A stretch of 64,000 nt of DNA. Origin: Faecalibacterium sp. I4-3-84 (GTDB lineage: Bacteria; Bacillota; Clostridia; Oscillospirales; Ruminococcaceae). This document shows positions 1-64,000 of this stretch, piece by piece. How positions within the stretch are numbered: the stretch's first letter is position 1; each line of letters starts with the position of its first letter. Where the stretch lies: assembly GCF_023347255.1 (NCBI RefSeq), contig NZ_CP094466.1, positions 806,001 to 870,000 on the forward strand, read 5' to 3'. The notes beneath the pieces were generated by a model. That model was not told the DNA's origin. It saw nothing but the letters and a program-made list of their open reading frames with translations, and made no database searches. The position numbers and the translations under genes were made by a program.

Positions 1-333
1 GGTCTCGGTGCCCACCATGCCGCAGCCCAGCAGGCTTGCAAAGCGGATATGGGCATAGTATTTTTCCTGAATGGCGTGCAGGGCATCCGCATCCGGGTGG
101 GCAAGGTTCAGGTAGTTGCCCAGCACGGCAATGTCGATGCCGTTTTTCTCAAACAGATGCCGCAGATACAGCGCATAGCCGGGGGTCAGGGCGCTGGGGG
201 TGCAGGGCAGCTCCCTGAAGGATTTACTCAGAGCCACATGGGCGCAGGTAAAGCCTTTCTGGCGCACCAGCGGCAGCACCTGTTCAACGGGCAGCTTTTC
301 CGCGTCATGCAGACGCAGGCCGAATTGGATCAT
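1..333 (-). CDS. Sugar phosphate isomerase/epimerase-like TIM-barrel protein, 3' part missing
   Basis: The frame opens at an ATG at 333 preceded by an AAGGAGGAG ribosome site and runs off the window edge after about 111 codons without a stop. The visible N-terminus begins MIQFGLRLHDAEKLP and has the pattern of the xylose-isomerase-like TIM barrel (AP endonuclease family 2): a first beta strand, then a 'gfthvalsks' segment, then 'idiavlgnylnlahpd', where this family carries residues near the sugar or metal site. The family isomerises or epimerises sugars and sugar phosphates in the cytoplasm; the substrate cannot be told. The gene is separated from the ATP synthase operon by that operon's terminator and has its own promoter. 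Confidence 0.6.
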   Translation of the reverse strand, partial: MIQFGLRLHDAEKLPVEQVLPLVRQKGFTCAHVALSKSFRELPCTPSALTPGYALYLRHLFEKNGIDIAVLGNYLNLAHPDADALHAIQEKYYAHIRFASLLGCGMVGTET

Positions 334-381
334 GGAAAACCTCCTCCTTTCCCGCACAACACGCGGGGTTGCATTGACCTT

Positions 382-410
382 ATTATACACGAAAGCTGCG
401 TTCCATGGAA
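382..410 (-). promoter_or_regulatory. Promoter of the isomerase-like gene
   Basis: On the minus strand TTCCAT (405-410), a 17-nt spacer and a perfect TATAAT (382-387), about 50 nt before the start codon at 333. Confidence 0.55.
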
Positions 411-421
411 CCGCCTGAAAC

Positions 422-475
422 AAAAAAGAGCATCACTTTGCACCCTCAATGGATACAAATGATGCTCTTTTTTCA
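422..475 (-). terminator. Terminator of the ATP synthase operon
   Basis: Inverted repeat AAAAAAGAGCATC ... GATGCTCTTTTTT with a long loop. It lies just after atpC and has T runs on both strands, so it can work in both directions. Confidence 0.75.
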
Positions 476-504
476 GATCTGGTCCTGGCAGATGCGGCTC
501 TTTC

Positions 505-911
505 TCAGCGCCGGTACTTTGCAGCGGCCTGCAGGCGCTGCATCGCACGGTCGAGCGCGATCTTGCTCTGATAATATTCATGCATGCTCTGCTGATGCTG
601 CAAACGCTCCTCGGCACGGATGCGGGCAGCCTCGGCACGGTTCTTGTCGATATCCTCCGGGCGCTCGGCGCTGTCCACCAGCACCATCACATAGGCAGGT
701 GTCACCTCGGCAATGCCGTCGCCTACCAGGATGTCCCGGCTTTCACCGTTCACCTCAAAGTGCAGGATGCCCATGTGGATGGCCACCAGTACCGGGCTGT
801 GTCCAGCCTGTATGCCGTACACGCCATCGCTGATGGGCAGCACAAGGTCTTCGCAATCGCCCTGATAGTACTCACCGCTGGACGCAGTGATGTTCAGCAT
901 GAACTTGTTCA

Positions 912-912
<1 letters not shown>
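505..912 (-). CDS. atpC: F1Fo ATP synthase epsilon subunit
   Basis: 135 residues, normal for AtpC. The N-terminal beta sandwich (about 1-85) contains the family signature GIQAGHSPVLVAI near residues 33-45, and the rest is the C-terminal two-helix domain. Epsilon sits on the gamma stalk, couples rotation to catalysis and can inhibit ATP hydrolysis. It is the last gene of the operon; its ATG overlaps the stop of atpD by one base (TGATG), indicating translational coupling. The operon terminator follows directly. Confidence 0.95.
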
Positions 913-2339
<1,427 letters not shown>

Positions 2340-2357
2340 CTAATTTGTAAATACGTT

Positions 2358-3239
2358 TTATTCCGCCCGGTTCTGCACGGCAGCCGCACCACCGATGATC
2401 TCGGTGATCTCCTGTGTGATGGAGCCCTGACGGGTGCGGTTGTATTCCAGCTGCAGCTCCCGGATCATATCGTTGGCGTTCTTGGTGGCGGAATCCATGG
2501 CAGTCATGCGGGCGCTCTGCTCTGCGCAGAAGCTCTCGGTCATGGCACCAAAGATCATGCCGTGCATATAAATGGGCGCGATCTGTTCAAACACCGTCCA
2601 TGCAGACGGGAACATCTCCACATCGCCCTTCGGATCGCCCAGACCCTTGGGGGCAGGCTGCAGATGGGCGCGGTCCAGCGGCAGCAGACGCACCATGGTG
2701 GGCTCGCTGGTCAGTGCATTCTCGATGCGGGTATAGATGAGATAGATCTCATCCAGTTTGCCGGTCTTGAAATCATCGATGGCGTCCATCGTGATATCGC
2801 GGGCACGCTGCAGCGTAGGCTCCGTGGCACCGTAGTGGAAATCCTCCACCAGCCGCGGGTCCTTGTGGTACAGGGCGCGGTAGCCGGTCTGGCCGATCAC
2901 ATAGAACCGGTCGTTCTCATCCGCATTTTCCTTGAGGAACTTGATGATGTTCTGGTTGTAAGCGCCTGCCATGCCCTTATCTGCCGTCAGCACAATGTAG
3001 GCCCGCTTGGGGTTTGCGGTATTGCGCTCGTGGAAGAACGGATGCACCGGCTCTTCCGGCAGGTGGGGCACCACGCGGGAAATGGTATCGCGCATACGGT
3101 TGAAGTAGGGCGATACATTCTGGTAGTTCTTACGTGCCTTGCGCAGCTTGGACGAGGAGATCAGGTACATGGCGTTCGTGATCTTCATGGTGTCCTGAAT
3201 GCTCTCGATGCGCTCCTTCAGCAGCTTACTGGACGGCAT
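2358..3239 (-). CDS. atpG: F1Fo ATP synthase gamma subunit
   Basis: 293 residues when started at the ATG at 3239, which has a GGGAGG site in front; an in-frame ATG at 3257 lies deeper inside atpA and has no good ribosome site. Gamma forms the rotating central shaft. The N-terminal helix (KLLKERIESIQDTMKITNAM) and the C-terminal helix with ENANDMI-like pattern form the coiled coil, with a Rossmann-like domain between. The start overlaps the end of the delta-alpha fusion gene by 14 nt, suggesting coupled translation. Confidence 0.95.
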   Translation of the reverse strand: MPSSKLLKERIESIQDTMKITNAMYLISSSKLRKARKNYQNVSPYFNRMRDTISRVVPHLPEEPVHPFFHERNTANPKRAYIVLTADKGMAGAYNQNIIKFLKENADENDRFYVIGQTGYRALYHKDPRLVEDFHYGATEPTLQRARDITMDAIDDFKTGKLDEIYLIYTRIENALTSEPTMVRLLPLDRAHLQPAPKGLGDPKGDVEMFPSAWTVFEQIAPIYMHGMIFGAMTESFCAEQSARMTAMDSATKNANDMIRELQLEYNRTRQGSITQEITEIIGGAAAVQNRAE

Positions 3240-4953
3240 GGCTGTCGCCTCCCGCATAAGCTTTCCAGGCGTTCAGGATGGCATCGACCATTTCAGGTTC
3301 CAGCTTGCCGGTGGCGGTGATCTTATCCATCGTACCGGACACATCCGCGCGGAACTGACGCACAAATGCGGAAGTTTTGGTGCGCAGCTCGGCAGTGGGA
3401 AGTTCATCCAGCACACCGTGGGAAGCCAGCACCAGCGTGACCACCTGCTCGGCGTCGGACTTGGGCTGATACAGCGGCTGCTTGAGCATTTCCATCAGAG
3501 CCTTGCCGTGATCCAGCTGGCGGCGGGTCTCCGCGTCCAGATCCGAGCTGAACTGTGCAAAGGACTCCATATCCTTGTACTGTGCCAGCTCGATACGCAG
3601 GTTGGCGTTGGCCTTCTTCATGGCCTTGGTCTGGGCAGCGCCGCCCACACGGGACACCGACAGACCCACATTGACGGCCGGGCGGTTGCCTGCATTGAAC
3701 AGTGCGCTCTCGAGGAAGATCTGACCATCGGTGATGGAAATGACATTGGTGGGGATGTAAGCCGAAACATCGCCTGCCTGCGTCTCAACGATAGGCAGTG
3801 CGGTGATGGAACCGCCGCCCAGATCGTCGCGCATCCGGCAGGAGCGCTCCAGCAGACGGGAGTGCAGATAGAACACATCGCCGGGGTAAGCCTCACGGCC
3901 CGGAGAGCGGCGCAACAGCAGAGAAATGGCACGGTAGGCCACTGCATGCTTGGACAGATCGTCGTAAACGATCAGCACGCTCTTGCCCTGACTCATGAAG
4001 TACTCGGCCAGTGCGGTGCCGGCATAGGGTGCGATGTACTGCAGGGGAGCAGAATCCGAAGCAGTAGCCGCCACGATGGTGGTGTAGCTCATGGCACCGT
4101 GCTTCTGCAGGTCGCCTGCTACGCGGGCGATGGAAGAAGCCTTCTGGCCGATGGCCACATAGATGCACAGCACGCCGGTGTCCTTCTGGTTCAGGATGGC
4201 ATCGGTGGCAATGGAGGTCTTACCGGTCTGGCGGTCGCCGATGATCAGCTCACGCTGACCGCGGCCGATGGGGAACATGGAATCGATGGCGAGGATGCCG
4301 GTGTGGAGCGGAGTATCCACGCTCTGACGCTCCAGAATGCCGGGAGCCTGCTTTTCGATGGGGTTGTAGCCCACAGCTTCAATGGGGCCTTTTCCGTCGA
4401 TAGGCTCGCCCAGCGGGCTGATGACACGGCCCAGAAAGGCATCGCCCACCGGGATGCCGGCACGCTTGCCGCTGCGGGTCACCAGAGTACCCACGCCCAC
4501 CTTCTCGATATCGTCGAACAGCATGACACCCAGATGATCGGGTTCCACACTTTCCACCATGCCCTTTGCACCGGTGTCAAAGGTAACGATCTCGCCGTAA
4601 ACGGCCTTGTCCATGCCCTTGACATCCACAACGCCGTCGGCGGCGGAAATGACCGTACCGCCCTCAGAAGCCTCGGCAGCGGGCTTGTAGTCCTCTGCGC
4701 GGGTCTGCATGGTGGCAAGATCGGGGGTGCCTGCGGTGATGTTCTCCAGCATATGCTTTGCAGAGTTGTCGATCACCTGGTCGCCCACCTGCAGCACATA
4801 GCCGGAGATCAGCTCCGGCTCCACGCTGACGGTGATCACCACCTCAGCGCCGTACTGCTTTTTGAGCTGGGTGCGGATGCGCTGCAGCGCCTCCTCAGAG
4901 GGAGTGCGGGCGCAGTGCAGATATGCTTTCAAGGTCTCAGCTGCGCTTGCCAT
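3226..4953 (-). CDS. atpA: ATP synthase delta C-terminal domain fused to alpha subunit
   Basis: 575 residues from the ATG at 4953 (GGGGG site in front), about 70 more than a normal alpha subunit. Residues 1 to about 72 match the C-terminal domain of the delta/OSCP subunit: a helix (SEEALQRIRTQLKKQYG), the strand VVITVSVEPELISGYVLQVG, then DQVIDNSAKHMLENI, the family's 'GdxviDgSvxgrLexl' end. Alpha follows directly: EGGTVISAADGVVDVKG, Walker A GDRQTGKT at 239-246, IGQKASSIARVAGDL, and a complete C-terminal domain. The delta N-terminal six-helix domain, which normally grips the alpha N-terminus, is absent, and there is no atpH elsewhere in the operon; atpF overlaps this start by 17 nt. Alpha is present three times per enzyme, so the fusion would supply three delta C-domains to one peripheral stalk. 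Alpha identity is certain; the fusion is read directly from one continuous frame. Confidence 0.93.
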   Translation of the reverse strand: MASAAETLKAYLHCARTPSEEALQRIRTQLKKQYGAEVVITVSVEPELISGYVLQVGDQVIDNSAKHMLENITAGTPDLATMQTRAEDYKPAAEASEGGTVISAADGVVDVKGMDKAVYGEIVTFDTGAKGMVESVEPDHLGVMLFDDIEKVGVGTLVTRSGKRAGIPVGDAFLGRVISPLGEPIDGKGPIEAVGYNPIEKQAPGILERQSVDTPLHTGILAIDSMFPIGRGQRELIIGDRQTGKTSIATDAILNQKDTGVLCIYVAIGQKASSIARVAGDLQKHGAMSYTTIVAATASDSAPLQYIAPYAGTALAEYFMSQGKSVLIVYDDLSKHAVAYRAISLLLRRSPGREAYPGDVFYLHSRLLERSCRMRDDLGGGSITALPIVETQAGDVSAYIPTNVISITDGQIFLESALFNAGNRPAVNVGLSVSRVGGAAQTKAMKKANANLRIELAQYKDMESFAQFSSDLDAETRRQLDHGKALMEMLKQPLYQPKSDAEQVVTLVLASHGVLDELPTAELRTKTSAFVRQFRADVSGTMDKITATGKLEPEMVDAILNAWKAYAGGDSHAVQ

Positions 4954-5434
4954 CGCTGTCCCCCGCTTTCTGCAGCAGGTCGTCCAGCAAACGGGCATCG
5001 TCCTGCTGCGTCAGGTTGCGTTCCAGCACCTTGGCGCACACGGTACGGGTCAGGTCAGCGATCTGAGCATCGGCCTGACGCAGCTTGCTGGCACGCTCTG
5101 CCTCTGCAGCTGCCTTGCCCTCGGCCACGATGGCATCGGCCTGACGCTGTGCGTCGGCCAGCAGCTGTTCTTTCTGTTTCTCAGCCAGCTGCTCACTTGC
5201 CTCGCGGCGGGCAGCAGCTTCCACATCCACATTGTGCAGCTTGTCTTCTGCTGCATTCAAGGCAGCCAGTGCCTTGTTCTTTGCTTCCTGCGCATCAGCC
5301 ATGCTTGCATCCACCATCTGCTGGCGCTTTGCGATCACATCCTGAACAGGCTTGAACAGGAACTTACGCAGCAGCGCATACATGATGAGGACGTTCACAA
5401 CGGTCCACAGCAGGTTCATATCCAACTTCAGCAT
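4937..5434 (-). CDS. atpF: F1Fo ATP synthase b subunit
   Basis: 165 residues, normal for a b subunit. One N-terminal membrane helix (NLLWTVVNVLIMYALLRKFL) is followed by a long charged, alanine-rich coiled coil rich in Glu, Lys and Gln that forms the peripheral stalk. A GGAGG site precedes the ATG. The C-terminus, which binds delta in other enzymes, is not extended, so it does not hide the missing delta N-domain. Its end overlaps the start of the delta-alpha fusion by 17 nt. Confidence 0.93.
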   Translation of the reverse strand: MLKLDMNLLWTVVNVLIMYALLRKFLFKPVQDVIAKRQQMVDASMADAQEAKNKALAALNAAEDKLHNVDVEAAARREASEQLAEKQKEQLLADAQRQADAIVAEGKAAAEAERASKLRQADAQIADLTRTVCAKVLERNLTQQDDARLLDDLLQKAGDSDGKRS

Positions 5435-5449
5435 TCGTCTGCGCCTCCG

Positions 5450-5677
5450 TTACTGACCCAGGAACAGGATGATCAGCAGTGCAACGACGAAGCCGAAAAT
5501 TGCAGTACCTTCTGCCAGAGCAGCGCCCAGCAGCAGGTTCGTCTGGATCTTGCTGGAAGCTTCCGGCTGACGGCTGATAGCCTCAGCTGCCTTGCCAGTT
5601 GCAATACCAATACCAATACCACCGCCAATGCCGGTCAGTGCTGCAATACCAGCACCCAGAGCAACCAATCCGCTCAT
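5450..5677 (-). CDS. atpE: F1Fo ATP synthase c subunit
   Basis: 75 residues, two membrane helices joined by the polar RQPEA loop; the start at 5677 has an AAAGGAG site. The first helix carries a glycine-rich repeat ([13 protein letters not shown]) for ring packing; the second carries the ion-binding glutamate in [11 protein letters not shown]. Sodium-type rings (for example Ilyobacter) have Gln in helix 1 and E-S-T with Tyr in helix 2. Here the Gln position is Ile, Ser is Gly and Tyr is Phe, with only Thr kept, which argues for proton coupling. Confidence 0.95.
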
Positions 5678-5720
5678 AGTTAAATCTCCTTTTTCATTTG
5701 AAATAAGTAAAAGTTTTGGT

Positions 5721-6407
5721 TTATTCCTCTTCATCGCCGATGGTCTCTTTCATGAACAGCGAAGTCAGGAACACGAACACGTAGGTCTGGATCAGACCAT
5801 CGAACAGGTCAAAGTACAGGCTGAACACCGCCGGGACGAACACAGGCACCACGAGCTTGATCAGCTCCATGATAACGAATGCGCCCAGCACATTGCCGAA
5901 CAGTCGCATGCACAGGCTGGTGGGGCGGATGGCGATCTCGAGGATGTTCATGGGGGTCATGACCGGGGTGGGAGCGGCAAGGCTCTTGAGAAAGCCAACG
6001 CCGCCGCGTGCACGGATGCCGGCACCCTCGATCAGCACAATGCTCATCAGCGCCAGCGCTGCGGTCACGTCCAGATCCTTCGTGGGGGGCTTGACACCGA
6101 ACACGCCGATCAGGTTCGAGAAGGCGATGTAGATGGCTACGGTCATCAGATACGGCACATAGCACTTATTTTTTTCGCCCAGCAGACCTACAAAGAAATC
6201 GTTGCCTGCAGTGTAGGCCATTTCCAGCACAGCCTGACGCTTGCTGATATGGTCCACCTTCAGGTTCCGGGTAAGCAGGATCGAGCCGATGACGACGATC
6301 AGCATGATCACCCAGCTGATGACCACGGATTCCGGGATCTGCAGCGGGCCGACCTTGACGTACTCGACAGTCAGTTCTTCCATCAGGGCTTTGGTCAGAT
6401 TGCTCAA
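5721..6407 (-). CDS. atpB: F1Fo ATP synthase a subunit
   Basis: 228 residues from a TTG at 6407, chosen because the AGGAAGGAGG site lies 9 nt before it; upstream and downstream ATGs lack such a site. A polytopic membrane protein that forms the ion half-channels beside the c ring. The essential arginine is present in MRLFGN, preceded by RPTSLC as in the family, and later helices are intact. First gene of the operon; no atpI or atpZ gene precedes it. The 5' leader is about 180 nt. Confidence 0.92.
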
Positions 6408-6592
6408 TTTATTTTTCCTCCTTCCTGAAGAATGGGATTTTGGGGGCAAGGTGCCATGCCGGTGTGCGGCACAGCGTCCTTCTTATCGCTCGAAGAAAGG
6501 CGCAGCTTTGTGAAAAAAGTAAGGAAGGTGTTCGGCTCTGTCCGGTCACACCCTCCCTCCTGCACGGGTCACTTCGTCTTTTTTCGTTGTGT

Positions 6593-6621
6593 ATGATAGT
6601 ACGATTGACGAAAATTGGCAA
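6593..6621 (-). promoter_or_regulatory. Promoter of the ATP synthase operon
   Basis: Minus strand TTGCCA (6616-6621), 17-nt spacer, TATCAT (6593-6598). It is the best promoter in the 500 nt between the DUF2798 gene and atpB. Confidence 0.65.
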
Positions 6622-6839
6622 GTGGCTTTGTGCACATTCTACATTTTAGGTGATTCTACTGCATTGATATATTAAAAAAGTTGTGCATCTTGTCCAACAA
6701 AACACTCTTCGCATGTACTTTTTCCACAAATTTCTTAGCCAATTCTTAGGTTTCAATGGCTTTTTCAGGGCATTCCGGGAAATATTTCCATCAAAAATGC
6801 CCCATTGTACATACTTTATATGCCCGATATATAAAATTC

Positions 6840-6878
6840 GTATAGGTGTCTCGTCTGGGATTACACCCGCTCCTATAC
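6840..6878 (-). terminator. Hairpin after the DUF2798 gene
   Basis: Stem GTATAGG-(gap)-GGTGT pairing with ACACC-TATAC, followed on the minus strand by an AT-rich tract (GAATTTTATAT). Probably the terminator of the DUF2798 gene. The rest of 6622-6839 is AT-rich and shows no gene. Confidence 0.5.
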
Positions 6879-6909
6879 ATATTTATTATAACTGCATATC
6901 TAAAATCTG

Positions 6910-7374
6910 TCAGTCCGCCTGTTTTGCGCCGCGGCGGAACACCAGCCGGAAGATGGCACGGGCAAGCGGCCCGCAGTACAGCAGCTGCCAGCACAGGGCC
7001 ATGGGCATATTGCAGCCCCACGTATGCACCCAAGTGCCAAAGCCGGGTTCTTTAAACAGCACCGTTGCGATCAGACTCATCACCGGGCACATGATGCACA
7101 CGATCATCAGCGAGATGGCATAAGTGATGAACTGCGGACGATCTGTGGGCCGCATGAACATAAACGCCAATCCGGTGGCCATTTTCTCCACCACGAAAAA
7201 TTCCAGCACGCAGGCAATGGGAACCATGATCGGCATCTCGTGCAGAGCCATAACAAAGGTGGCATTGGTGACACCGCCTGTGTTCAGCGCCACATTGTAA
7301 ACGATCATGCCATAGACCATGATTGCGGCCATGACAATGGTAAAGAAGATACGTTCCGGTAAAGTTTTAGGCAT
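6910..7374 (-). CDS. DUF2798 family membrane protein
   Basis: 154 residues with four hydrophobic helices in two similar halves: TIVMAAIMVYGMIVYNVAL, a second around VPIACVLEFFVVEKMATG, then ISLMIVCIMCPVMSLIATVL and a final helix near LCWQLLYCGPLARAIF. This matches the DUF2798 family of small integral membrane proteins, whose function is unknown. A GGAG site lies 7 nt before the ATG. It stands alone between its own promoter and terminator. The leader contains an intrinsic-terminator-like hairpin (see 7414-7452), so its expression may be controlled by attenuation. Confidence 0.7.
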   Translation of the reverse strand: MPKTLPERIFFTIVMAAIMVYGMIVYNVALNTGGVTNATFVMALHEMPIMVPIACVLEFFVVEKMATGLAFMFMRPTDRPQFITYAISLMIVCIMCPVMSLIATVLFKEPGFGTWVHTWGCNMPMALCWQLLYCGPLARAIFRLVFRRGAKQAD

Positions 7375-7413
7375 TTTGATTCTCCGTTTCTTTTGTGTCT
7401 AAATTTTTGCCGC

Positions 7414-7452
7414 AAAAAGCCGCCCCGCGAAACTTTCATCTCGCGGGGCGGC
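7414..7452 (-). promoter_or_regulatory. Terminator-like hairpin in the DUF2798 leader (possible attenuator)
   Basis: Perfect 12-bp stem GCCGCCCCGCGA / TCGCGGGGCGGC with a 10-nt loop, followed on the minus strand by five T. It lies between the probable promoter (7476-7484) and the start codon at 7374, and no minus-strand gene ends upstream of it. Confidence 0.5.
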
Positions 7453-7475
7453 GGCGACTACCATTCATTGGCGTT

Positions 7476-7484
7476 ATTTTAGCA
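7476..7484 (-). promoter_or_regulatory. Extended -10 promoter of the DUF2798 gene
   Basis: Minus strand TGC-TAAAAT about 105 nt before the start codon, without a clear -35. Confidence 0.4.
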
Positions 7485-7738
7485 CAAATCGATCTGACGC
7501 ATAATACCCTGTGGACACTTTCTCCCGTTTTGCGCAAAATCCTCCACAAACGGCCCGGAACTTCTGGGCAGCTTTGCTGTTGACTTCCTTGTCAGCCCTC
7601 CCTGCAGGGCACAGAGTTCCTCTCCAAAGGGTCTGATTGCCCGGACACACCGCGCAGAAAGCAGCATTTTGCACGTTCTATCTGCTATTTTTCAAGAACT
7701 GCACAATTATATGTTTCTATCCTTGTGCACTCTGCGAA

Positions 7739-7767
7739 TAGACAAATCGATCAGGAATATGTATAAT
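7739..7767 (+). promoter_or_regulatory. Promoter of the mini-ORF transcript
   Basis: TAGACA (7739-7744), 17-nt spacer, perfect TATAAT (7762-7767); expected start near 7774. The 250 nt upstream (7485-7738) show no gene. Confidence 0.65.
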
Positions 7768-7848
7768 AAAGCCAGAAACCAGAGAAGTACAGCAGAAGCT
7801 CAAGAGAGAGCTAATCCCGCTGACTTGAAGCAGAAAGGAGCGAGACCG

Positions 7849-7899
7849 ATGGTCGATATGGAACCCGCACAGTTTGGACAGGCTGTCGGGATTCGCTGA
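7849..7899 (+). CDS. Mini-ORF of 16 codons
   Basis: MVDMEPAQFGQAVGIR, with AAAGGAG at 7834-7840, 8 nt before the ATG. The start codon lies in the loop of a small GACC/GGTC hairpin and the frame covers a second hairpin, so translation and folding would compete. No function recognised; may be a real peptide or a by-product of a structured RNA. Confidence 0.35.
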   Translation: MVDMEPAQFGQAVGIR

Positions 7900-8056
7900 G
7901 AAGCAAAACAGAGGCTCACCACAGACGGGATGTTTCCCCCGTATAAAAACACAACAAAAATGAGCCAGTCTTGAGCATCAAAAATGCGATTACACGACAA
8001 CCTGTCGATAAACTTAACCCCCAGCGATTCAAATAGATCCGCCGGAGATGATTCCT

Positions 8057-8095
8057 ATGAAGGTATCTTTTGTACGGAGAACATTATTTGAATAG
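8057..8095 (+). CDS. Mini-ORF of 12 codons
   Basis: MKVSFVRRTLFE with CGGAG at 8043-8047, 9 nt before the ATG. Basic, one hydrophobic end. First of the three ATGAA-starting frames in the repeated modules. Confidence 0.3.
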   Translation: MKVSFVRRTLFE

Positions 8096-8114
8096 CAAAA
8101 AAGGAGTTCTACCA

Positions 8115-8123
8115 ATGTACTAA
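8115..8123 (+). CDS. Two-codon minigene ATG-TAC-TAA
   Basis: AAGGAG (8101-8106) sits exactly 8 nt before ATG-TAC-TAA, an ideal ribosome site for a frame that can only make Met-Tyr. An identical minigene recurs at 8228. Confidence 0.3.
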   Translation: MY

Positions 8124-8166
8124 GTAGTTTGCCCCTAGCGAATCTAACTCGAAAGAATGTGGTAAT

Positions 8167-8211
8167 ATGAAATTCATCTTCCGAATCTCGGTGCCGCACT
8201 CCATCAGTTAA
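8167..8211 (+). CDS. Mini-ORF of 14 codons
   Basis: MKFIFRISVPHSIS; occupies the same place in module 2 as the frame at 8057 in module 1, but has only a weak ribosome site, so translation is less certain. Confidence 0.2.
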   Translation: MKFIFRISVPHSIS

Positions 8212-8227
8212 GAGAAGGGTCAATCCA

Positions 8228-8236
8228 ATGTACTAA
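8228..8236 (+). CDS. Second two-codon minigene ATG-TAC-TAA
   Basis: AGAAGGG (8213-8219) lies 8 nt before ATG-TAC-TAA. Same frame and same flank (CCAATGTACTAAGTA) as at 8115 although the sequence around is diverged. Confidence 0.3.
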   Translation: MY

Positions 8237-8297
8237 GTAAATTCGTCCCCTTGAAATAGATTCTCAGTTTCCAGTAGTTTCTAAGGAGAGTCACCCT

Positions 8298-8321
8298 ATG
8301 AAACGTTTACTCCGAAAATGA
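8298..8321 (+). CDS. Mini-ORF of 7 codons
   Basis: MKRLLRK, strongly basic, with AAGGAG at 8283-8288, 9 nt before the ATG. Third ATGAA-starting frame of the series. Confidence 0.3.
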   Translation: MKRLLRK

Positions 8322-8344
8322 GGAACCCCAAGGAGAAGAGGCTT

Positions 8345-8362
8345 ATGACTCCGAAGAAGTAA
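8345..8362 (+). CDS. Mini-ORF of 5 codons
   Basis: MTPKK with AAGGAG at 8330-8335, 9 nt before the ATG; followed by TAAGTA like the two Met-Tyr minigenes. The terminator stem begins 5 nt after the stop. Confidence 0.3.
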   Translation: MTPKK

Positions 8363-8366
8363 GTAT

Positions 8367-8414
8367 CCAGCCGGACGAAGGCTTGCAACCGCCTCGTCCG
8401 GCTGGTTTTATTTT
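8367..8414 (+). terminator. Terminator of the mini-ORF transcript
   Basis: Perfect 12-bp stem CCAGCCGGACGA / TCGTCCGGCTGG followed by TTTTATTTT. Confidence 0.85.
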
Positions 8415-8502
8415 GTGCTTTTTCAACCAACAGTTGATGCCCGATTTGTGCAAATTTTACGCTGCGCGGTTGAATACCGTCCTTTGTTTTTGCACTTTTC
8501 TG

Positions 8503-8511
8503 TGGTATACT
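8503..8511 (+). promoter_or_regulatory. Extended -10 promoter of the small membrane protein operon
   Basis: TGG-TATACT, 26 nt before the start codon; only a weak -35 (TTTGTT, 17 nt upstream). Confidence 0.5.
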
Positions 8512-8537
8512 GTGGAAAAAGATGGGAGGTGCATTTC

Positions 8538-8855
8538 ATGGAGTCGTTCATTTCGTTTTCTACTCTGTTCAACCTCGTGCTGACCGTTATCTGGTTCATC
8601 TCCGGCATTCGGGATCTTCAAGGCAAAGACCCGTTCCTCGATCTGCCGTTCAACCAGTATCACCGCGACCCGGAATACCGCGCCTTCTGGCAGAAAAAGA
8701 ACGGCGTATTTTACATACTCAACAGCATCGCCTTTCTGATCTTAGCCTTCACACCTGTTACATCGCTGATCTACCGTATCCTCTTCGGCATTGCCATCGT
8801 GGGGGACCTTCTTTATCTTGTCGCCTACGAAAGCTGGAACCATAGTGCGGATTGA
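8538..8855 (+). CDS. Small membrane protein, first of a paralogous pair
   Basis: 105 residues. The ATG at 8538 was chosen for the GGGAGG site in front. Three hydrophobic helices: LFNLVLTVIWFISG, then GVFYILNSIAFLILAF, then ILFGIAIVGDLLYLVA. A GIRDL motif follows the first helix, then a charged loop with HRDPEYRAFWQKKN. The next gene encodes a protein of the same size with the same helix order and GIRDL motif, so the pair probably arose by duplication. Function unknown; the three-gene operon is all small membrane proteins. Confidence 0.65.
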   Translation: MESFISFSTLFNLVLTVIWFISGIRDLQGKDPFLDLPFNQYHRDPEYRAFWQKKNGVFYILNSIAFLILAFTPVTSLIYRILFGIAIVGDLLYLVAYESWNHSAD

Positions 8856-8874
8856 CAGCCGGAAAGGGGCCACC

Positions 8875-9186
8875 ATGAATTTGAATCTTTCGGATTGGGA
8901 CTGGCTGAATGCTGGGCTGGGCGTATTGTTTTTATACCGCGGCATTCGGGACCTGTACAATGGCACCGGCACCGGCTGGAGCAGCGAGGACGAAAAGCAG
9001 CACTTCCACAGATCCTTCGGCATCCTGTCGATCCTTTGCGGTGCACTCTATCTGGTCAACATTTTTCTGCCAAAGGTCGAGCCGCTGCACTCCATTTTGA
9101 TGGTGGCAGCGCTCGTGTTATGCGCTGCCCTGCTGATCTCGTATCTGTGCTATGCCCTGAGTAGGAGCGACAAAACCAAAAAGTGA
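8875..9186 (+). CDS. Small membrane protein, second of a paralogous pair
   Basis: 103 residues from the ATG at 8875 (AAAGGGG site). Helices near LNAGLGVLFLYRG, FGILSILCGALYLVNIF and SILMVAALVLCAALLISYL, with the same GIRDL motif after helix 1 as the upstream protein and a charged loop after it. Ends in a lysine-rich tail (SDKTKK). Cotranscribed with 8538-8855 (19-nt gap). Function unknown. Confidence 0.65.
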   Translation: MNLNLSDWDWLNAGLGVLFLYRGIRDLYNGTGTGWSSEDEKQHFHRSFGILSILCGALYLVNIFLPKVEPLHSILMVAALVLCAALLISYLCYALSRSDKTKK

Positions 9187-9195
9187 GGGATTGCT

Positions 9196-9417
9196 ATGGA
9201 AGTCACCTGTGCGATCTTAACCGCACTTTTCGGCATCGGGTTCGGCATTTTTATGGCGCTGCATCCGGAAGATGCCATTGCCCTGCGCTCCCGCAGGCGG
9301 TACACGCAGGTACCTGAGCCCACGGAAGAGTACATCAAATTGACCCGGCTGGAGGGCATCGTAGTTTCGGTGCTCTGTGCCGTGCTTCTGGTGGTGCTGC
9401 TGTTCGCACCAAAATAA
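9196..9417 (+). CDS. Small two-helix membrane protein, DUF6199-like
   Basis: 73 residues; ATG 9 nt after the previous stop, GAGGG site. Helix 1 (CAILTALFGIGFGIFMAL) is followed by a basic loop (RSRRRY), the pattern EPTEEYIKLTRLEG, then helix 2 (VVSVLCAVLLVVLLFA). The W/R-rich loop and E-P-T/S-E-x-Y pattern resemble DUF6199, of unknown function; the family call is tentative. Confidence 0.55.
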   Translation: MEVTCAILTALFGIGFGIFMALHPEDAIALRSRRRYTQVPEPTEEYIKLTRLEGIVVSVLCAVLLVVLLFAPK

Positions 9418-9434
9418 GACTTTACCGTTTCCTC

Positions 9435-9463
9435 TTGCGGATTTTTTCTCACCCTGTTACAAT
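9435..9463 (+). promoter_or_regulatory. Promoter of the Dabb gene
   Basis: TTGCGG (9435-9440), 17-nt spacer, TACAAT (9458-9463), with a TG one base before the -10. Confidence 0.6.
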
Positions 9464-9490
9464 GAGAAAAAACGCAGGAGGTATTTTATT

Positions 9491-9793
9491 ATGGTCAAGC
9501 ATGTGATCCTGTGGCAGCTGAAGGATGAACTGTCCGATGCCGAAAAAGCCGCCGTCAAGGCAGGCATCAAGGAGGGGCTGGAAGGTCTGGCTGGCAAAAT
9601 TCCGGGCCTTGTGGAAGTGCATGTCAACATCAACGGTCTCCCCTCTTCCACCGCCGACCTGATGCTGGACACCACCTTTGAAAGCGCCGAGGCCCTCAAG
9701 GGCTACTCCGTCCATCCCGCCCATGTGGCTGTGGCCGACGGCAAGGTGCGGCCCTACACCAAGGCACGGTTCTGTCTGGATTACGAGATTTAA
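9491..9793 (+). CDS. Dabb (stress-responsive A/B barrel) domain protein
   Basis: 100 residues from the ATG at 9491 (AGGAGG site). The whole protein is one dimeric alpha-beta barrel: MVKHVILWQLKDE at the start, a helix LSDAEKAAVKAGIKEGLEGL, then IPGLVEVHVNIN, DLMLDTTFESAEALKGYSVHPAHVAVADGKVRPY. These are the Dabb family landmarks (N-terminal KHVVLW, the central 'F.s.eal..Y..hP.H'). Members are small cytoplasmic proteins, some of them cyclases or decarboxylases, most uncharacterised. Single-gene unit with its own promoter. Confidence 0.85.
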   Translation: MVKHVILWQLKDELSDAEKAAVKAGIKEGLEGLAGKIPGLVEVHVNINGLPSSTADLMLDTTFESAEALKGYSVHPAHVAVADGKVRPYTKARFCLDYEI

Positions 9794-9795
9794 TG

Positions 9796-9824
9796 TTGAC
9801 AAACCCACCATTTTTGCGTATTAT
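9796..9824 (+). promoter_or_regulatory. Promoter of the metG T-box leader
   Basis: Perfect TTGACA (9796-9801), 17-nt spacer, TATTAT (9819-9824). Confidence 0.8.
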
Positions 9825-9829
9825 AGACA

Positions 9830-10112
9830 TAACAATGTAAATTGGCTGTGAAGAGAAGAGTACGCACCGTCTGCGCCTGACAGAAAGCCCGAAGGATGGA
9901 ACCGGGCAGGCCGCGCGATGCCGAAGATGGTCTCGGAGCTGCGCAGGTGAAAATTGAGCCTGCGACGGGTGCGCCCGTTACCGCGCTGCGCCGTGCTTTT
10001 TTGCCCGGCAAAAGGCTGTGCCCGCAAGGGTGCGGCGAAGCAAGGTGGTACCACGAAAGTTTCAGGCTCTCGTCCTTGTCCGGCTCAGTCCGGCAGGATG
10101 AGGGCTTTTTTC
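9830..10112 (+). promoter_or_regulatory. T-box riboswitch, probably Met-sensing
   Basis: The conserved T-box AAGGTGGTACCACG is at 10042-10055, followed by an intrinsic terminator (CTCGTCCT...AGGATGAGGGC then six T, about 10067-10112). Stem I is closed by CTGCGC/GCGCAG; the AG-bulge and distal loop lie near CAGAAAGCCCG / CCGGGC (about 9880-9906). AUG triplets at 9918-9920 and 9927-9929 sit on the 3' side where the specifier is expected; the first is my choice, tentatively. Uncharged tRNA-Met would allow readthrough into metG. Confidence 0.9.
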
Positions 10113-10149
10113 GTCCCCCGCCAAATCAGGAAAGGAAGAGTATCAACCT

Positions 10150-12147
10150 ATGAGTGAACACAAGACATTCTACATCACCACTCCCATCTACTACCCCAGC
10201 GACAAACTGCACATCGGCCACAGCTATACCACTGTCGCCTGCGACGCACTGGCACGCTTCAAGCGGATGCAGGGCTATGACGTCATGTTCCTGACCGGCA
10301 CCGATGAGCACGGCCAGAAGATCCAGGACAAGGCTGCCGATGCCGGTGTGACCCCCAAGGAGTATGTGGACAAGATCGTAGCCACCGTCAAGGATCTGTG
10401 GAAGCTGCTGGACGTCAGCTACGACCGCTTCATCCGCACCACCGACGACTACCACATGGAGTCCTGCCAGAAAATTTTCACCAAGCTGTATGAGCAGGGC
10501 GACATCTACAAGGGCGAGTACATCGGTCACTACTGCAAGCCCTGCGAGAGCTTCTGGACCGACAGCCAGCTGGTGGACGGCAAGTGCCCCGACTGCGGCC
10601 GCGAAGTGTACGACGCACACGAGGAAGCCTACTTCTTCAAGACCAGCAAGTATGCCGACCGCCTGCTGAAGCTCTACGAGGAGAACCCCCAGTTCATCCA
10701 GCCCGAGAGCCGCAAGAACGAGATGATCGCCTTCATCAAGCAGGGCCTGCAGGACACCTGCGTGTCCCGCACCTCTGTGAAGTGGGGCATCCCCGTACCC
10801 TTCGACCCCAAGCACACCATGTATGTGTGGGTGGATGCCCTGAGCAACTATATCTCCGCGCTGGGCTACGGCAACGAAAAATATCACGACTACGACAAGT
10901 TCTGGCCTGCCGACCTGCACATGGTGGGCAAGGAGATCCTGCGTTTCCACACCATTCTGTGGCCCGCCATGCTGATGGCTCTGGATCTGCCCCTGCCCAA
11001 ACGGGTGTTCGGCCACGGCTGGCTGCTGATGAACGGCGGCAAGATGTCCAAGTCCGTGGGCAATGTGGTGGACCCTGTGATCCTGTGCGACCGCTACGGC
11101 GTGGATGCCATCCGCTACTTCCTGCTGCGTGAGATTCCCTTCGGCAACGATGGCATGTTCACCAACGAAGCCCTGATCAACCGCATCAACAGCGATCTTG
11201 CAAACGACCTGGGCAACCTGCTCAGCCGCACCGTCGCCATGTGCGAGAAGTACTTCGGCGGCACCGTGCACAATGTGGCCGGTACCGAGGCCATCGACAC
11301 CGAGCTGGAGACCATGGTCAACGAGCTGACCGCCAAGGTCACGGCCGACATGGACAGCCTGACCATCCCGCAGGCCCTGATGGAGATCTTTGCGGTCATC
11401 CAGCGCGCCAACAAGTACATCGACGAGACCGCTCCCTGGGCACTGGCAAAAGACGAGGCCAACAAGGCCCGTCTGGAGAGCGTGCTGTACCACCTGTGCG
11501 AGGCACTGCGCGTGTGCGGCATCCTGCTGAACGCATACCTGCCCACCACCGCACCCAAGATGATGGAACAGCTGGGTCTGGACGCATCTGCTCTGTACCT
11601 GACCAAGACCACCTACGGCGCACAGGAGACCTACACCGTGCACAAGGGCGAGGCACTGTTCCCCCGCATCGATGTGGCAAAGGAAATTGCCCACCTGAAG
11701 GAAGAGGACGAGAAGCGCAAGGCCGCTGCCGAAGCTGCCAACAAGGCCAAGGCTGAAGCTGAGAAGAAGGTTGCCGCCCCCGCCGAGGAGAGCACCGTGG
11801 ACTTTACCCACGAGGAAGAGATCGACTTTGACACCTTCTGCAAGGTGGAACTGCGCGTGGCCGAAGTGCGCGCCTGCGAGAACCTGAAGGAAAGCAAGAA
11901 GCTGCTGCACCTGACCGTGTTTGACGGCGAGCGGGAGCGCTGCATCCTTTCCGGCATTGCAAAGTGGTTCAAGCCGGAAGACCTGATCGGTAAGAAGATC
12001 GGCATTGTGTGCAATCTGGCACCTCGCCCCATGATGAAGGGCAAGTATGTCAGCGAGGGCATGATCTTTGCTGCTGATACCGCCGATGGCGGCTGCTCCA
12101 TCGCTTTCTACGGCGACGACACCCCCGTGGGCAGCCGCATCCACTGA
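10150..12147 (+). CDS. metG: Methionyl-tRNA synthetase
   Basis: 665 residues, class I synthetase charging tRNA-Met. HIGH motif HIGH at 21-24, KMSKS at 298-302, and a zinc knuckle with Cys 129, 132, 146 and 149. After the anticodon-binding domain comes an Ala/Lys/Glu-rich linker (about 520-560) and the C-terminal EMAP/Trbp-like tRNA-binding domain, beginning near EEIDFDTFCKVELRVAEV, which makes the enzyme a dimer in many Firmicutes. Expression is controlled by the T-box directly upstream. First gene of a metG-eamA-tatD operon. Confidence 0.97.
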   Translation: MSEHKTFYITTPIYYPSDKLHIGHSYTTVACDALARFKRMQGYDVMFLTGTDEHGQKIQDKAADAGVTPKEYVDKIVATVKDLWKLLDVSYDRFIRTTDDYHMESCQKIFTKLYEQGDIYKGEYIGHYCKPCESFWTDSQLVDGKCPDCGREVYDAHEEAYFFKTSKYADRLLKLYEENPQFIQPESRKNEMIAFIKQGLQDTCVSRTSVKWGIPVPFDPKHTMYVWVDALSNYISALGYGNEKYHDYDKFWPADLHMVGKEILRFHTILWPAMLMALDLPLPKRVFGHGWLLMNGGKMSKSVGNVVDPVILCDRYGVDAIRYFLLREIPFGNDGMFTNEALINRINSDLANDLGNLLSRTVAMCEKYFGGTVHNVAGTEAIDTELETMVNELTAKVTADMDSLTIPQALMEIFAVIQRANKYIDETAPWALAKDEANKARLESVLYHLCEALRVCGILLNAYLPTTAPKMMEQLGLDASALYLTKTTYGAQETYTVHKGEALFPRIDVAKEIAHLKEEDEKRKAAAEAANKAKAEAEKKVAAPAEESTVDFTHEEEIDFDTFCKVELRVAEVRACENLKESKKLLHLTVFDGERERCILSGIAKWFKPEDLIGKKIGIVCNLAPRPMMKGKYVSEGMIFAADTADGGCSIAFYGDDTPVGSRIH

Positions 12148-12150
12148 GCC

Positions 12151-13110
12151 ATGGAAACTGTAAAGCTTTCCCGTGCCGAAAGGCTGGATAAAATTTTCGG
12201 CACGCCGGTGTTTGCCGTGCTGCTGGCCATTTTCTGCAATGTACTGTGGGGTTCGGCGTTCCCGTTCATCAAGCTGGGCTACCGGCTGTTCGCCATTGAT
12301 TCCAGCAGCACCGCGTCCATTTTCTGCTTTGCCGGTGTGCGGTTCATGCTGGGCAGCTTTCTGGTGCTTCTGGGCAGTGTGCTGCTGCAAAGCCGCCTGC
12401 CCAAGTTCCCCCGCGGCAAAGTGGCAGCGGAGTGCTGTGCTCTGGGCCTGTGGCAGACCACGACCCAGTACGCATTCTATTACATCGCTGTTGCCATGCT
12501 CACAGGTGCCTTTGGCGGCATCCTGAACAGCACCCAGAGCTTTCTGGGCGTGATCTTTGCCCACTTCATCTATGGCAATGCCGACCGCATGACCCCTGCC
12601 AAAACGCTGGGCTGCGCCGTTGGCTTTGCGGGCGTGCTCATCGGCACGCTGGGCAACCACGGCAGCGGAAGCGGCTGGGGCGTGTTCTGCATGATGGCCG
12701 CTACCATCATCTTTACCCTGTCCGGCCCGTGGAACAAATCCGTGACCAAAAAAGCAGACAGCTTTGCCGTCTGCTTCATCAACCTGTTCGTGGGCGGTCT
12801 GGCACTGTTCGTGCTGGGCACTGTGCTGGGCGGCAGCCTCCATGTGCAGAGCGCACTGGCGGTGGTGGTCATGCTGTATCTGGCCTTCATCTGCGGGGCA
12901 GGCTATGTGCTGTGGGCCCTGCTGATGAAGAACAACCCGGTCAGCCGCATTGCCATCTTTGGCTTCGTGAACCCGGTGGTCAACGTGCTGCTGAGCGCCG
13001 TGCTCAACGGCGAGCCCCTGTTCCGCTGGCAGTATCTGGCGGCGCTGGTGTTCGTGTGTGTGGGCATCTGGCTGGTGAACAAGGCCCCCGCCAAAAAGGA
13101 GGGCAAATGA
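12151..13110 (+). CDS. EamA/DMT-family transporter
   Basis: 319 residues with about ten hydrophobic helices in two EamA repeats, for example FAVLLAIFCNVLWGSAFPFI at the start of repeat 1, with the family's N-cap 'WG.afp.ik'. Drug/metabolite transporters export amino acids and other metabolites; substrate unknown. The ATG follows the metG stop by only 3 nt and lacks a strong ribosome site, suggesting translation coupled to metG. Overlaps tatD by 4 nt. The T-box context hints at, but does not prove, an amino-acid link. Confidence 0.8.
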   Translation: METVKLSRAERLDKIFGTPVFAVLLAIFCNVLWGSAFPFIKLGYRLFAIDSSSTASIFCFAGVRFMLGSFLVLLGSVLLQSRLPKFPRGKVAAECCALGLWQTTTQYAFYYIAVAMLTGAFGGILNSTQSFLGVIFAHFIYGNADRMTPAKTLGCAVGFAGVLIGTLGNHGSGSGWGVFCMMAATIIFTLSGPWNKSVTKKADSFAVCFINLFVGGLALFVLGTVLGGSLHVQSALAVVVMLYLAFICGAGYVLWALLMKNNPVSRIAIFGFVNPVVNVLLSAVLNGEPLFRWQYLAALVFVCVGIWLVNKAPAKKEGK

Positions 13111-13922
13111 CCGGCCCCATTTTTGACACCCACGCGCACTACAGCGCCCGCGCCTTTGACGCCGACCGCTATCCCCTACTGGACAGCCTGCCCGGTAAAG
13201 GCGTGGTGGGCGTGTGTGAACAGGCCACCCACTCCGGGGATGCACCCCGGGTGCTGGAGCTGGCGCACCGCTACCCGTGGGTGGTGGCAGCTGTTGGCAT
13301 CCACCCGGAAAGCCTGCTGCCCGCTGCCGACTGCGGTGAGGAAGGCCCGGCTCCTACGGTCTCGGTGTACGGCGGGGACTGGGCCGCAGAGATGCGCGCT
13401 CTGGCCCCGTATTACGAGGACCCCAAGGTGGTAGCTGTGGGTGAGTGCGGGCTGGACTACCACTGGCCTGTGCCCAAGGATGCCCAGCTGGCCATGTTTG
13501 AGGCGCACATCCAGCTGGCGCTGGAACTGGACAAGCCCATCATCGTGCACGACCGCAACGCCCACGCCGACGTTTACGCCCTGCTGAAAAAATACCAGCC
13601 CAAGGGCATCGTCCACTGCTATTCCGGCAGTGCCGATGACGCGGTGTGGCTGGCAAAGCAGGGACTGTTCATTGGTTTTGGCGGGGCGTGCACCTTCAAG
13701 GGTGCCAAGCGGGCGGCAAAAGCTATCAGCGCCCTGCCGCTGGAAAACATCGTGCTGGAGACCGACTGCCCCTATATGGCACCGGAGCCGGTGCGCGGCA
13801 CCCGCTGTGACAGCTCCCTCATCCGCTATGTGGGCGAGTATATCGCCCAGCTGCGGGGCATCTCTGCCGAAGAGGTGTTCCGCACCACAGCCGAAAATGC
13901 CCGCCGGGTATACGGGCTGTGA
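13107..13922 (+). CDS. tatD: TatD family metal-dependent hydrolase / DNase
   Basis: 271 residues; ATG overlaps the previous stop (ATGA) and has a GGAGGG site. Metal ligands of the TIM-barrel amidohydrolase fold are visible: FDTHAHY (His 9 and 11), the bridging glutamate in VGECGLDYH, IIVHDRNA, IVHCYSG and LETDCPYMAP. TatD enzymes are 3'-5' exonucleases and D-tyrosyl- or other hydrolases acting in the cytoplasm. In Firmicutes tatD (yabD) is typically next to metG, and only the transporter intervenes here. Confidence 0.92.
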   Translation: MTGPIFDTHAHYSARAFDADRYPLLDSLPGKGVVGVCEQATHSGDAPRVLELAHRYPWVVAAVGIHPESLLPAADCGEEGPAPTVSVYGGDWAAEMRALAPYYEDPKVVAVGECGLDYHWPVPKDAQLAMFEAHIQLALELDKPIIVHDRNAHADVYALLKKYQPKGIVHCYSGSADDAVWLAKQGLFIGFGGACTFKGAKRAAKAISALPLENIVLETDCPYMAPEPVRGTRCDSSLIRYVGEYIAQLRGISAEEVFRTTAENARRVYGL

Positions 13923-14010
13923 TCCGTTTTTCGCAAGTTGCACAGGTTTTTCTCTGTGCTTCTGTATAAATCAACAATCAAAATCCAAACTGTTATAAGG
14001 AGAACCTACC

Positions 14011-14244
14011 ATGAAAGCACGTATTCCTAAGCACCGCGAGTTCATCATCAACTTCCCCGACAGCATCGACCAGAACAAGGCCAACGAAGGCTGGGCAAAG
14101 CTGCAGCAGATCGTTGAGGACTACAAGAAGGCCCACAACGGCGCTTCCGTCTACGCTCCCACCTTCATCGAGGACTGCGAGGCCGAGGTGAAGAAGCTGC
14201 AGGAAGAGTACGGCTTCGAGTACACGGTCGAATACGTTCAGTAA
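14011..14244 (+). CDS. Small conserved-looking hypothetical protein
   Basis: 77 residues, not recognised. ATG at 14011 with a strong AAGGAG site 8 nt upstream. The protein is soluble and charged (MKARIPKHREFIINFPDS, then a helix WAKLQQIVEDYKKAH and a second CEAEVKKLQEEYG) and ends in YTVEYVQ. Its clean ribosome site, codon use and following terminator support a real, probably well expressed gene. It stands alone after tatD. Confidence 0.7.
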   Translation: MKARIPKHREFIINFPDSIDQNKANEGWAKLQQIVEDYKKAHNGASVYAPTFIEDCEAEVKKLQEEYGFEYTVEYVQ

Positions 14245-14256
14245 TTTCTGATATTC

Positions 14257-14291
14257 AAAATCCCCTCTGTGCATCTGCGCAGGGGGGATTT
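14257..14291 (+). terminator. Terminator of the 77-residue gene
   Basis: Stem AAATCCCC-CTG / CAG-GGGGATTT. Followed by a few T only. Confidence 0.6.
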
Positions 14292-14334
14292 GCTGTTTCA
14301 GGGGCCATTTTTCCTGCGGTGTGCTCCCGCAAAA

Positions 14335-14370
14335 ATACAGCCCCGGCAGACTGCATGGTCTGTCGGGGCT
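14335..14370 (-). terminator. Terminator of the ABC transporter operon
   Basis: 13-bp stem AGCCCCGGCAGAC / GTCTGTCGGGGCT (one mismatch), followed on the minus strand by GTATTTTT. Confidence 0.75.
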
Positions 14371-14387
14371 GTGCTTCCCTGTCCGGG

Positions 14388-15206
14388 TCACTTTTCCACT
14401 TTACTCAGCAGGATGCGGTCGTTATCCAGATTCTTGCCGGCATTCTCGCGGAACTTTTCAAGCAGGCCGTCCACGGTCATCCGGCTGCGTTCCTCGCCCT
14501 TCACGTCAAAGACGATGCGGCCGGAATCCATCATCAGGGTGCGGTTGCCCAGCTCCAATGCCTGATGCATGTTGTGGGTGACCATCAGGCAGGTGATCTT
14601 CTTTTCGGCCACGATGCTCTTGGTCAGCTCCAGCACCTTTTCGGCGGTGGCGGGGTCCAGCGCTGCGGTGTGCTCGTCCAGCAGCAGCAGCTTGGGGGTG
14701 ACCAGCGTTGCCATGAGCAGGGTCAGCGCCTGCCGCTGACCGCCGGAAAGCAGTCCCACCGGCTGCTTCATCCGGTCCTCAAGGCCCATATCCAGCAGCG
14801 CCAGCTTTTCGCGGAACACTTCCTTGTCCTTGCGGGAGATGCGGGAGAAGATGGCGTGGGGCGCGGTGCCGGCACGCAGATAGGCCAGTGCAAGGTTTTC
14901 CTCAATGGTCATGTTGGGTGCCGTGCCCTTGAGCGGGTCCTGAAACAGGTGGCCGATGACCTTGCTGCGCTGGTGCTCCGGCTCAAAGGTGATATCCTGT
15001 CCGCCCAGCAGGATGCTGCCCTCGTCGGCGATGAAGCCGCCGGTGATGGCGTTAAACAGGGTGGATTTGCCCGCGCCGTTGGATCCAACGATGGTGGCAA
15101 AGTCCCCTGCTTCCATGTGCAGGCTGACACCGTTCAGGGCCACTTTTTCATTGACCGTGCCGGGGTTGAAAGTCTTGTGCAGATCGTTCAGCTGAAGCAT
15201 TTCCAT
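14388..15206 (-). CDS. ABC transporter ATP-binding protein, TrpZ type
   Basis: 272 residues. Walker A GSNGAGKST at 41-49, signature LSGGQRQAL, Walker B LLLLDEHTAALDP, and H-loop VTHNMHQAL. It belongs to the COG1101 ATPases that pair with COG4120 permeases and COG2984 binding proteins; this family (TrpXYZ in streptococci) is predicted to import aromatic amino acids. GGAGG precedes the ATG, which lies 2 nt after the permease stop. Last gene of the T-box-controlled operon. Confidence 0.88.
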   Translation of the reverse strand: MEMLQLNDLHKTFNPGTVNEKVALNGVSLHMEAGDFATIVGSNGAGKSTLFNAITGGFIADEGSILLGGQDITFEPEHQRSKVIGHLFQDPLKGTAPNMTIEENLALAYLRAGTAPHAIFSRISRKDKEVFREKLALLDMGLEDRMKQPVGLLSGGQRQALTLLMATLVTPKLLLLDEHTAALDPATAEKVLELTKSIVAEKKITCLMVTHNMHQALELGNRTLMMDSGRIVFDVKGEERSRMTVDGLLEKFRENAGKNLDNDRILLSKVEK

Positions 15207-15207
15207 C

Positions 15208-16152
15208 TTACTTTCCCTCCTTGCCGGTAGTCACGCGGCGGCGGCAGGCCCCATGCTTGCGCTGCTCAAAGGCGATTTTTTCCTTGATGGCCGGCATCGA
15301 AATGGCGATGGCCACGATGATGGCGGACACCAGCTTCATGGCGGCGGCAGGCACATTGAAGCGCAGGGCCACAGCCACGATAAAACGGTACAGGCAGCTG
15401 CCGAACACCACGCCGATGATCCGGCGCAGCATAGTGCGCTTACCAAGCAGAGTCTCGCCGATGATGAGGGAAGCCAGTGCGATGGTCACCATGCCGGTGC
15501 CCACATTGATATCGCAGCTCTTCTGATACTGTGCCAGCAGGCCGCCGGAGAGGGCGCACAATGCGCCGGAAACGCACAGGCCCACCGTGATGGTGAAAGC
15601 CGGGTTGATGCTGGAAGCGCGCACCATGGCGGCATTATCGCCGGTGGCGCGGATGGACAGGCCCAGACGGGTGCCGAGGAAGCCCAGCATCGCCGCGCCT
15701 GCAAGCACGATGATGACCAGCGCGATGGCCAGCTTATACCAGCCGCCAAGGAAGCTCAGCGGGCCTTTTGCCAGCGAGAAAACAGTGTCGGTCTTGACCA
15801 GCGACATGGTAGAGGAAAAGCCCATCACGGCCAGATTGATGGTGTAAAGGCCGGTGTTGACGATGATGCCTGCCATGATGCTCTCCACGCCAAGGCGGGT
15901 CTGCAGAAAAGCCGTAACAAAGCCGGAGCACACACCTGCCGCCATGGCTGCGAACAGGGCCAGAATGGGGTGGCCGGTCAGTGCTACCTGACAGGCCACG
16001 GCGCAGCCCAGCGTGAAGCAGCCGTCAGTGGAAAGGTCTGCGATGTTCAGGATGGAATAGCTCAGGAACAGTGCCAGCGCCACCAGGGCATAGATACAGC
16101 CCAGTTCCAGCGCCGTCTGTAGGACGTTGAGCGAAAAGATACTCGCCAGCAT
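15208..16152 (-). CDS. ABC transporter permease, TrpY type
   Basis: 314 residues with about nine membrane helices; the first is ALELGCIYALVALALFLSYSI. Sequence blocks such as LGVESIMAGIIVNTG and LGLSIRATGDNAAMVRASSI match the branched-chain/COG4120 permease family. It would form the membrane pore with the ATPase at 14388. The C-terminus is basic. A GGAG site precedes the ATG at 16152. It is separated from the binding-protein gene by 178 nt that hold two repeat elements. Confidence 0.85.
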   Translation of the reverse strand: MLASIFSLNVLQTALELGCIYALVALALFLSYSILNIADLSTDGCFTLGCAVACQVALTGHPILALFAAMAAGVCSGFVTAFLQTRLGVESIMAGIIVNTGLYTINLAVMGFSSTMSLVKTDTVFSLAKGPLSFLGGWYKLAIALVIIVLAGAAMLGFLGTRLGLSIRATGDNAAMVRASSINPAFTITVGLCVSGALCALSGGLLAQYQKSCDINVGTGMVTIALASLIIGETLLGKRTMLRRIIGVVFGSCLYRFIVAVALRFNVPAAAMKLVSAIIVAIAISMPAIKEKIAFEQRKHGACRRRVTTGKEGK

Positions 16153-16181
16153 GTGTGTGCTCCTTTTATGTTTTTTTGAAT

Positions 16182-16226
16182 GGACGATTTGAAATGGCGT
16201 CTGCGGACGCTCCGGTATGCCATTTT
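16182..16226. repeat. Short palindromic repeat, copy 1
   Basis: GGACGATTTGAAATGGC (16182-16198) and, downstream, GCCATTTT in inverse orientation, with a GC-rich GCGTC/GACGC core. The 17-nt left part is identical to 63324-63340. Confidence 0.5.
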
Positions 16227-16264
16227 CACGGGAGGGTTTTATAAACAGAACCTTTCCTCAGAAC

Positions 16265-16323
16265 TGCCAAAAGCTCCCCCTTTCGGGGGAGCTGGCAAAA
16301 CCGTCAGGTTTTGACTGAGAGGG
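16265..16323. repeat. Palindromic repeat, half copy (GACTGAGAGGG end)
   Basis: TGCCAAAAGCTCCCCC / GGGGGAGCTGGCA followed by TTTTGACTGAGAGGG; the right half of the element seen complete at 22093 and 35345. The strong AGCTCCCCC hairpin lies between the binding-protein and permease genes and could protect the upstream mRNA or reduce readthrough. Confidence 0.6.
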
Positions 16324-16330
16324 TTCTTTT

Positions 16331-17428
16331 TTAAGAGAAGTTCTCTGCGGTGGTTACTTCCGCGATCTCGGTGCAGTAGGGCTTGAAGGCTTCCTTCACG
16401 GTGTCGAGGTCAAGGCCCAGCGCTTCGCAGGTCTCAGTGTTGATGGTGACGATGCCGTTATCAAAGGTCTGGTAGGGCAGGTCTGCGGTAGTCTTGCCGT
16501 CGCAGAGGATCTCCGCCACCATGTCGGCAGTGGCTTCGCCCAGCTGGACGTAATCCACGCCGTAGCCCACAAAGGCCCCGTTCAGTGCAAAGCTGTCGGC
16601 ACCGGTGTAGTGCTGCACGCCTGCCTCGGTAAAGGTCTCGTAGATGGACAGCTCTGCGGTCATCACGGTGTTATCGGTGGGGGTAAACACGGCCTTGACA
16701 CCGGCGGCGATCAGAGCCTCAGCCGCCATCTGCACCTCAGCGGTGGTGGTGCCGTTCTTCTCAATGTACTTAATGCCGTTGGCATCACAGAAAGCCTTGG
16801 CATCGGCAATGGCCTGGGTGGAGGCATCCTGACTCAGGTCGTACAGCAGGCCGATGGTGTCAATGTCCGGGTTGACAGCGGTGATCAGCTTCATGATGGC
16901 CTCGGTGTTCAGTGCGTCGGAGGTGCCGGTGATGTTTTCCTCGCCGTCAAAGCCTGCAGCGGCGGGGTCGGTGACAGCAGAGTAGACAACGGGGATATCG
17001 GTATCCTCCACAGCGGCCAGCATGGTTGCGGCGGTGGGGGTAGCCACAGCCACGATCACATCCACGCCGTCCCCTACGAGGTCGGCACCGATCTGGTTCA
17101 GGTTGGACTGGTCAGCCTGTGCATTTGCATAGTAGTCGGCGTAGTCGAAGGTAACGCCCTTCTCTGCCCCCAGCTCATCCAGACGGCTCTCCACAGATTC
17201 CACGATCTGGTTGAGGGAAGCATGATCCACATAGTTGACGATGCCCACCTTGAAGGTCTGGCCGCCCTCGGCTGCTGCGGAAGCGGCAGCGGAAGAAGCG
17301 GTGGAAGATGCAGCCACGGTGCTGGAAGCGGAGCCGCCGCAGCCGGTGAATGCCAGCGCAGAAACGGCGGAAGCAGCCATAGCGGCCTTGAGGAAGCTGC
17401 GGCGGGAGATCATGGTAACGTTTTTCAT
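16331..17428 (-). CDS. ABC transporter substrate-binding lipoprotein, TrpX type
   Basis: 365 residues from the ATG at 17428 (AAAGGAG, 9 nt). The signal region MKNVTMISRRSFLKAAMAAS contains a twin-arginine-like SRRSFLK motif and ends in the lipobox LAFTGC with Cys 30 for lipidation; a Ser/Ala-rich linker follows. The mature part (FKVGIVNYVDHASLNQIVES..., VAVATPTAATML, VYSAVTDPAAAG) is the COG2984 type-1 binding fold. It captures the substrate, probably tryptophan or another aromatic amino acid, for the permease and ATPase downstream. First gene of the operon, controlled by a T-box. Confidence 0.88.
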   Translation of the reverse strand: MKNVTMISRRSFLKAAMAASAVSALAFTGCGGSASSTVAASSTASSAAASAAAEGGQTFKVGIVNYVDHASLNQIVESVESRLDELGAEKGVTFDYADYYANAQADQSNLNQIGADLVGDGVDVIVAVATPTAATMLAAVEDTDIPVVYSAVTDPAAAGFDGEENITGTSDALNTEAIMKLITAVNPDIDTIGLLYDLSQDASTQAIADAKAFCDANGIKYIEKNGTTTAEVQMAAEALIAAGVKAVFTPTDNTVMTAELSIYETFTEAGVQHYTGADSFALNGAFVGYGVDYVQLGEATADMVAEILCDGKTTADLPYQTFDNGIVTINTETCEALGLDLDTVKEAFKPYCTEIAEVTTAENFS

Positions 17429-17467
17429 AACAGTAAACTCCTTTCCCGGAGCGGGCGGCAAAAGTAA

Positions 17468-17790
17468 AAGACCCGCTCCCTTTGCGGGACGGGTCTTACA
17501 AATAAAAACGACCCTGTCCCTATGTGTTATCCACAAGGACAGGATCGGTAAAGTTCGATTCTGCGGTGCCACCTTGCTTGCCCTGCTTTGCAAACTACAG
17601 AGCCTCTCACGGAGAGCCAACACTCCCCTGTCCTGTAACGGAGACTTCCGTCCAAAGCTACTAAGGCTTGCTGCCCATTTGCCCGGCCCTCGGCGGCCCA
17701 CGAAGCTCTGCCCCGCTCTCGCCCGTTTTCACTGTCCGGGCTCACTGAAGATGCGCTGTGCAGGTTCTCTTCCGCCTCATCGGTTTGATT
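17468..17790 (-). promoter_or_regulatory. T-box riboswitch of the TrpXYZ-type operon
   Basis: Minus strand. T-box AAGCAAGGTGGCACCGCAG at 17561-17579, followed by terminator stem GATCCTGTCC/GGACAGGGTC with TTTTT (17503-17547) and a second hairpin AAGACCCG/CGGGTCTT with T run (17468-17496). Stem I is closed by GGCGG/CCGCC, with an AG-bulge region AGTGA-GCCCG. A UGG triplet (plus-strand CCA at 17698-17700) lies just before the closing stem on the 3' side, which fits tryptophan; UUC four bases upstream is the rival specifier. Confidence 0.88.
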
Positions 17791-17792
17791 GC

Positions 17793-17820
17793 ATTATACG
17801 CTTTATTGGCATAAAGTCAA
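17793..17820 (-). promoter_or_regulatory. Promoter of the T-box/ABC operon
   Basis: Minus strand TTGACT (17815-17820), 16-nt spacer, perfect TATAAT (17793-17798). Confidence 0.75.
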
Positions 17821-17874
17821 GAGGAAATTTCAAAAATTTCTTTTTTCTACAGCACAAAGTCATTCTTCCGTGCA

Positions 17875-20262
17875 TCAGGCCCGCTTTGTGCGGCGCTTGC
17901 GCCAGACGAAGTACGCCGTGTACGCCAGCCATACCACAATGCCGCCCAAAGTCAGCGCACGGCTCAGCCGGATGCCGTCGGGCTGGTAGACAAAATCGAT
18001 GCTGTTTTCACCTGCCGGGCACAGCACAGCCATCAATCCCTCGTCCACCTCCACAATGTCGGCTTCCTGCCCGTTGACATAGGCCTTAAAGCCGTCATCG
18101 TAAGGCACGGAGAAGAACACGAGGTTCTCTTTTTCCAGCGTGATCTCGGCGTGGAAGCCCGAATTGTTCATCTGGAACACACTGGCAGCCGTGGCACGGC
18201 GCTCGCGGCAGTCCTGCACGTAGGACTCATAGTACAGCTCCTCCCGTCTGCCTTCCGGCAGATGGGTGAGGTACTTGCCGTAGACTGCAGCATCCTCGTC
18301 GGTAAGCACCAGTGCACGCATCAGGAGATTTGCGCGGGTGTCCTTGGCTGTTTCTTCGTACTCGGTCTGGGTGAGGTAATAATCATAGGCAAAGCCCATG
18401 GGCACATAGTTCGTGTTGCGGTAGACCGCATAGCCATCCTTTGCAAAGGCATATTCCCAGCCGTCGTCGGCTTCGTTTTCAAAGTCGGTCTGCTTTTCCG
18501 GCGTGGTGATAAGGTACTCCACACTCAAAAGGCCCCGCAGTGCATAATTGGAAAGCTCCGGCTCACTGCGCACATCCCGCTTGACCCCCAGCGCCGGGTA
18601 GAAGCTGAGGATGCTGGGGGCCGCCGTGCTGCCAAAATACTGCAGGCAGCTCTTATCCAGCCACATACCGATGTTGTCGTGGATCTTGTACGTATCCACG
18701 CGGTAATCGCCTTCGGGCAGGTCGTTTTTCAACAGCAGGGCGCTTGTGTCCTGCTTCACAAGGTCGCTGTCGGTATACCACTGGCCGAACTTGCCAATGC
18801 CGATGTGCACCACGCTGAACAGGAAGGCAAACGCCAGCACTGCCGCCGTCAGGCGCTGGGCAAAGCGGCTGTCGCCCCGCCACTTCTGGCAGAGATAGCG
18901 GTACAGCAGCAGGCCCAGCAGGCCAAAGCCCAGCACCGCACAGTACTGGCCGGGGTTCTTGAGCACGCCGAACGACCAGCTGCCGGTGTCGCTGTCCTGC
19001 ACCGGCACCACCGCAAAGGCCACCGTGGCGATCATTAGCCAGCTGATGCCGCGGGCCGGGCTGTCCAGATCGGTGTTGTGGTCTTCCAGCGCGTTCACGG
19101 TCATTGCGGCCAGCACCAGTACCGGCATATAGTACCAGCGCGCATAGTAGCTGGAATTGAGGGCGTAGAACGCACTGTTCAGGATGGGCACCAGTGCGAA
19201 CACGGCGCAGGTGCCCACGATGCGCTTTTTACTGTCGCCGCACTTTGCTTTCCAGTAGGCCACGGCACCGGCCAGACTGCACAGCGGCAGATAGGCCGAC
19301 ATGCTGGTCCACTTGATCACGCCCTCCGACCAGATGGATGTGAGGTAAGGAGAATCCGGCGGCATGATCCAGCTGACGAGAATTGCAAGGTACTGCTGCA
19401 CCTTGCTGTAGGTCAGAAAGCCCCAGCCGGAGGAAAGGTCGATGGTGCGCGGGTTCTGCAAAATGGAGAGCACCGCAGGCACCAGCAGGATGCTGCCCAT
19501 GGCAACGCCCAGCAGGCTTTCAAAGGCCAGCAGCCCGAACTTTTTTGCAGTGAGACGGAAGTCCCTTGTGCTGAGCTTGCAGATGAAGTAGATGGCCAGA
19601 AATACCACCTGACCGATGAAGAAGAAGTAGTTGTTGACAAGGTTCACCGCCACCCAGAACGCAAACCAGCTGCGGCGGTCGTTGTAAAGGGCCTCGTCCA
19701 GCGACCACAGCAGATACGGGAACAGCGCCACCACATCTACAAAGTGGTTGAAGAACACATTGTATACCGTAAAGCCGGAGAAGGTATACAGGCAGGCTCC
19801 CAGCACGGCGTAGTCGATATTTTTGACGTAGCGGCGCAGATACAGGTACGCACCGCCGCCCGCCACGGCAAACTTGAGCACCAGCAGCGGTACCATGAGG
19901 TAGGGCAGCCACCCCTGCGGGAAGAGCAGCGAGAACCAGAAGAACGGCGAGCCGTACAGGTAGAACGAATAGGCGTTCATCACGCCGCTGCCAAGGTCGG
20001 TAGCCCATGAGAAGGTATTGTGCACCGAGGTGAACGCACTGTCCGGGTAGCCTGCGCCCTTGATAAAGCCGTTCATATAGCGGTAAAAGCTGATCTGCTG
20101 GCTGTTGAAATCGCCTGCATAGTGGAAAAAGCCGCCGTCGATGATATAAAACGGCAGAAAGAACAGGGCCGCCGTGAGGGCACACAGGCCCACCGTCAGC
20201 CAGAATTTATCCTTTTTTTGTCCCAGCAGCTGCGGCTGCCGGGCAGTACCAGACCGCTCCAT
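17875..20262 (-). CDS. YfhO-like polytopic membrane protein
   Basis: 795 residues. About a dozen membrane helices in the N-terminal 500 residues and one near the C-terminus (ALTLGGIVVWLAYTAYFVW) followed by a basic tail. The N-terminal part has the YfhO layout: FLPFYIIDGGFFHYAGDFNSQQ with an acidic loop after helix 1, then LGSGVMNAYSFYLYGSPFFW and FSGFTVYNVFFNHFVD. YfhO proteins belong to the GT-C superfamily and are linked to glycosylation of lipoteichoic acid and related envelope polymers in other Firmicutes. Residues 530-745 form an extracytoplasmic domain. Single gene. Confidence 0.8.
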   Translation of the reverse strand: MERSGTARQPQLLGQKKDKFWLTVGLCALTAALFFLPFYIIDGGFFHYAGDFNSQQISFYRYMNGFIKGAGYPDSAFTSVHNTFSWATDLGSGVMNAYSFYLYGSPFFWFSLLFPQGWLPYLMVPLLVLKFAVAGGGAYLYLRRYVKNIDYAVLGACLYTFSGFTVYNVFFNHFVDVVALFPYLLWSLDEALYNDRRSWFAFWVAVNLVNNYFFFIGQVVFLAIYFICKLSTRDFRLTAKKFGLLAFESLLGVAMGSILLVPAVLSILQNPRTIDLSSGWGFLTYSKVQQYLAILVSWIMPPDSPYLTSIWSEGVIKWTSMSAYLPLCSLAGAVAYWKAKCGDSKKRIVGTCAVFALVPILNSAFYALNSSYYARWYYMPVLVLAAMTVNALEDHNTDLDSPARGISWLMIATVAFAVVPVQDSDTGSWSFGVLKNPGQYCAVLGFGLLGLLLYRYLCQKWRGDSRFAQRLTAAVLAFAFLFSVVHIGIGKFGQWYTDSDLVKQDTSALLLKNDLPEGDYRVDTYKIHDNIGMWLDKSCLQYFGSTAAPSILSFYPALGVKRDVRSEPELSNYALRGLLSVEYLITTPEKQTDFENEADDGWEYAFAKDGYAVYRNTNYVPMGFAYDYYLTQTEYEETAKDTRANLLMRALVLTDEDAAVYGKYLTHLPEGRREELYYESYVQDCRERRATAASVFQMNNSGFHAEITLEKENLVFFSVPYDDGFKAYVNGQEADIVEVDEGLMAVLCPAGENSIDFVYQPDGIRLSRALTLGGIVVWLAYTAYFVWRKRRTKRA

Positions 20263-20308
20263 GGTTTCCTCTTTTCTCTGCCAAAGCGGCAGAAAGTTGG
20301 TTTATTTT

Positions 20309-20317
20309 AGTATAGCA
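20309..20317 (-). promoter_or_regulatory. Extended -10 promoter of the YfhO-like gene
   Basis: Minus strand TGC-TATACT about 47 nt before the start codon; no good -35. Confidence 0.5.
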
Positions 20318-20341
20318 CGAACACTGCGCAGAAAAAAGGGC

Positions 20342-20370
20342 TTGACAACGCTCTTCCGGACAGGTATGTT
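20342..20370 (+). promoter_or_regulatory. Promoter of the YfbR-like gene
   Basis: Perfect TTGACA (20342-20347), 17-nt spacer, TATGTT (20365-20370). Confidence 0.6.
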
Positions 20371-20393
20371 GGAGAAAAAAGGAGGAAGCTGCC

Positions 20394-20984
20394 ATGCTGT
20401 ACCCGTTCAGCGCCCTGTTGGCGCGCATGAAATACATTACCCGCTGGAGCCTGATGCACTCCACCCGGGCCGAATCTCTCAGCGAGCACACCTGCGATAC
20501 CGCCCTGCTGGCCCACATGCTTTGCCTGATCGCACGGCGGTACACCGGCACGCCCTGCCGCCCCAAAACGGTAGCAGTGGCGGCGCTGTACCACGACGCG
20601 CCGGAGATCATTACCGGCGACATGCCCACACCGGTCAAGTACAGCAGCCCCACCCTGCGGGATGCCTACAAGGCGTTGGAAACCGAGAGCGTGCGCTGCA
20701 TGACCGGCCTTCTGCCGGACGAGTTGAGCGAAGAGCTGTCCCCGTTCATCTCCGGGGAACTGCTCACCGCCGAGGAAAAGCGCCTGCTGAAGGCCGCCGA
20801 CCGGCTGAGCGCCCTCATCAAATGCACGGAGGAGCAGCGCAGCGGCAACCACGAGTTTGACGCGGCGCTGGCCCAGCAGAAAGCGGCCCTGCAGGCCATG
20901 CACTGCCCGGAAGCCGACTGGTTCATAGAGCACTGTCTGCCCTGTTACACCCAGAATCTGGATGAGCTGACCCGGCAGCAGTAA
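20394..20984 (+). CDS. HD-domain 5'-deoxynucleotidase, YfbR-like
   Basis: 196 residues with a GGAGGA site before the ATG. The residues that define E. coli YfbR line up almost position for position: Arg17-Trp18 (ITRWSLM), His32 in the SEHT block, His67-Asp68 (LYHD), Glu71, and Asp76 in TGDMPTPVKY; a late Asp (KAADRLSALIKC) completes the metal site. YfbR removes the phosphate from deoxynucleoside monophosphates and takes part in nucleotide pool control. Convergent with dusB, with 8 nt between the stops. Confidence 0.88.
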   Translation: MLYPFSALLARMKYITRWSLMHSTRAESLSEHTCDTALLAHMLCLIARRYTGTPCRPKTVAVAALYHDAPEIITGDMPTPVKYSSPTLRDAYKALETESVRCMTGLLPDELSEELSPFISGELLTAEEKRLLKAADRLSALIKCTEEQRSGNHEFDAALAQQKAALQAMHCPEADWFIEHCLPCYTQNLDELTRQQ

Positions 20985-20992
20985 TATTCCCC

Positions 20993-22012
20993 TTACGGAA
21001 ATGGCACCTCGCGCACGTCGTCCGGGTCGATGCCCGCTTTGCGCTGCTCTTCAAAAACAGCATCGATCAGCTCGTCCAGATCTTCCAGATGGGTCAGGGT
21101 GCAGCAGTAGCGGCGCAGATTGGCCGCACCTTTCAGCCCCTTCATATAGTGCATGGTCTGAGAGCGGGCCTGCGGCATGGCGACGAACTCGCCCTTCTGC
21201 TCCACCATCTCCTCCACCTGACGGCGCAGCGCATTCATGCGGGCCTGCAGGTTGGGTGCCTTGGGTGCGGGCAGGCCTTCAATGGCGGCGTTCACCCGCT
21301 CAAAGAGCCACGGGTCGCCCAGCGCGCCCCGGGCGATCATCACGCCGTCACAGCCGGTGGCCTGCATCATCTCCACCGCATCCTCTGCCGAGTGGATGTC
21401 GCCGTTGCCCAGCACCGGCACTCTGACGGCATCCTTCACCCGGGCAATGATCTCCGGGTCGATGCCGGGGGTGTACATCTGCTCCCGGGTACGGGCGTGC
21501 ACCGCAATGAGGGCTGCGCCGGCCTGCTCACAGGCCTTGGCACACTCCACTGCAGTGATGTGGTCGGCATCCCAGCCCTTGCGCATTTTCACGGTGACAG
21601 GCCGTTTTGTATTTGCCACAACCTGCTCCACGATGCGCCCGCAGCGGTCCGGGTCCAGCATCAGCTTGCTGCCTGCGCCGCCGGACACGATCTTGGGGGC
21701 CGGACAGCCCATGTTGATATCCACAAAGTCGAACTCGTACTGTTCGATGGCGGCGGTGGCTTCGCCCATGATCTCGGGCACTTCGCCAAAGATCTGCACG
21801 CCATAGGGTGCACCGTTGGGTTCGGCCTTGAGCAGGCTCACCGTCTTGTGGTCGCCGTACACCAGCGCCCGGCTGGACACCATTTCGCTCACAGTAAAGC
21901 CTGCACCGTGCTGGGCCATCAGGCGGCGGCAGGGTGCATCCGTAAAGCCCGCCATCGGGCCGAACACCGCCCGGTGGGGCAGGATGATATTGCCGATCTT
22001 CAAAGGTTCCAT
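20993..22012 (-). CDS. dusB: tRNA-dihydrouridine synthase
   Basis: 339 residues from the ATG at 22012 (GAGGAAACCT site); an upstream in-frame start would add 31 residues unlike the family. FMN-dependent TIM barrel that reduces uridines in the tRNA D-loop. N-terminal block APMAGFTDAP-like (here GPMAGFTDAPCR), DINMGCPAPKIV with the catalytic Cys 103, VKMRKGWD, HARTREQMYTP, and VLGNGDIHSAEDA with GCDGVMIARGALGDPW. C-terminal helical domain complete. Downstream of the argS-operon terminator, so separately transcribed. Confidence 0.93.
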   Translation of the reverse strand: MEPLKIGNIILPHRAVFGPMAGFTDAPCRRLMAQHGAGFTVSEMVSSRALVYGDHKTVSLLKAEPNGAPYGVQIFGEVPEIMGEATAAIEQYEFDFVDINMGCPAPKIVSGGAGSKLMLDPDRCGRIVEQVVANTKRPVTVKMRKGWDADHITAVECAKACEQAGAALIAVHARTREQMYTPGIDPEIIARVKDAVRVPVLGNGDIHSAEDAVEMMQATGCDGVMIARGALGDPWLFERVNAAIEGLPAPKAPNLQARMNALRRQVEEMVEQKGEFVAMPQARSQTMHYMKGLKGAANLRRYCCTLTHLEDLDELIDAVFEEQRKAGIDPDDVREVPFP

Positions 22013-22039
22013 AGGTTTCCTCAAATCTGATTGATTTAA

Positions 22040-22070
22040 AAAGGCTCCTCCACCGGGAGGAGCCTTTTTT
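22040..22070 (-). terminator. Terminator of the ddl-murI-argS operon
   Basis: 11-bp stem AAAGGCTCCTCC / GGAGGAGCCTTT with A and T runs on both sides; on the minus strand it ends the argS operon before dusB. Confidence 0.8.
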
Positions 22071-22092
22071 GTTATTTCGGGCAGCGGCTTCG

Positions 22093-22221
22093 CCCTCTCC
22101 GTCATTGCTTACGCAATGCCACCTCCCCCAAAGTGGGAGGCTTTGGCAGTCCATAGAAAGTTTCTGGTTTCGCCAGAGGCTCTCCCTTTGGGAGAGCTGT
22201 CTGCAAAGCAGACTGAGAGGG
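22093..22221. repeat. Palindromic repeat, full copy
   Basis: About 129 bp with ends CCCTCTCCGTCA and GACTGAGAGGG in inverse orientation and two internal hairpins (CCTCCCCC/GGGAGG and GCTCTCCC/GGGAGAGC). Same family as 16265, 31660 and 35345; no coding capacity, so MITE-like in form. Confidence 0.7.
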
Positions 22222-22236
22222 CGAGCCCGTTCGCCT

Positions 22237-24051
22237 TTACATCTTCTCCGGCACGTTGATCTTGAACATGGTCAGCACGTTGAAGATGACGTTCTTCACG
22301 CCGATGCACAGGGCCAGACGTGCCTGCTGCACAGCGGGGTCTGCACCCTGAATGCGGCAGTTGCCATAGAAGCGGTGGAAGGCACTGGCCAGATCAATGA
22401 CAAAGCGGTTGATGCGGCTGGGGTCGTACTTTTCTGCCGCCATGACGATCTCCTGCGGGAAGGCTGCCAGCATCCGGATCAGATCCATCTCGGAAGGCTC
22501 GGTGAGCAGGGTGGCATCTACCTTCTCGGCACCGGCAAACTGCACGCCCTCGCTCTCCATCTTTTTCAGAATGGAGCAGATGCGGGCATGGGCATACTGC
22601 ACATAGTACACCGGGTTATCGTTGTCGGTCTTGACAGCCTGATCCAGGTCAAAATCGATGCCGCTGCCTGCGTCGTGCATATTGAACAGGAAGCGTGCGC
22701 TGTCGATGGGCACCTCTTCCAGCAGGTCGGTCAGGGTGATGGCATTGCCGGTGCGCTTGGACATCCGCACAGGCTGGCCGTCGCGCATCAGGTTGACCAT
22801 CTGCATCAGCACAACGTCCAGATCTTCACCGTTCAGGCCGATGGCATCCATGGCACCCTTCATGCGGGCCACATGGCCGTGATGGTCTGCACCCCAGACA
22901 TCGATGGCCTTGGCAAAGCCGCGGGTGGCCAGCTTGTTGTAGTGGTAGGCGATATCGGCGGCAAAGTAGGTGGGGATGCCGTTGGCACGGACGAGCACTT
23001 CGTCCTTGGCTTCCTCCTCGGTTCCGTCCTCGGTCTTTTTCTTGTTCACCGTGCCGTACTTGGCAGCGTACTGGGCGCTGCGGTACATGATGGCACCGTC
23101 CTCTGCCTTATAGCATGCGCCCAGCTCCAGCAGCTTATCCACCACGGCCATCACCGCGCCGGACTCGTGCAGGGTGCTCTCATGGAACCACACATCGTAG
23201 TCGATGCGGTACTTGCCCAGATCGCGCTTGAGGGCAGCAATGTTCTTGGGCAGAGCGTAGGCCACCAGTGCGTCCTTCAGGGCGGCAAAGGCCTCGCTCT
23301 CGAACAGAGTCTCCTCGTCCATCCCCTTGCAGGCGGCAACGTACTTGTCGCCGTTCAGCTCGGCAAACTCACCGGCCAGCACCTTGATGTCCCCGCCCTG
23401 ATAGCACTCGGCGGGCAGCGGATAGGCTTCCTCGCCGCAGTACTTCTGCAGGTAGCGCACAGCAAGGCTCTTGCCGAACTTCTGGATCTGGTTGCCGGCA
23501 TCGTTGATATAGAACTCACGGGTCACATCATAGCCGGACCAGTCCAGCACCGCCGCCAGACAGTCGCCCAGAGCACCGCCGCGGGCGTTGCCCATGTGCA
23601 TGGGGCCGGTGGGGTTGGCGGAAACGAATTCCACATTGTACTTGGCACCCTTGCCGTGATCGGTGCGGCCATACTCCTTGTTGGAGCAGGCACCCAGCAC
23701 CACACTGGCCCAGAAGGACGGAGCCAAAAACAGGTTGATGAAGCCGGGGCCAGCCACTTCCACCTTGGTAAACACACTGTTCTCGATGGAGGGCAGATGT
23801 GCCAGCAGCGCATCCGCGATCATCTTGGGAGCCTTGCGCCAGCTGCGTGCACCGGCCATGGCGATGTTGGAGGCAATATCGCCGTTCTTGGTATCGGCGG
23901 GGATCTCCACGATGAAGGCGGGCAGCTCAGCTTCCGGCAGAGCACCATCGGCCATGGCGGCCTTGGCGGCAGCGGTCAGCAGAGCGCGTGCCTCGTCCAG
24001 CGCAGCCTGACGGGGGTTATAGTTCTGGTAGATCTTTTCAAATTCAGTCAT
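22237..24051 (-). CDS. argS: Arginyl-tRNA synthetase
   Basis: 604 residues from the ATG at 24051 (AAAGGA site). Class I synthetase that charges tRNA-Arg and needs tRNA for amino-acid activation. N-terminal Add1 domain (about 1-110), HIGH-like HMGN at 152-155 in FVSANPTGPMHMGNARGG, the KMSK region in the looser form VRMSKRTGNAITL usual for this enzyme, and a DALR anticodon-binding domain at the end (SAFHRFYGNCRI). Last gene of a four-gene operon; DUF1934 just upstream is its usual Firmicute neighbour. Confidence 0.96.
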   Translation of the reverse strand: MTEFEKIYQNYNPRQAALDEARALLTAAAKAAMADGALPEAELPAFIVEIPADTKNGDIASNIAMAGARSWRKAPKMIADALLAHLPSIENSVFTKVEVAGPGFINLFLAPSFWASVVLGACSNKEYGRTDHGKGAKYNVEFVSANPTGPMHMGNARGGALGDCLAAVLDWSGYDVTREFYINDAGNQIQKFGKSLAVRYLQKYCGEEAYPLPAECYQGGDIKVLAGEFAELNGDKYVAACKGMDEETLFESEAFAALKDALVAYALPKNIAALKRDLGKYRIDYDVWFHESTLHESGAVMAVVDKLLELGACYKAEDGAIMYRSAQYAAKYGTVNKKKTEDGTEEEAKDEVLVRANGIPTYFAADIAYHYNKLATRGFAKAIDVWGADHHGHVARMKGAMDAIGLNGEDLDVVLMQMVNLMRDGQPVRMSKRTGNAITLTDLLEEVPIDSARFLFNMHDAGSGIDFDLDQAVKTDNDNPVYYVQYAHARICSILKKMESEGVQFAGAEKVDATLLTEPSEMDLIRMLAAFPQEIVMAAEKYDPSRINRFVIDLASAFHRFYGNCRIQGADPAVQQARLALCIGVKNVIFNVLTMFKINVPEKM

Positions 24052-24084
24052 TGGTCTGGTTCCTTTCACAGTCTGGGAAATATC

Positions 24085-24561
24085 TCAGTTTACGTGGGTC
24101 ACGGTCACTTCAAGGCGGTTGCGGCTCACAAGCTCGGCGCTGTTGGCATCCAGCAGGTAGCCGAACTTTGCGGTGCCGCCCTTCTCGGTCAGGCCGCACT
24201 CGATCTCGTCGGCGGTCACGCCCAGCGTCATGGAGCCGTAGCCTGTCTCGTAGTGGCAGAGGTTGCGCTTGCCTTTTTCGATCAGCAGCTGGGTGCCGGC
24301 CCCGCCGCCCTTGCCAAACCGCAGCATCGCCACGCGGCTGCCGTCGGCGGCAATTTTCAGGGTGGTGGTGCAGCCCTCGTAGCCGGTGGTCTCGGTCTCT
24401 TTATAGGTAATGTAGTAGCTGCCGCCCTTCTGCACGAACTGGCCGCGGGTCATCAGCTCCACAAACTCTTCCTTTTCTTCCTGCTCCACAGGCTCTTTCA
24501 CATGCTGCTCAATGCGGCTCTTGATGCGGATGATATAATCTTCCTTCAGCGGTTTGCTCAC
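24085..24561 (-). CDS. DUF1934 (YwiB-like) calycin-fold protein
   Basis: 158 residues. After a charged N-terminus (KEDYIIRIKSRIEQHVKEPVEQEEKEEF) comes a beta-rich domain: ELMTRGQFVQKGGSYYITYKETE, TTTLKIAADGSRVAMLRFG, then GYGSMTLGVTADEIECGL and YLLDANSAELVSRNRLEVTV, the usual DUF1934 pattern. B. subtilis YwiB, encoded beside argS, is a member with a calycin-like barrel; the function is not established. Sits between murI and argS in the operon. Confidence 0.85.
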   Translation of the reverse strand: MSKPLKEDYIIRIKSRIEQHVKEPVEQEEKEEFVELMTRGQFVQKGGSYYITYKETETTGYEGCTTTLKIAADGSRVAMLRFGKGGGAGTQLLIEKGKRNLCHYETGYGSMTLGVTADEIECGLTEKGGTAKFGYLLDANSAELVSRNRLEVTVTHVN

Positions 24562-24576
24562 GTTTTTCTGTCCTTA

Positions 24577-25404
24577 TCAATATTTATCAATGGCGATCTG
24601 ATCCACCGGGCCGCCCTTGTACTCGCCCAGGAACAGATCTGCCGTCTGCACAAAGCTGTCCGGCACATCGCTCACGTAGAAGTGCGCCTGACCCTCGTGC
24701 TCCTGTGCAGCGCGCAGGCCGCGCTCGGAGAGCATCTGTTCCAGATGGTGGGCGGCGGTCTTGGCCGGATCCACCAGCGTCACGCTCTGGCCCATGAACT
24801 CGCCGATCATGGTCTTGAGCAGCGGGTAGTGGGTGCAGCCCAAAATCAGGGTGTCCACACCGGCCTCACGCACCTCGGTCAGGTACTGAGCGATCACCAG
24901 CTTCGTCACCTGCTGTCGGCTCTCCTCGCTGTGGTCCACGTAACCGGCCTCCACCAGCGGCACGAACAGCGGGCAGGCCCGGGCGGTGATCTCCACCCCC
25001 GGCACCAGCTGACGCAGCAGCTTTTCGTAGCTGCGGGAGCGGATGGTGGCAGCGGTGCCGATCACGCCGATGCGGCGGTTGCGGGTAGCAAAGGCTGCTT
25101 CCCGGGCGGCAGCATCCACCACGCCCAGATAGGGCACCGGCAGCTTTGCCGCTTCTGCAGCCGGGTAGGTACTGGACACGGTGCCGCAGGCCGCCATGAT
25201 GCACTTTACATTTTTAGAAAGCAGGAATGCCACGTCCTGACGGGCATACTGCAGGATGGTCTCCGGGCTGCGGCTGCCATAGGGCACGCGGCCGGTATCG
25301 CCAAAATAGATGATTTCCTCGTGGGGCAGGCGCTTGCGCAGCTCCCGCACACCGGTCAGGCCGCCAAGGCCGCTGTCGAATACGCCGATCGGGCGGTTAT
25401 CCAT
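24577..25404 (-). CDS. murI: Glutamate racemase
   Basis: 275 residues. Makes D-glutamate for peptidoglycan. Landmarks: IGVFDSGLGGLTGVREL, IIYFGDTGRVPYGSRS, the two catalytic cysteines in MAACGTVSSTYP and LILGCTHYPLL. The first cysteine block usually reads ACNTxS; here Asn is Gly, so the residue that normally helps orient the substrate is changed, but both cysteines and the first Asp-Ser are kept. The start overlaps the end of ddl by 8 nt. Confidence 0.93.
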   Translation of the reverse strand: MDNRPIGVFDSGLGGLTGVRELRKRLPHEEIIYFGDTGRVPYGSRSPETILQYARQDVAFLLSKNVKCIMAACGTVSSTYPAAEAAKLPVPYLGVVDAAAREAAFATRNRRIGVIGTAATIRSRSYEKLLRQLVPGVEITARACPLFVPLVEAGYVDHSEESRQQVTKLVIAQYLTEVREAGVDTLILGCTHYPLLKTMIGEFMGQSVTLVDPAKTAAHHLEQMLSERGLRAAQEHEGQAHFYVSDVPDSFVQTADLFLGEYKGGPVDQIAIDKY

Positions 25405-26488
25405 GCTGCTTTTCCTTCCTTTCCAGCGCCAGCGCGATCAGCCGGTCGATGAGCTGCGGCACCGGCAGGCCCTCGTGCTCCATCAGCTTGGGGTACATGC
25501 TGATGGACGTGAAGCCCGGGAAGGTGTTGATCTCGTTGATCAGCACCCGGCCAGTACCCTTTTCCACAAAGAAATCGCAGCGGGCAAGGCCCTCGCAATT
25601 CAGGGCAGTGTAGGCCATGGCGGCGTAGGTCTTCACCTCGTCCAGCTTTGCTTCCGGCAGGTGAGCCGGGATGACGGTCTGGCTCACGCCGTTCTTGTAC
25701 TTGTCGTCGTAGGTATAGAACTCGGCACCGGCAAGGATCTCGCCCGGACGGGTCGCCACGGCGGGGTCGGAGCCGATCACGGCGCACTCCACTTCCTGTC
25801 CATCCACAAAGGCTTCAAACACCACCTTGCGGTCGTTTTCCAATGCAAGGTCGATGGCCTTTTTCAGCTCGTCACGGCTGGACACCTTGGAGATGCCCAC
25901 GCTGGAACCGGCGTTTGCGGGTTTGACGAACACAGGCCAGCCCAGCTTCTTTTCCACACCCTCGCACACGCCTTCCAGATCGGACTCGATCTCCCAGCGG
26001 TCGGCAGCCAGCCATCTGGTGTGGGGCACACCGTTGGCCTCGAACAGAGCATTGGCCACGGCTTTGTCCATGCACACCGCGCTTGCCAGCACGCCGCAGC
26101 CCACGTAGGGGATGCCGGCCAGCTCCAGCAAGCCCTGCACCGTGCCATCCTCGCCCCACAGGCCGTGCAGCACCGGGATGACCACATCCACATGCACTTT
26201 TTCCACATGGCCTTCCGGGGTGAACAGGATCATGCCGTGGTCGGCGCGGTCCGGACTGATGACGCAGGCCATATTGCCTGCCAGCTCTTCCCAGCTGCCA
26301 TCGGCCATCTGGGCGGCCGTGGCCTCGGTGTACAACCAGCGGCCCTCCTTGGTGATGCCCACAGTGAGCACCTCATATTTTTCACGGTCAATGTTGTTGA
26401 CGAAGTTGCCCACAGAAACGCGGCTGACCTCGTGCTCGCTGGACATACCGCCGAACAGCAGCACAACGCACATTTTTTCAGACTGCAT
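25397..26488 (-). CDS. ddl: D-alanine-D-alanine ligase
   Basis: 363 residues. ATP-grasp enzyme joining two D-alanines for the peptidoglycan stem. N-terminal VVLLFGGMSSEHEVSRVS, the central GEDGTVQGLLELAGIPYVGCGV, ATP-grasp segments WPVFVKPANAGSSVGISK and EAFVDGQEVECAVIG, and C-terminal RCDFFVEKGTGRVLINEINTFPGFTSISMYPKL with metal ligands. First gene of the ddl-murI-DUF1934-argS operon, with its own promoter at 26575-26603. A D-Ser or D-Lac variant is not suggested by the visible motifs but cannot be excluded. Confidence 0.93.
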   Translation of the reverse strand: MQSEKMCVVLLFGGMSSEHEVSRVSVGNFVNNIDREKYEVLTVGITKEGRWLYTEATAAQMADGSWEELAGNMACVISPDRADHGMILFTPEGHVEKVHVDVVIPVLHGLWGEDGTVQGLLELAGIPYVGCGVLASAVCMDKAVANALFEANGVPHTRWLAADRWEIESDLEGVCEGVEKKLGWPVFVKPANAGSSVGISKVSSRDELKKAIDLALENDRKVVFEAFVDGQEVECAVIGSDPAVATRPGEILAGAEFYTYDDKYKNGVSQTVIPAHLPEAKLDEVKTYAAMAYTALNCEGLARCDFFVEKGTGRVLINEINTFPGFTSISMYPKLMEHEGLPVPQLIDRLIALALERKEKQHG

Positions 26489-26509
26489 GATAACTCTCTC
26501 CTATTTATA

Positions 26510-26539
26510 AAGCCCAAGACCTGGAAGCCCAAGACCTGG
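26510..26539. repeat. Tandem 15-nt duplication in the ddl leader
   Basis: AAGCCCAAGACCTGG occurs twice with no gap, between the promoter and the start codon of ddl. Confidence 0.8.
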
Positions 26540-26574
26540 GTGGGATATAACCGGTAAAAATGCCGTTCTGGCTT

Positions 26575-26603
26575 ATTATACAATATCTATGCGCGCGATG
26601 CAA
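26575..26603 (-). promoter_or_regulatory. Promoter of the ddl operon
   Basis: Minus strand TTGCAT (26598-26603), 17-nt spacer, perfect TATAAT (26575-26580). Confidence 0.75.
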
Positions 26604-26679
26604 GCAGAATGCCAAAAAGCTGCCGGTGGGTAAAAGAGATATTTTTCAAAAAAACTTTCCAAAAATCGAAGATTTCCGC

Positions 26680-26708
26680 TTGACGGATGGAAAAGTGCGT
26701 GGTACAAT
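26680..26708 (+). promoter_or_regulatory. Promoter of the rpmG-secE-nusG-rplKA operon
   Basis: TTGACG (26680-26685), 17-nt spacer, TACAAT (26703-26708). The leader of about 95 nt holds small inverted repeats (CCTG/CAGG, TTGCGG/CCGCAA). Confidence 0.75.
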
Positions 26709-26811
26709 GATATCACCTCTTTTGCGGGGTTATTAAGTGCGCCTGTTTTACAGGTACCACCCGCAACCCGAGGGAGGTTCAAAACAACCGTTATAATGGA
26801 GGTGTCAACAA

Positions 26812-26961
26812 ATGACCGTTAAAATCACTCTGGCCTGCACCGAGTGCAAGCAGCGCAACTACAACACCACGAAGAACAAGAAGAACAACCCCGATCGTCT
26901 CGAGATGAAGAAGTATTGCCGTTTCTGCAAGAAGCACACCGTTCATCGCGAAACCAAGTAA
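26812..26961 (+). CDS. rpmG: 50S ribosomal protein L33
   Basis: 49 residues, full length for L33. ATG at 26812 with GGAGG 9 nt upstream. The protein has two CxxC knuckles (CTEC and CRFC) for a zinc ribbon, so it is the zinc-binding form, and the typical basic run [20 protein letters not shown]. Its place directly before secE-nusG is the usual Firmicute order. Confidence 0.95.
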
Positions 26962-26977
26962 GAAAGGCGGACGCATC

Positions 26978-27229
26978 ATGGCAGACAAAACCGAGAACAA
27001 GCCGGGCTTTGTGGCCAGAGCAAAGGCCGCTGTGAAGAACTTCTTTGGCAAGTGTGCCAAGTTCTTCCGCGACACCAAGAGCGAGCTGAAGAAGGTGGTG
27101 TGGCCGTCCAAAGAGGACGTTAAGACCAACACCATCGTCGTGCTCGTGACCGTCGCCATCGCAGCGGTCGTGATGATCCTGCTGGATGCCATCTTCGGCG
27201 GCATCCTGGGCTTGATCATCGGCGCCTGA
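26978..27229 (+). CDS. secE: Preprotein translocase subunit SecE
   Basis: 83 residues with one C-terminal membrane helix (IVVLVTVAIAAVVMILLDAIF) and the conserved amphipathic block FFRDTKSELKKVVWPSKEDV just before it. SecE clamps the SecY channel in the inner membrane. The 17-nt gap from rpmG carries an AGAAAGG site. The N-terminus (about 25 residues) is longer and more basic than the minimum form. Confidence 0.95.
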   Translation: MADKTENKPGFVARAKAAVKNFFGKCAKFFRDTKSELKKVVWPSKEDVKTNTIVVLVTVAIAAVVMILLDAIFGGILGLIIGA

Positions 27230-27259
27230 GAATCATCTTGAAACGGAGGGCAGACCAAA

Positions 27260-27793
27260 ATGGAAGAACAATCCAATGAGGCACTTTGGTATGTAGTGCA
27301 TACCTATTCCGGCTATGAGAACAAGGTCGCGAACGATCTGCAGACCATGGTGGAGAACCGTCATCTGCAGGATCTGATCTGCGATATCAAGGTTCCCGTC
27401 GAGATGGTTCCCGAAATTGACAAGAACGGCAAGCAGAAGATGGTGGAGCACAAGCTCTTCCCCGGCTACGTTCTGGTCAAAATGGTGATGAACGACGATA
27501 CCTGGTACGTGGTGCGCAATACGCGCGGCTGCACCGGCTTCGTCGGCCCCGCATCCAAGCCCGTTCCCCTCTCTGCTGAAGAAGTAGAGAAGATGGGCGT
27601 GGAAAAGGCTGCACCTCTGGCAGTCGACTTCAACGTCGGCGACACCGTGCAGATCACCGCCGGTCCTCTGGAAGGCTTTATGGGCCTTGTGGAGGAGATC
27701 GATACCGAGAACTTCAAAGTGAAGCTCAAGGTCAACATGTTCGGCCGCGAGACCCCCGCAGAGGTGGAGATCGGTCAGGTCGAGCTGCCGTAA
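27260..27793 (+). CDS. nusG: Transcription termination/antitermination factor NusG
   Basis: 177 residues: NGN domain (ALWYVVHTYSGYENKVANDL..., LFPGYVLVKMVM, WYVVRNTRGCTGFVG) and the C-terminal KOW domain (FNVGDTVQITAGPLEGFMG). Binds RNA polymerase and affects pausing, Rho action and coupling with ribosomes. A CGGAGGG site precedes the ATG. Operon member between secE and rplK. Confidence 0.97.
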   Translation: MEEQSNEALWYVVHTYSGYENKVANDLQTMVENRHLQDLICDIKVPVEMVPEIDKNGKQKMVEHKLFPGYVLVKMVMNDDTWYVVRNTRGCTGFVGPASKPVPLSAEEVEKMGVEKAAPLAVDFNVGDTVQITAGPLEGFMGLVEEIDTENFKVKLKVNMFGRETPAEVEIGQVELP

Positions 27794-27821
27794 CCAACCG
27801 GCTCAAATCGTTTACCAAGGT

Positions 27822-27895
27822 AAGACCGCAGTGCGGTTCTTATAGAGCGTGTGCACTGTGCACATGCTCGTGGGAGGCACGGAGACACCGTGCCG
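27822..27895 (+). promoter_or_regulatory. Structured leader of rplK
   Basis: Three hairpins in a row in the 136 nt between nusG and rplK: ACCGCA/TGCGGT, AGCGTGTGCA/TGCACATGCT and GGCACGG/CCGTGCC. A candidate site for autogenous control by L1, by analogy with other bacteria. Confidence 0.45.
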
Positions 27896-27929
27896 CAACT
27901 CACCACAGATTTTTGGAGGTGCATTTATT

Positions 27930-28355
27930 ATGGCACAGAAAGTTACTGGCTACATTAAGCTGCAGATCGAGGCCGGCAAGGCAACTCCGGCTCCCCCTGT
28001 TGGCCCTGCTCTGGGTCAGAAGGGTGTCAACATCATGGCATTCACCAAGGAGTTCAACGAGCGTACCAAGAACCAGATGGGTTATGTGATCCCCGTCGTC
28101 ATCACTGTGTATGCTGACCGCTCCTTCAGCTTCATCACCAAGACTCCTCCGGCAGCCGTTCTGATCAAGAAGGCAGCTGGCATCAACACCGCTTCCGGCA
28201 AGCCCAACAAGGAAAAGGTCGCTTCTCTGACCGCCGCTCAGGTGGAAGAGATCGCCAAGACCAAGATGCCCGACCTGAACGCTGCTTCTCTGGAAGCTGC
28301 ATGCAGCATGGTTCGCGGCACCTGCCGTTCCATGGGTGTCACCGTCGAGGGCTGA
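27930..28355 (+). CDS. rplK: 50S ribosomal protein L11
   Basis: 141 residues from the ATG at 27930 (TTGGAGG site), the exact usual length. N-terminal [37 protein letters not shown]-type sequence with its proline-rich loop, and C-terminal rRNA-binding domain ending [13 protein letters not shown]11 forms the GTPase-associated centre with 23S rRNA. Longer upstream frames were not used because they lack a ribosome site at the start. Confidence 0.97.
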
Positions 28356-28412
28356 GACATAAACAGTGGGAGGGCATAAAACTGCCCGCATGACCACACA
28401 GGAGGATATACA

Positions 28413-29105
28413 ATGAAACATGGCAAGCACTATGTCGACGCTGCAAAGCTGGTCGATTCTACTAAGGCATATGATGTGAACGAGGCTCTGGAGCTGGCTT
28501 GCAAGACCGCTTCTGCCAAGTTCGACGAGACTGTTGAGCTGCACGTCCGTCTGGGCGTTGACGGCCGTCACGCTGACCAGCAGGTCCGCGGCGCTGTCGT
28601 TCTGCCCAACGGCACCGGCAAGACCGTCCGCGTCTGCGCGATCGCCAAGGGTCCCGCAGCTGCCGCTGCTGAGGCTGCTGGCGCTGATATCGTCGGTGAT
28701 GACGAGCTGATCGCAAAGATCGCCGGCGGCTTCATGGATTTCGACGTTGTCGTGACCACTCCCGATATGATGGGCCGCGTTGGCCGTCTCGGTAAGGTCC
28801 TGGGCCCCCGCGGCCTGATGCCGAACCCCAAGGCCGGCACCGTTGCTCCCGACCTGGGCAAGGCTGTTTCTGAGGCCAAGGCTGGTAAGATCGAGTACCG
28901 TCTGGACAAGCAGAACATCATCCATGTGCCCGTGGGCAAGGCTTCTTTCGGTGCAGAGAAGCTGTACGCCAACCTGGACACTGTGATGGAGGCTATTGCC
29001 AAGGCAAAGCCCGCTGCAGCAAAGGGTACCTACTTCAAGAGCGCTACCATCGCCACCACCATGGGCCCTGGCATCCGTCTGAACACCCTGAAGTACGGCG
29101 TCTGA
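28413..29105 (+). CDS. rplA: 50S ribosomal protein L1
   Basis: 230 residues, normal. Blocks: [34 protein letters not shown] (usual 'DprxaDQ'), [17 protein letters not shown], and [25 protein letters not shown] with the RNA-binding glycine-rich segment. Builds the L1 stalk and often represses its own operon by binding the leader mRNA. A GGAGG site precedes the ATG. Last gene before the L10 leader promoter. Confidence 0.97.
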
Positions 29106-29179
29106 TTTGAAGTTCTGATCGTTTTTCTGCCGTTCGTATGGGCGGCAGAAAAATTTTGTCAGAAAATTTCAAAAAAGAC

Positions 29180-29208
29180 TTGACAACTCCGCACGTCTGC
29201 GGTAAAAT
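29180..29208 (+). promoter_or_regulatory. Promoter of rplJ-rplL
   Basis: Perfect TTGACA (29180-29185), 17-nt spacer, TAAAAT (29203-29208). Confidence 0.8.
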
Positions 29209-29213
29209 AATCA

Positions 29214-29331
29214 TGCTGTTTTTGAGACAGCAGGTACTGGAGTCCAGTGTAAGGCTATGCCGCCTGCCGAGAAACGTGCGTAAAGTTGTTTTATGCCTCT
29301 TTCTCGACCAAGTGCGGGAAAGAGGCTTTTT
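29214..29331 (+). promoter_or_regulatory. Ribosomal protein L10 leader with attenuator
   Basis: The leader between promoter and rplJ carries the L10-leader landmarks (folded region with GGAGTCCAG, TGCCGCCTGCCGAGAAACG) and ends in an intrinsic terminator, GCCTCTTTC (29295-29303) / GAAAGAGGC (29318-29326) plus five T. Binding of L10(L12)4 to the leader is expected to favour termination. Confidence 0.75.
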
Positions 29332-29381
29332 CATACTTGCTCCGGTTTTCGATACAAGTTTTTGAAACGAGGTGAAACCGA

Positions 29382-29897
29382 ATGCCCAGTGCAAAGATTC
29401 TTTCTGAAAAGCAGGCTTATGTCGCTGATCTGAAGGCAAAGTTTGAGAGTGCGGTTTCCGGCTGCGTCGTCGCTTACGGCGGCATTAACGTCGAGAACGA
29501 CACCAAGCTCCGTAAGGAGCTGCGTGAGGCAGGCGTCGATTACATGGTCGTGAAGAACACCATGCTGCGTCTGGCTGTCAAGGGTACCTCTCTGGAGGGC
29601 CTGGCTGAGCAGTTCAAGGGCGATACCGCTATCGCTTTTGCTCACGAAGCGGATCCCATGTCCGCTGCCCGCATCCTGTGCAAGTATCAGGATGGCGATA
29701 AGTCCAAGAAGTTCGTCGTGAAGGCTGGCTTCATGGAAGGCAAGGTCATGGACGCTGCCGAGACCAACGCAATCGCAAAGCTGCCCAACCGCGAAGGCAT
29801 GCTGTCCATGTTCGCAGGCGCCCTCACCAGCACTCTGTCTGGTCTGGCCGTTGCAATGCAGGCTTATGCCGACAAGCAGGAGGAGCCCGCTGCCTGA
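29382..29897 (+). CDS. rplJ: 50S ribosomal protein L10
   Basis: 171 residues. Globular N-terminal domain (KILSEKQAYVADLKAKFES, VVAYGGINVENDTKLRKELREAGVDYMVVKNTMLRLA) and a C-terminal helix that carries the L7/L12 dimers. An AACGAGGTG site precedes the ATG at 29382. Anchors the stalk on 23S rRNA and represses its own operon through the leader upstream. Confidence 0.97.
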   Translation: MPSAKILSEKQAYVADLKAKFESAVSGCVVAYGGINVENDTKLRKELREAGVDYMVVKNTMLRLAVKGTSLEGLAEQFKGDTAIAFAHEADPMSAARILCKYQDGDKSKKFVVKAGFMEGKVMDAAETNAIAKLPNREGMLSMFAGALTSTLSGLAVAMQAYADKQEEPAA

Positions 29898-29970
29898 TGG
29901 CCGCGTGACTGCTGCTTAAACAAAACAAAAAACTAACAAACAAAACCATTGATATTGGAGGGTTACTACT

Positions 29971-30345
29971 ATGGCTTCTGAGAAGATTACTGCCATCATC
30001 GACTCCGTTAAGGAGCTGTCCGTTCTGGAGCTGAAGGAACTGATCGACGCTTACTGCGAAGAGTTCGGTGTTTCCGCTGTTGCTGCTGCTGCTCCCGCTG
30101 CTGCTGGCGCTGCTGCTGCCGCTGAGGAAGAGAAGACCGAGTTCGACGTCATCCTGGCTGAGGCTGGCGCTACCAAGATGCAGGTCATCAAGCTGGTGAA
30201 GGAGATCACCGGTCTGGGCCTGAAGGAAGCTAAGGCTATCGTCGATGGCGCTCCCAAGGCTGTCAAGGAGAAGGTCTCCAAGGCTGAGGCTGAGGACATC
30301 CAGAAGAAGCTGACCGAAGCTGGCGCTAAGGTCGAGGTCAAGTAA
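29971..30345 (+). CDS. rplL: 50S ribosomal protein L7/L12
   Basis: 124 residues: N-terminal dimerisation helices ([29 protein letters not shown]), an alanine-rich hinge (about 35-52) and the C-terminal factor-binding domain ([23 protein letters not shown]...[17 protein letters not shown]). A GGAGG site precedes the ATG. A strong terminator follows; rpoB and rpoC, which come next in most bacteria, are not here. Confidence 0.97.
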
Positions 30346-30382
30346 TTGAACCTCTTCTGAGAGTCGTTCATTCTTGAACAAT

Positions 30383-30419
30383 GAGGTGCCCGTACCGAAA
30401 GGTGCGGGCATCTTTTTTT
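30383..30419 (+). terminator. Terminator after rplL
   Basis: Stem GAGGTGCCCGTACC / GGTGCGGGCATC with GAAA loop, followed by seven T. Confidence 0.85.
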
Positions 30420-30458
30420 GTTTGATGATCGGCATGTCTTTTCCGCATTCAAAAACTA

Positions 30459-30467
30459 TGCTATACT
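30459..30467 (+). promoter_or_regulatory. Extended -10 promoter of the aldo/keto reductase gene
   Basis: TGC-TATACT, about 57 nt before the start codon, with a weak -35. Confidence 0.5.
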
Positions 30468-30524
30468 GTTCTCAACAGGAGGAACGGTAGAGCCTTTGTC
30501 CCCTCTGCCGCAAAAAGAGAGTTT

Positions 30525-31661
30525 ATGGAGCACCGCAACTGGAACAAAAACAACATCCGCACTTCCCTTTTGGGCTACGGCTGTATGCGCTTTCCCATCA
30601 AAGCCGACGGCACCATTGACGAAGAGCGCGCCGAAGCTTTGCTGAACACCGCTAAGGCCGCCGGTGTCAACTACTTCGATACTGCCTATCCCTATCACAA
30701 CGGCCAGAGTGAGCCGTTTGTGGGCCGCGTGATCGCCAAATGGGACCGCAGCAGCTTTTATCTTGCCACCAAAATGCCGCTGTGGAACTGCAAAAGCCTG
30801 GACGATGCCAAGCGCATTTTTGAAGAGCAGCTGCAGCGGCTGGGCGTGGACTACATCGACTTCTACCTGCTGCACTCCCTGCACAAGGCCCGGTACGAAA
30901 AGGCAAAAGCCATGGGCCTTGTGGACTGGCTGTGGCAGCAGAAGGCCGCAGGACGCATCCGGAACTTTGGGTTTTCCTGCCATGACAACTCTGCCGGATT
31001 TGAGTATATTCTGCGCGACCAGCCGTGGGATTTCTGCCAGCTGCAATACAATTATCTGGACCGGGACGACCGTGCCGAGGAGATCTCCGGCGACCGGGGC
31101 TATCAGCTGACCGAAGAATGCGGCGTGCCGCTTATCATCATGGAGCCCATCAAGGGCGGCACGCTGGCATCCCTGCCTGCAGATGCCGCCGCACCGCTGC
31201 ACGCCCTGCGTCCGGATGCCACCGATGCCTCCTGGGCGCTGCGCTGGGTGGGCAGCCACAAAAACGTGCATGTGATCCTCTCCGGCATGAGTGCTGAGGA
31301 TCAGCTGACCGACAACCTTGCCACCTTTGGCCATTTTGAACCGCTTTCCCCCGCCGAAAATGCCGCTGTGGAAAGCGTAGCCAACGAGCTGCACCGCCGC
31401 ATCAAGATTGGCTGCACCGGCTGCCGGTACTGTATGCCCTGCCCCATGGGGGTGGACATCCCGGACAATTTCAGCATCTGGAACAAGCTGGGCATGTTCG
31501 GCCAGAAGGATGCCATCAAGGCCCAGTGGGCCGAGCACTTCCCGGACAGCGAAAAGGCTCTGCACTGCGTGCGCTGCGGCAAATGTGAGGCAGTCTGCCC
31601 GCAAAAGCTGCCCATCCGCGATTCTCTGGCACAACTGCAAAAGGAGCTGGACGCACTGTAA
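30525..31661 (+). CDS. Aldo/keto reductase with C-terminal [4Fe-4S] ferredoxin domain
   Basis: 378 residues. The TIM barrel (1 to about 285) has the catalytic tetrad: Asp52 and Tyr57 in FDTAYPYHNG, Lys83 in ATKMP and His117 in YLLHSLH. The C-terminal part carries two cysteine sets, CTGCRYCMPCPMGVDIP and CVRCGKCEAVCPQKLP, able to hold two [4Fe-4S] clusters. This ferredoxin-tailed subgroup is common in anaerobes and probably links carbonyl reduction to ferredoxin-level electrons; substrate unknown. Single gene with its own promoter. Confidence 0.9.
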   Translation: MEHRNWNKNNIRTSLLGYGCMRFPIKADGTIDEERAEALLNTAKAAGVNYFDTAYPYHNGQSEPFVGRVIAKWDRSSFYLATKMPLWNCKSLDDAKRIFEEQLQRLGVDYIDFYLLHSLHKARYEKAKAMGLVDWLWQQKAAGRIRNFGFSCHDNSAGFEYILRDQPWDFCQLQYNYLDRDDRAEEISGDRGYQLTEECGVPLIIMEPIKGGTLASLPADAAAPLHALRPDATDASWALRWVGSHKNVHVILSGMSAEDQLTDNLATFGHFEPLSPAENAAVESVANELHRRIKIGCTGCRYCMPCPMGVDIPDNFSIWNKLGMFGQKDAIKAQWAEHFPDSEKALHCVRCGKCEAVCPQKLPIRDSLAQLQKELDAL

Positions 31662-31760
31662 CTCCTTCCGTCATCGCTGCGCGATGCCACTTCCCTCAAA
31701 GAGGGAGGCTTTAAGGCCCCATCTCTGAGGGGGCTGTCGCCGCAGGCGGCTGGGGGAGTT
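31660..31760. repeat. Palindromic repeat, shortened copy
   Basis: Starts AACTCCTTCCGTCA and ends GGGGGAGTT, with the internal GCCACTTCCCTC/GAGGGAGGC hairpin. It abuts the stop codon of the reductase gene. Diverged member of the family at 22093 and 35345. Confidence 0.6.
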
Positions 31761-31764
31761 TCAT

Positions 31765-31809
31765 AACAAAAAAGACCGTCACACGTTTTTCGTGCAACGG
31801 TCTTTTTTA
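31765..31809 (-). terminator. Bidirectional terminator between convergent genes
   Basis: AAAAAAGACCGT / ACGGTCTTTTTT with an inner CACG/CGTG hairpin; serves both the reductase gene and the GntR gene. Confidence 0.8.
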
Positions 31810-31817
31810 TGCAGTTC

Positions 31818-32477
31818 TTACCACAGCCGGATGACCTTGATCACGCTTTCAGCCTTATCGCGGGCCAGCTCCAGATGGTGCTGCAGGGAATCTGCAGCAC
31901 TGTCCCAGTTGTCGGCCAGAGCGGCATCCAGAATTTCCAGATGTTCGTCACAGGTCTGCTCCTGATTGATCATGCTCACCTTGCCGGTCATGATGCGGAA
32001 GCGGGTGTTCAGACCGGTGATGCGGTCATACGCCGAACGCAGGTACTTGTTGGGCAAAGTGCTCATGAGCAGTTCGTGGAACTCATCGTCCGACTCGCAG
32101 AAGTCGGTGATGCTGTCCGGGTGATGCATCAACTCGGCAAATGTCTCCAGCTGTTCCCGCGGGATGCCGCTGCCATAAGTACGCAGGGCGTAAGGCTCCA
32201 CCAGCAGGCGCATCTCGAACATGCTGTGCACGTCCTCCTCGGTGATGCCGGAAACCATCAGGCCCTTCTTGGGCAGAATGGTGATCAGGCCTTCCTGCTC
32301 CAAGCGGCCAAGAGCATCCCGCATGGGGGTGCGGCTGATGTTGCCCATCTCGGCACAAAGCTTTTGCTCGTTCAAAAACTCGTTGGGCCGATACTCGCAG
32401 TTCAGGATCTTGGTCTTAAGGTACTGGTATGCCTGCAGCTTCAGGCTCGGTTTGGTCTGCGACTCCATTTCTTTCAT
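31818..32477 (-). CDS. GntR-family regulator with FCD domain
   Basis: 219 residues from the ATG at 32477 (AGGAG 11 nt upstream). N-terminal winged helix (LQAYQYLKTKILNCEYRPNEFLNEQKLCAEMGNISRTPMRDALGRLEQEGLITILPKKG) and C-terminal all-helical FCD domain, which binds a small ligand and often a metal (His in MHHPDS, DDEFHELL). FadR-type proteins repress catabolic genes until an organic acid binds. No obvious target gene is adjacent; a perfect palindrome (32607-32623) lies in its upstream region. Confidence 0.88.
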   Translation of the reverse strand: MKEMESQTKPSLKLQAYQYLKTKILNCEYRPNEFLNEQKLCAEMGNISRTPMRDALGRLEQEGLITILPKKGLMVSGITEEDVHSMFEMRLLVEPYALRTYGSGIPREQLETFAELMHHPDSITDFCESDDEFHELLMSTLPNKYLRSAYDRITGLNTRFRIMTGKVSMINQEQTCDEHLEILDAALADNWDSAADSLQHHLELARDKAESVIKVIRLW

Positions 32478-32606
32478 GTTCTGCACAACTCCTATTCCCT
32501 TTTCCCTTGCAAAGAAAAAGGTTCTTCTCCTATAATACTCTGGGGCGCATGCTTTCTACTTCAAAGCATCTTGTATTCTTGCTGCAATCCAAGTAGTATT
32601 CCAGTT

Positions 32607-32623
32607 CTATTATTCCATAATAG
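32607..32623. promoter_or_regulatory. Perfect palindrome, possible operator
   Basis: CTATTAT-TCC-ATAATAG in the AT-rich 343-nt region between the divergent GntR and Fur-family genes. Confidence 0.3.
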
Positions 32624-32757
32624 GGCAATTATTACAATACTTTTTTGTGAACTTTGGCGCGTTTTATGTTTTATCTAATTTTTATGTTTCATTTTTGCCA
32701 AAATCTACAAGTTTTTTTGTGCTTGTAGCCAATGCTGCTTCTTTTGGCCCGGTTCTT

Positions 32758-32786
32758 TTGCATCCAACACAAAAATATGCTACAAT
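32758..32786 (+). promoter_or_regulatory. Promoter of the Fur-family gene
   Basis: TTGCAT (32758-32763), 17-nt spacer, TACAAT (32781-32786), with extended -10 TGC. Confidence 0.7.
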
Positions 32787-32820
32787 GTAAAAAATATTGA
32801 AAAGGGTGTGGATCTCTCTT

Positions 32821-33306
32821 ATGGCACGAAGCGACGGCTACAATACCAAGACCCGTCAACTGATTTTAGATTATCTCATCAACAACCGGCAGCACGCGGT
32901 GAGTGCTTCCAACATTCTGGAACATTTGGAAGAGCAGGGCGCAAGCCCCAACCCCACCACGGTGTACCGCTATCTGGACAAGCTGGCCGGGGAGCAGCGC
33001 ATCATGAAATACGTTGCCGACAAGGGCGAAAAAGCCGTGTTCCAGTACGTAGACGAGGGCCGCCACTGCCGGGAGCATCTGCACCTCAAATGCGTGCAGT
33101 GCGGGCGCATCTATCATCTGGACTGCCACTTCATGGACGAGGTGCGCGCCCACCTGATGGCAGAGCATGGCTTTACCCTGCAGTGCGAGGGCAGCGTTCT
33201 GTATGGTTTGTGCCGCCACTGCGCCCAAAAAGAGGAACAGTCCGACTCTGATGGTCAAACCGTACAAAAATGCGCCTGCTGTGTTGACACGGACAAAAAG
33301 CCGTGA
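32821..33306 (+). CDS. Fur-family metalloregulator
   Basis: 161 residues from the ATG at 32821; in-frame TTG or GTG starts up to 24 nt upstream are possible because an AAGGG lies there. Winged helix (RQLILDYLINNRQHAVSASNILEHLEEQGASPNPTTVYRYLDKLAGEQRI) then a metal-binding domain with HLHLKCVQCGRIYHLDC and a second CRHC pair, the structural zinc site. The very Cys-rich pattern fits Zur or a Fur/PerR variant; the regulatory metal cannot be told. A Ser/Asp-rich tail follows. The T-box promoter begins inside its 3' end. Confidence 0.85.
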   Translation: MARSDGYNTKTRQLILDYLINNRQHAVSASNILEHLEEQGASPNPTTVYRYLDKLAGEQRIMKYVADKGEKAVFQYVDEGRHCREHLHLKCVQCGRIYHLDCHFMDEVRAHLMAEHGFTLQCEGSVLYGLCRHCAQKEEQSDSDGQTVQKCACCVDTDKKP

Positions 33307-33312
33307 TACAAT
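33284..33312 (+). promoter_or_regulatory. Promoter of the asnB T-box leader
   Basis: Perfect TTGACA (33284-33289), 17-nt spacer, TACAAT (33307-33312); overlaps the end of the Fur-family gene. Confidence 0.8.
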
Positions 33313-33317
33313 GCATG

Positions 33318-33613
33318 CAAGAAAAAGCGTTGACCGGGAAAAGTAAGGTTTCAATGTCCTCTTTCAGAGAGTGCGGGTAGGTGGAAGCCGCGCAGAGAGC
33401 GAAACCCGAACGAACACCCGCAAGCTTCCCCCTGAACCTGTTTATGCAGCAGTAGGGGCCGACGTGCGCCGCTCGTTATCGCGGCAGTGCTTTCAACGGG
33501 GAGAGCGCACAAAAGTGACTGGCATGGTTTTATGCCGGTAATTTAGGTGGCACCACGGATACGGCAGCATATTCGTCCTAGCGATTGGGATGAATGAGCT
33601 GCCGTATTTTTTA
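33318..33613 (+). promoter_or_regulatory. T-box riboswitch, Asn-sensing
   Basis: T-box TTTAGGTGGCACCACGG at 33543-33559, followed by terminator ATACGGCAGC / GCTGCCGTAT with a T run (about 33558-33613). Stem I is formed by GGTTTC / GAAACC with the AGAGAG element near 33366 and a distal hairpin. AAC triplets at 33409-33411 and 33413-33415 lie directly 3' of GAAACC at the specifier position, matching asparagine and the downstream gene. Confidence 0.9.
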
Positions 33614-33635
33614 TTTAAAAAGAGGGGTAAGAAAT

Positions 33636-35222
33636 ATGTGTTGTGTTATGGGCTATACCGGGCACGATCTGAGTGCCGCCAAATTCAAGGAATACCTGCT
33701 GCGCACGGTCATGCGCGGCCCGGACGACCAACGTGTGGTGGAAGGGCCTTTTGGTCTGATGGGCTTTGGCCGCCTTGCCATCATGGGCCTGACGCCGGAA
33801 GGCATGCAGCCGTTCTACCGCGGTGCCGACTGTGTGGTGTGCAACGGCGAGCTGTACGGCTTCCGCTTTGAGAAAGAGATCCTCAAGCGCCGCGGCTACA
33901 AGTTCCAGTCCGACTGCGACTGCGAGATCCTGCTGCCGCTGTACTATGAGTACGGTCTGGATATGTTCCGCCACATGGACTCCGAGTTCGCGCTTATTAT
34001 GTACGATTCCCGCAAGGACCGGCTCATCGCCGCCCGCGACCCCATCGGCATCCGTCCGCTGTTCTACGGCTACTCCAAGTCCAGCCACCAGATCGCATTC
34101 GCCTCCGAGATGCAGAACCTCATTGGCTGGTGCGACGACATCCGGCCCTTCCCCATTGGCAGCTACTACTGCGATGGCCGCTTCGTCCGCTATGAGGACA
34201 TTGCCGATGTGCCCGCCCCCATGCAGGACGACATGGACACCGTGCTGCGGAACATCCGCGAAAAACTGATCGCAGGTGTAGAGAAGCGTCTGGACGCAGA
34301 TGCCCCTGTGGGCTTCCTGCTCTCCGGCGGTCTGGATTCCTCGCTGGTGTGCTCCATTGCCGCCAAGAAGCTTGGCAAGCCCATCCGCACCTTTGCCATT
34401 GGCATGGACACCGATGCCATTGATCTGAAATATGCGCGCCAGACCGCAGAATATCTGGGCAGCGAGCACCACGAGATCATCATCAACCGGGATATGGTCA
34501 TCAACAGTCTGGAAGAGGTCATCCGCCTGCTGGGCACCTGGGACATCACCACCATCCGCGCCAGCATGGGCATGTACCTGCTGTGCAAGGCCATCCACGA
34601 GCAGACCGATGTCCGCGTGCTGCTGACCGGCGAGATTTCCGATGAGCTGTTCGGCTACAAGTACACCGACTACGCACCCACCGCCGATGCCTTCCAGCAG
34701 GAGAGCCAGAAGCGCATCCGTGAGCTGTACATGTACGATGTGCTGCGCGCCGACCGCTGCATCTCCTCCAACAGCATCGAGGCCCGCGTGCCCTTTGGTG
34801 ATCTGGATTTTGTGCGTTACGTCATGGCCATTGACCCGGAAAAAAAGCTGAACAGCTACGGCAAGGGCAAGTATCTGCTGCGCAAGGCCTTTGAGGGCGA
34901 TTGGCTGCCGCCGGAGATCCTGTGGCGTGAAAAAGCCGCCTTCTCGGATGCTGTAGGCCACAGCATGGTGGACGATATCAAAGAGTATGCCGAAAGCCTT
35001 TACACCGACGAGGAGTTCCAGCTGCGCCGTGCAAACTATTCGGCCCACTGCATGCCGTTCACCAAGGAAAGCCTGTTTTACCGTGAAATTTTCGAGAAGT
35101 ACTACCACGACCAGAGCCGCACCATCGTGGGCTTCTGGATGCCCAACAAGGCATGGCCGAACTGCAACGTCAACGACCCCTCGGCCCGTGTGCTGGCAAA
35201 CTACGGTGCTTCCGGTGTGTAA
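33636..35222 (+). CDS. asnB: Asparagine synthase (glutamine-hydrolysing)
   Basis: 528 residues from the ATG at 33636 (AGGGG site), which places the catalytic cysteine at position 2 (MCCVMGYTG). The N-terminal class II amidotransferase domain (to about 190) includes RGPDDQRV and CNGELYGF. The synthase domain has the PP-loop SGGLDSS at 230-236 and the later LLTGEISDELFGYKYTDYAP and ARVPFGDLDFVRYVMAIDP. It makes asparagine from aspartate, glutamine and ATP. Controlled by the Asn T-box in front. Single gene, followed by a terminator repeat. Confidence 0.95.
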   Translation: MCCVMGYTGHDLSAAKFKEYLLRTVMRGPDDQRVVEGPFGLMGFGRLAIMGLTPEGMQPFYRGADCVVCNGELYGFRFEKEILKRRGYKFQSDCDCEILLPLYYEYGLDMFRHMDSEFALIMYDSRKDRLIAARDPIGIRPLFYGYSKSSHQIAFASEMQNLIGWCDDIRPFPIGSYYCDGRFVRYEDIADVPAPMQDDMDTVLRNIREKLIAGVEKRLDADAPVGFLLSGGLDSSLVCSIAAKKLGKPIRTFAIGMDTDAIDLKYARQTAEYLGSEHHEIIINRDMVINSLEEVIRLLGTWDITTIRASMGMYLLCKAIHEQTDVRVLLTGEISDELFGYKYTDYAPTADAFQQESQKRIRELYMYDVLRADRCISSNSIEARVPFGDLDFVRYVMAIDPEKKLNSYGKGKYLLRKAFEGDWLPPEILWREKAAFSDAVGHSMVDDIKEYAESLYTDEEFQLRRANYSAHCMPFTKESLFYREIFEKYYHDQSRTIVGFWMPNKAWPNCNVNDPSARVLANYGASGV

Positions 35223-35235
35223 CGCCAGACCATTT

Positions 35236-35333
35236 TGAATGCGCTCCGCTTTGCTTTGCGCATGAATAGCGGAAAGAATATTCTATAATTTGTAGATCGG
35301 GAAAATCTGCGGATTTTCCCGATCTACTTTTTC
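35236..35333 (+). repeat. Terminator-bearing repeat, copy 1
   Basis: CTCCGCT / AGCGGAAA hairpin followed by a perfect 16-bp stem GTAGATCGGGAAAATC / GATTTTCCCGATCTAC (35292-35327) and TTTTTCAC. Acts as the asnB terminator. Same design and much sequence shared with 47050-47140. Confidence 0.75.
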
Positions 35334-35344
35334 ACGAGAGGGAA

Positions 35345-35475
35345 CCCTCTCCGTCACCTGCGGTGACACCTCTCCCAAAGGGAGAGGCCTTGGCAAAGAG
35401 ATGAAGTTTGCGTGGGCTGCCAAAGGCTCTTCCTTTGGGAGAGCTGTCAAGGCCGATAGGCATTGACTGAGAGGG
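35345..35475. repeat. Palindromic repeat, full copy
   Basis: 131 bp, ends CCCTCTCCGTCA and TGACTGAGAGGG, two internal hairpins (CCTCTCCC/GGGAGAGG and CTCTTCCTTTGGGAGAGC region) joined by GGCTGCCAAAGGC. Clearest copy of the family. Confidence 0.75.
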
Positions 35476-35530
35476 CTAGCTTTTCCCCCGCTGCGCCGCC
35501 CCTTGCCGTCCAAGCTCCATCTGTGAAAAT

Positions 35531-35566
35531 GCAATGCCGGGCGGTCCGCAGACCGCCCGGCATTGC
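35531..35566 (-). terminator. Terminator after the TetR gene
   Basis: Perfect 16-bp stem GCAATGCCGGGCGGTC / GACCGCCCGGCATTGC, 4-nt loop, followed on the minus strand by ATTTT. Confidence 0.65.
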
Positions 35567-35633
35567 TCTATTAAAATTATTTTTCCGCTATTCATGCCCA
35601 AAGCGCACGCGGCGGGCATTCTAAATTGTTGTG

Positions 35634-36185
35634 TTACATCCGGATTTTTTGCGCCGCCCGGGCAATGGACGCAAGCAGAGCCACCAGCCGCTTTTCGTCC
35701 ATCTGGCCGCAGTAGCTGGTGAAGGTGTAGTAGCAGCCCTGCACGCAGAAGGAAAGCACGATCTTACGCACCACATCGGCATCAAACGAGGGGTCGCTCT
35801 CCGAGATGCATTTGCTCATTGCAGCTTCCACGCGGTTGATGAACAGCCCCTGACGGGAGCCGGAAAACAGAATGCCGATCTCGGTCTGATTCCGGGTGAA
35901 CGCCCGGAACATTTCCCGGGTCAGCCACTCGGTGCGCTCGCTTACATCACGGGCGGTCAGCTGCGGCAGGCTTTCCACCACCACCTCCACCATTTCGTCC
36001 TCCATGGCGTTGGCCAGCGCATAGATATCCTGATAATGCGCATAAAAGGTGGACTTATTGATGCAGGCCAGATCGCACAGCTCCTTGACCTTGATTTTTT
36101 CCAGCGGTTTCTGCGCCCGCAGCTCCATGAATGCCTGCTTGATGGCACGCTCCGTTTTTTCAATGCGAATATCCAGAAAACCCAC
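35634..36185 (-). CDS. TetR/AcrR-family regulator
   Basis: 183 residues from a GTG at 36185; a CTG at 36176 has better spacing to the AGAGG site, so the start is uncertain by three codons. N-terminal helix-turn-helix: RAIKQAFMELRAQKPLEKI, then VKELCDLACINKSTFYAHYQDIYALANAMEDE, classic for TetR. The C-terminal ligand-binding half is helical with no recognised signature. Target unknown; no efflux pump is adjacent. Confidence 0.85.
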   Translation of the reverse strand: MGFLDIRIEKTERAIKQAFMELRAQKPLEKIKVKELCDLACINKSTFYAHYQDIYALANAMEDEMVEVVVESLPQLTARDVSERTEWLTREMFRAFTRNQTEIGILFSGSRQGLFINRVEAAMSKCISESDPSFDADVVRKIVLSFCVQGCYYTFTSYCGQMDEKRLVALLASIARAAQKIRM

Positions 36186-36230
36186 CTCTTTTGCATTTAT
36201 GTTGATTATCCAACCATTTTCCTGTTTTGC

Positions 36231-36272
36231 GGATAGACAAGGCCCTCAGCCTTTTTTATACTGGGTCTATCC
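36231..36272. repeat. Inverted repeat between the NiaR-like and TetR genes
   Basis: GGATAGAC / GTCTATCC (8 bp) enclosing AAGGC-CCTCA-GCCTT followed by six T on the plus strand. May be an operator or the terminator of the NiaR-like gene. Confidence 0.4.
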
Positions 36273-36281
36273 CCATCCGCA

Positions 36282-36800
36282 TCACTCCTTGCGGTACAGG
36301 ATTCCTTTTTCTTCCAGCTCTTTTTTGATGCGCTCAAAGCTCCCGGCATCCGGGCAGTGCAGGGTGTGCAGATGCACGCCGCCGGTCATGCGGCTCAAAA
36401 GCGCTTCCGGCGTGTCCTTGGCCTGCTGGATGAAGTTGTCCACATCGTAGCGGCTGGCAAGGTTCAGGTTGCCGCGCAGCTCGCCATACAGGCTGTTCTC
36501 CACGGCCACATCCACCACGATGCCGCCCTGATCCACCACGGTGTACAGCTCGGTGCGCATCTCGTCCTCGGTGCTGTGCACGCAGGCCAGAATGGCGGTA
36601 TAGCCTTTTTCCGCCGGGTGCAGCTGATAGCCCCGGGGCGTTGCATCGATCTGCGCACCGCCTGCCCGCAGCAGAGCCACATCCCCCACCACGATCTGGC
36701 GCGAGACCCCCAGCAAAGCCGCCAGTGCGCTGGCACTGACCGGTGCTTCGGCCCCGCTGAGCCGTTTCAGAATGGATTCTCTGCGCTGCGCTGCATTCAT
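36282..36800 (-). CDS. niaR: NiaR-like transcriptional regulator (HTH_11 + 3H domain)
   Basis: 172 residues from the ATG at 36800 (GGAAG site). N-terminal winged helix RRESILKRLSGAEAPVSASALAALLGVSRQIVVGDVALLRAGG, then a 3H domain with its histidines (ACVHST, GGVHLHTLHCPD) that bind a metal. NiaR represses NAD-precursor uptake or synthesis when nicotinic acid is present in Firmicutes and Thermotoga. No NAD gene is adjacent, so the target must lie elsewhere. The assignment rests on domain order. Confidence 0.8.
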   Translation of the reverse strand: MNAAQRRESILKRLSGAEAPVSASALAALLGVSRQIVVGDVALLRAGGAQIDATPRGYQLHPAEKGYTAILACVHSTEDEMRTELYTVVDQGGIVVDVAVENSLYGELRGNLNLASRYDVDNFIQQAKDTPEALLSRMTGGVHLHTLHCPDAGSFERIKKELEEKGILYRKE

Positions 36801-36879
36801 GGTTTTCAAAGCTTCCTTTCCGCTTTACGGTATTATGCTCTTATTGTAGCAAAAGACGGCGGATCATGCAAGAATGCGT

Positions 36880-38238
36880 TTACTTTTCCAGCTGCAGGAT
36901 GGTAGCATAATTGGAGGGCAGCTGCACTTTCATGCGGCCCCACTCCATGCTGGTCAAAACGGGCTGTGCGCCCACCGTGTCGGCCAACAGGTCCTTTGCA
37001 GAGGATGCCTCCACCGGCAGCTGGAATTCCAGCTGTGCGGGACTGTCGCCGTTGTTCAGCACCACGACGCAGGCCTTTCCATCCAGCACCCGGGCAAAGG
37101 CATAGCACTGGGTGGTGAGCTGCAGCTCTTTCACCTCGCCGTCGGTCAGCTCCGGCAGCTCCGCCTTCAGTCTGCCCAGTGCGGCATACACGCTGGTGAC
37201 AGGGTTGGTGGTCTCAGCGTCCTTGAAGTCGGAAAGTTCCAGGCAGGGGCGCAGCGGCCAGTCGCTTCCCCACTCTTTTTTGCCTTCAATGCCAAATTCT
37301 GAGCCATAATAGATGGACGGAATGCCCCAAAGCGTATATACTAGAATTGCAATGTGGCGGATGTGCTCCCGGTTGCGCAGCTTGTTGGGAAGGCGCTCCA
37401 CATCGTGGTTGTCCGAGAACAGATACAGCCGGGTATCGTGGCACAGGCCCTGCAGACGGCGCATGGTGTGGGCGATCTCGAAATAGTTGTGGTCGTTGTG
37501 GCCGCTCCACAGGCCCTTGTGCAGCTCGTAGTTCGTCACCGAGTGCAGCATCTCCGGGTTTGCCCAGCGGCTGTAATCGCCGTGGATCACCTCGCCCATG
37601 AGCCAGAACTCTGGCTTTACCTCGTTGGCAAGGCGGCGCAGACCGCGCATAAAGTCAAAGTCCAGCACATCGGCTGCGTCCAGACGGATGCCGTCAATGT
37701 CAAATTCATCCACCCAGAAGCGGATGGTATCGTAGTGGTAGTTCTGCACCTCCGGGTTGCGCTGGTTCAGCTTGACCAGCAGATTGAAGCCGCCCCAGTT
37801 TCCGTAGGAAAAGCCGTCGTTGTACTCGTTGTTGCCCCAGAAATTCACATCGCAGAACCAGTCCTTATAGCGGGCGTTCTCGCGGTTTGCCTTCAAGTCC
37901 TGAAACGCAAAGAAATCGCGGCCCACATGGTTGAACACGCCGTCCACGATCACCTTCTGGCCCCGGGCATGGCACCGGGCCACAAAGTCCTTGAACTCTG
38001 TGTTCGTGCCAAGGCGGCGGTCTACCAGCCGGTAATCGATGGTGTCGTAGCCATGGGAACCGCTCTCGAACAGCGGGCCGATATAAATGGCCGTGCAGCC
38101 GATGTCCGCTGCGTGTTCAGCCCATGCGTTCAGTTTATTAAACGCGCCGGGCACCGCCTGCCCATCGTTCTCATGTGCGCAGCCGCACAGCCCCAGAGGA
38201 TAGATGTGATAAAATACCGCGTTGTCATACCAAGCCAT
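36880..38238 (-). CDS. Alpha-amylase family (GH13) glycosidase
   Basis: 452 residues, no signal peptide, so cytoplasmic. GH13 landmarks: VIVDGVFNHVGRD (region I), GIRLDAAD with nucleophile Asp187 (II), LMGEVIHG with acid Glu216 (III), FSDNHD with Asp279 (IV). A beta-sandwich C-domain follows (ELQLTTQCYAFARVLDGKACVVVLNN). Probably hydrolyses maltodextrin or glycogen-derived chains; exact specificity not readable. Divergent from glgB, suggesting a shared role in glycogen turnover. Confidence 0.88.
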   Translation of the reverse strand: MAWYDNAVFYHIYPLGLCGCAHENDGQAVPGAFNKLNAWAEHAADIGCTAIYIGPLFESGSHGYDTIDYRLVDRRLGTNTEFKDFVARCHARGQKVIVDGVFNHVGRDFFAFQDLKANRENARYKDWFCDVNFWGNNEYNDGFSYGNWGGFNLLVKLNQRNPEVQNYHYDTIRFWVDEFDIDGIRLDAADVLDFDFMRGLRRLANEVKPEFWLMGEVIHGDYSRWANPEMLHSVTNYELHKGLWSGHNDHNYFEIAHTMRRLQGLCHDTRLYLFSDNHDVERLPNKLRNREHIRHIAILVYTLWGIPSIYYGSEFGIEGKKEWGSDWPLRPCLELSDFKDAETTNPVTSVYAALGRLKAELPELTDGEVKELQLTTQCYAFARVLDGKACVVVLNNGDSPAQLEFQLPVEASSAKDLLADTVGAQPVLTSMEWGRMKVQLPSNYATILQLEK

Positions 38239-38295
38239 TGTTCATACCGCTCCCATACAAAAAAATCAGCCTCCGCCCACTGCGGCGGCAGGAAT

Positions 38296-38304
38296 AGTAT
38301 AGCA
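38296..38304 (-). promoter_or_regulatory. Extended -10 promoter of the GH13 gene
   Basis: Minus strand TGC-TATACT, 57 nt before the start codon; -35 weak (AACATA). Confidence 0.5.
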
Positions 38305-38474
38305 CAGAATCTGTAAATTATGTTAATATTTGCCGATTTTTGTCAAGAATCTACAAGAATATCAGCTACTATGCCCCATTTCGTCTTGTTCTTATTGGAT
38401 ATATTGCCCAAACACCTGTGTCACATGCAGTGCCGCCGGGCGCTGCCTATCATAGAATGTAAGGAGATCTTTGC

Positions 38475-40424
38475 ATGAATTACCCCGCCATTCCCCGTGA
38501 ATTCTTCAATGGAGACTGCTTTGATGCCTACCGCATCCTTGGTGCCCATCCCTGCTCCGACAACGGCACCGAAGGGTGGCGTTTTGCGGTGTGGGCCCCC
38601 GGTGCCACGGCAGTGGAGGTCTGCGGCGGCTTCGACGGCTGGGAGGCAGGCGTGCCCATGGAAAAAGCCGATACCGGCGTATGGAGCGCATTCATCCCCG
38701 GCCTTGCAGAGGGCGACCTTTATAAATACCGGGTGCATGGTGCCGACGGCAGTGTGGTGATGCGCAGCGACCCCTACGCATTTTCCACCGAGCTGCGGCC
38801 TGGTACGGCCAGCCGTCTGGTAAAGCTGGACTTTCATTTTGATGACAGTGCATGGATGGAGCGCCGCGACAAATGCCGCAACCGCCCGCTGAACATCTAC
38901 GAGATGCACGTTGGCAGCTGGCGGCACAAGCCCGGCAGCAAGGAGGCTGATGGCTCAGACGGCTGGTACAATTATGAGGAGCTGGCCAAGGAGCTGATTC
39001 CCTGGCTGCTGGACCATCACTTTACCCATGTGGAGCTGCTGCCGCTGGCAGAGCATCCCTTTGACGGCAGCTGGGGCTACCAGACCACCGGCTATTTTTC
39101 CGTCACCAGCCGCTACGGCACCCCCGCCCAGTTTGCCGGCTTCGTCAACGCTTGCCACCGCATGGGCATCGGCGTCATCATGGACTTTGTGCCGGTGCAC
39201 TTTGCCGCCAACGCCGACGCTCTGGCAATGTTTGACGGCACCCACCTCTACGAGTACGACAGCGATGTGGGCCACAGCGAGTGGGGCACCTGCAACTTCA
39301 ATTACTACCGCCGGGAGGTGTGCAGCTTTTTGAACAGTGCCGCTGCCCTGTGGATGGACGTGTACCACTGCGACGGCATCCGCATGGACGCCATTTCCCG
39401 CGCGCTGTACTGGCAGGGAGACCCGAACCGCGGCGTGAACGAGGGGGCTGTGAACTTTCTGCGCAGCCTGAACCACGGCCTGAACGAGCGCTGGCCCACC
39501 GGCATCTACATGGCAGAGGACTCCACCAACTTCCTCAAGGTGACAGCTCCCACCCGCTACGACGGCGTGGGCTTCGACTACAAGTGGGACATGGGCTGGA
39601 TGCACGACACACTGGACTATTTTGCCACCCCCTTCGGCGAGCGTCCGAATGCCTACGGCAAGATCGTTTTCAGCATGCATTACTTCTACAACGAGCTGTA
39701 TCTGCTGGCGCTGAGCCACGACGAGGTGGTGCACGGCAAAAAGACCATCATCGATAAGCTGTGGGGCACCTACGCGGAAAAATGCGCCCAGCTGCGCACC
39801 CTGTATTTTTATATGTATATGCACCCGGGCAAGAAGCTGAACTTCATGGGCAACGAGATGGGGCACTTCCGGGAGTGGGACGAAAAGCGGGAGCTGGACT
39901 GGGATCTGCTGAAATATCCCTTCCACGATGCCTTCCAGAAATACTTTGCCCACCTGTGCCGGGTGTATTCCACTGAGCCTGCACTCTACGATGGCGAGTA
40001 CAACCCCGACTGCTTTGAGTGGGTGGCCTGCGAGAGCCGCAGCGAGGGCGTGTACGCATGGCTGCGCAAGGGCCGGGGCGAAAACCTGCTGTGCATCATG
40101 AACACGCAGGACCACGCCCACAAAAAGTTCCCGCTGTATCTGCGCTTTCCCTGCAGTGCCGAGGAGGTGCTGAACACCGAATCCCCCGAGTGGGGCGGTG
40201 CACTGAAGGGCCGCCGCAAGACAAAGCTTCACACCACCGATGGCGGTGTGTTTGGTCGGGACTATACCCTTACAGTAGACCTGCCTGCCATGGGCAGCTG
40301 CCTGCTGCGCCTTGCGCCGGAGGCCCCGAACCCCGATGCGGCCCGCATCAGCGCCAACAAGGCCCTGAACGCAAAGCGCCGCGCTGCCCGCAGCACAAAG
40401 GCCGCAGCCAATTCCAACAAGTAA
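38475..40424 (+). CDS. glgB: 1,4-alpha-glucan branching enzyme
   Basis: 649 residues with an AAGGAG site before the ATG. N-terminal CBM48 ([26 protein letters not shown]), GH13 barrel with [16 protein letters not shown], nucleophile Asp305 in GIRMDAIS, Glu348 in MAEDST and Asp416 in LSHDEVVHG, then [14 protein letters not shown], all typical of GlgB. Makes the alpha-1,6 branches of glycogen. The C-terminus ends in an Ala/Lys/Arg-rich tail of about 25 residues, unusual for the family and perhaps unstructured. No other glg gene is next to it. Confidence 0.95.
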
Positions 40425-40434
40425 TATTCGTTTT

Positions 40435-40480
40435 AAAATGTCCCGTCTGCGTTCAAAGCGGCGGGACATTTTGTTGTTTT
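40435..40480 (+). terminator. Terminator after glgB
   Basis: AAAATGTCCCG / CGGGACATTTT stem followed by GTTGTTTT. Confidence 0.75.
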
Positions 40481-40514
40481 CCGTGCACAGCGGCTGGACA
40501 GTGCAGATTTTGCT

Positions 40515-40523
40515 TGCTATACT
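40515..40523 (+). promoter_or_regulatory. Extended -10 promoter of the membrane protein / Fe-S operon
   Basis: TGC-TATACT, 36 nt before the start codon at 40560. Confidence 0.5.
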
Positions 40524-40559
40524 GTAGCTGTGATATTCTGCAGCTGAGAGGTTTTTGGG

Positions 40560-42479
40560 ATGAGTGGAATCGTTTCCCGTCTGTCTGTCCTTGGCAAGGT
40601 CTGGCTGGGCCTTGCTACCGGAGCGATGGCGCTTATAATATTTTGCCTTGCCGCACCGGGCAGCAGCCTGTTTTTCCCGCTGGTGAGCCTGTGGTGCAAT
40701 GCAGCACTGTTTGCACTGGCGCTGCTGGTGCTGCGCCGGGCCGGTATAGAGCTGGACCTGTTCCACAAGGCGGTGCTGGTGGGCCTGTGGGCAGCGGCCG
40801 TGCTTTACTTTTACTGGACCCTCGGCAGCCGCACCTTCCTCTACCACTGGGACTACGTAAACTACATTCTAAAGCAGTATCATGCCGAAGCCGCCTTTGC
40901 CCAGAACACAGGCGCAGGCTTCCGGTTTCTCCTCGATTCCATCACCGAGGACTATACGAATTTCATCACCCTGTTCACCGAGTTCCCGTTCTGCCTGAGC
41001 GGCAAGACCGGCGACGACTACGCATTCTGTCAGGTATTCAGCGTACTGCCCAGCCTGCTGGTGCTGCTGGCGGGCCTGACGGTCAAGGTGGGCCGGATGC
41101 TACGGGTAAAGAACCGGTTCTGGTATTTCCTCATCGGCTTTTCGTGGTGCGCTACCTTCCCGTTCGTGCGCATGTCGGCGGTGCTGGGCCAGCCGGACTG
41201 GTTCGGGCTGATCTTTGCCTTCATGCTCATGCTGCTCACACTGGACTACCGCTTTGACGGCATCGACCTGCCCCGCTATCTGCTCATCTTCGCCGCCACG
41301 GCGGGGGTCATCCTCACCCGGCGCTGGTACTTATATTTTGTGGTGGGCTACTGCTTTGCCTACGTGCTGATGCTGGCAGTTTCCAGCATCCGGCTGGCAA
41401 AAGATGGCCAACCCAGCCGCGCTGTGCACCGCATGGTACGGCTGGTGGTGTTCGGCTTGTGTGCGGCCGGGGCCATGGTGCTGCTGCTTCTGCCCATGGT
41501 GCGCAAAATTTTAAGCTTTGACTACGCCGGGCGCTACTCTTACTACAACTTCGGCGGCATCACGCTGGAGCTGGCCGCACAAACACTGCGCATCGGTTTG
41601 CTGAACTTCATCCTCATCGGAATGGGGCTGTGGTTTGCCGCAAAACGCCGTCTGCCTGCCCTGCCCTGCCTTGCAGGGGCAGAGCTGCTGGTGAGCCTTG
41701 TGCTGTTTACCCGGGTACAGAACACCGGCTCCCACCAGATGCTGCTGTTCGTGCCTGGGTGGCTGCTGCTGTTCCTCGTTGGTTCCGCCGCACTGGCCGA
41801 CGGCCTGAAAAAGCACACCGCCGTCAAGCTCTGCTACTGGGGCTTTACCATGGTGTTTGCGGTGTCCGTGCGCTGCTCGCCGCTGACCACCGTTGCTCTG
41901 CCGGGCTTTGTGGTGGATCATTTTCCCCTCAAGGCCGTGTCGGAATTCGTCCGGCTGGACAAGCTCACCTACGACCGCACCGACGCCGCCCAGATCCAGC
42001 GCGTGGACGACTGGATCGATGCCCACTGCGATGCGGAAAAGGGCGAGTTTGCCTACATGATCCCCCACGATATGCTGTACAACTCGGACATGTTCCAGTA
42101 CGCCGCCCTGCCGGACATCCAGCTGCAGGGCAAGCTGGCCGCCGGCATCTCCATCCCGGGCACCCACGAGTTCCCGGTGCGGTTCTTTGAGGCGAAGTAT
42201 GTGCTCACCGCAGAGCCGCTCCCCCAGACCTTTGTCAGCGGTGGCGAGCTCTCCGGCCGGTGGAATGCCCTCTTCTGCGCCGCGCGGGATGAGCACTTTA
42301 CGCAGGCCGCCAGCTTTGACATGGGCAACGGCACCGTGTTCACCGTGTGGGAGCGCACCGAGCCTGCCGACCGGGCTGAGGTGGAGTATTATCTGGATGC
42401 CTTCGCGCAGGAGGATGTCCTCTACCCCGAAATGTTCTCGCAGGTGGCGGAAGCCTGGCTTGCCGGACATGGACTTTAA
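40560..42479 (+). CDS. Large polytopic membrane protein, GT-C-like
   Basis: 639 residues with about 11-12 membrane helices in the first 460 residues and a soluble C-terminal domain of about 180. A loop after helix 3 has the acidic pattern TFLYHWDYVNYILKQY, resembling the catalytic loop of GT-C glycosyltransferases, and the topology fits that fold; sequence motifs are not clear enough for a family name. Starts at 40560 with a GAGAGG site. Followed after 36 nt by a trigger-factor-like gene and a ferredoxin gene, an odd association. Function not known. Confidence 0.7.
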   Translation: MSGIVSRLSVLGKVWLGLATGAMALIIFCLAAPGSSLFFPLVSLWCNAALFALALLVLRRAGIELDLFHKAVLVGLWAAAVLYFYWTLGSRTFLYHWDYVNYILKQYHAEAAFAQNTGAGFRFLLDSITEDYTNFITLFTEFPFCLSGKTGDDYAFCQVFSVLPSLLVLLAGLTVKVGRMLRVKNRFWYFLIGFSWCATFPFVRMSAVLGQPDWFGLIFAFMLMLLTLDYRFDGIDLPRYLLIFAATAGVILTRRWYLYFVVGYCFAYVLMLAVSSIRLAKDGQPSRAVHRMVRLVVFGLCAAGAMVLLLLPMVRKILSFDYAGRYSYYNFGGITLELAAQTLRIGLLNFILIGMGLWFAAKRRLPALPCLAGAELLVSLVLFTRVQNTGSHQMLLFVPGWLLLFLVGSAALADGLKKHTAVKLCYWGFTMVFAVSVRCSPLTTVALPGFVVDHFPLKAVSEFVRLDKLTYDRTDAAQIQRVDDWIDAHCDAEKGEFAYMIPHDMLYNSDMFQYAALPDIQLQGKLAAGISIPGTHEFPVRFFEAKYVLTAEPLPQTFVSGGELSGRWNALFCAARDEHFTQAASFDMGNGTVFTVWERTEPADRAEVEYYLDAFAQEDVLYPEMFSQVAEAWLAGHGL

Positions 42480-42515
42480 ATTGCAAACGCTTTGGATATA
42501 AAAGGAGTATTTCCC

Positions 42516-43490
42516 ATGGAACAGAATGCAACCGCCCTGCCCAAGGTCACGCTGGGCCAATACAAGGGGCTGGAATTCACCCGCCGGGTGCGCCCGGTAT
42601 CGGAAAAGGCCGTGGAGCTGGAGGCGGCGAACCTCACCCGCACCCACGCCCCCTTTGCACCGGTGGAAAAGTCCGCCGCGCGCGGGATGCGCGTCACGCT
42701 GGATTTTGAGGGCTTCATGGACGGCGCACCCATTCCGGAAAGCAAAATGGAAAATGTGACCGTTGTGCTGGGCACCGGTCAGCTGATGCCCGCCGCCGAG
42801 GATGCCGTGTACGGCCACAAAGCAGGCGAGAGCTTCCGATTCGATTTTACCTATCCCGCCGAGTTCCGGGTGCCGGAGCTTTCCGGCAAGACGGCGCAAT
42901 TCGCCATCACCCTGCACACCGTGGAGCAAAAGCAGCCTGTACCGCTGGACGATGCCTTTGCCAAGACACTGGGCTTTGATACGGTGGATGCCCTGAAGGA
43001 GAGCATCCGCGAGAAAAAGCGCCGCTCCCACGAGGCCAACGCCGACCGAATTGCCGGAGCCGCCTTGCTGGGCATGGCCGGTGCCAATCTGACGGCGGAG
43101 CTGGATAACGCCATTCTGGACCAGAATGCCGACCATGACATGAACGCCCTGCGCGAACGGCTGCGCCGCAGCAAAATGACCATGGAGCTGTACTGCAAAG
43201 CAGGCCAGACCACACCGGACGAGGTGCGCGCCGCCTTCCGCCGGGATGCCGAGCGCAAGATGCGCAGCATCCTTGCGGTGCAGGCCATCGCCAAGGCCGA
43301 ACAGATCACCGTGTCCAACGCAGAGGTGGATGCCGAGTACGTCCGCCTTTCCAAGCTGCACGATACCCCGGAAGCCGAGATCCGCAATGTGCTCAGCCGG
43401 GACGCTGTGGCCTCTGCCGTGACCACTCAGAAGGTGCAGCGTTTCCTGATCGACCACGCAAACATCACTTCGGTTGTGGAAAAGGAGTAA
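42516..43490 (+). CDS. Trigger-factor-like chaperone without ribosome-binding domain
   Basis: 324 residues from the ATG at 42516 (AAAGGAG, strong). Trigger factor is about 430 residues with ribosome-binding, PPIase and chaperone domains. Here the first domain and its ribosome-binding motif are missing; the protein opens with a short segment (VTLGQYKGLEFTRRV) followed by an FKBP-type PPIase (GMRVTLDFEGFMDGAPIPESK, LGTGQLMPAAEDAVYGHKAGESFRFDFTYPAEF) and the helical C-terminal domain. It should act as a free peptidyl-prolyl isomerase or chaperone. Cotranscribed with the Fe-S protein 3 nt downstream. Confidence 0.82.
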   Translation: MEQNATALPKVTLGQYKGLEFTRRVRPVSEKAVELEAANLTRTHAPFAPVEKSAARGMRVTLDFEGFMDGAPIPESKMENVTVVLGTGQLMPAAEDAVYGHKAGESFRFDFTYPAEFRVPELSGKTAQFAITLHTVEQKQPVPLDDAFAKTLGFDTVDALKESIREKKRRSHEANADRIAGAALLGMAGANLTAELDNAILDQNADHDMNALRERLRRSKMTMELYCKAGQTTPDEVRAAFRRDAERKMRSILAVQAIAKAEQITVSNAEVDAEYVRLSKLHDTPEAEIRNVLSRDAVASAVTTQKVQRFLIDHANITSVVEKE

Positions 43491-43493
43491 ACT

Positions 43494-44843
43494 ATGGGCT
43501 TTTTTACACGCACCGCGATGGATATGCTGATGAAAACTACCCATCCCGAGATCAACCGCCGCCAGTGCTGGAACCTGCATCCCCATCGCAAGCCCTGCAC
43601 CGAGTGCAAGGATATCTGCCCCTATGGCGAACAGATCTTTACCCGCCCGAACCTTGTGAAGGACTGGGACCCCTGTACCGAGTGCGGCCTGTGCGTCTCT
43701 GCCTGCCGCAGCGGCTGCATCATCCCTTCGCCGGAGCAGGTGCAGCGGGACACCTCTGCCGCCGATACCGACAATGACACCATCTGGATCGGCTGCGAAA
43801 AGTCCACCCGCAAAAATTCCATGGTGCGCACCTGCATCTCTGCCCTCACATGGGAGACACTGGCCTACCTTGCCCTGAACAAAAAGATCGTGCTGGATCT
43901 GACCCCCTGCGGTGAATGTGAGAACGACCTGTGCGCCGCCCAGCTGCGCAAGGAGCTGACAAGGCTTGTGGATTTCTTTGGCCAGCCCATGTTCGAGGCA
44001 CGGTTCACTCTGGCCTACGAGCCGGACGAAGCGCTCTACCACGTAAAGGAGCTGAGCCGCCGCGAAATGTTTGAGCAGGTGAGCCACGGCTCCAAAAGTG
44101 GCACCAAAAAGCTGCTGCAGATGCTGCCCGGCCTGCACAGCGAGGACGACGGCGGTGTGGATTTCCGCCTTTTGCTGCACCAGCGCACAAAGCAGCTGAA
44201 GGCATCCATGGAAACGCCGCTGAAGTACGGCTACTACCTGCCCAACTTTACCGATAAATGCTTTGGCTGCGGCAAGTGCGAAAAGGCCTGCCGCGCCGGT
44301 GCGCTGAAGCTGGAGGACCTGCCCGACGGCCAGACCCGCATCGTCATCACGCCGTGGAAGTGCAGCGAGTGCGAGGTGTGCGTGGCCTCCTGCTCCAACC
44401 ATGGCATCAACGGCATGAAGCTGCGCCAGCTCACCACCCTTGGCCCGGTAAGTGTACACAAATGCACCAAGACCCTGTGCAAGGAATGCGGCAAGCCCAT
44501 TGCGCCGGGCAGTGTGGATGGTGTGTGCACCGTGTGCCGCATCAAGGCCCGCACCAAAAAGCGGCAGGAAGAAGCCGCTGCCAAGGCAAAGCAGCTGCGT
44601 GAGGAGCGCGAAGCCAAAAAGGCTGCAGAGGAAGCCGCCAAGGCAGCAGCCGAAGCCGGTGCCGACGCTGCTGAGACAGCTGTACAGACGGCTGCCGCCC
44701 CCGCAGAAACCGCTGCGGCCGGTTCCGTGATCACAGCACTGACCCCGGAAAAAGCAGCCCCCGCCGCGCTGGACGAAACCCCTGCTGCCGCACCGGAAAA
44801 CACCGCAGAAAAGGATGTGCCCGACACACCGAAAAACGATTGA
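43494..44843 (+). CDS. Multi-cluster Fe-S protein with zinc ribbon and Ala-rich tail
   Basis: 449 residues, ATG with AAAGGAG that lies in the previous stop region. Cysteine sets: CTECKDICPYG and CTECGLCVSACRSGC near the N-terminus (35-75), a central domain with WIGCEKSTRKNSMVRTC and PCGECENDLC, then CFGCGKCEKACRAG and CSECEVCVASCSNHG, and a CKECGK...CTVCRIK zinc ribbon. Residues after about 350 form a long Ala/Glu/Lys helix and low-complexity tail. At least four [4Fe-4S] sites are possible. No family is recognised with confidence. Expression with a chaperone suggests a protein that needs help in folding. Confidence 0.75.
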   Translation: MGFFTRTAMDMLMKTTHPEINRRQCWNLHPHRKPCTECKDICPYGEQIFTRPNLVKDWDPCTECGLCVSACRSGCIIPSPEQVQRDTSAADTDNDTIWIGCEKSTRKNSMVRTCISALTWETLAYLALNKKIVLDLTPCGECENDLCAAQLRKELTRLVDFFGQPMFEARFTLAYEPDEALYHVKELSRREMFEQVSHGSKSGTKKLLQMLPGLHSEDDGGVDFRLLLHQRTKQLKASMETPLKYGYYLPNFTDKCFGCGKCEKACRAGALKLEDLPDGQTRIVITPWKCSECEVCVASCSNHGINGMKLRQLTTLGPVSVHKCTKTLCKECGKPIAPGSVDGVCTVCRIKARTKKRQEEAAAKAKQLREEREAKKAAEEAAKAAAEAGADAAETAVQTAAAPAETAAAGSVITALTPEKAAPAALDETPAAAPENTAEKDVPDTPKND

Positions 44844-44868
44844 CGGCGCACAGATTCAATGCTATACT
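44840..44868 (+). promoter_or_regulatory. Promoter of the oligopeptide-binding protein gene
   Basis: TTGACG (44840-44845), 17-nt spacer, TATACT (44863-44868), with extended -10 TGC. It overlaps the stop codon of the Fe-S protein gene. Confidence 0.75.
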
Positions 44869-44905
44869 GACCATAAGACCACGCACCGTGGCCACCGACT
44901 GTTAC

Positions 44906-44942
44906 AAAGGGGTAACGGAGCTATTTCCGTTACCCCTTTCTT
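44906..44942 (+). promoter_or_regulatory. Strong hairpin in the oppA leader (possible attenuator)
   Basis: AAGGGGTAACGGA / TCCGTTACCCCTT, 6-nt loop, followed by TCTT. It lies after the promoter at 44840-44868 and before the start codon, so it would terminate or control the oppA transcript; it may also end the Fe-S operon. Confidence 0.5.
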
Positions 44943-44997
44943 ATCCCAAAGCACGAAGCAAGCTTTTGCCAAGATCTTACGAAAGAAGGATTTTACT

Positions 44998-47031
44998 ATG
45001 GCTCATTCCATCTCCCGCCGCCAGTTCCTGCAAGGCAGCGGCGCAGCCGCCCTTTCTGTAGCAGCGGCTGGTCTGCTGAGCAGCTGCGGCGGCTCTTCCG
45101 CTTCCAATGGCGGCAGCACCGGCGCTGCCGGCAGCAGCTCCACCTACACCGTGCTGTATTCCCGTCAGCCCGCCACCCTGAACTATCTGGTCTGCTCAGC
45201 TGACCCGGACCTTTACCACGGCACTCAGTGCATCGACACGCTGGTGGAGTACGACAACCGCGGCAAGATCCGGGAGGGCCTTGCCACTGCTTGGGAATGG
45301 GATGCCGACAGCCTGACATGGACGTTCCACCTGCGGGATGAGAACTGGGTGGACTGCAACGGCGAGGTGCTTGGCCCTGTGACCGCGCAGGACTTTGTGG
45401 ATGCGCTGGCCTATGTGCTGAATCCGGACTACGCTTCCTCCACTGCAAGCCTTGTCACCCCCTATGTGGCCGGTGCGGACGACTACTATAACTACTGCGT
45501 TTACCGCAACAACGCCAATAACGGCACCGTGGCCGAGGACGGCACCACCTACGCCATTGATGCCAACGGCACCGTGACCGCCGCTGCCGCCGACGGCACC
45601 ACCACCGAATACCCGGCTGTGGATTTTTCCACCGTGGGCGTGAAGGCTGTGGACGACCACACCCTGACCTACACGTTGAACTTCGACTTTCCCGGCTTCC
45701 TCAGCCTGCTGAGCTATGCTCCCTACGAGCCTGCCTACGGCCCGCTGCTGGAGGAGTTTGCCGACCAGTTCTGCACCAGTGCCGAGACCGCCTGCAGCTG
45801 CGGCGCGTTCTATCTGGCCGAGTACACCCCGCTGGAAAACTGGGTGATGAAGAAGAACCCCGAAAACTACGATGCCGACAGCGTTTACATCGACACGGTG
45901 CGCTACATCTACAATCAGGAAGAGCTGATCAGCGGCCCGGAGATGGTCAAGCGCGGCGAGATCGATCAGGCTACCATCAGCTCCGACATTCTGGACAGCT
46001 GGCTGGCCGACGACACCACCAAGGACATGGTTTCCATGGAGCGCCCGGAAACCGGCAAGAGCTACTTCTACATCTTCAACTTCCTGCCCTACCGCCACGA
46101 GTTCTCAAACTGGACCGTGACCGGCGTGGATGCCCAGTACGAGCCGGACAATTGGGCCAAGGCCATCAACTCCACCAACTTCCGCAGGGCTTTCCTGTAT
46201 GCCATCAATCCCTCCGTCACGCTGGCCGTCACCGCGCCGGAAGGCTACGATAACTACAAGCTGCACACCATCACTCCGCCGTCCTTCTGTGCCAACAGCA
46301 AAGGCGTGGATTATACTGAGTGCGGCGGCCTTGCAAACCTCTCCGACTTCTTTGACGAAGCCAAGGCCAAAGAGTACCGTGATGCCGCCGTGGAAGAGCT
46401 GACCGCCGCCGGTGTCACCTTCCCCATCAAGATCCAGTATCCGTACAACCCCGCTGTGGTGGACTGGGACAAGCAGTGTCAGGTGTTCAAGCAGCAGGTG
46501 GAAGCCGTGCTGAACGACGGCTTCGACTTCATCAGCATCATCATCACGCAGGGTCCGTCCGACAACTTCCTGAACGCGGTGCGCCGGGCGGGTGCCTACC
46601 AGCTGATGTCCTACTACTGGGGTGCCGATTACTCCGACCCCGAGACCGAGGTGTACCCCTTCTATCAGGAAGCCGGCGACCGCGGCACCTGCTACAGCTT
46701 CCTGCGCACCGGCGTGGAGGACGGCATCGTGACCGGCGAGACCGCCGACCTCGTGATGCAGTACATGTCCATGGTGGAGAACGCCAAGACCATCACCGAG
46801 GATCTGGATGCCCGGTACGAAGCCTTTGCGGATGCCGAAGCCTTTCTCATTGAGAACGCACTGGTCATCCCGCTGGGGATGCCGGTGCCGCCCTACATTG
46901 CCACCCGCCTGAACCTGTGGGAGGGCCAGTACGCGCCCACAGGCCTTTCCACCAACCGTCTGAAGGGCGTGCACATCCTCGACCACTACGTTTCCATGGA
47001 CGAGTATAATGCCAACCGGGATGCGCGGTGA
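44998..47031 (+). CDS. oppA: Oligopeptide ABC transporter substrate-binding lipoprotein
   Basis: 677 residues from the ATG at 44998 (AAGGA site). The leader MAHSISRRQFLQGSGAAALS has a twin-arginine-like SRRQFL motif and ends in the lipobox LLSSC with Cys 30, followed by a Gly/Ser linker. The mature protein is a family-5 solute-binding protein: PATLNYLVCSADPD, LVEYDNRGKIREGLATAWEWD, LTWTFHLRDENW, AQDFVDALAYVL. Longer than typical OppA (about 540). It delivers peptides to the permeases encoded downstream; 239 nt with a terminator lie between, which should give excess binding protein. Confidence 0.88.
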   Translation: MAHSISRRQFLQGSGAAALSVAAAGLLSSCGGSSASNGGSTGAAGSSSTYTVLYSRQPATLNYLVCSADPDLYHGTQCIDTLVEYDNRGKIREGLATAWEWDADSLTWTFHLRDENWVDCNGEVLGPVTAQDFVDALAYVLNPDYASSTASLVTPYVAGADDYYNYCVYRNNANNGTVAEDGTTYAIDANGTVTAAAADGTTTEYPAVDFSTVGVKAVDDHTLTYTLNFDFPGFLSLLSYAPYEPAYGPLLEEFADQFCTSAETACSCGAFYLAEYTPLENWVMKKNPENYDADSVYIDTVRYIYNQEELISGPEMVKRGEIDQATISSDILDSWLADDTTKDMVSMERPETGKSYFYIFNFLPYRHEFSNWTVTGVDAQYEPDNWAKAINSTNFRRAFLYAINPSVTLAVTAPEGYDNYKLHTITPPSFCANSKGVDYTECGGLANLSDFFDEAKAKEYRDAAVEELTAAGVTFPIKIQYPYNPAVVDWDKQCQVFKQQVEAVLNDGFDFISIIITQGPSDNFLNAVRRAGAYQLMSYYWGADYSDPETEVYPFYQEAGDRGTCYSFLRTGVEDGIVTGETADLVMQYMSMVENAKTITEDLDARYEAFADAEAFLIENALVIPLGMPVPPYIATRLNLWEGQYAPTGLSTNRLKGVHILDHYVSMDEYNANRDAR

Positions 47032-47049
47032 GTTTTTGATTTGAATATC

Positions 47050-47140
47050 CTCCGCTGACGCTCTGGATATTTTCAGCGGAAATTTATTTTTAGTTGTAAA
47101 TCGGAAAAATCTGCGGATTTTTCCGATTTACTTTTTCACC
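47050..47140 (+). repeat. Terminator-bearing repeat, copy 2
   Basis: CTCCGCTGA / TCAGCGGAAA hairpin then a perfect 16-bp stem GTAAATCGGAAAAATC / GATTTTTCCGATTTAC (47096-47131) and TTTTTCAC. Lies between oppA and oppB. Same layout as 35236-35333. Confidence 0.75.
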
Positions 47141-47270
47141 GGAAGGGCCGCAGCGGAAAACGGCATTTCAACAACTTTCGATCAAAAAACGACAAATCAC
47201 TTTCCAAACGTAAGATTTTGCGTTATTCTATACTTATCTGTATTTATAAAGAAAAGAGAGGTGCACAGCT

Positions 47271-48212
47271 ATGGTGCAATATCTCGCAAAACGCATCGGG
47301 CGCTCCATTCTGACCCTGTTCGTCATTGTGACGCTGGTGTTCTGCCTGCTGCGGCTCATGCCGGTGGAAGGCTACTTTGCAAACTACGAAAAAATGACCG
47401 AGGCACAGATCCAGGCCGGTTTGCAGTCCATGGGCCTGCTGGACCCGCTGCCGGTACAGATCGGCCATTTCTGGGTGAACGCTTTGCACGGTGATCTGGG
47501 CGTGAGCCACATTTACAAGCTCAACGCTCCCGTGACCAGGATCCTTGCCCAGAAGCTGCCCATTTCCATCGAGATGGGTGTGCTGGCCATGCTGCTGAGC
47601 CTTGTGCTGGGCATCCCGCTGGGCCTTGTCATGGGCCGTTATAAGGGCCGCTGGCCGGATAAGCTGGGCACGGCATTCATCGTGCTCATTCAGGCGGTGC
47701 CTGCGGCAGTGTACTTTTTGTATATCCAGATGTACGGCACCACCGCCATGGGCGTGGGCCTGCTGTTCGACGCTTCCGACTGGCGCTATTGGGTGCTGCC
47801 GGTGTGCAGCATGAGCCTTGCAAACCTTGCGTTCTACGCCATGTGGCTGCGCCGCTATATGGTGGACGAGAGCAACAAGGACTACGTCAAGCTGGCCCGA
47901 GCCAAGGGTGTGAGCGAGAACAATATCGCCCTGCACCACGTATTCCGCAACGCCATGGTGCCGCTGGTGCAGTACATTCCCTCCGCATTCCTGAACACTG
48001 TCGTCGGCTCCATCTACATCGAAAGCCTGTACAGCATCCCGGGCATGGGCGGCCTGCTGGTCACCTGCGTGCAGCGCCACGACAACACCATGGTGCAGGG
48101 CATCGTGCTGCTGTACGCCTGCGTGGGCATCATCGGCCTGATTTTGGGCGATGTGCTCATGGTGCTCATTGACCCCCGCATCAACTTTGGCAAGAAAGAA
48201 GGTGGACGCTGA
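47271..48212 (+). CDS. oppB: Oligopeptide ABC transporter permease, OppB type
   Basis: 313 residues with about six membrane helices; the N-terminus YLAKRIGRSILTLFVIVTLVF and block LRLMPVEGYF are typical OppB/DppB. The EAA-like loop is present as DYVKLARAKGVSENNIALHHVFRNA. ATG at 47271 with a GAGAGGTG site. Forms the heterodimeric channel with the next gene product; overlaps it by one base. The usual long cytoplasmic-facing regions are intact. Confidence 0.92.
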   Translation: MVQYLAKRIGRSILTLFVIVTLVFCLLRLMPVEGYFANYEKMTEAQIQAGLQSMGLLDPLPVQIGHFWVNALHGDLGVSHIYKLNAPVTRILAQKLPISIEMGVLAMLLSLVLGIPLGLVMGRYKGRWPDKLGTAFIVLIQAVPAAVYFLYIQMYGTTAMGVGLLFDASDWRYWVLPVCSMSLANLAFYAMWLRRYMVDESNKDYVKLARAKGVSENNIALHHVFRNAMVPLVQYIPSAFLNTVVGSIYIESLYSIPGMGGLLVTCVQRHDNTMVQGIVLLYACVGIIGLILGDVLMVLIDPRINFGKKEGGR

Positions 48213-49243
48213 TGCTCTCTTTTCTGAAACGCGAAAAATCGAAGCAGCTGGAGGATCAGCTGAATGCTGCTCAGGCACAGCGCCGCACCGGCTGGGAAGA
48301 TCTGCCGGAGGATGAGCTGTTCACCCCCGCCGGGTTCAGTGAGGAACAGGCCGAAGCCACCGCCAGCTCCAACTACAGCTACTGGGGCAGCACCTTCCGT
48401 GCCTTTTTCAAGAACAAGTTCGCCGTGACCCTGCTGATCGCGCTGGCAGCTGTGGTTGCCTTTGCATTCATCCAGCCCCACCTGCCCGGCCAGGCTGACC
48501 CGAACCTGTGCGCCGTGGACCCTGTGACCGGCATTCAGTACCGCAACATCGCCCCCGGGCAGGACGGCTTTATCTGGGGTTCCAACTCCATCGGTCAGGA
48601 CCTGTGGACACGCATCTGGGCCGGTGCACGCACCAGTCTGACTATCGCCTTTTTCGTGGCCCTCATCGAAGCTGTGGTGGGCATTACCGCCGGTGTGCTG
48701 TGGGGCTATGTGCGCGGGCTGGACTTTGTGTTCACCGAGTTGTACAACATCTTCGATAACATTCCCACCGCCATCGTGCTGATCCTCATTTCCTATGTAG
48801 CCACCCCCAGCATCTGGACCATGGTCCTTGGCATGGCCATCAAGGGCTGGATCGAAATGGCACGCTTCATCCGCAATCAGATCCTCATCATCCGCGACCG
48901 GGATTACAATGTGGCATCCCGCTGCATCGGCACGCCCACCATCCGCATCGTGCTGCGCAACCTGCTGCCGTATCTCGTCTCGGTCATCATGCTGCGCATG
49001 GCCCTCACCATCCCGGAAGCCATTGGCAACGAGGTGTTCATCACCTACATCGGTCTGGGCCTGTCCGTGGAGACCCCCTCGCTGGGCAACCTGGTCAACG
49101 ACGGCCGCAAGGTGATGATGCAGGCCGGGCTGCGCTACCAGCTGCTGTACCCCACCCTCATCCTGAGCTTTGTTACCATTGCGTTCTATCTGATCGGCAA
49201 CGCTTTCTCGGATGCTGCCGATCCGAAGAACCATCTGCAGTAA
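48212..49243 (+). CDS. oppC: Oligopeptide ABC transporter permease, OppC type
   Basis: 343 residues; TGATG overlap with oppB. An N-terminal soluble stretch of about 55 residues (KREKSKQLEDQLNAAQAQ...) precedes the first membrane helix (FAVTLLIALAAVVAFAFI), then FIWGSNSIGQDLWTRIWAGARTSLTIAF, the OppC signature, and the EAA loop MARFIRNQILIIRDRDYNVASRCIGTPT. ATP-driven import of peptides across the inner membrane. Confidence 0.92.
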   Translation: MLSFLKREKSKQLEDQLNAAQAQRRTGWEDLPEDELFTPAGFSEEQAEATASSNYSYWGSTFRAFFKNKFAVTLLIALAAVVAFAFIQPHLPGQADPNLCAVDPVTGIQYRNIAPGQDGFIWGSNSIGQDLWTRIWAGARTSLTIAFFVALIEAVVGITAGVLWGYVRGLDFVFTELYNIFDNIPTAIVLILISYVATPSIWTMVLGMAIKGWIEMARFIRNQILIIRDRDYNVASRCIGTPTIRIVLRNLLPYLVSVIMLRMALTIPEAIGNEVFITYIGLGLSVETPSLGNLVNDGRKVMMQAGLRYQLLYPTLILSFVTIAFYLIGNAFSDAADPKNHLQ

Positions 49244-49255
49244 GGAGGGGATATC

Positions 49256-50308
49256 ATGGAACACAACCAGCTCATTCTCTCCGCAAAAGATGTCAACATC
49301 CAGTTCAACCTGCGTGGAAAAGTGCTGCATGCCATCCGCGGCATCGACCTTGACCTCTATCAGGGCGAAGTGCTCGCCATCGTGGGCGAGAGCGGCTCCG
49401 GCAAGAGCGTGTTCACCAAGAGCTTCATGGGCCTGCTGGATGCCAACGGCTCCATTACCAGCGGCACCATTGATTACTACGGCATGGCGGACGGCAAGCC
49501 GCTGCGCCTTTCTGACCTCAGAACCGAAAAGGACTGGCTGCGGGTACGCGGCCGAGAGATCGCCATGGTCATGCAGGACCCCATGACCAGCCTGAACCCG
49601 CTGAAGACCATCGGGGCACAGATCATGGAAGCCGTTGCCCTGCATCAGGGCTTAAAGGGTGCTGCCGCCAAGGAAAAAACACTGGAATACCTGCGGGATG
49701 TGGGCATCTCTGACCCGGAAAAGCGCTTTAAGCAGTACCCGCACGAGTTCTCCGGCGGCATGCGCCAGCGTGTGGTCATTGCCATTGCGGTGGCCTGCAG
49801 CCCCAAGATCCTGATCTGCGACGAGCCTACCACCGCACTGGACGTGACCATTCAAGCCCAGATTTTGCAGCTTTTGAAGGAGATGCGGTTCAAGTACGAT
49901 CTGACCATCGTCATGATCACCCACGATCTGGGCGTTGTGGCAAACATTGCAGACCGCGTGGCTGTGATGTACGCAGGCGACATTGTGGAGATCGGCACTG
50001 CTGACGAAATTTATTACGATCCCCGCCACCCCTACACATGGGCACTGCTTTCCAGTATGCCCCAGATGGGCGTAAAGGGCGAGGACCTGTTCAACATCGT
50101 GGGCACACCGCCAAACCTGTTTGCGGAAATTCGCGGCGATGCTTTTGCACCCCGCAACCCGCAGGCGCTGAAGATCGATTTTGTCAAGCGCCCGCCTTAC
50201 TTTGAGGTAACGCCCACCCACAAGGCCAAAACATGGCTGCTGGACCCCCGGGCACCCAAGATCGAGCCGCCTGCTGCGGTAAAAATGCTGCGAGAGGAGG
50301 GGCTGTAA
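49256..50308 (+). CDS. oppD: Oligopeptide ABC transporter ATPase, OppD type
   Basis: 350 residues. Walker [10 protein letters not shown]-loop [11 protein letters not shown], signature FSGGMRQR, Walker [14 protein letters not shown]-loop MITHDLGVV. The C-terminal OppD extension ([31 protein letters not shown]) is present, although the usual tail cysteines for an Fe-S site are not seen. AAGGAGGGG precedes the ATG; 2 nt separate the stop from oppF. Confidence 0.93.
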
Positions 50309-50309
50309 G

Positions 50310-51239
50310 ATGGAAAATGAACGCGAAGTTCTTGTGGAAGTGAACCACCTGAACGTAACCTACGGCTCCGGCAAAAAAGCATATGAAGCTGTGCAGGATG
50401 CCAACTTTAAAATTTATAAGGGCGAGACCTTCGGCCTTGTAGGCGAAAGCGGCAGCGGCAAAACTACCATTGGCCGCGCCATCCTGCGCATCCTGCCCAC
50501 CTCCGGCGGCGAGATCCTTTATAAGGGCCAGAAGATCAACGGCAGAATTTCCCGCCAGCTGGACAGGCAGATCATCAAAGAGATCCAGATGATCTTTCAG
50601 GACCCGCAGTCCTCGCTGAACGAGCGCGCCAAAGTGAGCTATATCGTGGGCGAGGGCCTGCAGAACGTCCGGCCTGATCTTTCCACCGCCCAGCAGGAGG
50701 AAAAGGTGCGTCAGGCTCTGCTGGACGTGGGTCTGCTGCCGGAATTTGCCTCCCGCTTCCCCCACGAATTTTCCGGCGGACAGCGCCAGCGCATCGGCAT
50801 TGCCCGAGCCCTGATCGTGGAGCCGGAGTTCATCGTTGCCGATGAGCCCATCAGCGCACTGGATATGTCCATCCGTGCACAGGTGCTGAACCTGCTGCGC
50901 CGCCTGCAGAAGGAACGCGGCATCACCTACCTGTTCATCGCCCACGATCTTTCCGTGATGCGCTACATCTCCGACCGCATCGCCGTCATCCACAAGGGCC
51001 GCATCGTGGAGCTGGCCGAAGCTGAAGAGTTGACAGCCCACGCCATCCACCCCTATACCCGCAGCCTGCTTTCCGCCATTCCCATGCCGGACCCCCGCCG
51101 GGAGCGGCAGAAAAAGCTGCTGGTGTACGACCCCGCCATGCACGACTACTCCAGAGAGGCCCCCCAGTGGCGCGAACTGCGGCCTGAGCATTTTGTACTG
51201 TGCAGCGCTGCCGAAGCCGAACAGTGGCTGCCGCGCTGA
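50310..51239 (+). CDS. oppF: Oligopeptide ABC transporter ATPase, OppF type
   Basis: 309 residues. Walker [11 protein letters not shown]-loop [15 protein letters not shown], signature [15 protein letters not shown], Walker [14 protein letters not shown]-loop FIAHDLSVM, and the OppF C-terminal block [16 protein letters not shown]. Partner ATPase of OppD; last gene of the importer. No clear terminator follows before the next promoter. Confidence 0.93.
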
Positions 51240-51304
51240 CCCCCGACATTTCGGGAGGAATCGTTGTTTTACGGCACTTTTACGCAACATTCAAAGTTTA
51301 TTTC

Positions 51305-51333
51305 TTGACATTCTCCGGCAGCTCCACTACAAT
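51305..51333 (+). promoter_or_regulatory. Promoter of the acyl-CoA-synthetase-like gene
   Basis: Perfect TTGACA (51305-51310), 17-nt spacer, TACAAT (51328-51333). The start codon is 132 nt downstream, a long leader without a clear hairpin. Confidence 0.75.
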
Positions 51334-51464
51334 AGAATCTGCATCATTGATTCTGATTTTTGAATTATTAGCTTGTTCTGACCGGCGGCTTTCATCTTCT
51401 TTGCAAAGTTGTCGGCTTTTGGCAATGAAAAGAAGAAGAAAGAAAGAAAAGAGGACTTTATTCT

Positions 51465-53201
51465 ATGACTACTGAACAGCGTGAACCGCTCTATGCGTCC
51501 ACTGCGAAGCCCTGGCTGAAGTACTATGACCAGAAATACATCGACATGCCCCTGCCCAAGTGCAGCGCCTTTGAGTTTCTGTGCCATCAGAACAAGAACC
51601 ATCTGAGCGAGACCGCTCTGGAGTATTATGGCCGCAAATTCACCTTTGCAGACCTCTTTGTGAATATCAAGAAAACCGCGGCCGCCTTCCGTGCTCTCGG
51701 CGTGAAGAAGGGCGACATCATCACCGTTGTCAGCGTGATGACCCCCGAGGTGATCTATGCCTTCTACGCTGTCGATATGATCGGTGCAACGCTGAATCTG
51801 GTGGACCCGCGCTACAGCGTTGAGGGCATCCACGAGTACATCGAAGAGGTAGATTCCCGCCTGCTGATCTGCCTGAATGTGACCTATGAGCGCTGCCACA
51901 AGGCAGAAAAGCGCACCAATGTGGAGCGCGTTCTGGTCATCAGCCCCGCAGACTCTCTGCCGCTGCATCTGGCCGTCGGCTACAAGCTGACCACCCCCGA
52001 TAAGAACCGCTACAAGTCCAATGTGATCCACTGGAAGGACTTTATTGCGCAGGGCAAGGATCAGAGCATGAACGCCGAACCCTACGACCCGCAGCACGCC
52101 TGCGTGGTGGTGCACACCGGCGGCACCACCGGTTCGCCCAAGGGCGTTATGCTGACCGACGACAGCTTTAACTCTCTGGCCCACGAATTCATCGCCCAGA
52201 GCAACCTGTTCTGCCGCGGCCAGAAGCTGATGAACGTCATGCCTCCGTTCATTGCCTACGGCTATGCCTGCGGCGTGCACATGCCGCTGGTCATGGGCCT
52301 GCACGTCGTCATCATCCCCAATCTGGACCCCGACAAGCTGGGCGCACTGATCTGGAAGCACAAGCCCGAGCACATGTTCGGCGTTCCGGCCCACTACCAG
52401 CAGATGGCAGCTTCTCCGCTGCTCAAGAAGAAGAAGGATCTCTCCTTCATCCGCAACTATGCCGCCGGCGGCGACTCGCTGCCGCTGGGCGCTGAGCTGA
52501 CTGTGAACGAGTTCCTGAAGGCGCACAACGTGGAATATCCGCTGGCCAAGGGCTACGGCATGACCGAGGTCGCCTCTGCCGCTACCGTTGCCGCCGGCAA
52601 CGTGACCAAGCCCGGCAGCGTGGGCATTCCCATGCTGAACACGGTGGTGTCCATTTTTGAGCCTGGCACCGAGACCGAACTGCCCATCGGTGAGCGCGGC
52701 GAGATCTGCATCTGCACCCCCACCGTCATGAAGGGCTACTACAATAAGCCCGAGGAGACCGACATGATCCTGCGCCGCCATGCAGACGGCCAGATCTGGG
52801 CACACACCGGCGATGTCGGCTACATGGACGAGGACGGCTTTGTGTATCTGGATTCCCGCATCAAGCGCATGATCATCCGTCACGATGGCTTCAAGGTGTT
52901 CCCGTCCATGATCGAGAACGTCATCAGCCGCCACCCGGCCGTGCATCAGTGCTCGGTGGTGGGCTGCACCGATAAGGACCATGTGCAGGGCCGCCTGCCC
53001 TTTGTCTACGTGGTGCTGGACCCGGAAGGCGACAAGAAAAAGCGCCAGATCGTGCGGGAACTGCGCCAGCTGTGCAAGGAAGAGCTGCCGGAGTATGTGC
53101 AGCCGGTGGGCTACAAGTTCATCTCCGAAATGCCCTTTACCCCTGTTGGCAAGGTGGACTACCGCAAGCTGGAAGAAGAGATCACTCCCCGCGATTACTG
53201 A
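51465..53201 (+). CDS. AMP-forming acyl-CoA synthetase / ligase family protein
   Basis: 578 residues, ANL superfamily. P-loop HTGGTTGSPKGVMLT (TGGTTGSPKG at 218-227), A5 motif YGMTEVASA, A7 HTGDVGYMDEDGFVYL, A8 DSRIKRMIIRHDGFKVFPSMIENV and the catalytic lysine in TPVGKVDYRKLEEE near the C-terminus. It should activate a carboxylic acid as an AMP ester and pass it to CoA or another acceptor; the acid cannot be read from the sequence. Single gene with a promoter and terminator of its own. Confidence 0.88.
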   Translation: MTTEQREPLYASTAKPWLKYYDQKYIDMPLPKCSAFEFLCHQNKNHLSETALEYYGRKFTFADLFVNIKKTAAAFRALGVKKGDIITVVSVMTPEVIYAFYAVDMIGATLNLVDPRYSVEGIHEYIEEVDSRLLICLNVTYERCHKAEKRTNVERVLVISPADSLPLHLAVGYKLTTPDKNRYKSNVIHWKDFIAQGKDQSMNAEPYDPQHACVVVHTGGTTGSPKGVMLTDDSFNSLAHEFIAQSNLFCRGQKLMNVMPPFIAYGYACGVHMPLVMGLHVVIIPNLDPDKLGALIWKHKPEHMFGVPAHYQQMAASPLLKKKKDLSFIRNYAAGGDSLPLGAELTVNEFLKAHNVEYPLAKGYGMTEVASAATVAAGNVTKPGSVGIPMLNTVVSIFEPGTETELPIGERGEICICTPTVMKGYYNKPEETDMILRRHADGQIWAHTGDVGYMDEDGFVYLDSRIKRMIIRHDGFKVFPSMIENVISRHPAVHQCSVVGCTDKDHVQGRLPFVYVVLDPEGDKKKRQIVRELRQLCKEELPEYVQPVGYKFISEMPFTPVGKVDYRKLEEEITPRDY

Positions 53202-53235
53202 TCCTGAACTTCACCCTGTAATTTTTCAGACACTG

Positions 53236-53262
53236 AGCTCTCCCGAAAGGGAGAGCTTTTTT
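53236..53262 (+). terminator. Terminator after the acyl-CoA-synthetase-like gene
   Basis: AGCTCTCCC / GGGAGAGCT with GAAA loop and five T. Confidence 0.85.
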
Positions 53263-53323
53263 GTATGGAAGGAACCGCAGAATACGGACGCAGCGATGGC
53301 CGCAATTTTTTGAATTTTGTCAG

Positions 53324-53352
53324 TTGACAATTTTTACTTTCCATTTTATCAT
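53324..53352 (+). promoter_or_regulatory. Promoter of the SGNH hydrolase gene
   Basis: Perfect TTGACA (53324-53329), 17-nt spacer, TATCAT (53347-53352). Confidence 0.75.
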
Positions 53353-53406
53353 AGAGACAACAGCTGTGCCGCACAGGTGCAGTCATTCCAGAAAGAAGGA
53401 ATTACA

Positions 53407-54444
53407 ATGAAAGACAAAAAGTTTGCCAGCTTTCTGGCCGCAGCGGCAGCGCTTGTGCTGCTGGCCATGCCTGCATTTGCTGCCGACGAACAGACGGAGC
53501 TGCCTGCCGCCGAAGCAGCAGAGGTGCAGCAGGAGCAGACCGCAGCGCCTGCCGAGCAGGAGACCGCCCTGCCCGCCGATGCCCAGACAGCCGGCGAACC
53601 GGAGCAGCAGCTCACCTATGTGGCGCTGGGCGACAGCATCACCTCCGGTGTCGGCCTTGCCGATATGAAATACAACATCGCCCAGATCGGCTACGATCTG
53701 CAGCCGAACTTTGAGGGCTACCCTTCCCAATGCTACACCGCCCTTGTGGGCAAGGGCCTTGGGCTGGACCGCCAGCACGCGATCAATCTGGGCCTGCCCG
53801 GCCTGATGAGCCCTGACATGCTGGATATGGTGCAGAACAGCGCCATGCCCAAGATGAATCAGGCTTCCGGCGCATATTACGTCTACCCGGAATATCAGGA
53901 GTATCTGCGCAAGGCCGATATCATTTCCATCCAGATCGGCTCCAACGACGCGCTGGTGCCCTGCATCGTGGGTCTGGGCGAGGCCACCAACTGGAAGAGC
54001 GAGCAGCTTGCCGCACTGATGGTCAGCGGTGCCCTGCGTGATTTCAACTTCCAGAAGCTGGGGCTCTTCCTCGAAGCGCTGAACCGTATGACCCTTACCT
54101 TTGACGAGAGCCGCGCCACCAACCGCCTGCTGTTCCGCGGCATGGATGAGATCTGCGATCAGGCCTATACCAATGTGACCGCCAGCCTGCCGCAGATCGT
54201 GGCCAGTATCCGTGCACTGAACCCGGATGCCAAAATCGTGCTGCTGGGTTACACCAATCCGGTGCCTCTGCTGCCCGCATGGAACCGCTATTTCAGCAAA
54301 TTGAACCGCTTTGCCAAAGACCTTGCCGCACAGGAAGGCTTGATCTATGTGGACATTCCCCGTGCGCAGACCGCTGCCGACGGCCACCCCACCGTTAAGG
54401 GCCACCAGTACATTGCAAACCAGATTTTGAATGCTCTGAAGTGA
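53407..54444 (+). CDS. Secreted SGNH/GDSL hydrolase
   Basis: 345 residues from the ATG at 53407 (GAAGGA site). Signal peptide MKDKKFASFLAAAAALVLLA with cleavage expected after AMPAFA, then a Glu/Ala/Gln-rich linker to about 67. Catalytic Ser77 in the GDSI block (VALGDSITSGVGL), Asn in IGSNDAL, and Asp325/His327 in ADGHPTVKGHQY. These esterases act outside the cell on lipids or on acyl groups of polysaccharides and wall polymers. Single gene; no cell-wall anchor seen, so probably secreted free. Confidence 0.88.
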   Translation: MKDKKFASFLAAAAALVLLAMPAFAADEQTELPAAEAAEVQQEQTAAPAEQETALPADAQTAGEPEQQLTYVALGDSITSGVGLADMKYNIAQIGYDLQPNFEGYPSQCYTALVGKGLGLDRQHAINLGLPGLMSPDMLDMVQNSAMPKMNQASGAYYVYPEYQEYLRKADIISIQIGSNDALVPCIVGLGEATNWKSEQLAALMVSGALRDFNFQKLGLFLEALNRMTLTFDESRATNRLLFRGMDEICDQAYTNVTASLPQIVASIRALNPDAKIVLLGYTNPVPLLPAWNRYFSKLNRFAKDLAAQEGLIYVDIPRAQTAADGHPTVKGHQYIANQILNALK

Positions 54445-54453
54445 GCTTTCCAT

Positions 54454-54492
54454 CAAAAAAGCCTGTCTCATTTTACGAGACAGGCTTTTTTT
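54454..54492 (-). terminator. Bidirectional terminator between convergent genes
   Basis: AAAAAAGCCTGTCTC / GAGACAGGCTTTTTT; serves the SGNH gene and the CydCD-like operon. Confidence 0.85.
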
Positions 54493-54506
54493 GCGCTGTT
54501 CTGTTT

Positions 54507-56177
54507 TCAGCTCAGCCGGCCACTTTCCACCGAAAAGCTGATATCTGCCGCAGCCATGGTAGACTTGCGGTGGGAGACCAACAGCACCGTTTTGTCTTTG
54601 CACTCTGCCCGCACAGCCTTGAGGATCACGCCCTCATTCAGGCTGTCCAGATTGGAGGTAGGCTCGTCCAGCAGCAGGAAGGGTGCATCATGCAGGAAGG
54701 CACGCGCCACACCGATGCGCTGGCGCTCGCCGCCGGAAAGTGCACCGCCCAGCTCACCCACCGGGGTATCATAGCCCTTGGGCAGGCTGTGGATAAAGCC
54801 GTCCAGCGCAGCCTTTTTGCAGGCTGCTTCCACCTCTTCCCGGGTGGCATCCCGCTTTGCAATGCGGATGTTGTTCTCAATGGTATCGTCGAACAGCTCG
54901 GTCTCCTGCGTCACAAGGCTTTCCTGTTCGCGCAGGGCGGCGGTGTTCACGCGGCGGATATCCTCTGCGCCAAAGCGGATGCTGCCGCTGGATACATCCC
55001 AGAAGCGCATCAGCAGCCGCAGGAAGGTAGACTTTCCGCTGCCGGAGCGGCCGGTGATGCCCACGATCTTCTTTTCCGGAATGGTCAGGCTCAGGTCATG
55101 CAGCACCTCCTCATTGGCATAGGCAAAGTTCACATGCTCTGCCGCAGCACCTGCAAATGCGGTGTCTGTGCCGTCGGTCACATCGGCGGTGACGGGCTGT
55201 TCGTCCAGCAGGTCCAGCACGCGGTCTGCGCTGGCGAACACCTGCGTCAGGCTGGCACCAAGGTTTGCCAGCGCCACCACCGGGCCAAAGGAGCTGAGGG
55301 CCGAAAGGGTGCACACCAGTACGCCCTCCACGCCCATTTTACCGCTCTGGTAAAGGTTCAGGCTCACACCCAGCACGGCCAGCACCGTGAGCAGGATCAA
55401 GGTGTTCGTGATGGCCACGGTCAGGCCCTCGCGGTATTTCATCGCCTTCTGCTTTTCGCCCAGCATCTCACTGTGGGCCGTGATGCCCTCGGCGCGGGCT
55501 GCGGTGTCCTGATACTGCAGGGTATCCTTCAGGCCGCGCAGGCTTTCCAGCACATAGCTGTTGGTATCGGCCAGTGCCTGACGGTACTCCCGGGCGGCAC
55601 GGTCGCCGCGCTTTGCGCTCCACACCGGCAGGGCCACGCCCACCAGCAGATAGCCCGCCAGCAGCACCAGCGCAGGCAGGATGTGCCAGCTGCCCACAAA
55701 GCCCGTCATGCCGATGACGCAGATGCACGCGATGCAGATGGGCGAAATGGTGTGGGCATAGAACACCTCCAGCGCCTCGATGTCGGCCGTGATGAGCGAG
55801 ATCAGGTCACCGCGGTCACGGCCTTCCAGCTTTGCAGGGGTCAGACGGCGCAAGGCACCGAACACCTTATCGCGGATCAGGGCCAGCAGCTTGAAGGCGA
55901 TATAGTGGTTGGACGCCTGCTCTGCGTAACGCAGAACGCCGCGCAGCAGCGCAAACACCAGAATGCAGGCAAAGGCCGTGCCCACGGTCCTCACCGGGCT
56001 TGCAAGCCCCAGCGCACGCAGGATGCCAAAACCGCCGAAGATGGTAATGAAGGTGGCGCAGAAATGGCCTGCCACCCCCATCACGATCGCTGCCAGCATA
56101 ACGGGCAGCATGGGCTTTACCAGTACGATCAGCCGTCCCACAATGGCAAAGGGGCTGCGATGATTGCTCTTGTTCAT
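54507..56177 (-). CDS. ABC exporter-type transporter, CydC-like half
   Basis: 556 residues: six membrane helices (to about 310) then an ATPase with Walker A GRSGSGKS, signature LSGGERQR, Walker B FLLLDEPTSNLD and H-loop VSHRKSTM. Start at 56177 with GGAGG, 2 nt after the CydD-like gene. In E. coli CydDC moves thiols or heme and supports cytochrome bd, but no cydAB is present here. The neighbouring DtxR-like gene and its operator place the pair in an iron-linked regulon, so a role in heme, siderophore or thiol transport is possible. Confidence 0.82.
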   Translation of the reverse strand: MNKSNHRSPFAIVGRLIVLVKPMLPVMLAAIVMGVAGHFCATFITIFGGFGILRALGLASPVRTVGTAFACILVFALLRGVLRYAEQASNHYIAFKLLALIRDKVFGALRRLTPAKLEGRDRGDLISLITADIEALEVFYAHTISPICIACICVIGMTGFVGSWHILPALVLLAGYLLVGVALPVWSAKRGDRAAREYRQALADTNSYVLESLRGLKDTLQYQDTAARAEGITAHSEMLGEKQKAMKYREGLTVAITNTLILLTVLAVLGVSLNLYQSGKMGVEGVLVCTLSALSSFGPVVALANLGASLTQVFASADRVLDLLDEQPVTADVTDGTDTAFAGAAAEHVNFAYANEEVLHDLSLTIPEKKIVGITGRSGSGKSTFLRLLMRFWDVSSGSIRFGAEDIRRVNTAALREQESLVTQETELFDDTIENNIRIAKRDATREEVEAACKKAALDGFIHSLPKGYDTPVGELGGALSGGERQRIGVARAFLHDAPFLLLDEPTSNLDSLNEGVILKAVRAECKDKTVLLVSHRKSTMAAADISFSVESGRLS

Positions 56178-56179
56178 GC

Positions 56180-57910
56180 TCAGGCATCCTCCTCTTCCAG
56201 TGTTTCCAGCTGCCGCTGTGCCAGATACAGGCGGCTATAAGCCCCCTGCTGGGCCAGCAGTTCGGCGTGGGTGCCCTGCTCCATCACCCGGCCATTGCTC
56301 ATTGCATAGATGCAGTCGCTGTGCACCACGTTTGCCAGACGGTGGGAGATCAGGATGACCGTCTTTTTCCCAGCAAGACTGTGGATGGCCTGCATGATGT
56401 CGTTCTCGCTCTCGGCATCCACATTGGAAGTGGCTTCGTCAAACAGGTAGATGGGCGTATCGTGCAGCAGGGCGCGGGCCATGGCAAGGCGCTGGCGCTG
56501 GCCGCCGGAAAGATTGCTGCCGCCCTCATGCAGAGCGGTCTGCAGGCCGTTCTGGCTGCGGCAGAAATCGGCCAGATTCACCTGTTCCAATGCCGCCCAG
56601 AACTGTGCCTCGTCCGCGTCCGGCTTTGCCATGCGCAGGTTGCTCTCCACCGTGCCCTTGAAGATGGCGGCGTTGTGGGGCACCAGCGTCAGGGTGCGCA
56701 GACGCTGTTCCTGCTGCAGCTCCTGCACCGGCACGCCGCCCAGCGTCACGCTGCCGGTATAGCCGGTGCGGCTGCCGGACAGCAGCGCCGCAATGGTGCT
56801 TTTGCCGCAGCCGCTCTCACCCACCAGCGAGACAAAGCTGCCCTGCGGAATGGTAAAGGAGACATCGTTCAGGATGGTGCGGTCCTTCTCGTAGCCAAAG
56901 GTGACATGCTCAAACTTCAGAGTCGTATTCTCTCCGGGCACGCGGTCACCATCGGCAGGCTCTTCCGCTGCCAGAAGCTTGAAGATCTTCTCTGCCGAAG
57001 CGGCACCGTTCATGGCAATGTGGAAGTAGCTGCCCAGCAGCCGCAGCGGCAGGAAAAAGTCCGCCGCCAGCAGCACGATGGTCAATGTGGCGGTCAGGGT
57101 CAGCCGGCCTTCCGCAAATGCAGCCACCGCGCTGATGATGCCAAGGCCCGCACCGCCGTAAGCCATCAGGTCCATCAGTGTCACCGAGTTCAGCTGCATG
57201 GTGAGCACCTTCATGGTGATCCTGCGGAAGCGCTCAGCCTGCGCGTTCATCTGCTCATGCTTCCAGCCGTCGGCCTGATAAATTTTCAGGGTGGTCAGGC
57301 CCTGAATGTTCTCAAGGAAGCTGTCGCCAAGGGTGGTGTATTCGCCCCAGTAGTTTGCCAGCAGCTTTTTGGCAAACTTCTGCACTGCCACAATGGACAT
57401 GGGGATCAGCGGCACGCAGCACAGCAGGATGACGGCCGACCGTGCGTGCACACCCACCAGCAGCACAAACAGGGTAACGGGTGCCAGCAGGCTGTAAAAC
57501 AGCTGCGGCAGATATTTTGCAAAGTAGGTGTCGATCTGCTCCACACCTTCGCTGGCCAGCATCACCACCTCGCTGGTGGCCGCCGTCTCGGTGTAGTTGG
57601 GGCCAAGGCGGGCAAGCTTTGCGTAGATGCTGCTGCGCAGGGTGCGCTTGACATCCTTGGAAGCCTGATTGCTCATGGCCGATGCCAGCATGGTAAAGGC
57701 AAAGCGCATGGGCACCGTGGCAAGGCAGAGCACAAGGTTCTGCCACAGCTGTGCACTGGTCAGGCTGCCCGCAAAGGCTGCGCCCACCAGCTGGGCAATG
57801 GCCCGCACAAAGATCACGTTGCACAGCATCCCCAGCCATTGGAAAGCCACATTGGCTCCCACATACCGCAGCGCACCGCGGTCAAAGGACAGCAATTTTT
57901 TATTGATCAC
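56180..57910 (-). CDS. ABC exporter-type transporter, CydD-like half
   Basis: 576 residues from a GTG at 57910 (GGAG, 8 nt) that overlaps the stop of the regulator gene (GTGA). The membrane half has CydD landmarks: GVEQIDTYFAKYLPQLFYSLLAP and LGDSFLENIQGLTTLKIYQAD with FRRITMKVLTMQ after it. ATPase half: Walker A GESGCGKST, signature LSGGQRQR, Walker B IYLFDEATSNVD, H-loop ISHRLANV. Forms a heterodimer with the 54507 product. Coupled translation with the regulator is likely. Confidence 0.85.
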   Translation of the reverse strand: MINKKLLSFDRGALRYVGANVAFQWLGMLCNVIFVRAIAQLVGAAFAGSLTSAQLWQNLVLCLATVPMRFAFTMLASAMSNQASKDVKRTLRSSIYAKLARLGPNYTETAATSEVVMLASEGVEQIDTYFAKYLPQLFYSLLAPVTLFVLLVGVHARSAVILLCCVPLIPMSIVAVQKFAKKLLANYWGEYTTLGDSFLENIQGLTTLKIYQADGWKHEQMNAQAERFRRITMKVLTMQLNSVTLMDLMAYGGAGLGIISAVAAFAEGRLTLTATLTIVLLAADFFLPLRLLGSYFHIAMNGAASAEKIFKLLAAEEPADGDRVPGENTTLKFEHVTFGYEKDRTILNDVSFTIPQGSFVSLVGESGCGKSTIAALLSGSRTGYTGSVTLGGVPVQELQQEQRLRTLTLVPHNAAIFKGTVESNLRMAKPDADEAQFWAALEQVNLADFCRSQNGLQTALHEGGSNLSGGQRQRLAMARALLHDTPIYLFDEATSNVDAESENDIMQAIHSLAGKKTVILISHRLANVVHSDCIYAMSNGRVMEQGTHAELLAQQGAYSRLYLAQRQLETLEEEDA

Positions 57911-58311
57911 TGGGCTTTCTCCGTTTCTGCTTTTTCTGCATCACTGCCAAACAGACGCTCATATTCGCCGGTAAAGATGCGCTCCGGCAGTGCACTGGTC
58001 ATGGCAAGGGCAGCGGTAAAGCGCTCTTCTTCGCTCAGCGGCTCACTGACCGGCGGGAAATGGGTCAGGATCGTTTTCAGCTCCCGATCCACCTGTTTTG
58101 CCACCCAGATGCCCCGGTCTGTCATATAGATCTTGCCGTAGTGCTCCTTTACGATCATGCCGCGCTCCATGAGCAGATTCATGATACGCACCACCGAGGG
58201 CTTGGTCACGCCAAGCTTTTCGGCAATGCTGCGGGAGCTGATATCCAGATGGGTCTGTGAGACTTCGTAGATCGCCAGCAGATAGCGCAGATGCGCCGAC
58301 GTAAGTTCCAT
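57907..58311 (-). CDS. DtxR-family-like metalloregulator (short form)
   Basis: 134 residues from the ATG at 58311 (AGAGAG site). The N-terminal winged helix (SAHLRYLLAIYEVSQTHLDISSRSIAEKLGVTKPSVVRIMNLLMERGMIVKEHYGKIYMTDRG) is the DtxR/MntR type. The C-terminal dimerisation and metal domain is short, about MntR length, and the usual His/Cys ligands are not obvious, so metal dependence is inferred. A 16-bp operator GTTAC-N6-CTAAC lies 26 nt upstream of its start codon, and related operators precede feoA and the DUF3793 gene: likely an autoregulated iron repressor. Confidence 0.78.
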   Translation of the reverse strand: MELTSAHLRYLLAIYEVSQTHLDISSRSIAEKLGVTKPSVVRIMNLLMERGMIVKEHYGKIYMTDRGIWVAKQVDRELKTILTHFPPVSEPLSEEERFTAALAMTSALPERIFTGEYERLFGSDAEKAETEKAQ

Positions 58312-58336
58312 CCCGATCACTCTCTTTCGTTTTGAT

Positions 58337-58352
58337 GTTACTCAAGGCTAAC
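58337..58352. promoter_or_regulatory. Operator upstream of the DtxR-like gene
   Basis: Plus strand GTTAC-TCAAGG-CTAAC; on the minus strand GTTAG-CCTTGA-GTAAC. One mismatch to the GTTAG-N6-CTAAC boxes at 62464 and 62550. Confidence 0.5.
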
Positions 58353-58364
58353 TTTTTTCTTTTG

Positions 58365-58404
58365 AAAAAAGGGCGCGAGCCGAAACTTCCAGCCCGCGCC
58401 CTTT
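58365..58404 (-). terminator. Terminator of the feo operon
   Basis: AAAGGGCGCG / CGCGCCCTTT with a 17-nt loop; T run on the minus strand. Confidence 0.75.
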
Positions 58405-58421
58405 GCGGATCATTTCAATGC

Positions 58422-58604
58422 TCAGTGACAGCCGCTGCAACCGCTGCAGCTGCCATTGCAGCCGCCTTCGCCGCAGCCGCTGCACCCACTGCAGCCGCCG
58501 CCATGCTTGTGGGAGTGCCATGTGATCCAGCCCACACCGCCAAACACGATGACTGCCACAATGATCGTGGGCAGATTAAAATTTGCAGCGAGGAATTCCA
58601 TCAT
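58422..58604 (-). CDS. FeoB-associated Cys-rich membrane protein
   Basis: 60 residues from the ATG pair at 58604 (AAGGGTG site). One membrane helix (PTIIVAVIVFGGVGWITW) then a His/Lys segment and a tail made of CSGC repeats: eight cysteines in the last 22 residues (CSGCSGCGEGGCNGSCSGC). This is the FeoB-associated Cys-rich family, which follows feoB in many Clostridia; the tail may pass or sense iron on the cytoplasmic face. Last gene of the feo operon. Confidence 0.85.
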   Translation of the reverse strand: MMEFLAANFNLPTIIVAVIVFGGVGWITWHSHKHGGGCSGCSGCGEGGCNGSCSGCSGCH

Positions 58605-58640
58605 ACAAAACACACCCTTTCACAATGTCATGCGGTTCGA

Positions 58641-60827
58641 TCAGATCTTGGTCACGTCGATCTTGACCTCGTTGTCGCCAACATACTTGTTGGGACGCAC
58701 CATCAGGTAGATGAAGGCCACCAGAACAACAGCAGCCACGATGGTGAAGAAGTTGAAGCCAATCTCACCGGTGATCAGGCCGCCCAGCTGGTACACCACC
58801 AGAGCGGCGCAGTAAGCCAGAGCGCACATATAACCAATGGCGATGGCGGTCCACTTGCCGTTGTTCATCTCGCGCTTGATGGCGCCCATAGCAGCGAAGC
58901 AGGGAGCGCACAGCAGGTTGAAGATCATGAAGGCGTAAGCCGACAGAGCGGTGTAGTCCTGCGCAACAGCAGCCCAGATCTCATCGCCGTTCTCAGACAG
59001 CTCGCCGCCGAAGTGATACAGAACACCGAAGGTACCAACCACGTTCTCCTTTGCGATCAGGCCGGAGACGGAAGCGACAGTTGCACGCCAGTTGCCGAAG
59101 CCCAGAGGTGCAAAGATCCATGCGACCTTGGTAGCGATCGCAGCCAGCACGGAGTTGTCCTGATCCTCGACCATGCCGAAGACACCATTCTCGAAGCCGA
59201 AGCCCTGCAGGAACCACAGCACAACGGTAGCGGCCAGAATGACGGAGCCTGCGCGCTTGATGAAGGACCAGCCGCGCTCCCAGGTTGCACGGAACACGTT
59301 GCCCCATGCAGGCACATGGTATGCGGGCAGCTCCATCACGAAGGGAGCGGGATCACCTGCGAAGAGCTTGGTCTTCTTCAGGATCACGCCGGAGCAGATG
59401 ATGGCAGCCATGCCAATGAAGTAAGCAGAGACAGCCACCAGAGAAGAACCGCCGAACATCGCACCTGCGATGAGGCCGATGATGGGCATCTTTGCGCCGC
59501 AGGGGATGAAGCAGGTGGTCATGATGGTCATGCGGCGGTCACGCTCGTTCTCGATGGTACGGGAAGCCATAACACCGGGCACGCCGCAGCCGGTACCGAC
59601 CAGCACGGGGATGAAGCTTTTACCGGACAGGCCGAACTTGCGGAAGATACGGTCCATGATGAAGGCGACACGGGACATATAGCCCACATCCTCCAGAATG
59701 GACAGCAGGAAGAACAGCACCAGCATCTGGGGAACGAAGCCCAGAACTGCGCCGACACCGGCAACGATGCCGTCCATGATCAGGCCGTACAGCCAGCCTG
59801 CCACGCCGATGCTCTCCAGCAAGCCGCCCAGAGCATTGGGAACAATTTCACCGAACAGGACATCGTTGGTCCAGTCGGTGGCAAAGGTACCAATGGCCCA
59901 GCCGCCGTCTGCAATGGAGGTGCCCATGGACAGGGAGTACATCAGGAACATGACCAGTGCGAAGATGGGCAGAGCCAGAATACGGTTGGTCACGATCTGG
60001 TCGATCTTATCGGAAACGGTCAGGTGCTCCACGCGGGCCTTTTTCTTAACAGCTTTGCCCACGACGGTGTTGATATATGCATAGCGCTGGTTGGTGATGA
60101 TGCTCTCAGCGTCATCGTCCATCTCAGCTTCGCAGTCCTTGATGTGCTGGTCGATGTGGTCGGTCAGGCTCTTGTCGAGCTTCAGCTCGTCCATGACCTT
60201 CTCGTCGCGCTCGAACAGCTTGACGGCATACCAGCGCAGGAAGCGGTCATCCACCTTGCCCTGAATGGACTCTTCGATGTGGGCAATGGCGTGCTCCACG
60301 CTGCCGGTGAACACATGGGGCAGCTCAGCAGCCTTGGTAGCCTTTGCAGCAGCCACAGCAGCCTTTGCAGCAGCCTCGGTGCCCTCGCCCTTCAGTGCGC
60401 TGATTTCAACAGCCTGACAGCCCAGCTCTGCGCTCAGCTTCTTCAGGTCGATCTTATCACCGTTCTTGCGCACCAGATCGATCATGTTCACAGCCATGAC
60501 CACCGGGATGCCCAGCTCGATCAGCTGGGTGGTCAGGTACAGGTTACGCTCAATGTTGGTACCATCGATGATGTTCAGGATGGCATCGGGCTTCTCCTTG
60601 ACCAGATAAGTACGGGAAACCACTTCTTCCAGCGTGTACGGAGACAGCGAGTAGATACCGGGCAGATCCTGAATGATAACATCCTTGTCGCCCTTCAGCT
60701 TGCCTTCCTTCTTTTCCACCGTAACGCCGGGCCAGTTGCCGACATACTGGTTGGAGCCGGTCAGATTGTTGAACAGGGTCGTTTTACCGCAGTTCGGGTT
60801 GCCGGCAAGTGCAATTTTAATGCTCAT
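58641..60827 (-). CDS. feoB: Ferrous iron transport protein B
   Basis: 728 residues. N-terminal G-protein domain: G1 GNPNCGKT at 8-15, DLPGIYSLSPYT (G3), VVMAVNMIDL (G4); then a helical insertion domain and a polytopic membrane part with the conserved gates (FVPQMLVLFFLLSILEDVGYMSR, LVGTGCGVPGVMASRTIENERDRR, CFIPCGAKMPI). Imports Fe2+ driven by GTP. GGGAGGA site before the ATG, 26 nt after feoA. Core of the iron operon. Confidence 0.95.
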   Translation of the reverse strand: MSIKIALAGNPNCGKTTLFNNLTGSNQYVGNWPGVTVEKKEGKLKGDKDVIIQDLPGIYSLSPYTLEEVVSRTYLVKEKPDAILNIIDGTNIERNLYLTTQLIELGIPVVMAVNMIDLVRKNGDKIDLKKLSAELGCQAVEISALKGEGTEAAAKAAVAAAKATKAAELPHVFTGSVEHAIAHIEESIQGKVDDRFLRWYAVKLFERDEKVMDELKLDKSLTDHIDQHIKDCEAEMDDDAESIITNQRYAYINTVVGKAVKKKARVEHLTVSDKIDQIVTNRILALPIFALVMFLMYSLSMGTSIADGGWAIGTFATDWTNDVLFGEIVPNALGGLLESIGVAGWLYGLIMDGIVAGVGAVLGFVPQMLVLFFLLSILEDVGYMSRVAFIMDRIFRKFGLSGKSFIPVLVGTGCGVPGVMASRTIENERDRRMTIMTTCFIPCGAKMPIIGLIAGAMFGGSSLVAVSAYFIGMAAIICSGVILKKTKLFAGDPAPFVMELPAYHVPAWGNVFRATWERGWSFIKRAGSVILAATVVLWFLQGFGFENGVFGMVEDQDNSVLAAIATKVAWIFAPLGFGNWRATVASVSGLIAKENVVGTFGVLYHFGGELSENGDEIWAAVAQDYTALSAYAFMIFNLLCAPCFAAMGAIKREMNNGKWTAIAIGYMCALAYCAALVVYQLGGLITGEIGFNFFTIVAAVVLVAFIYLMVRPNKYVGDNEVKIDVTKI

Positions 60828-60852
60828 TGCTTAATCCTTCCTCCCTTTGGGA

Positions 60853-61074
60853 TCAGACTACTTCGATCATTTCAGCATCGGCCTTGCGCACGCTCAGCTC
60901 GTAGTTGCGCACTGTCAGCTCCATGGGGTCGCCCAGAGGTGCCACCTTGCGGACATAGATCTCAACACCCTTGGTGATGCCCATGTCCATGATGCGTCGC
61001 TTGACCGGGCCTTCACCGTGCAGCTTTGCCACAGTAGCGGTCTCGCCGACCTTTACGTCTTTCAGAGTTTTCAT
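60853..61074 (-). CDS. feoA: FeoA-domain protein, second copy
   Basis: 73 residues from the ATG at 61074 (AGGAGG site). SH3-like FeoA domain: TLKDVKVGETATVAKLHGEG, RRIMDMGITKGVEIYVRKVAPLGDPMELTVRNYELSVRKADA, matching the full FeoA pattern. It is thought to bind FeoB and aid iron transport. Directly upstream of feoB. Confidence 0.92.
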   Translation of the reverse strand: MKTLKDVKVGETATVAKLHGEGPVKRRIMDMGITKGVEIYVRKVAPLGDPMELTVRNYELSVRKADAEMIEVV

Positions 61075-61156
61075 ACTTAACCATCCTCCTCTGCTTGTCT
61101 TTATAGAGAGACTATTCCAGTTTCGGAGCAGCTCCCAAACAGCGCCGGGGCACTGT

Positions 61157-61372
61157 TCAGCCAATCATGATACGGTTTGCCATGGTCTTGTCCAGCGCGA
61201 TGCGGCTTTCCTTGACCTGAATGATCAGGTTGCCTGCGATCTCGTTGACGACCGTTACCTCACTGTCCACCACAAAACCCAGCTCAGCCAGATGCAGCCG
61301 GATCTCGTCCTTGCCGGTGATCTTTTTGATGGTGACGGTCTCCCCTGCTTTTGCCATTGTCAAAGGCATCAT
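61157..61372 (-). CDS. feoA: FeoA-domain protein, first copy
   Basis: 71 residues from the ATG pair at 61372 (AAGGGAAG site). PLTMAKAGETVTIKKITGKDEIRLHLAELGFVVDSEVTVVNEIAGNLIIQVKESRIALDKTMANRIMI covers one FeoA domain of the variant that has NLIIQVKESRIALD. Two FeoA genes before feoB are common in Clostridia. First gene of the operon, with a TTGACA promoter overlapped by a GTTAG-type box. Confidence 0.9.
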   Translation of the reverse strand: MMPLTMAKAGETVTIKKITGKDEIRLHLAELGFVVDSEVTVVNEIAGNLIIQVKESRIALDKTMANRIMIG

Positions 61373-61443
61373 ACTTTCGCTTCCCTTCCTGTTTGAATCT
61401 GGGATATCGCTGCGGTTAGTCAGCCGCAACTACCAGCGTGGAT

Positions 61444-61472
61444 AGTTTACGCTTACTAACCTTTTATGTCAA
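61444..61472 (-). promoter_or_regulatory. Promoter of the feo operon, with overlapping operator
   Basis: Minus strand TTGACA (61467-61472), 17-nt spacer, TAAACT (61444-61449). The plus strand 61445-61460 reads GTTTA-CGCTTA-CTAAC, a diverged copy of the GTTAG-N6-CTAAC box covering spacer and -10. Further GTTAG/CTAAC half-sites lie at 61415, 61493, 61561 and 61584. Confidence 0.65.
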
Positions 61473-61681
61473 TAGTTTTTTCATGATTAAAAGTTAGTTC
61501 GTATGAACAAACAATTTTTCTGCCCGATTTTTTCCGTTTTTTCACCACAATCAACAATAACTAACTCAAATCATTGAATTAAAGTTAGCTATTGTTTCCA
61601 TTTTCTTGTTCTTTTTTTGCGGCATCTTGTAAACTATCACAAAGCTTTTTCTCTGACCTGCTGTGCTCTTTTGCTGCAAAT

Positions 61682-61731
61682 GACACAGCCGCGCGGTACA
61701 GTGGTCAGTCTGCACCGCGCGGCCGCGTGTC
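61682..61731 (-). terminator. Long hairpin between feoA and the DUF3793 gene
   Basis: GACAC-(1)-GCCGCGCGGT / ACCGCGCGGC-(3)-GTGTC. Lies downstream of the DUF3793 gene (minus strand); the T tract is short, so terminator function is likely but not certain. The rest of 61473-61817 is AT-rich with scattered GTTAG half-sites. Confidence 0.5.
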
Positions 61732-61817
61732 AAAAGGAGGATTTCTTTCCTGCCAGTGCGTGGACACCAGCAGGTGCCAGGATAAAAAGAGAGTATTTGA
61801 AAAGAGAATGACAAATT

Positions 61818-62402
61818 TTAAGCCGCCACGGCAAGGCGGAGAATCGGTGTTCCACTGTGGAACAGCCGCAGATAGACTGCTGTGCACTTGCTCAGCTGGT
61901 CAAAGTGCTTCTGCGCTGCATCCGGGTCGCCGTAGGACTTCCAGCAGCCGCAACAGGTAAAGTTTTTGCCGCGGTTCTCGATAAAGCCCACAACATCGCC
62001 CAGAGGATAGCCAAGGAACACCCCGATCTCATGCGGAAATTCTGCCGAACAGCACAGCTTGCGGGAAAGCTGAGTGAGCATATTGCCCACATCCGGTGCT
62101 TCGCCCGCTTCCGGCAGGCGGTAGCCCTCCTGCCGCAGAAAGCTCTGCACCTTTTCATCTGCCAGCACGGCAGCCAGCTTGCTTTCGCGGTAGACATACA
62201 CAAGATACCGGTGGTTGAGCACGCAGCCCTTGAGCACCCGCACACGCAGGCCCTTGGGGTTCAGCTGAGTGTTCCAGTTTTTCACCCGGCGCGCAAGGTC
62301 AGCGCAGTCGCGGGTCTCATAGCGGAACAGGCCTGCCGGTTTCAGGCTTGCCAGCACCGGGGCACACTGTTCGATCATGACCGTTTCAAAATTACGCTCC
62401 AT
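61818..62402 (-). CDS. DUF3793 family protein
   Basis: 194 residues, ATG with a GGGAGGG site. Blocks CAPVLASLKPAGLFRY, VKNWNTQLNPKGLRVRVLK, LVYVYRESKLAAVL, EIGVFLGYPLGDVVGFIENRGKNFTCCGCWKSYGD and AQKHFDQLSKCT match DUF3793, a family often found near Feo or flavodoxin genes; function unknown. The CCGCW pair suggests a redox or metal role. Its promoter (62574-62602) has a perfect GTTAG-N6-CTAAC box over the expected start of transcription, so it should be repressed by the same regulator as feo. Confidence 0.82.
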   Translation of the reverse strand: MERNFETVMIEQCAPVLASLKPAGLFRYETRDCADLARRVKNWNTQLNPKGLRVRVLKGCVLNHRYLVYVYRESKLAAVLADEKVQSFLRQEGYRLPEAGEAPDVGNMLTQLSRKLCCSAEFPHEIGVFLGYPLGDVVGFIENRGKNFTCCGCWKSYGDPDAAQKHFDQLSKCTAVYLRLFHSGTPILRLAVAA

Positions 62403-62463
62403 GTCTGCGCCCTCCCGCCTTGTTTCTCCGGGCTATTGTTCCCCGGATGCGCCGTGGTTATAA

Positions 62464-62479
62464 GTTAGATATTTCTAAC
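62464..62479. promoter_or_regulatory. Operator 1 upstream of the DUF3793 gene
   Basis: GTTAG-ATATTT-CTAAC, arms perfectly inverted (GTTAGA/TCTAAC). Confidence 0.6.
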
Positions 62480-62549
62480 CCCGATTCCAAAAAAGAAGCA
62501 GCTTTGCGCGGAGCATTCAAGGCTTCGGCCTGCCGATCTGGTTCTTTTG

Positions 62550-62565
62550 GTTAGTTATTTCTAAC
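62550..62565. promoter_or_regulatory. Operator 2 upstream of the DUF3793 gene
   Basis: GTTAG-TTATTT-CTAAC, just downstream of the -10 of the promoter at 62574-62602, where a bound repressor would cover the transcription start. Confidence 0.65.
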
Positions 62566-62573
62566 GTGACTGT

Positions 62574-62602
62574 ATCTTACCACAGCGGTGGGCCGTTGTC
62601 AA
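62574..62602 (-). promoter_or_regulatory. Promoter of the DUF3793 gene
   Basis: Minus strand TTGACA (62597-62602), 17-nt spacer, TAAGAT (62574-62579). The leader is about 165 nt. Confidence 0.65.
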
Positions 62603-62688
62603 CACTTTTCTTGAAAAAAGTTATTCGTGGCAAACCACGGTTTTCTCTACCTCGCTTTTTGTGCATTCTACCGTTTTGGCGCAGGCTG

Positions 62689-62697
62689 TGGTATAAT
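62689..62697 (+). promoter_or_regulatory. Extended -10 promoter of the kinase-like gene
   Basis: TGG-TATAAT, 37 nt before the start codon at 62735. Confidence 0.55.
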
Positions 62698-62734
62698 GAG
62701 AAAAATTTATATTCTCTTAAAGGAGCACGCATCC

Positions 62735-63334
62735 ATGCTACAGAACATTGCACCGCCGGGCCTGATCTCCCTTCTTGCCGCCGCACTGGCACAGCAGCCC
62801 ACAAAGCCGCTGGTGCTGGCGCTGGATGGCCGCTGCGGCAGCGGCAAGACCACCCTTGCAAATACGCTGGCCCGGCAGTTCCCGGCCAGCATCACCCTGC
62901 ACACCGATGATTTTTATCTGCCGCCTGCACAGCGCATCCGCGGCTGGGAGAAAACGCCCTGCGCCAATATGGATCTTGACCGCCTGCGGGACGAAGCCCT
63001 GCGCCCAGCCTACGAGGGCCAGCCGGTGCAGTACCGTGCCTATTCCTGCCGCGAGGGTGCGTACCTGCCCGCGCGGGAGCTGGCCGCGCAGCCGCTGGTG
63101 ATTTTGGAGGGCAGCTACAGCCACCACCCGCTGCTGACCGGTTACGAAACGCTGCGGGTGTTCCTGACCTGCGCAAAAAAAGAGCAGACCCGCCGCCTGC
63201 AGGCGCGGGAGGGGGAGCGATATGCCAATTTTGCCGCCCGGTGGGTGCCGCTGGAGGAGGGCTATTTTGCGCAATACGGCATTGCCGAGTGCGCGGATTT
63301 TGTGGTGGATACCACCGCAGGCAGGACGATTTGA
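62735..63334 (+). CDS. Uridine-kinase-like P-loop NTPase
   Basis: 199 residues from the ATG at 62735 (AAAGGAG, 8 nt). Walker A GRCGSGKT at 32-39 after VLALD, then HTDDFYLPP, MDLDRLRDEALRP and VILEGSYSHHPLL, the layout of the uridine/phosphoribulokinase family. It likely phosphorylates a nucleoside, sugar or vitamin in the cytoplasm; the usual uridine-kinase partner domain is absent. The stop codon and last two codons fall inside a short repeat element (63324-63371), so the C-terminus may have been cut or altered by its insertion. Confidence 0.82.
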   Translation: MLQNIAPPGLISLLAAALAQQPTKPLVLALDGRCGSGKTTLANTLARQFPASITLHTDDFYLPPAQRIRGWEKTPCANMDLDRLRDEALRPAYEGQPVQYRAYSCREGAYLPARELAAQPLVILEGSYSHHPLLTGYETLRVFLTCAKKEQTRRLQAREGERYANFAARWVPLEEGYFAQYGIAECADFVVDTTAGRTI

Positions 63335-63371
63335 AATGGCTTCCGCACCGCCGGCAAGACCAAGGTGCCAT
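63324..63371. repeat. Short palindromic repeat, copy 2
   Basis: GGACGATTTGAAATGGC (63324-63340), identical to 16182-16198, with TGCCAT in inverse orientation at 63366-63371. It overlaps the end of the kinase-like gene. Confidence 0.5.
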
Positions 63372-63404
63372 ATAGCAAAGCGGAACAACACCCCTTGAAC
63401 CAAA

Positions 63405-63441
63405 CAAAGCCGGACAGCTTGCGGGCTGTCCGGCTTTTGGT
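63405..63441. terminator. Bidirectional terminator between convergent genes
   Basis: AAAGCCGGACAGC / GCTGTCCGGCTTT with TTGGTTTT; serves the kinase-like gene and rfbB. Confidence 0.8.
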
Positions 63442-63461
63442 TTTGCTTGGTTTACAGGCTG

Positions 63462-64000
63462 TTACTTATTCTTGTACATATCCTGATAGTAGTTCTGGTA
63501 ATCACCGCTGGTGACGTGGTCCATCCACTCCTGATGGTTCAGGTACCAGTCAATGGTCAGCACAATGCCCTTTTCAAAGGGGGTCTCGGGGTACCAGCCC
63601 AGATCGTTCTTGATCTTGGTGGGGTCGATGCCGTAGCGGCGGTCGTGGCCCAGACGGTCGGCCACATGCTTGATGAGGTCCTCGCTGATGCCCTCGTCCT
63701 GCAGACGGTCATGCAGCTGGTTGATGATGGTCTTGACGATGAAGATGTTGGGGCGCTCGTTGTGGCCGCCCACGTTGTACACCTCACCGATCTTGCCGCC
63801 GTTGGCTACCATATCGATGGCCTTGCAGTGATCTTCCACATACAGCCAGTCGCGGATCTGCATACCGTCGCCGTAGACGGGCAGCTGCTTGTGGTGCTTG
63901 ACGTTGTTGATCATCAGGGGGATCAGCTTCTCCGGGAACTGGTAGGGGCCGTAGTTGTTGGAGCAGCGGGTGATGTTCACCGGCATGCCGTAGGTATCGT
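63462..64000 (-). CDS. rfbB: dTDP-glucose 4,6-dehydratase, N-terminal part outside the window
   Basis: About 179 C-terminal residues are visible; the frame runs through the window edge. The YxxxK catalytic pair lies just outside, and the segment opens TYGMPVNITRCSNNYGPYQFPEKLIPLMI, followed by YGDGMQIRDWLYVEDHCKAID, VYNVGGHNERPN and HVADRLGHDRRYGIDPTKI, all typical of RmlB. It converts dTDP-glucose to the 4-keto-6-deoxy sugar for dTDP-rhamnose and related cell-surface polysaccharides. Other rml genes are expected beyond the edge. Confidence 0.93.
   Translation of the reverse strand, partial: DTYGMPVNITRCSNNYGPYQFPEKLIPLMINNVKHHKQLPVYGDGMQIRDWLYVEDHCKAIDMVANGGKIGEVYNVGGHNERPNIFIVKTIINQLHDRLQDEGISEDLIKHVADRLGHDRRYGIDPTKIKNDLGWYPETPFEKGIVLTIDWYLNHQEWMDHVTSGDYQNYYQDMYKNK

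Follow-up and report, generated by a model that had tools for sequence, protein, structure and literature searches.

A conserved gene without a normal protein

Positions 7739-8414 of the 64,000-nucleotide stretch of the Faecalibacterium sp. I4-3-84 genome analysed here (the window; C1:806001-870000 of a host genome of 3.12 Mb in one contig) hold a conserved gene without a normal protein, which, judged from its sequence, is a folded RNA carrying a string of frames of 2-16 codons with predicted ribosome sites. The RNA predicted for this copy is about 640 nt long, and the following parts can be recognised:

7733-7767, plus strand: promoter, with the conserved motif TGCGAATAGACA (7733-7744), then 17 nt, then the -10 box TATAAT (7762-7767)
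7739-7744, plus strand: -35 box TAGACA, inside the motif TGCGAATAGACA; together with the -10 box 11/12 consensus bases, sigma-70-type
7785-7826, plus strand: 5' stem-loop, with helix 1 (7785-7793/7819-7826) and helix 2 (7797-7801/7808-7812)
7834-7899, plus strand: ORF1, SD AAAGGAG (7834-7840), ATG at 7849, 16 codons, MVDMEPAQFGQAVGIR, stop TGA
7864-7890, plus strand: stem inside ORF1 (helix 3), 7864-7867 and 7869-7872 pairing with 7883-7890
7900-8026, plus strand: structured spacer that includes a CGGG...CCCG hairpin (helix 5; paired at 100%, a single one-sided change)
8027-8093, plus strand: 9-bp helix (helix 6) over ORF2, 8027-8035/8085-8093; 100% paired, one-sided changes only
8057-8095, plus strand: ORF2, SD GGAG (8044-8047, 4 nt), 12 codons, MKVSFVRRTLFE, stop TAG
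8100-8123, plus strand: minigene 1, SD AAAGGAG (8100-8106), ATG TAC TAA (Met-Tyr-stop) at 8115-8123
8167-8211, plus strand: ORF3, SD weak (AAAG, 4 nt), 14 codons, MKFIFRISVPHSIS, stop TAA
8215-8236, plus strand: minigene 2, SD AAGGG (8215-8219; 4-nt SD match AAGG), ATG TAC TAA at 8228-8236
8283-8321, plus strand: ORF4 (the ...SEK/...LRK frame), SD AAGGAG (8283-8288), MKRLLRK and TGA at 8298-8321, 7 codons
8330-8362, plus strand: last mini-ORF, SD AAGGAG (8330-8335), MTPKK and TAA at 8345-8362, 5 codons
8367-8413, plus strand: intrinsic terminator, 12-bp stem 8367-8378/8394-8405, fully matched and followed by a T-rich tract

In this copy the ATG of minigene 1 lies 19 nt past the ORF2 stop, minigene 2 follows the ORF3 stop at 16 nt, and the terminator stem begins 4 nt past the last stop. 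The first-pass annotation of this region had described a unit of mini-ORFs running from promoter to terminator, an observation that is confirmed here, and its interpretation is partly supported, as discussed below. The promoter that it called strong (TAGACA-17-TATAAT, 7739-7767) and the terminator that it called perfect are both present, each adjective being a judgement from sequence. It had counted at least six SD-preceded mini-ORFs of 2-16 codons; we find seven, its list omitting ORF3 at 8167. The AGGAG-type sites ascribed to these frames exist for four of the seven, which have an SD match of 6-7 nt, whereas the sites before 8057 (GGAG), 8167 (AAAG) and 8228 (AAGG) match over 4 nt only.

Frequency of mini-ORFs compared with shuffled sequences

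The mini-ORF count had been regarded as hard to explain by chance, and this is borne out: the seven SD-preceded mini-ORFs at the locus compare with a mean of 1.66 in 2000 dinucleotide shuffles, two of which reach seven, and the decisive support comes from conservation in relatives. With an SD of at least 5 nt, four mini-ORFs compare with a mean of 0.42, and 4 of the 2000 shuffles reach four. In a sliding scan of the 64 kb (2534 windows), seven is the maximum, equalled by minus-strand windows at 52501-52551; minus-strand windows at 27501-28001 likewise attain the stricter count of four (SD of at least 5 nt). The stretches with equal SD-mini-ORF counts (52501-53200 and 27501-28600, both minus strand) also contain long ORFs. 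A per-copy shuffle test covered 16 of the 46 copies recognised by a pattern for the last mini-ORF (see below). For 10 of these 16, none of 500 shuffles reached the observed mini-ORF count (SD of at least 4 nt), the chance level at an SD of 4 nt being 1.2-5.5 mini-ORFs per copy; for L088 and L125 the observed count was reached by 21 and 15 of the 500 shuffles, respectively.

Distribution of the element

Blastn with a 721-base query detected the element in 28 of the 31 genomes of the genus, including 22 of the 22 of good quality; the three genomes without a match are 77-83% complete. The most divergent copies (L025-L028) gave a blastn match over 64-108 bases only, after which their whole sequence was read. 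When the genome contigs were scanned with a DNA pattern built around the last mini-ORF, 34 loci emerged, 33 of them in Faecalibacterium, Gemmiger, Subdoligranulum or an Oscillospiraceae MAG; the remaining locus, in Flavobacterium, was rejected on reading as a chance match.

Sequence models gave further members. Model R1 found a match in 10 of 138 family genomes (7 real, 1 false, 2 unread), the real ones spanning five genera, namely the element's own genus (g1), g13, g53, g55 and g110. Model R2 gave 22 matches in 392 family genomes, 20 in the same five genera and 2 false, and 8 matches in 394 genomes of the order (5 in the own genus, 1 false, 2 unread). Model R3, which was built on ORF1, gave 26 matches in 257 family genomes, of which 22 were accepted and 4 false, and added the genera g9, g26, g59, g48, g21 and g32; among 291 genomes of the class, with E up to 1e-4, it matched the own genome alone. 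Models R1-R3 combined with reading of their matches place the element in 11 genera of one family, g53 being known from its 3' end only and the g48 copy ending at a contig end. Filters were stricter whenever a search covered more than 40 genomes, so that weak members may have escaped it. The weak model matches L092, L104, L122, L151 and L155-L157 were judged false on reading, and four others (L093, L094, L105, L106) are unread. Genus g55 shares ORF1 and the tail with named Gemmiger records and is hence called Gemmiger here. The copies share descent, so that counts over them are not independent.

As the element is conserved across 11 genera with its anatomy held, it represents a real gene family, and chance or decay is refuted as its origin. 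The comparison with relatives that the first-pass annotation had proposed thus finds the element in related genomes with frames and anatomy kept. No match was obtained with the pattern in viral contigs or by blastn against phages and plasmids, and a mobile-element or phage RNA was rejected on this ground.

Copy number and length vary. Genus g13 has two tandem copies (L089 and L090), both of which have a promoter motif and a terminator of their own, and genome G382 (g55, Gemmiger-like) carries two copies at separate loci (L125 and L047). From the promoter motif to the last stop, the 45 copies with a known start measure 497-1416 nt; L125 is a minimal form (497 nt), with ORF1, ORF2, Met-Tyr-stop and MTPII, and L015, L017 and L019-L024 (g1) are longer, at about 1.1 kb, and have additional modules in the middle.

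Order of parts, promoter and ORF1

The order of parts is ORF1, structured spacer, ORF2, a Met-Tyr or Met-Ile minigene, optional modules, usually the SEK/LRK frame, and the last mini-ORF. The motif GCGAAT[AG]GAC or a small variant precedes 44 of 45 copies, the exception being L027, a frequency that is partly by construction, since copy starts were located with the promoter motif and its variants. The motif also occurs in g32, and other sequence stands at that place in g9, g26, g59, g21 and g48.

ORF1 has 16 codons in 24/24 close copies and 14-17 codons across genera, with the exception of L027, where the stop is lost and the frame extends to 22 codons; its length differs between genera by multiples of three. 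The encoded peptides contain P-x-Q in seven genera (g1, g13, g110, g9, g26, g59, g32), with the variants P-K-H in g21 and one g59 copy and P-G-C in g48; the Gemmiger ORF1 is an unrelated 16-mer. In an alignment of 12 copies, the stretch around the SD of ORF1 and the MTPKK frame are wholly invariant; all four positions separating the last stop from the terminator vary.

Frames are kept, most peptides are not

Frames and synonymous changes were analysed in 24 of the 28 genus copies, L025-L028 being too divergent for anchors. All six frames scanned are open in 24/24 of these close copies, the last one by construction. The ORF1 stop is always TGA, and the stops of ORF2, ORF3 and the SEK frame are mixed: ORF2 (10-12 codons, open in 24/24) ends in TAG in 16 copies, TAA in 5 and TGA in 3, and ORF3 (open in 24/24) in TGA in 15 and TAA in 9. 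The SEK/LRK frame (ORF4) ends with a lysine codon followed by the stop in 24/24 copies. Indels inside the frames measure 3, 6 or 9 nt, apart from one of 5 nt, which is compensated by a one-base difference in an A-run so that ORF4 is kept, and one of 2 nt, which shifts the ORF3 stop; outside the frames, 5 of 44 indels are multiples of three.

The fraction of synonymous changes was compared between the frame itself and the two shifted frames (0/+1/+2), taking only length classes with at least 4 distinct sequences. It amounts to 0.20/0.23/0.16 for ORF1 (18 sequences); 0.09/0.09/0.06 (n=14) and 0.19/0.03/0.00 (n=5, the 36-nt class) for ORF2; 0.28/0.11/0.05 (n=9) and 0.16/0.11/0.29 (n=6) for ORF3; and 0.29/0.28/0.14 (n=7) and 0.22/0.20/0.05 (n=9) for the SEK frame. 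A clear synonymous excess is absent in five of the seven sets and present in the nine ORF3 sequences and the five 36-nt ORF2 sequences, which give a hint of peptide constraint in that ORF3 subset and the small ORF2 set. Given that the frames are kept without a clear synonymous excess in most peptides, selection looks to act on translation as such and not on the peptide that results. Some peptides may nevertheless matter, because P-x-Q of ORF1 is kept where the underlying stem is lost (see below) and because of the synonymous excess in the ORF3 subset.

Minigenes, spacing and the terminator gap

A scan of 59 copies, comprising the 46 copies and 13 others including L147, which is cut by a contig end, found Met-Tyr-stop in 57. 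The tyrosine codon is TAC in 81 cases and TAT in 2, and the stops after TAC are TAA (33), TAG (31) and TGA (17). This near-exclusive use of TAC could reflect selection at the RNA level and not on coding. Other second codons in the 59 copies are ATT (19), TGC (4), ATC, TTC and TGG (3 each) and a few singles, some of which are probably due to chance. Minigene 1 has two codons in 24/24 close copies (Met-Tyr in 14, Met-Ile in 10). Minigene 2 is not always of this length (3 codons in L005, 15 in L007, 5 in L008), and L006, L009 and L011 have one two-codon ORF each.

The 46 copies contain 88 two-codon frames, 0-4 per copy. Measured from the stop of the longer frame, 27 of the 88 start at 19 nt, 15 at 18 nt and 10 at 16 nt; a further 12 lie 5 nt past the prior stop, 10 have no partner and 14 are scattered. 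The last mini-ORF starts 19-23 nt past the SEK/LRK stop in 40 of the 46 copies; in one copy the spacing is 4 nt, and five are without an SEK/LRK frame. It reads M-[TK]-P-x-x, with five codons, in 46/46 copies (MTPKK in 35) and stops in TAA, TGA or TAG, its presence being by construction, as the 46 copies were recognised by the pattern for it. In g9, g26 and g59 the last mini-ORF is instead Met-Tyr-stop.

A terminator was found in 55/55 copies measured. The distance from the last stop to its stem is 4 nt in 38 and 2-6 nt in all of the 46 copies, despite changing terminator sequence, and in the second type (g9, g26, g59) the stem begins 8-9 nt past the last stop in 9/9 copies. The 3' end of g21 resembles, by eye, that of the second type; that of g32 lies outside these terminator-gap counts.

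RNA structure and comparison with known families

The RNA of the window copy is predicted to fold more stably than shuffled sequences, with an energy of -180 kcal/mol compared with a mean of -153.4 kcal/mol (z -4.9 from a set of only 20 shuffles). Sequence conservation is higher in the 5' domain than in most of the 3' part. Structure was analysed on alignments of 12 of the 16 short-form genus copies and of 20 of the 24 copies, near-identical rows being omitted. The 5' stem-loop is paired in 100% of cells (20 sequences), and two pairs of helix 2 are changed on both sides (AU/GC and AU/CG/UA). Helix 3, in ORF1, is 97.5% paired and, by eye, lost in g110; being nearly invariant, it provides weak evidence. 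As aligned, 10 of the 20 sequences cannot form three of the five pairs of helix 4. The helix 8027-8035/8085-8093 includes the end of ORF2, so that a ribosome on ORF2 would open it. Some pairs of the terminator stem are changed on both sides.

RNAalifold predicts 110 pairs, of which 13 are changed on both sides in one sequence or more, and gives a covariation term near zero (-0.22). A hand-drawn 5' structure is paired in 96.0% of cells, compared with 93.0% in shuffles and 27-48% in slid versions. Cells with both-sided changes number 29 versus 11.4 in shuffles (reached by 0/500), pairs with such changes 3 versus 2.3 (reached by 222/500), and pair types 11 versus 12.9 (reached by 500/500). Structural covariation is modest.

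The Rfam search proposed in the first-pass annotation was carried out, and the locus matches no known RNA family: in the whole window one match exceeds the cut-off, a T-box at 33321-33583, elsewhere than the element; positions 7400-8600, with E up to 5, give seven weak matches, all far under cut-off; and six related loci give none. The T-box leader at 33321-33583 (plus strand) is followed immediately by an ORF at 33594 whose product resembles an asparagine synthase. The possibility of a tmRNA was rejected, as the tmRNA of this genome is at C1:8890-9240 and 0 of 10 RF00023 matches fall at this locus.

Genomic setting

There is no constant downstream gene across genera, gene names being read by eye. 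In the window the element lies about 1.7 kb upstream of metG (gene at 10150), and metG is directly downstream in L025, L026, L028 and L050. In Gemmiger and g13 the element sits after a gene reading as argS, and an Asp/Glu racemase gene is downstream in L088, L120 (g55), g9, g26 and g21; some downstream genes face, by eye, in the opposite direction. A metG attenuator, which the position near metG in several genomes might suggest, was rejected as a general explanation because other genera have other neighbours. By eye, the metG of the metG-flanked copies has its own promoter, and in the window a T-box-like leader (9839-10080, plus strand) precedes metG with 90.1 bits, just below the 93-bit Rfam cut-off.

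Possible function and alternative explanations

The reading we favour, with belief and doubt in balance, is that the element is an autonomous, vertically inherited, structured RNA gene that would be occupied by ribosomes. From a dedicated promoter to its own terminator, the RNA would span about 0.5-1.4 kb; its 5' domain would be folded and its 3' part tiled with ribosome sites, each starting a frame of 2-16 codons. The anatomy, the conservation, the frames and their spacing are seen directly in the sequences. Behind a longer frame, mostly at 16-23 nt, comes a very short one, either Met-Tyr-stop or M-x-P-x-x-stop, and this spacing would fit termination and subsequent re-initiation. Selection would keep ribosome binding, brief translation and termination at fixed places, and not most of the peptides, and ribosomes would sit on or cycle over the sites. 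Acting in cis, they may remodel stems, ORF1 and ORF2 crossing helices, and shield the RNA up to the terminator; in trans, the occupied RNA may sequester or report on ribosomes, initiator tRNA or peptidyl-tRNA and in this way serve as a sponge or sensor of translation capacity. An RNA that holds or cycles ribosomes is favoured because the arrangement of a termination site near a start repeats several times without a host gene. Tentatively, and with more doubt than belief, we propose that the element represents a new class of RNA gene, a chromosomal "ribosome dock" of Faecalibacterium and its relatives, whose selected product would be ribosome occupancy and which, by holding or cycling ribosomes on its spaced frames of 2-16 codons, would buffer or sense translation capacity in trans.

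Of the four readings that the first-pass annotation had offered, the translation-engaging regulatory RNA and the minigene array fit best, because conservation across genera extends to the ribosome sites, the starts, the frames and the stops but not to most peptides; its peptide operon is weakly supported, and of its large ornate non-coding RNA the structured 5' domain with a few compensatory pairs stands, although no known family is matched. If the mini-ORFs formed a toxic array, strong SDs and two-codon frames would cause peptidyl-tRNA drop-off and throttle translation under some condition via the dedicated promoter. Two-codon Met-Tyr and Met-Ile frames are indeed present, expression of bar (fMet-Ile, UAA) can accumulate peptidyl-tRNA (PMC8012679), and a strong SD increases re-initiation and toxicity (PMC8708949); yet PMC8708949 reports UAA as the most toxic stop, whereas TAG and TGA are common in the element, and growth was not inhibited by the minigene mg2 of that study. 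Such an array would also have no need of longer frames or of a structured 5' domain, and we consider it unlikely. Similarly unlikely is a structured non-coding RNA in which the 5' fold is functional and the SD-AUG sites merely recruit ribosomes as a shield against nucleases or Rho. It would agree with the more conserved 5' domain, with stems showing some covariation and with the proposal, made for minigenes in PMC8708949, that ribosome occupancy shields RNA, but protection alone needs neither conserved stops nor two-codon length nor a held terminator gap.

A peptide operon, in which the RNA would be a plain mRNA and the mini-ORFs would encode genuine short peptides (signals, arrest peptides or ribosome ligands), is improbable. 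The kept frames, P-x-Q in ORF1 of seven genera, the kept last peptide M-[TK]-P-x-x and the synonymous values of 28% versus 11% and 5% (ORF3, n=9) and 19% versus 3% and 0% (ORF2, n=5) speak for it; however, ORF1, the larger ORF2 set and the SEK frames lack a clear synonymous excess over both shifted frames, the Gemmiger ORF1 is unrelated, and two-codon ORFs could hardly carry a specific signal. The stop-to-stem gap of 2-6 or 8-9 nt in 55/55 copies, at which a terminating ribosome could touch the stem, would suit a translation-dependent attenuator, where ribosomes at the last mini-ORF clash with the terminator and RNA polymerase reads on, but the downstream genes vary by genus and in part run in the opposite direction, and metG has its own promoter (by eye) and, in the window, a T-box-like leader, which makes this quite improbable. 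Chance or a decayed gene, to which the two of 2000 shuffles and the two other windows of the 64 kb reaching seven might be credited, is practically inconceivable in view of the conserved anatomy across 11 genera.

Relation to known systems

OLE, GOLLD and ROOL are large structured intergenic RNAs. The element is likewise large, structured and intergenic, but it has no Rfam match, conserved reading frames dominate in it, and the evidence for structure is modest. SgrS/SgrT and RNAIII/hld are dual-function sRNAs, each with one conserved peptide ORF; they are regulatory RNAs that are also translated, as may be the element, which in contrast has 4-15 SD-preceded frames per copy (a loose count over 16 copies that includes chance ones), mostly with unconserved peptides. 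With leader-peptide attenuators and T-boxes the element shares a mini-ORF beside a terminator, but it lacks a constant downstream operon, and metG has its own T-box-like leader.

Lambda bar minigenes are isolated frames. The likeness consists in an SD with a two-codon frame fMet-X-stop, which is found in the element, Ile being among its second codons. However, bar frames are phage frames (PMC8012679), whereas the element is a chromosomal RNA gene with 0-4 two-codon frames, mostly Met-Tyr, plus longer ones. Known minigenes act in cis via ribosome occupancy and spacing or in trans via peptidyl-tRNA release (PMC8012679, PMC8708949). Leader minigenes (axe-txe mg2; LEE1/ler and LEE4 of EHEC) are akin to the element in having frames of 2-6 codons with spacing-dependent effects, and the mg2 stop lies 15 nt from the next start (PMC8708949), compared with mostly 16-23 nt between paired frames of the element; they precede an ordinary gene that they regulate, whereas the element is without such a gene. 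In E. coli, most intercistronic gaps are below 30 nt, which is deemed too short for new initiation, and re-initiation is therefore thought to be frequent (PMC5972666).

A similar gene was not found in the open-licence literature searched, nor in Rfam. A single minigene is of a known kind, a regulator or toxin; what appears to be new is the kind of gene, an autonomous minigene array. The element belongs to an abundant human gut commensal genus and, because its frames have 2-16 codons, would escape ordinary annotation. It provides a natural system for asking whether an RNA can function through translation itself and not through what is translated, and would allow re-initiation behind very short frames, as well as contact between ribosome and terminator, to be tested.

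Occurrence of the promoter pattern elsewhere in the genome

Exact TGCGAATAGAC occurs at 2 places in the genome, compared with 3 for a reversed-pattern control, the second place lying, by eye, within an ORF. An extended promoter pattern with up to 3 mismatches is found at 6 places, versus 0 for the reversed control. A shared promoter regulon was considered and rejected, two of the six places having been read, the element (0 mismatches) and one with 2 mismatches, and the four with 3 mismatches being unread. The site with 2 mismatches, at 36228-36262 (plus strand), is the second-best match in the genome, lies between two minus-strand ORFs and adjoins an inverted repeat (GGATAGAC/GTCTATCC).
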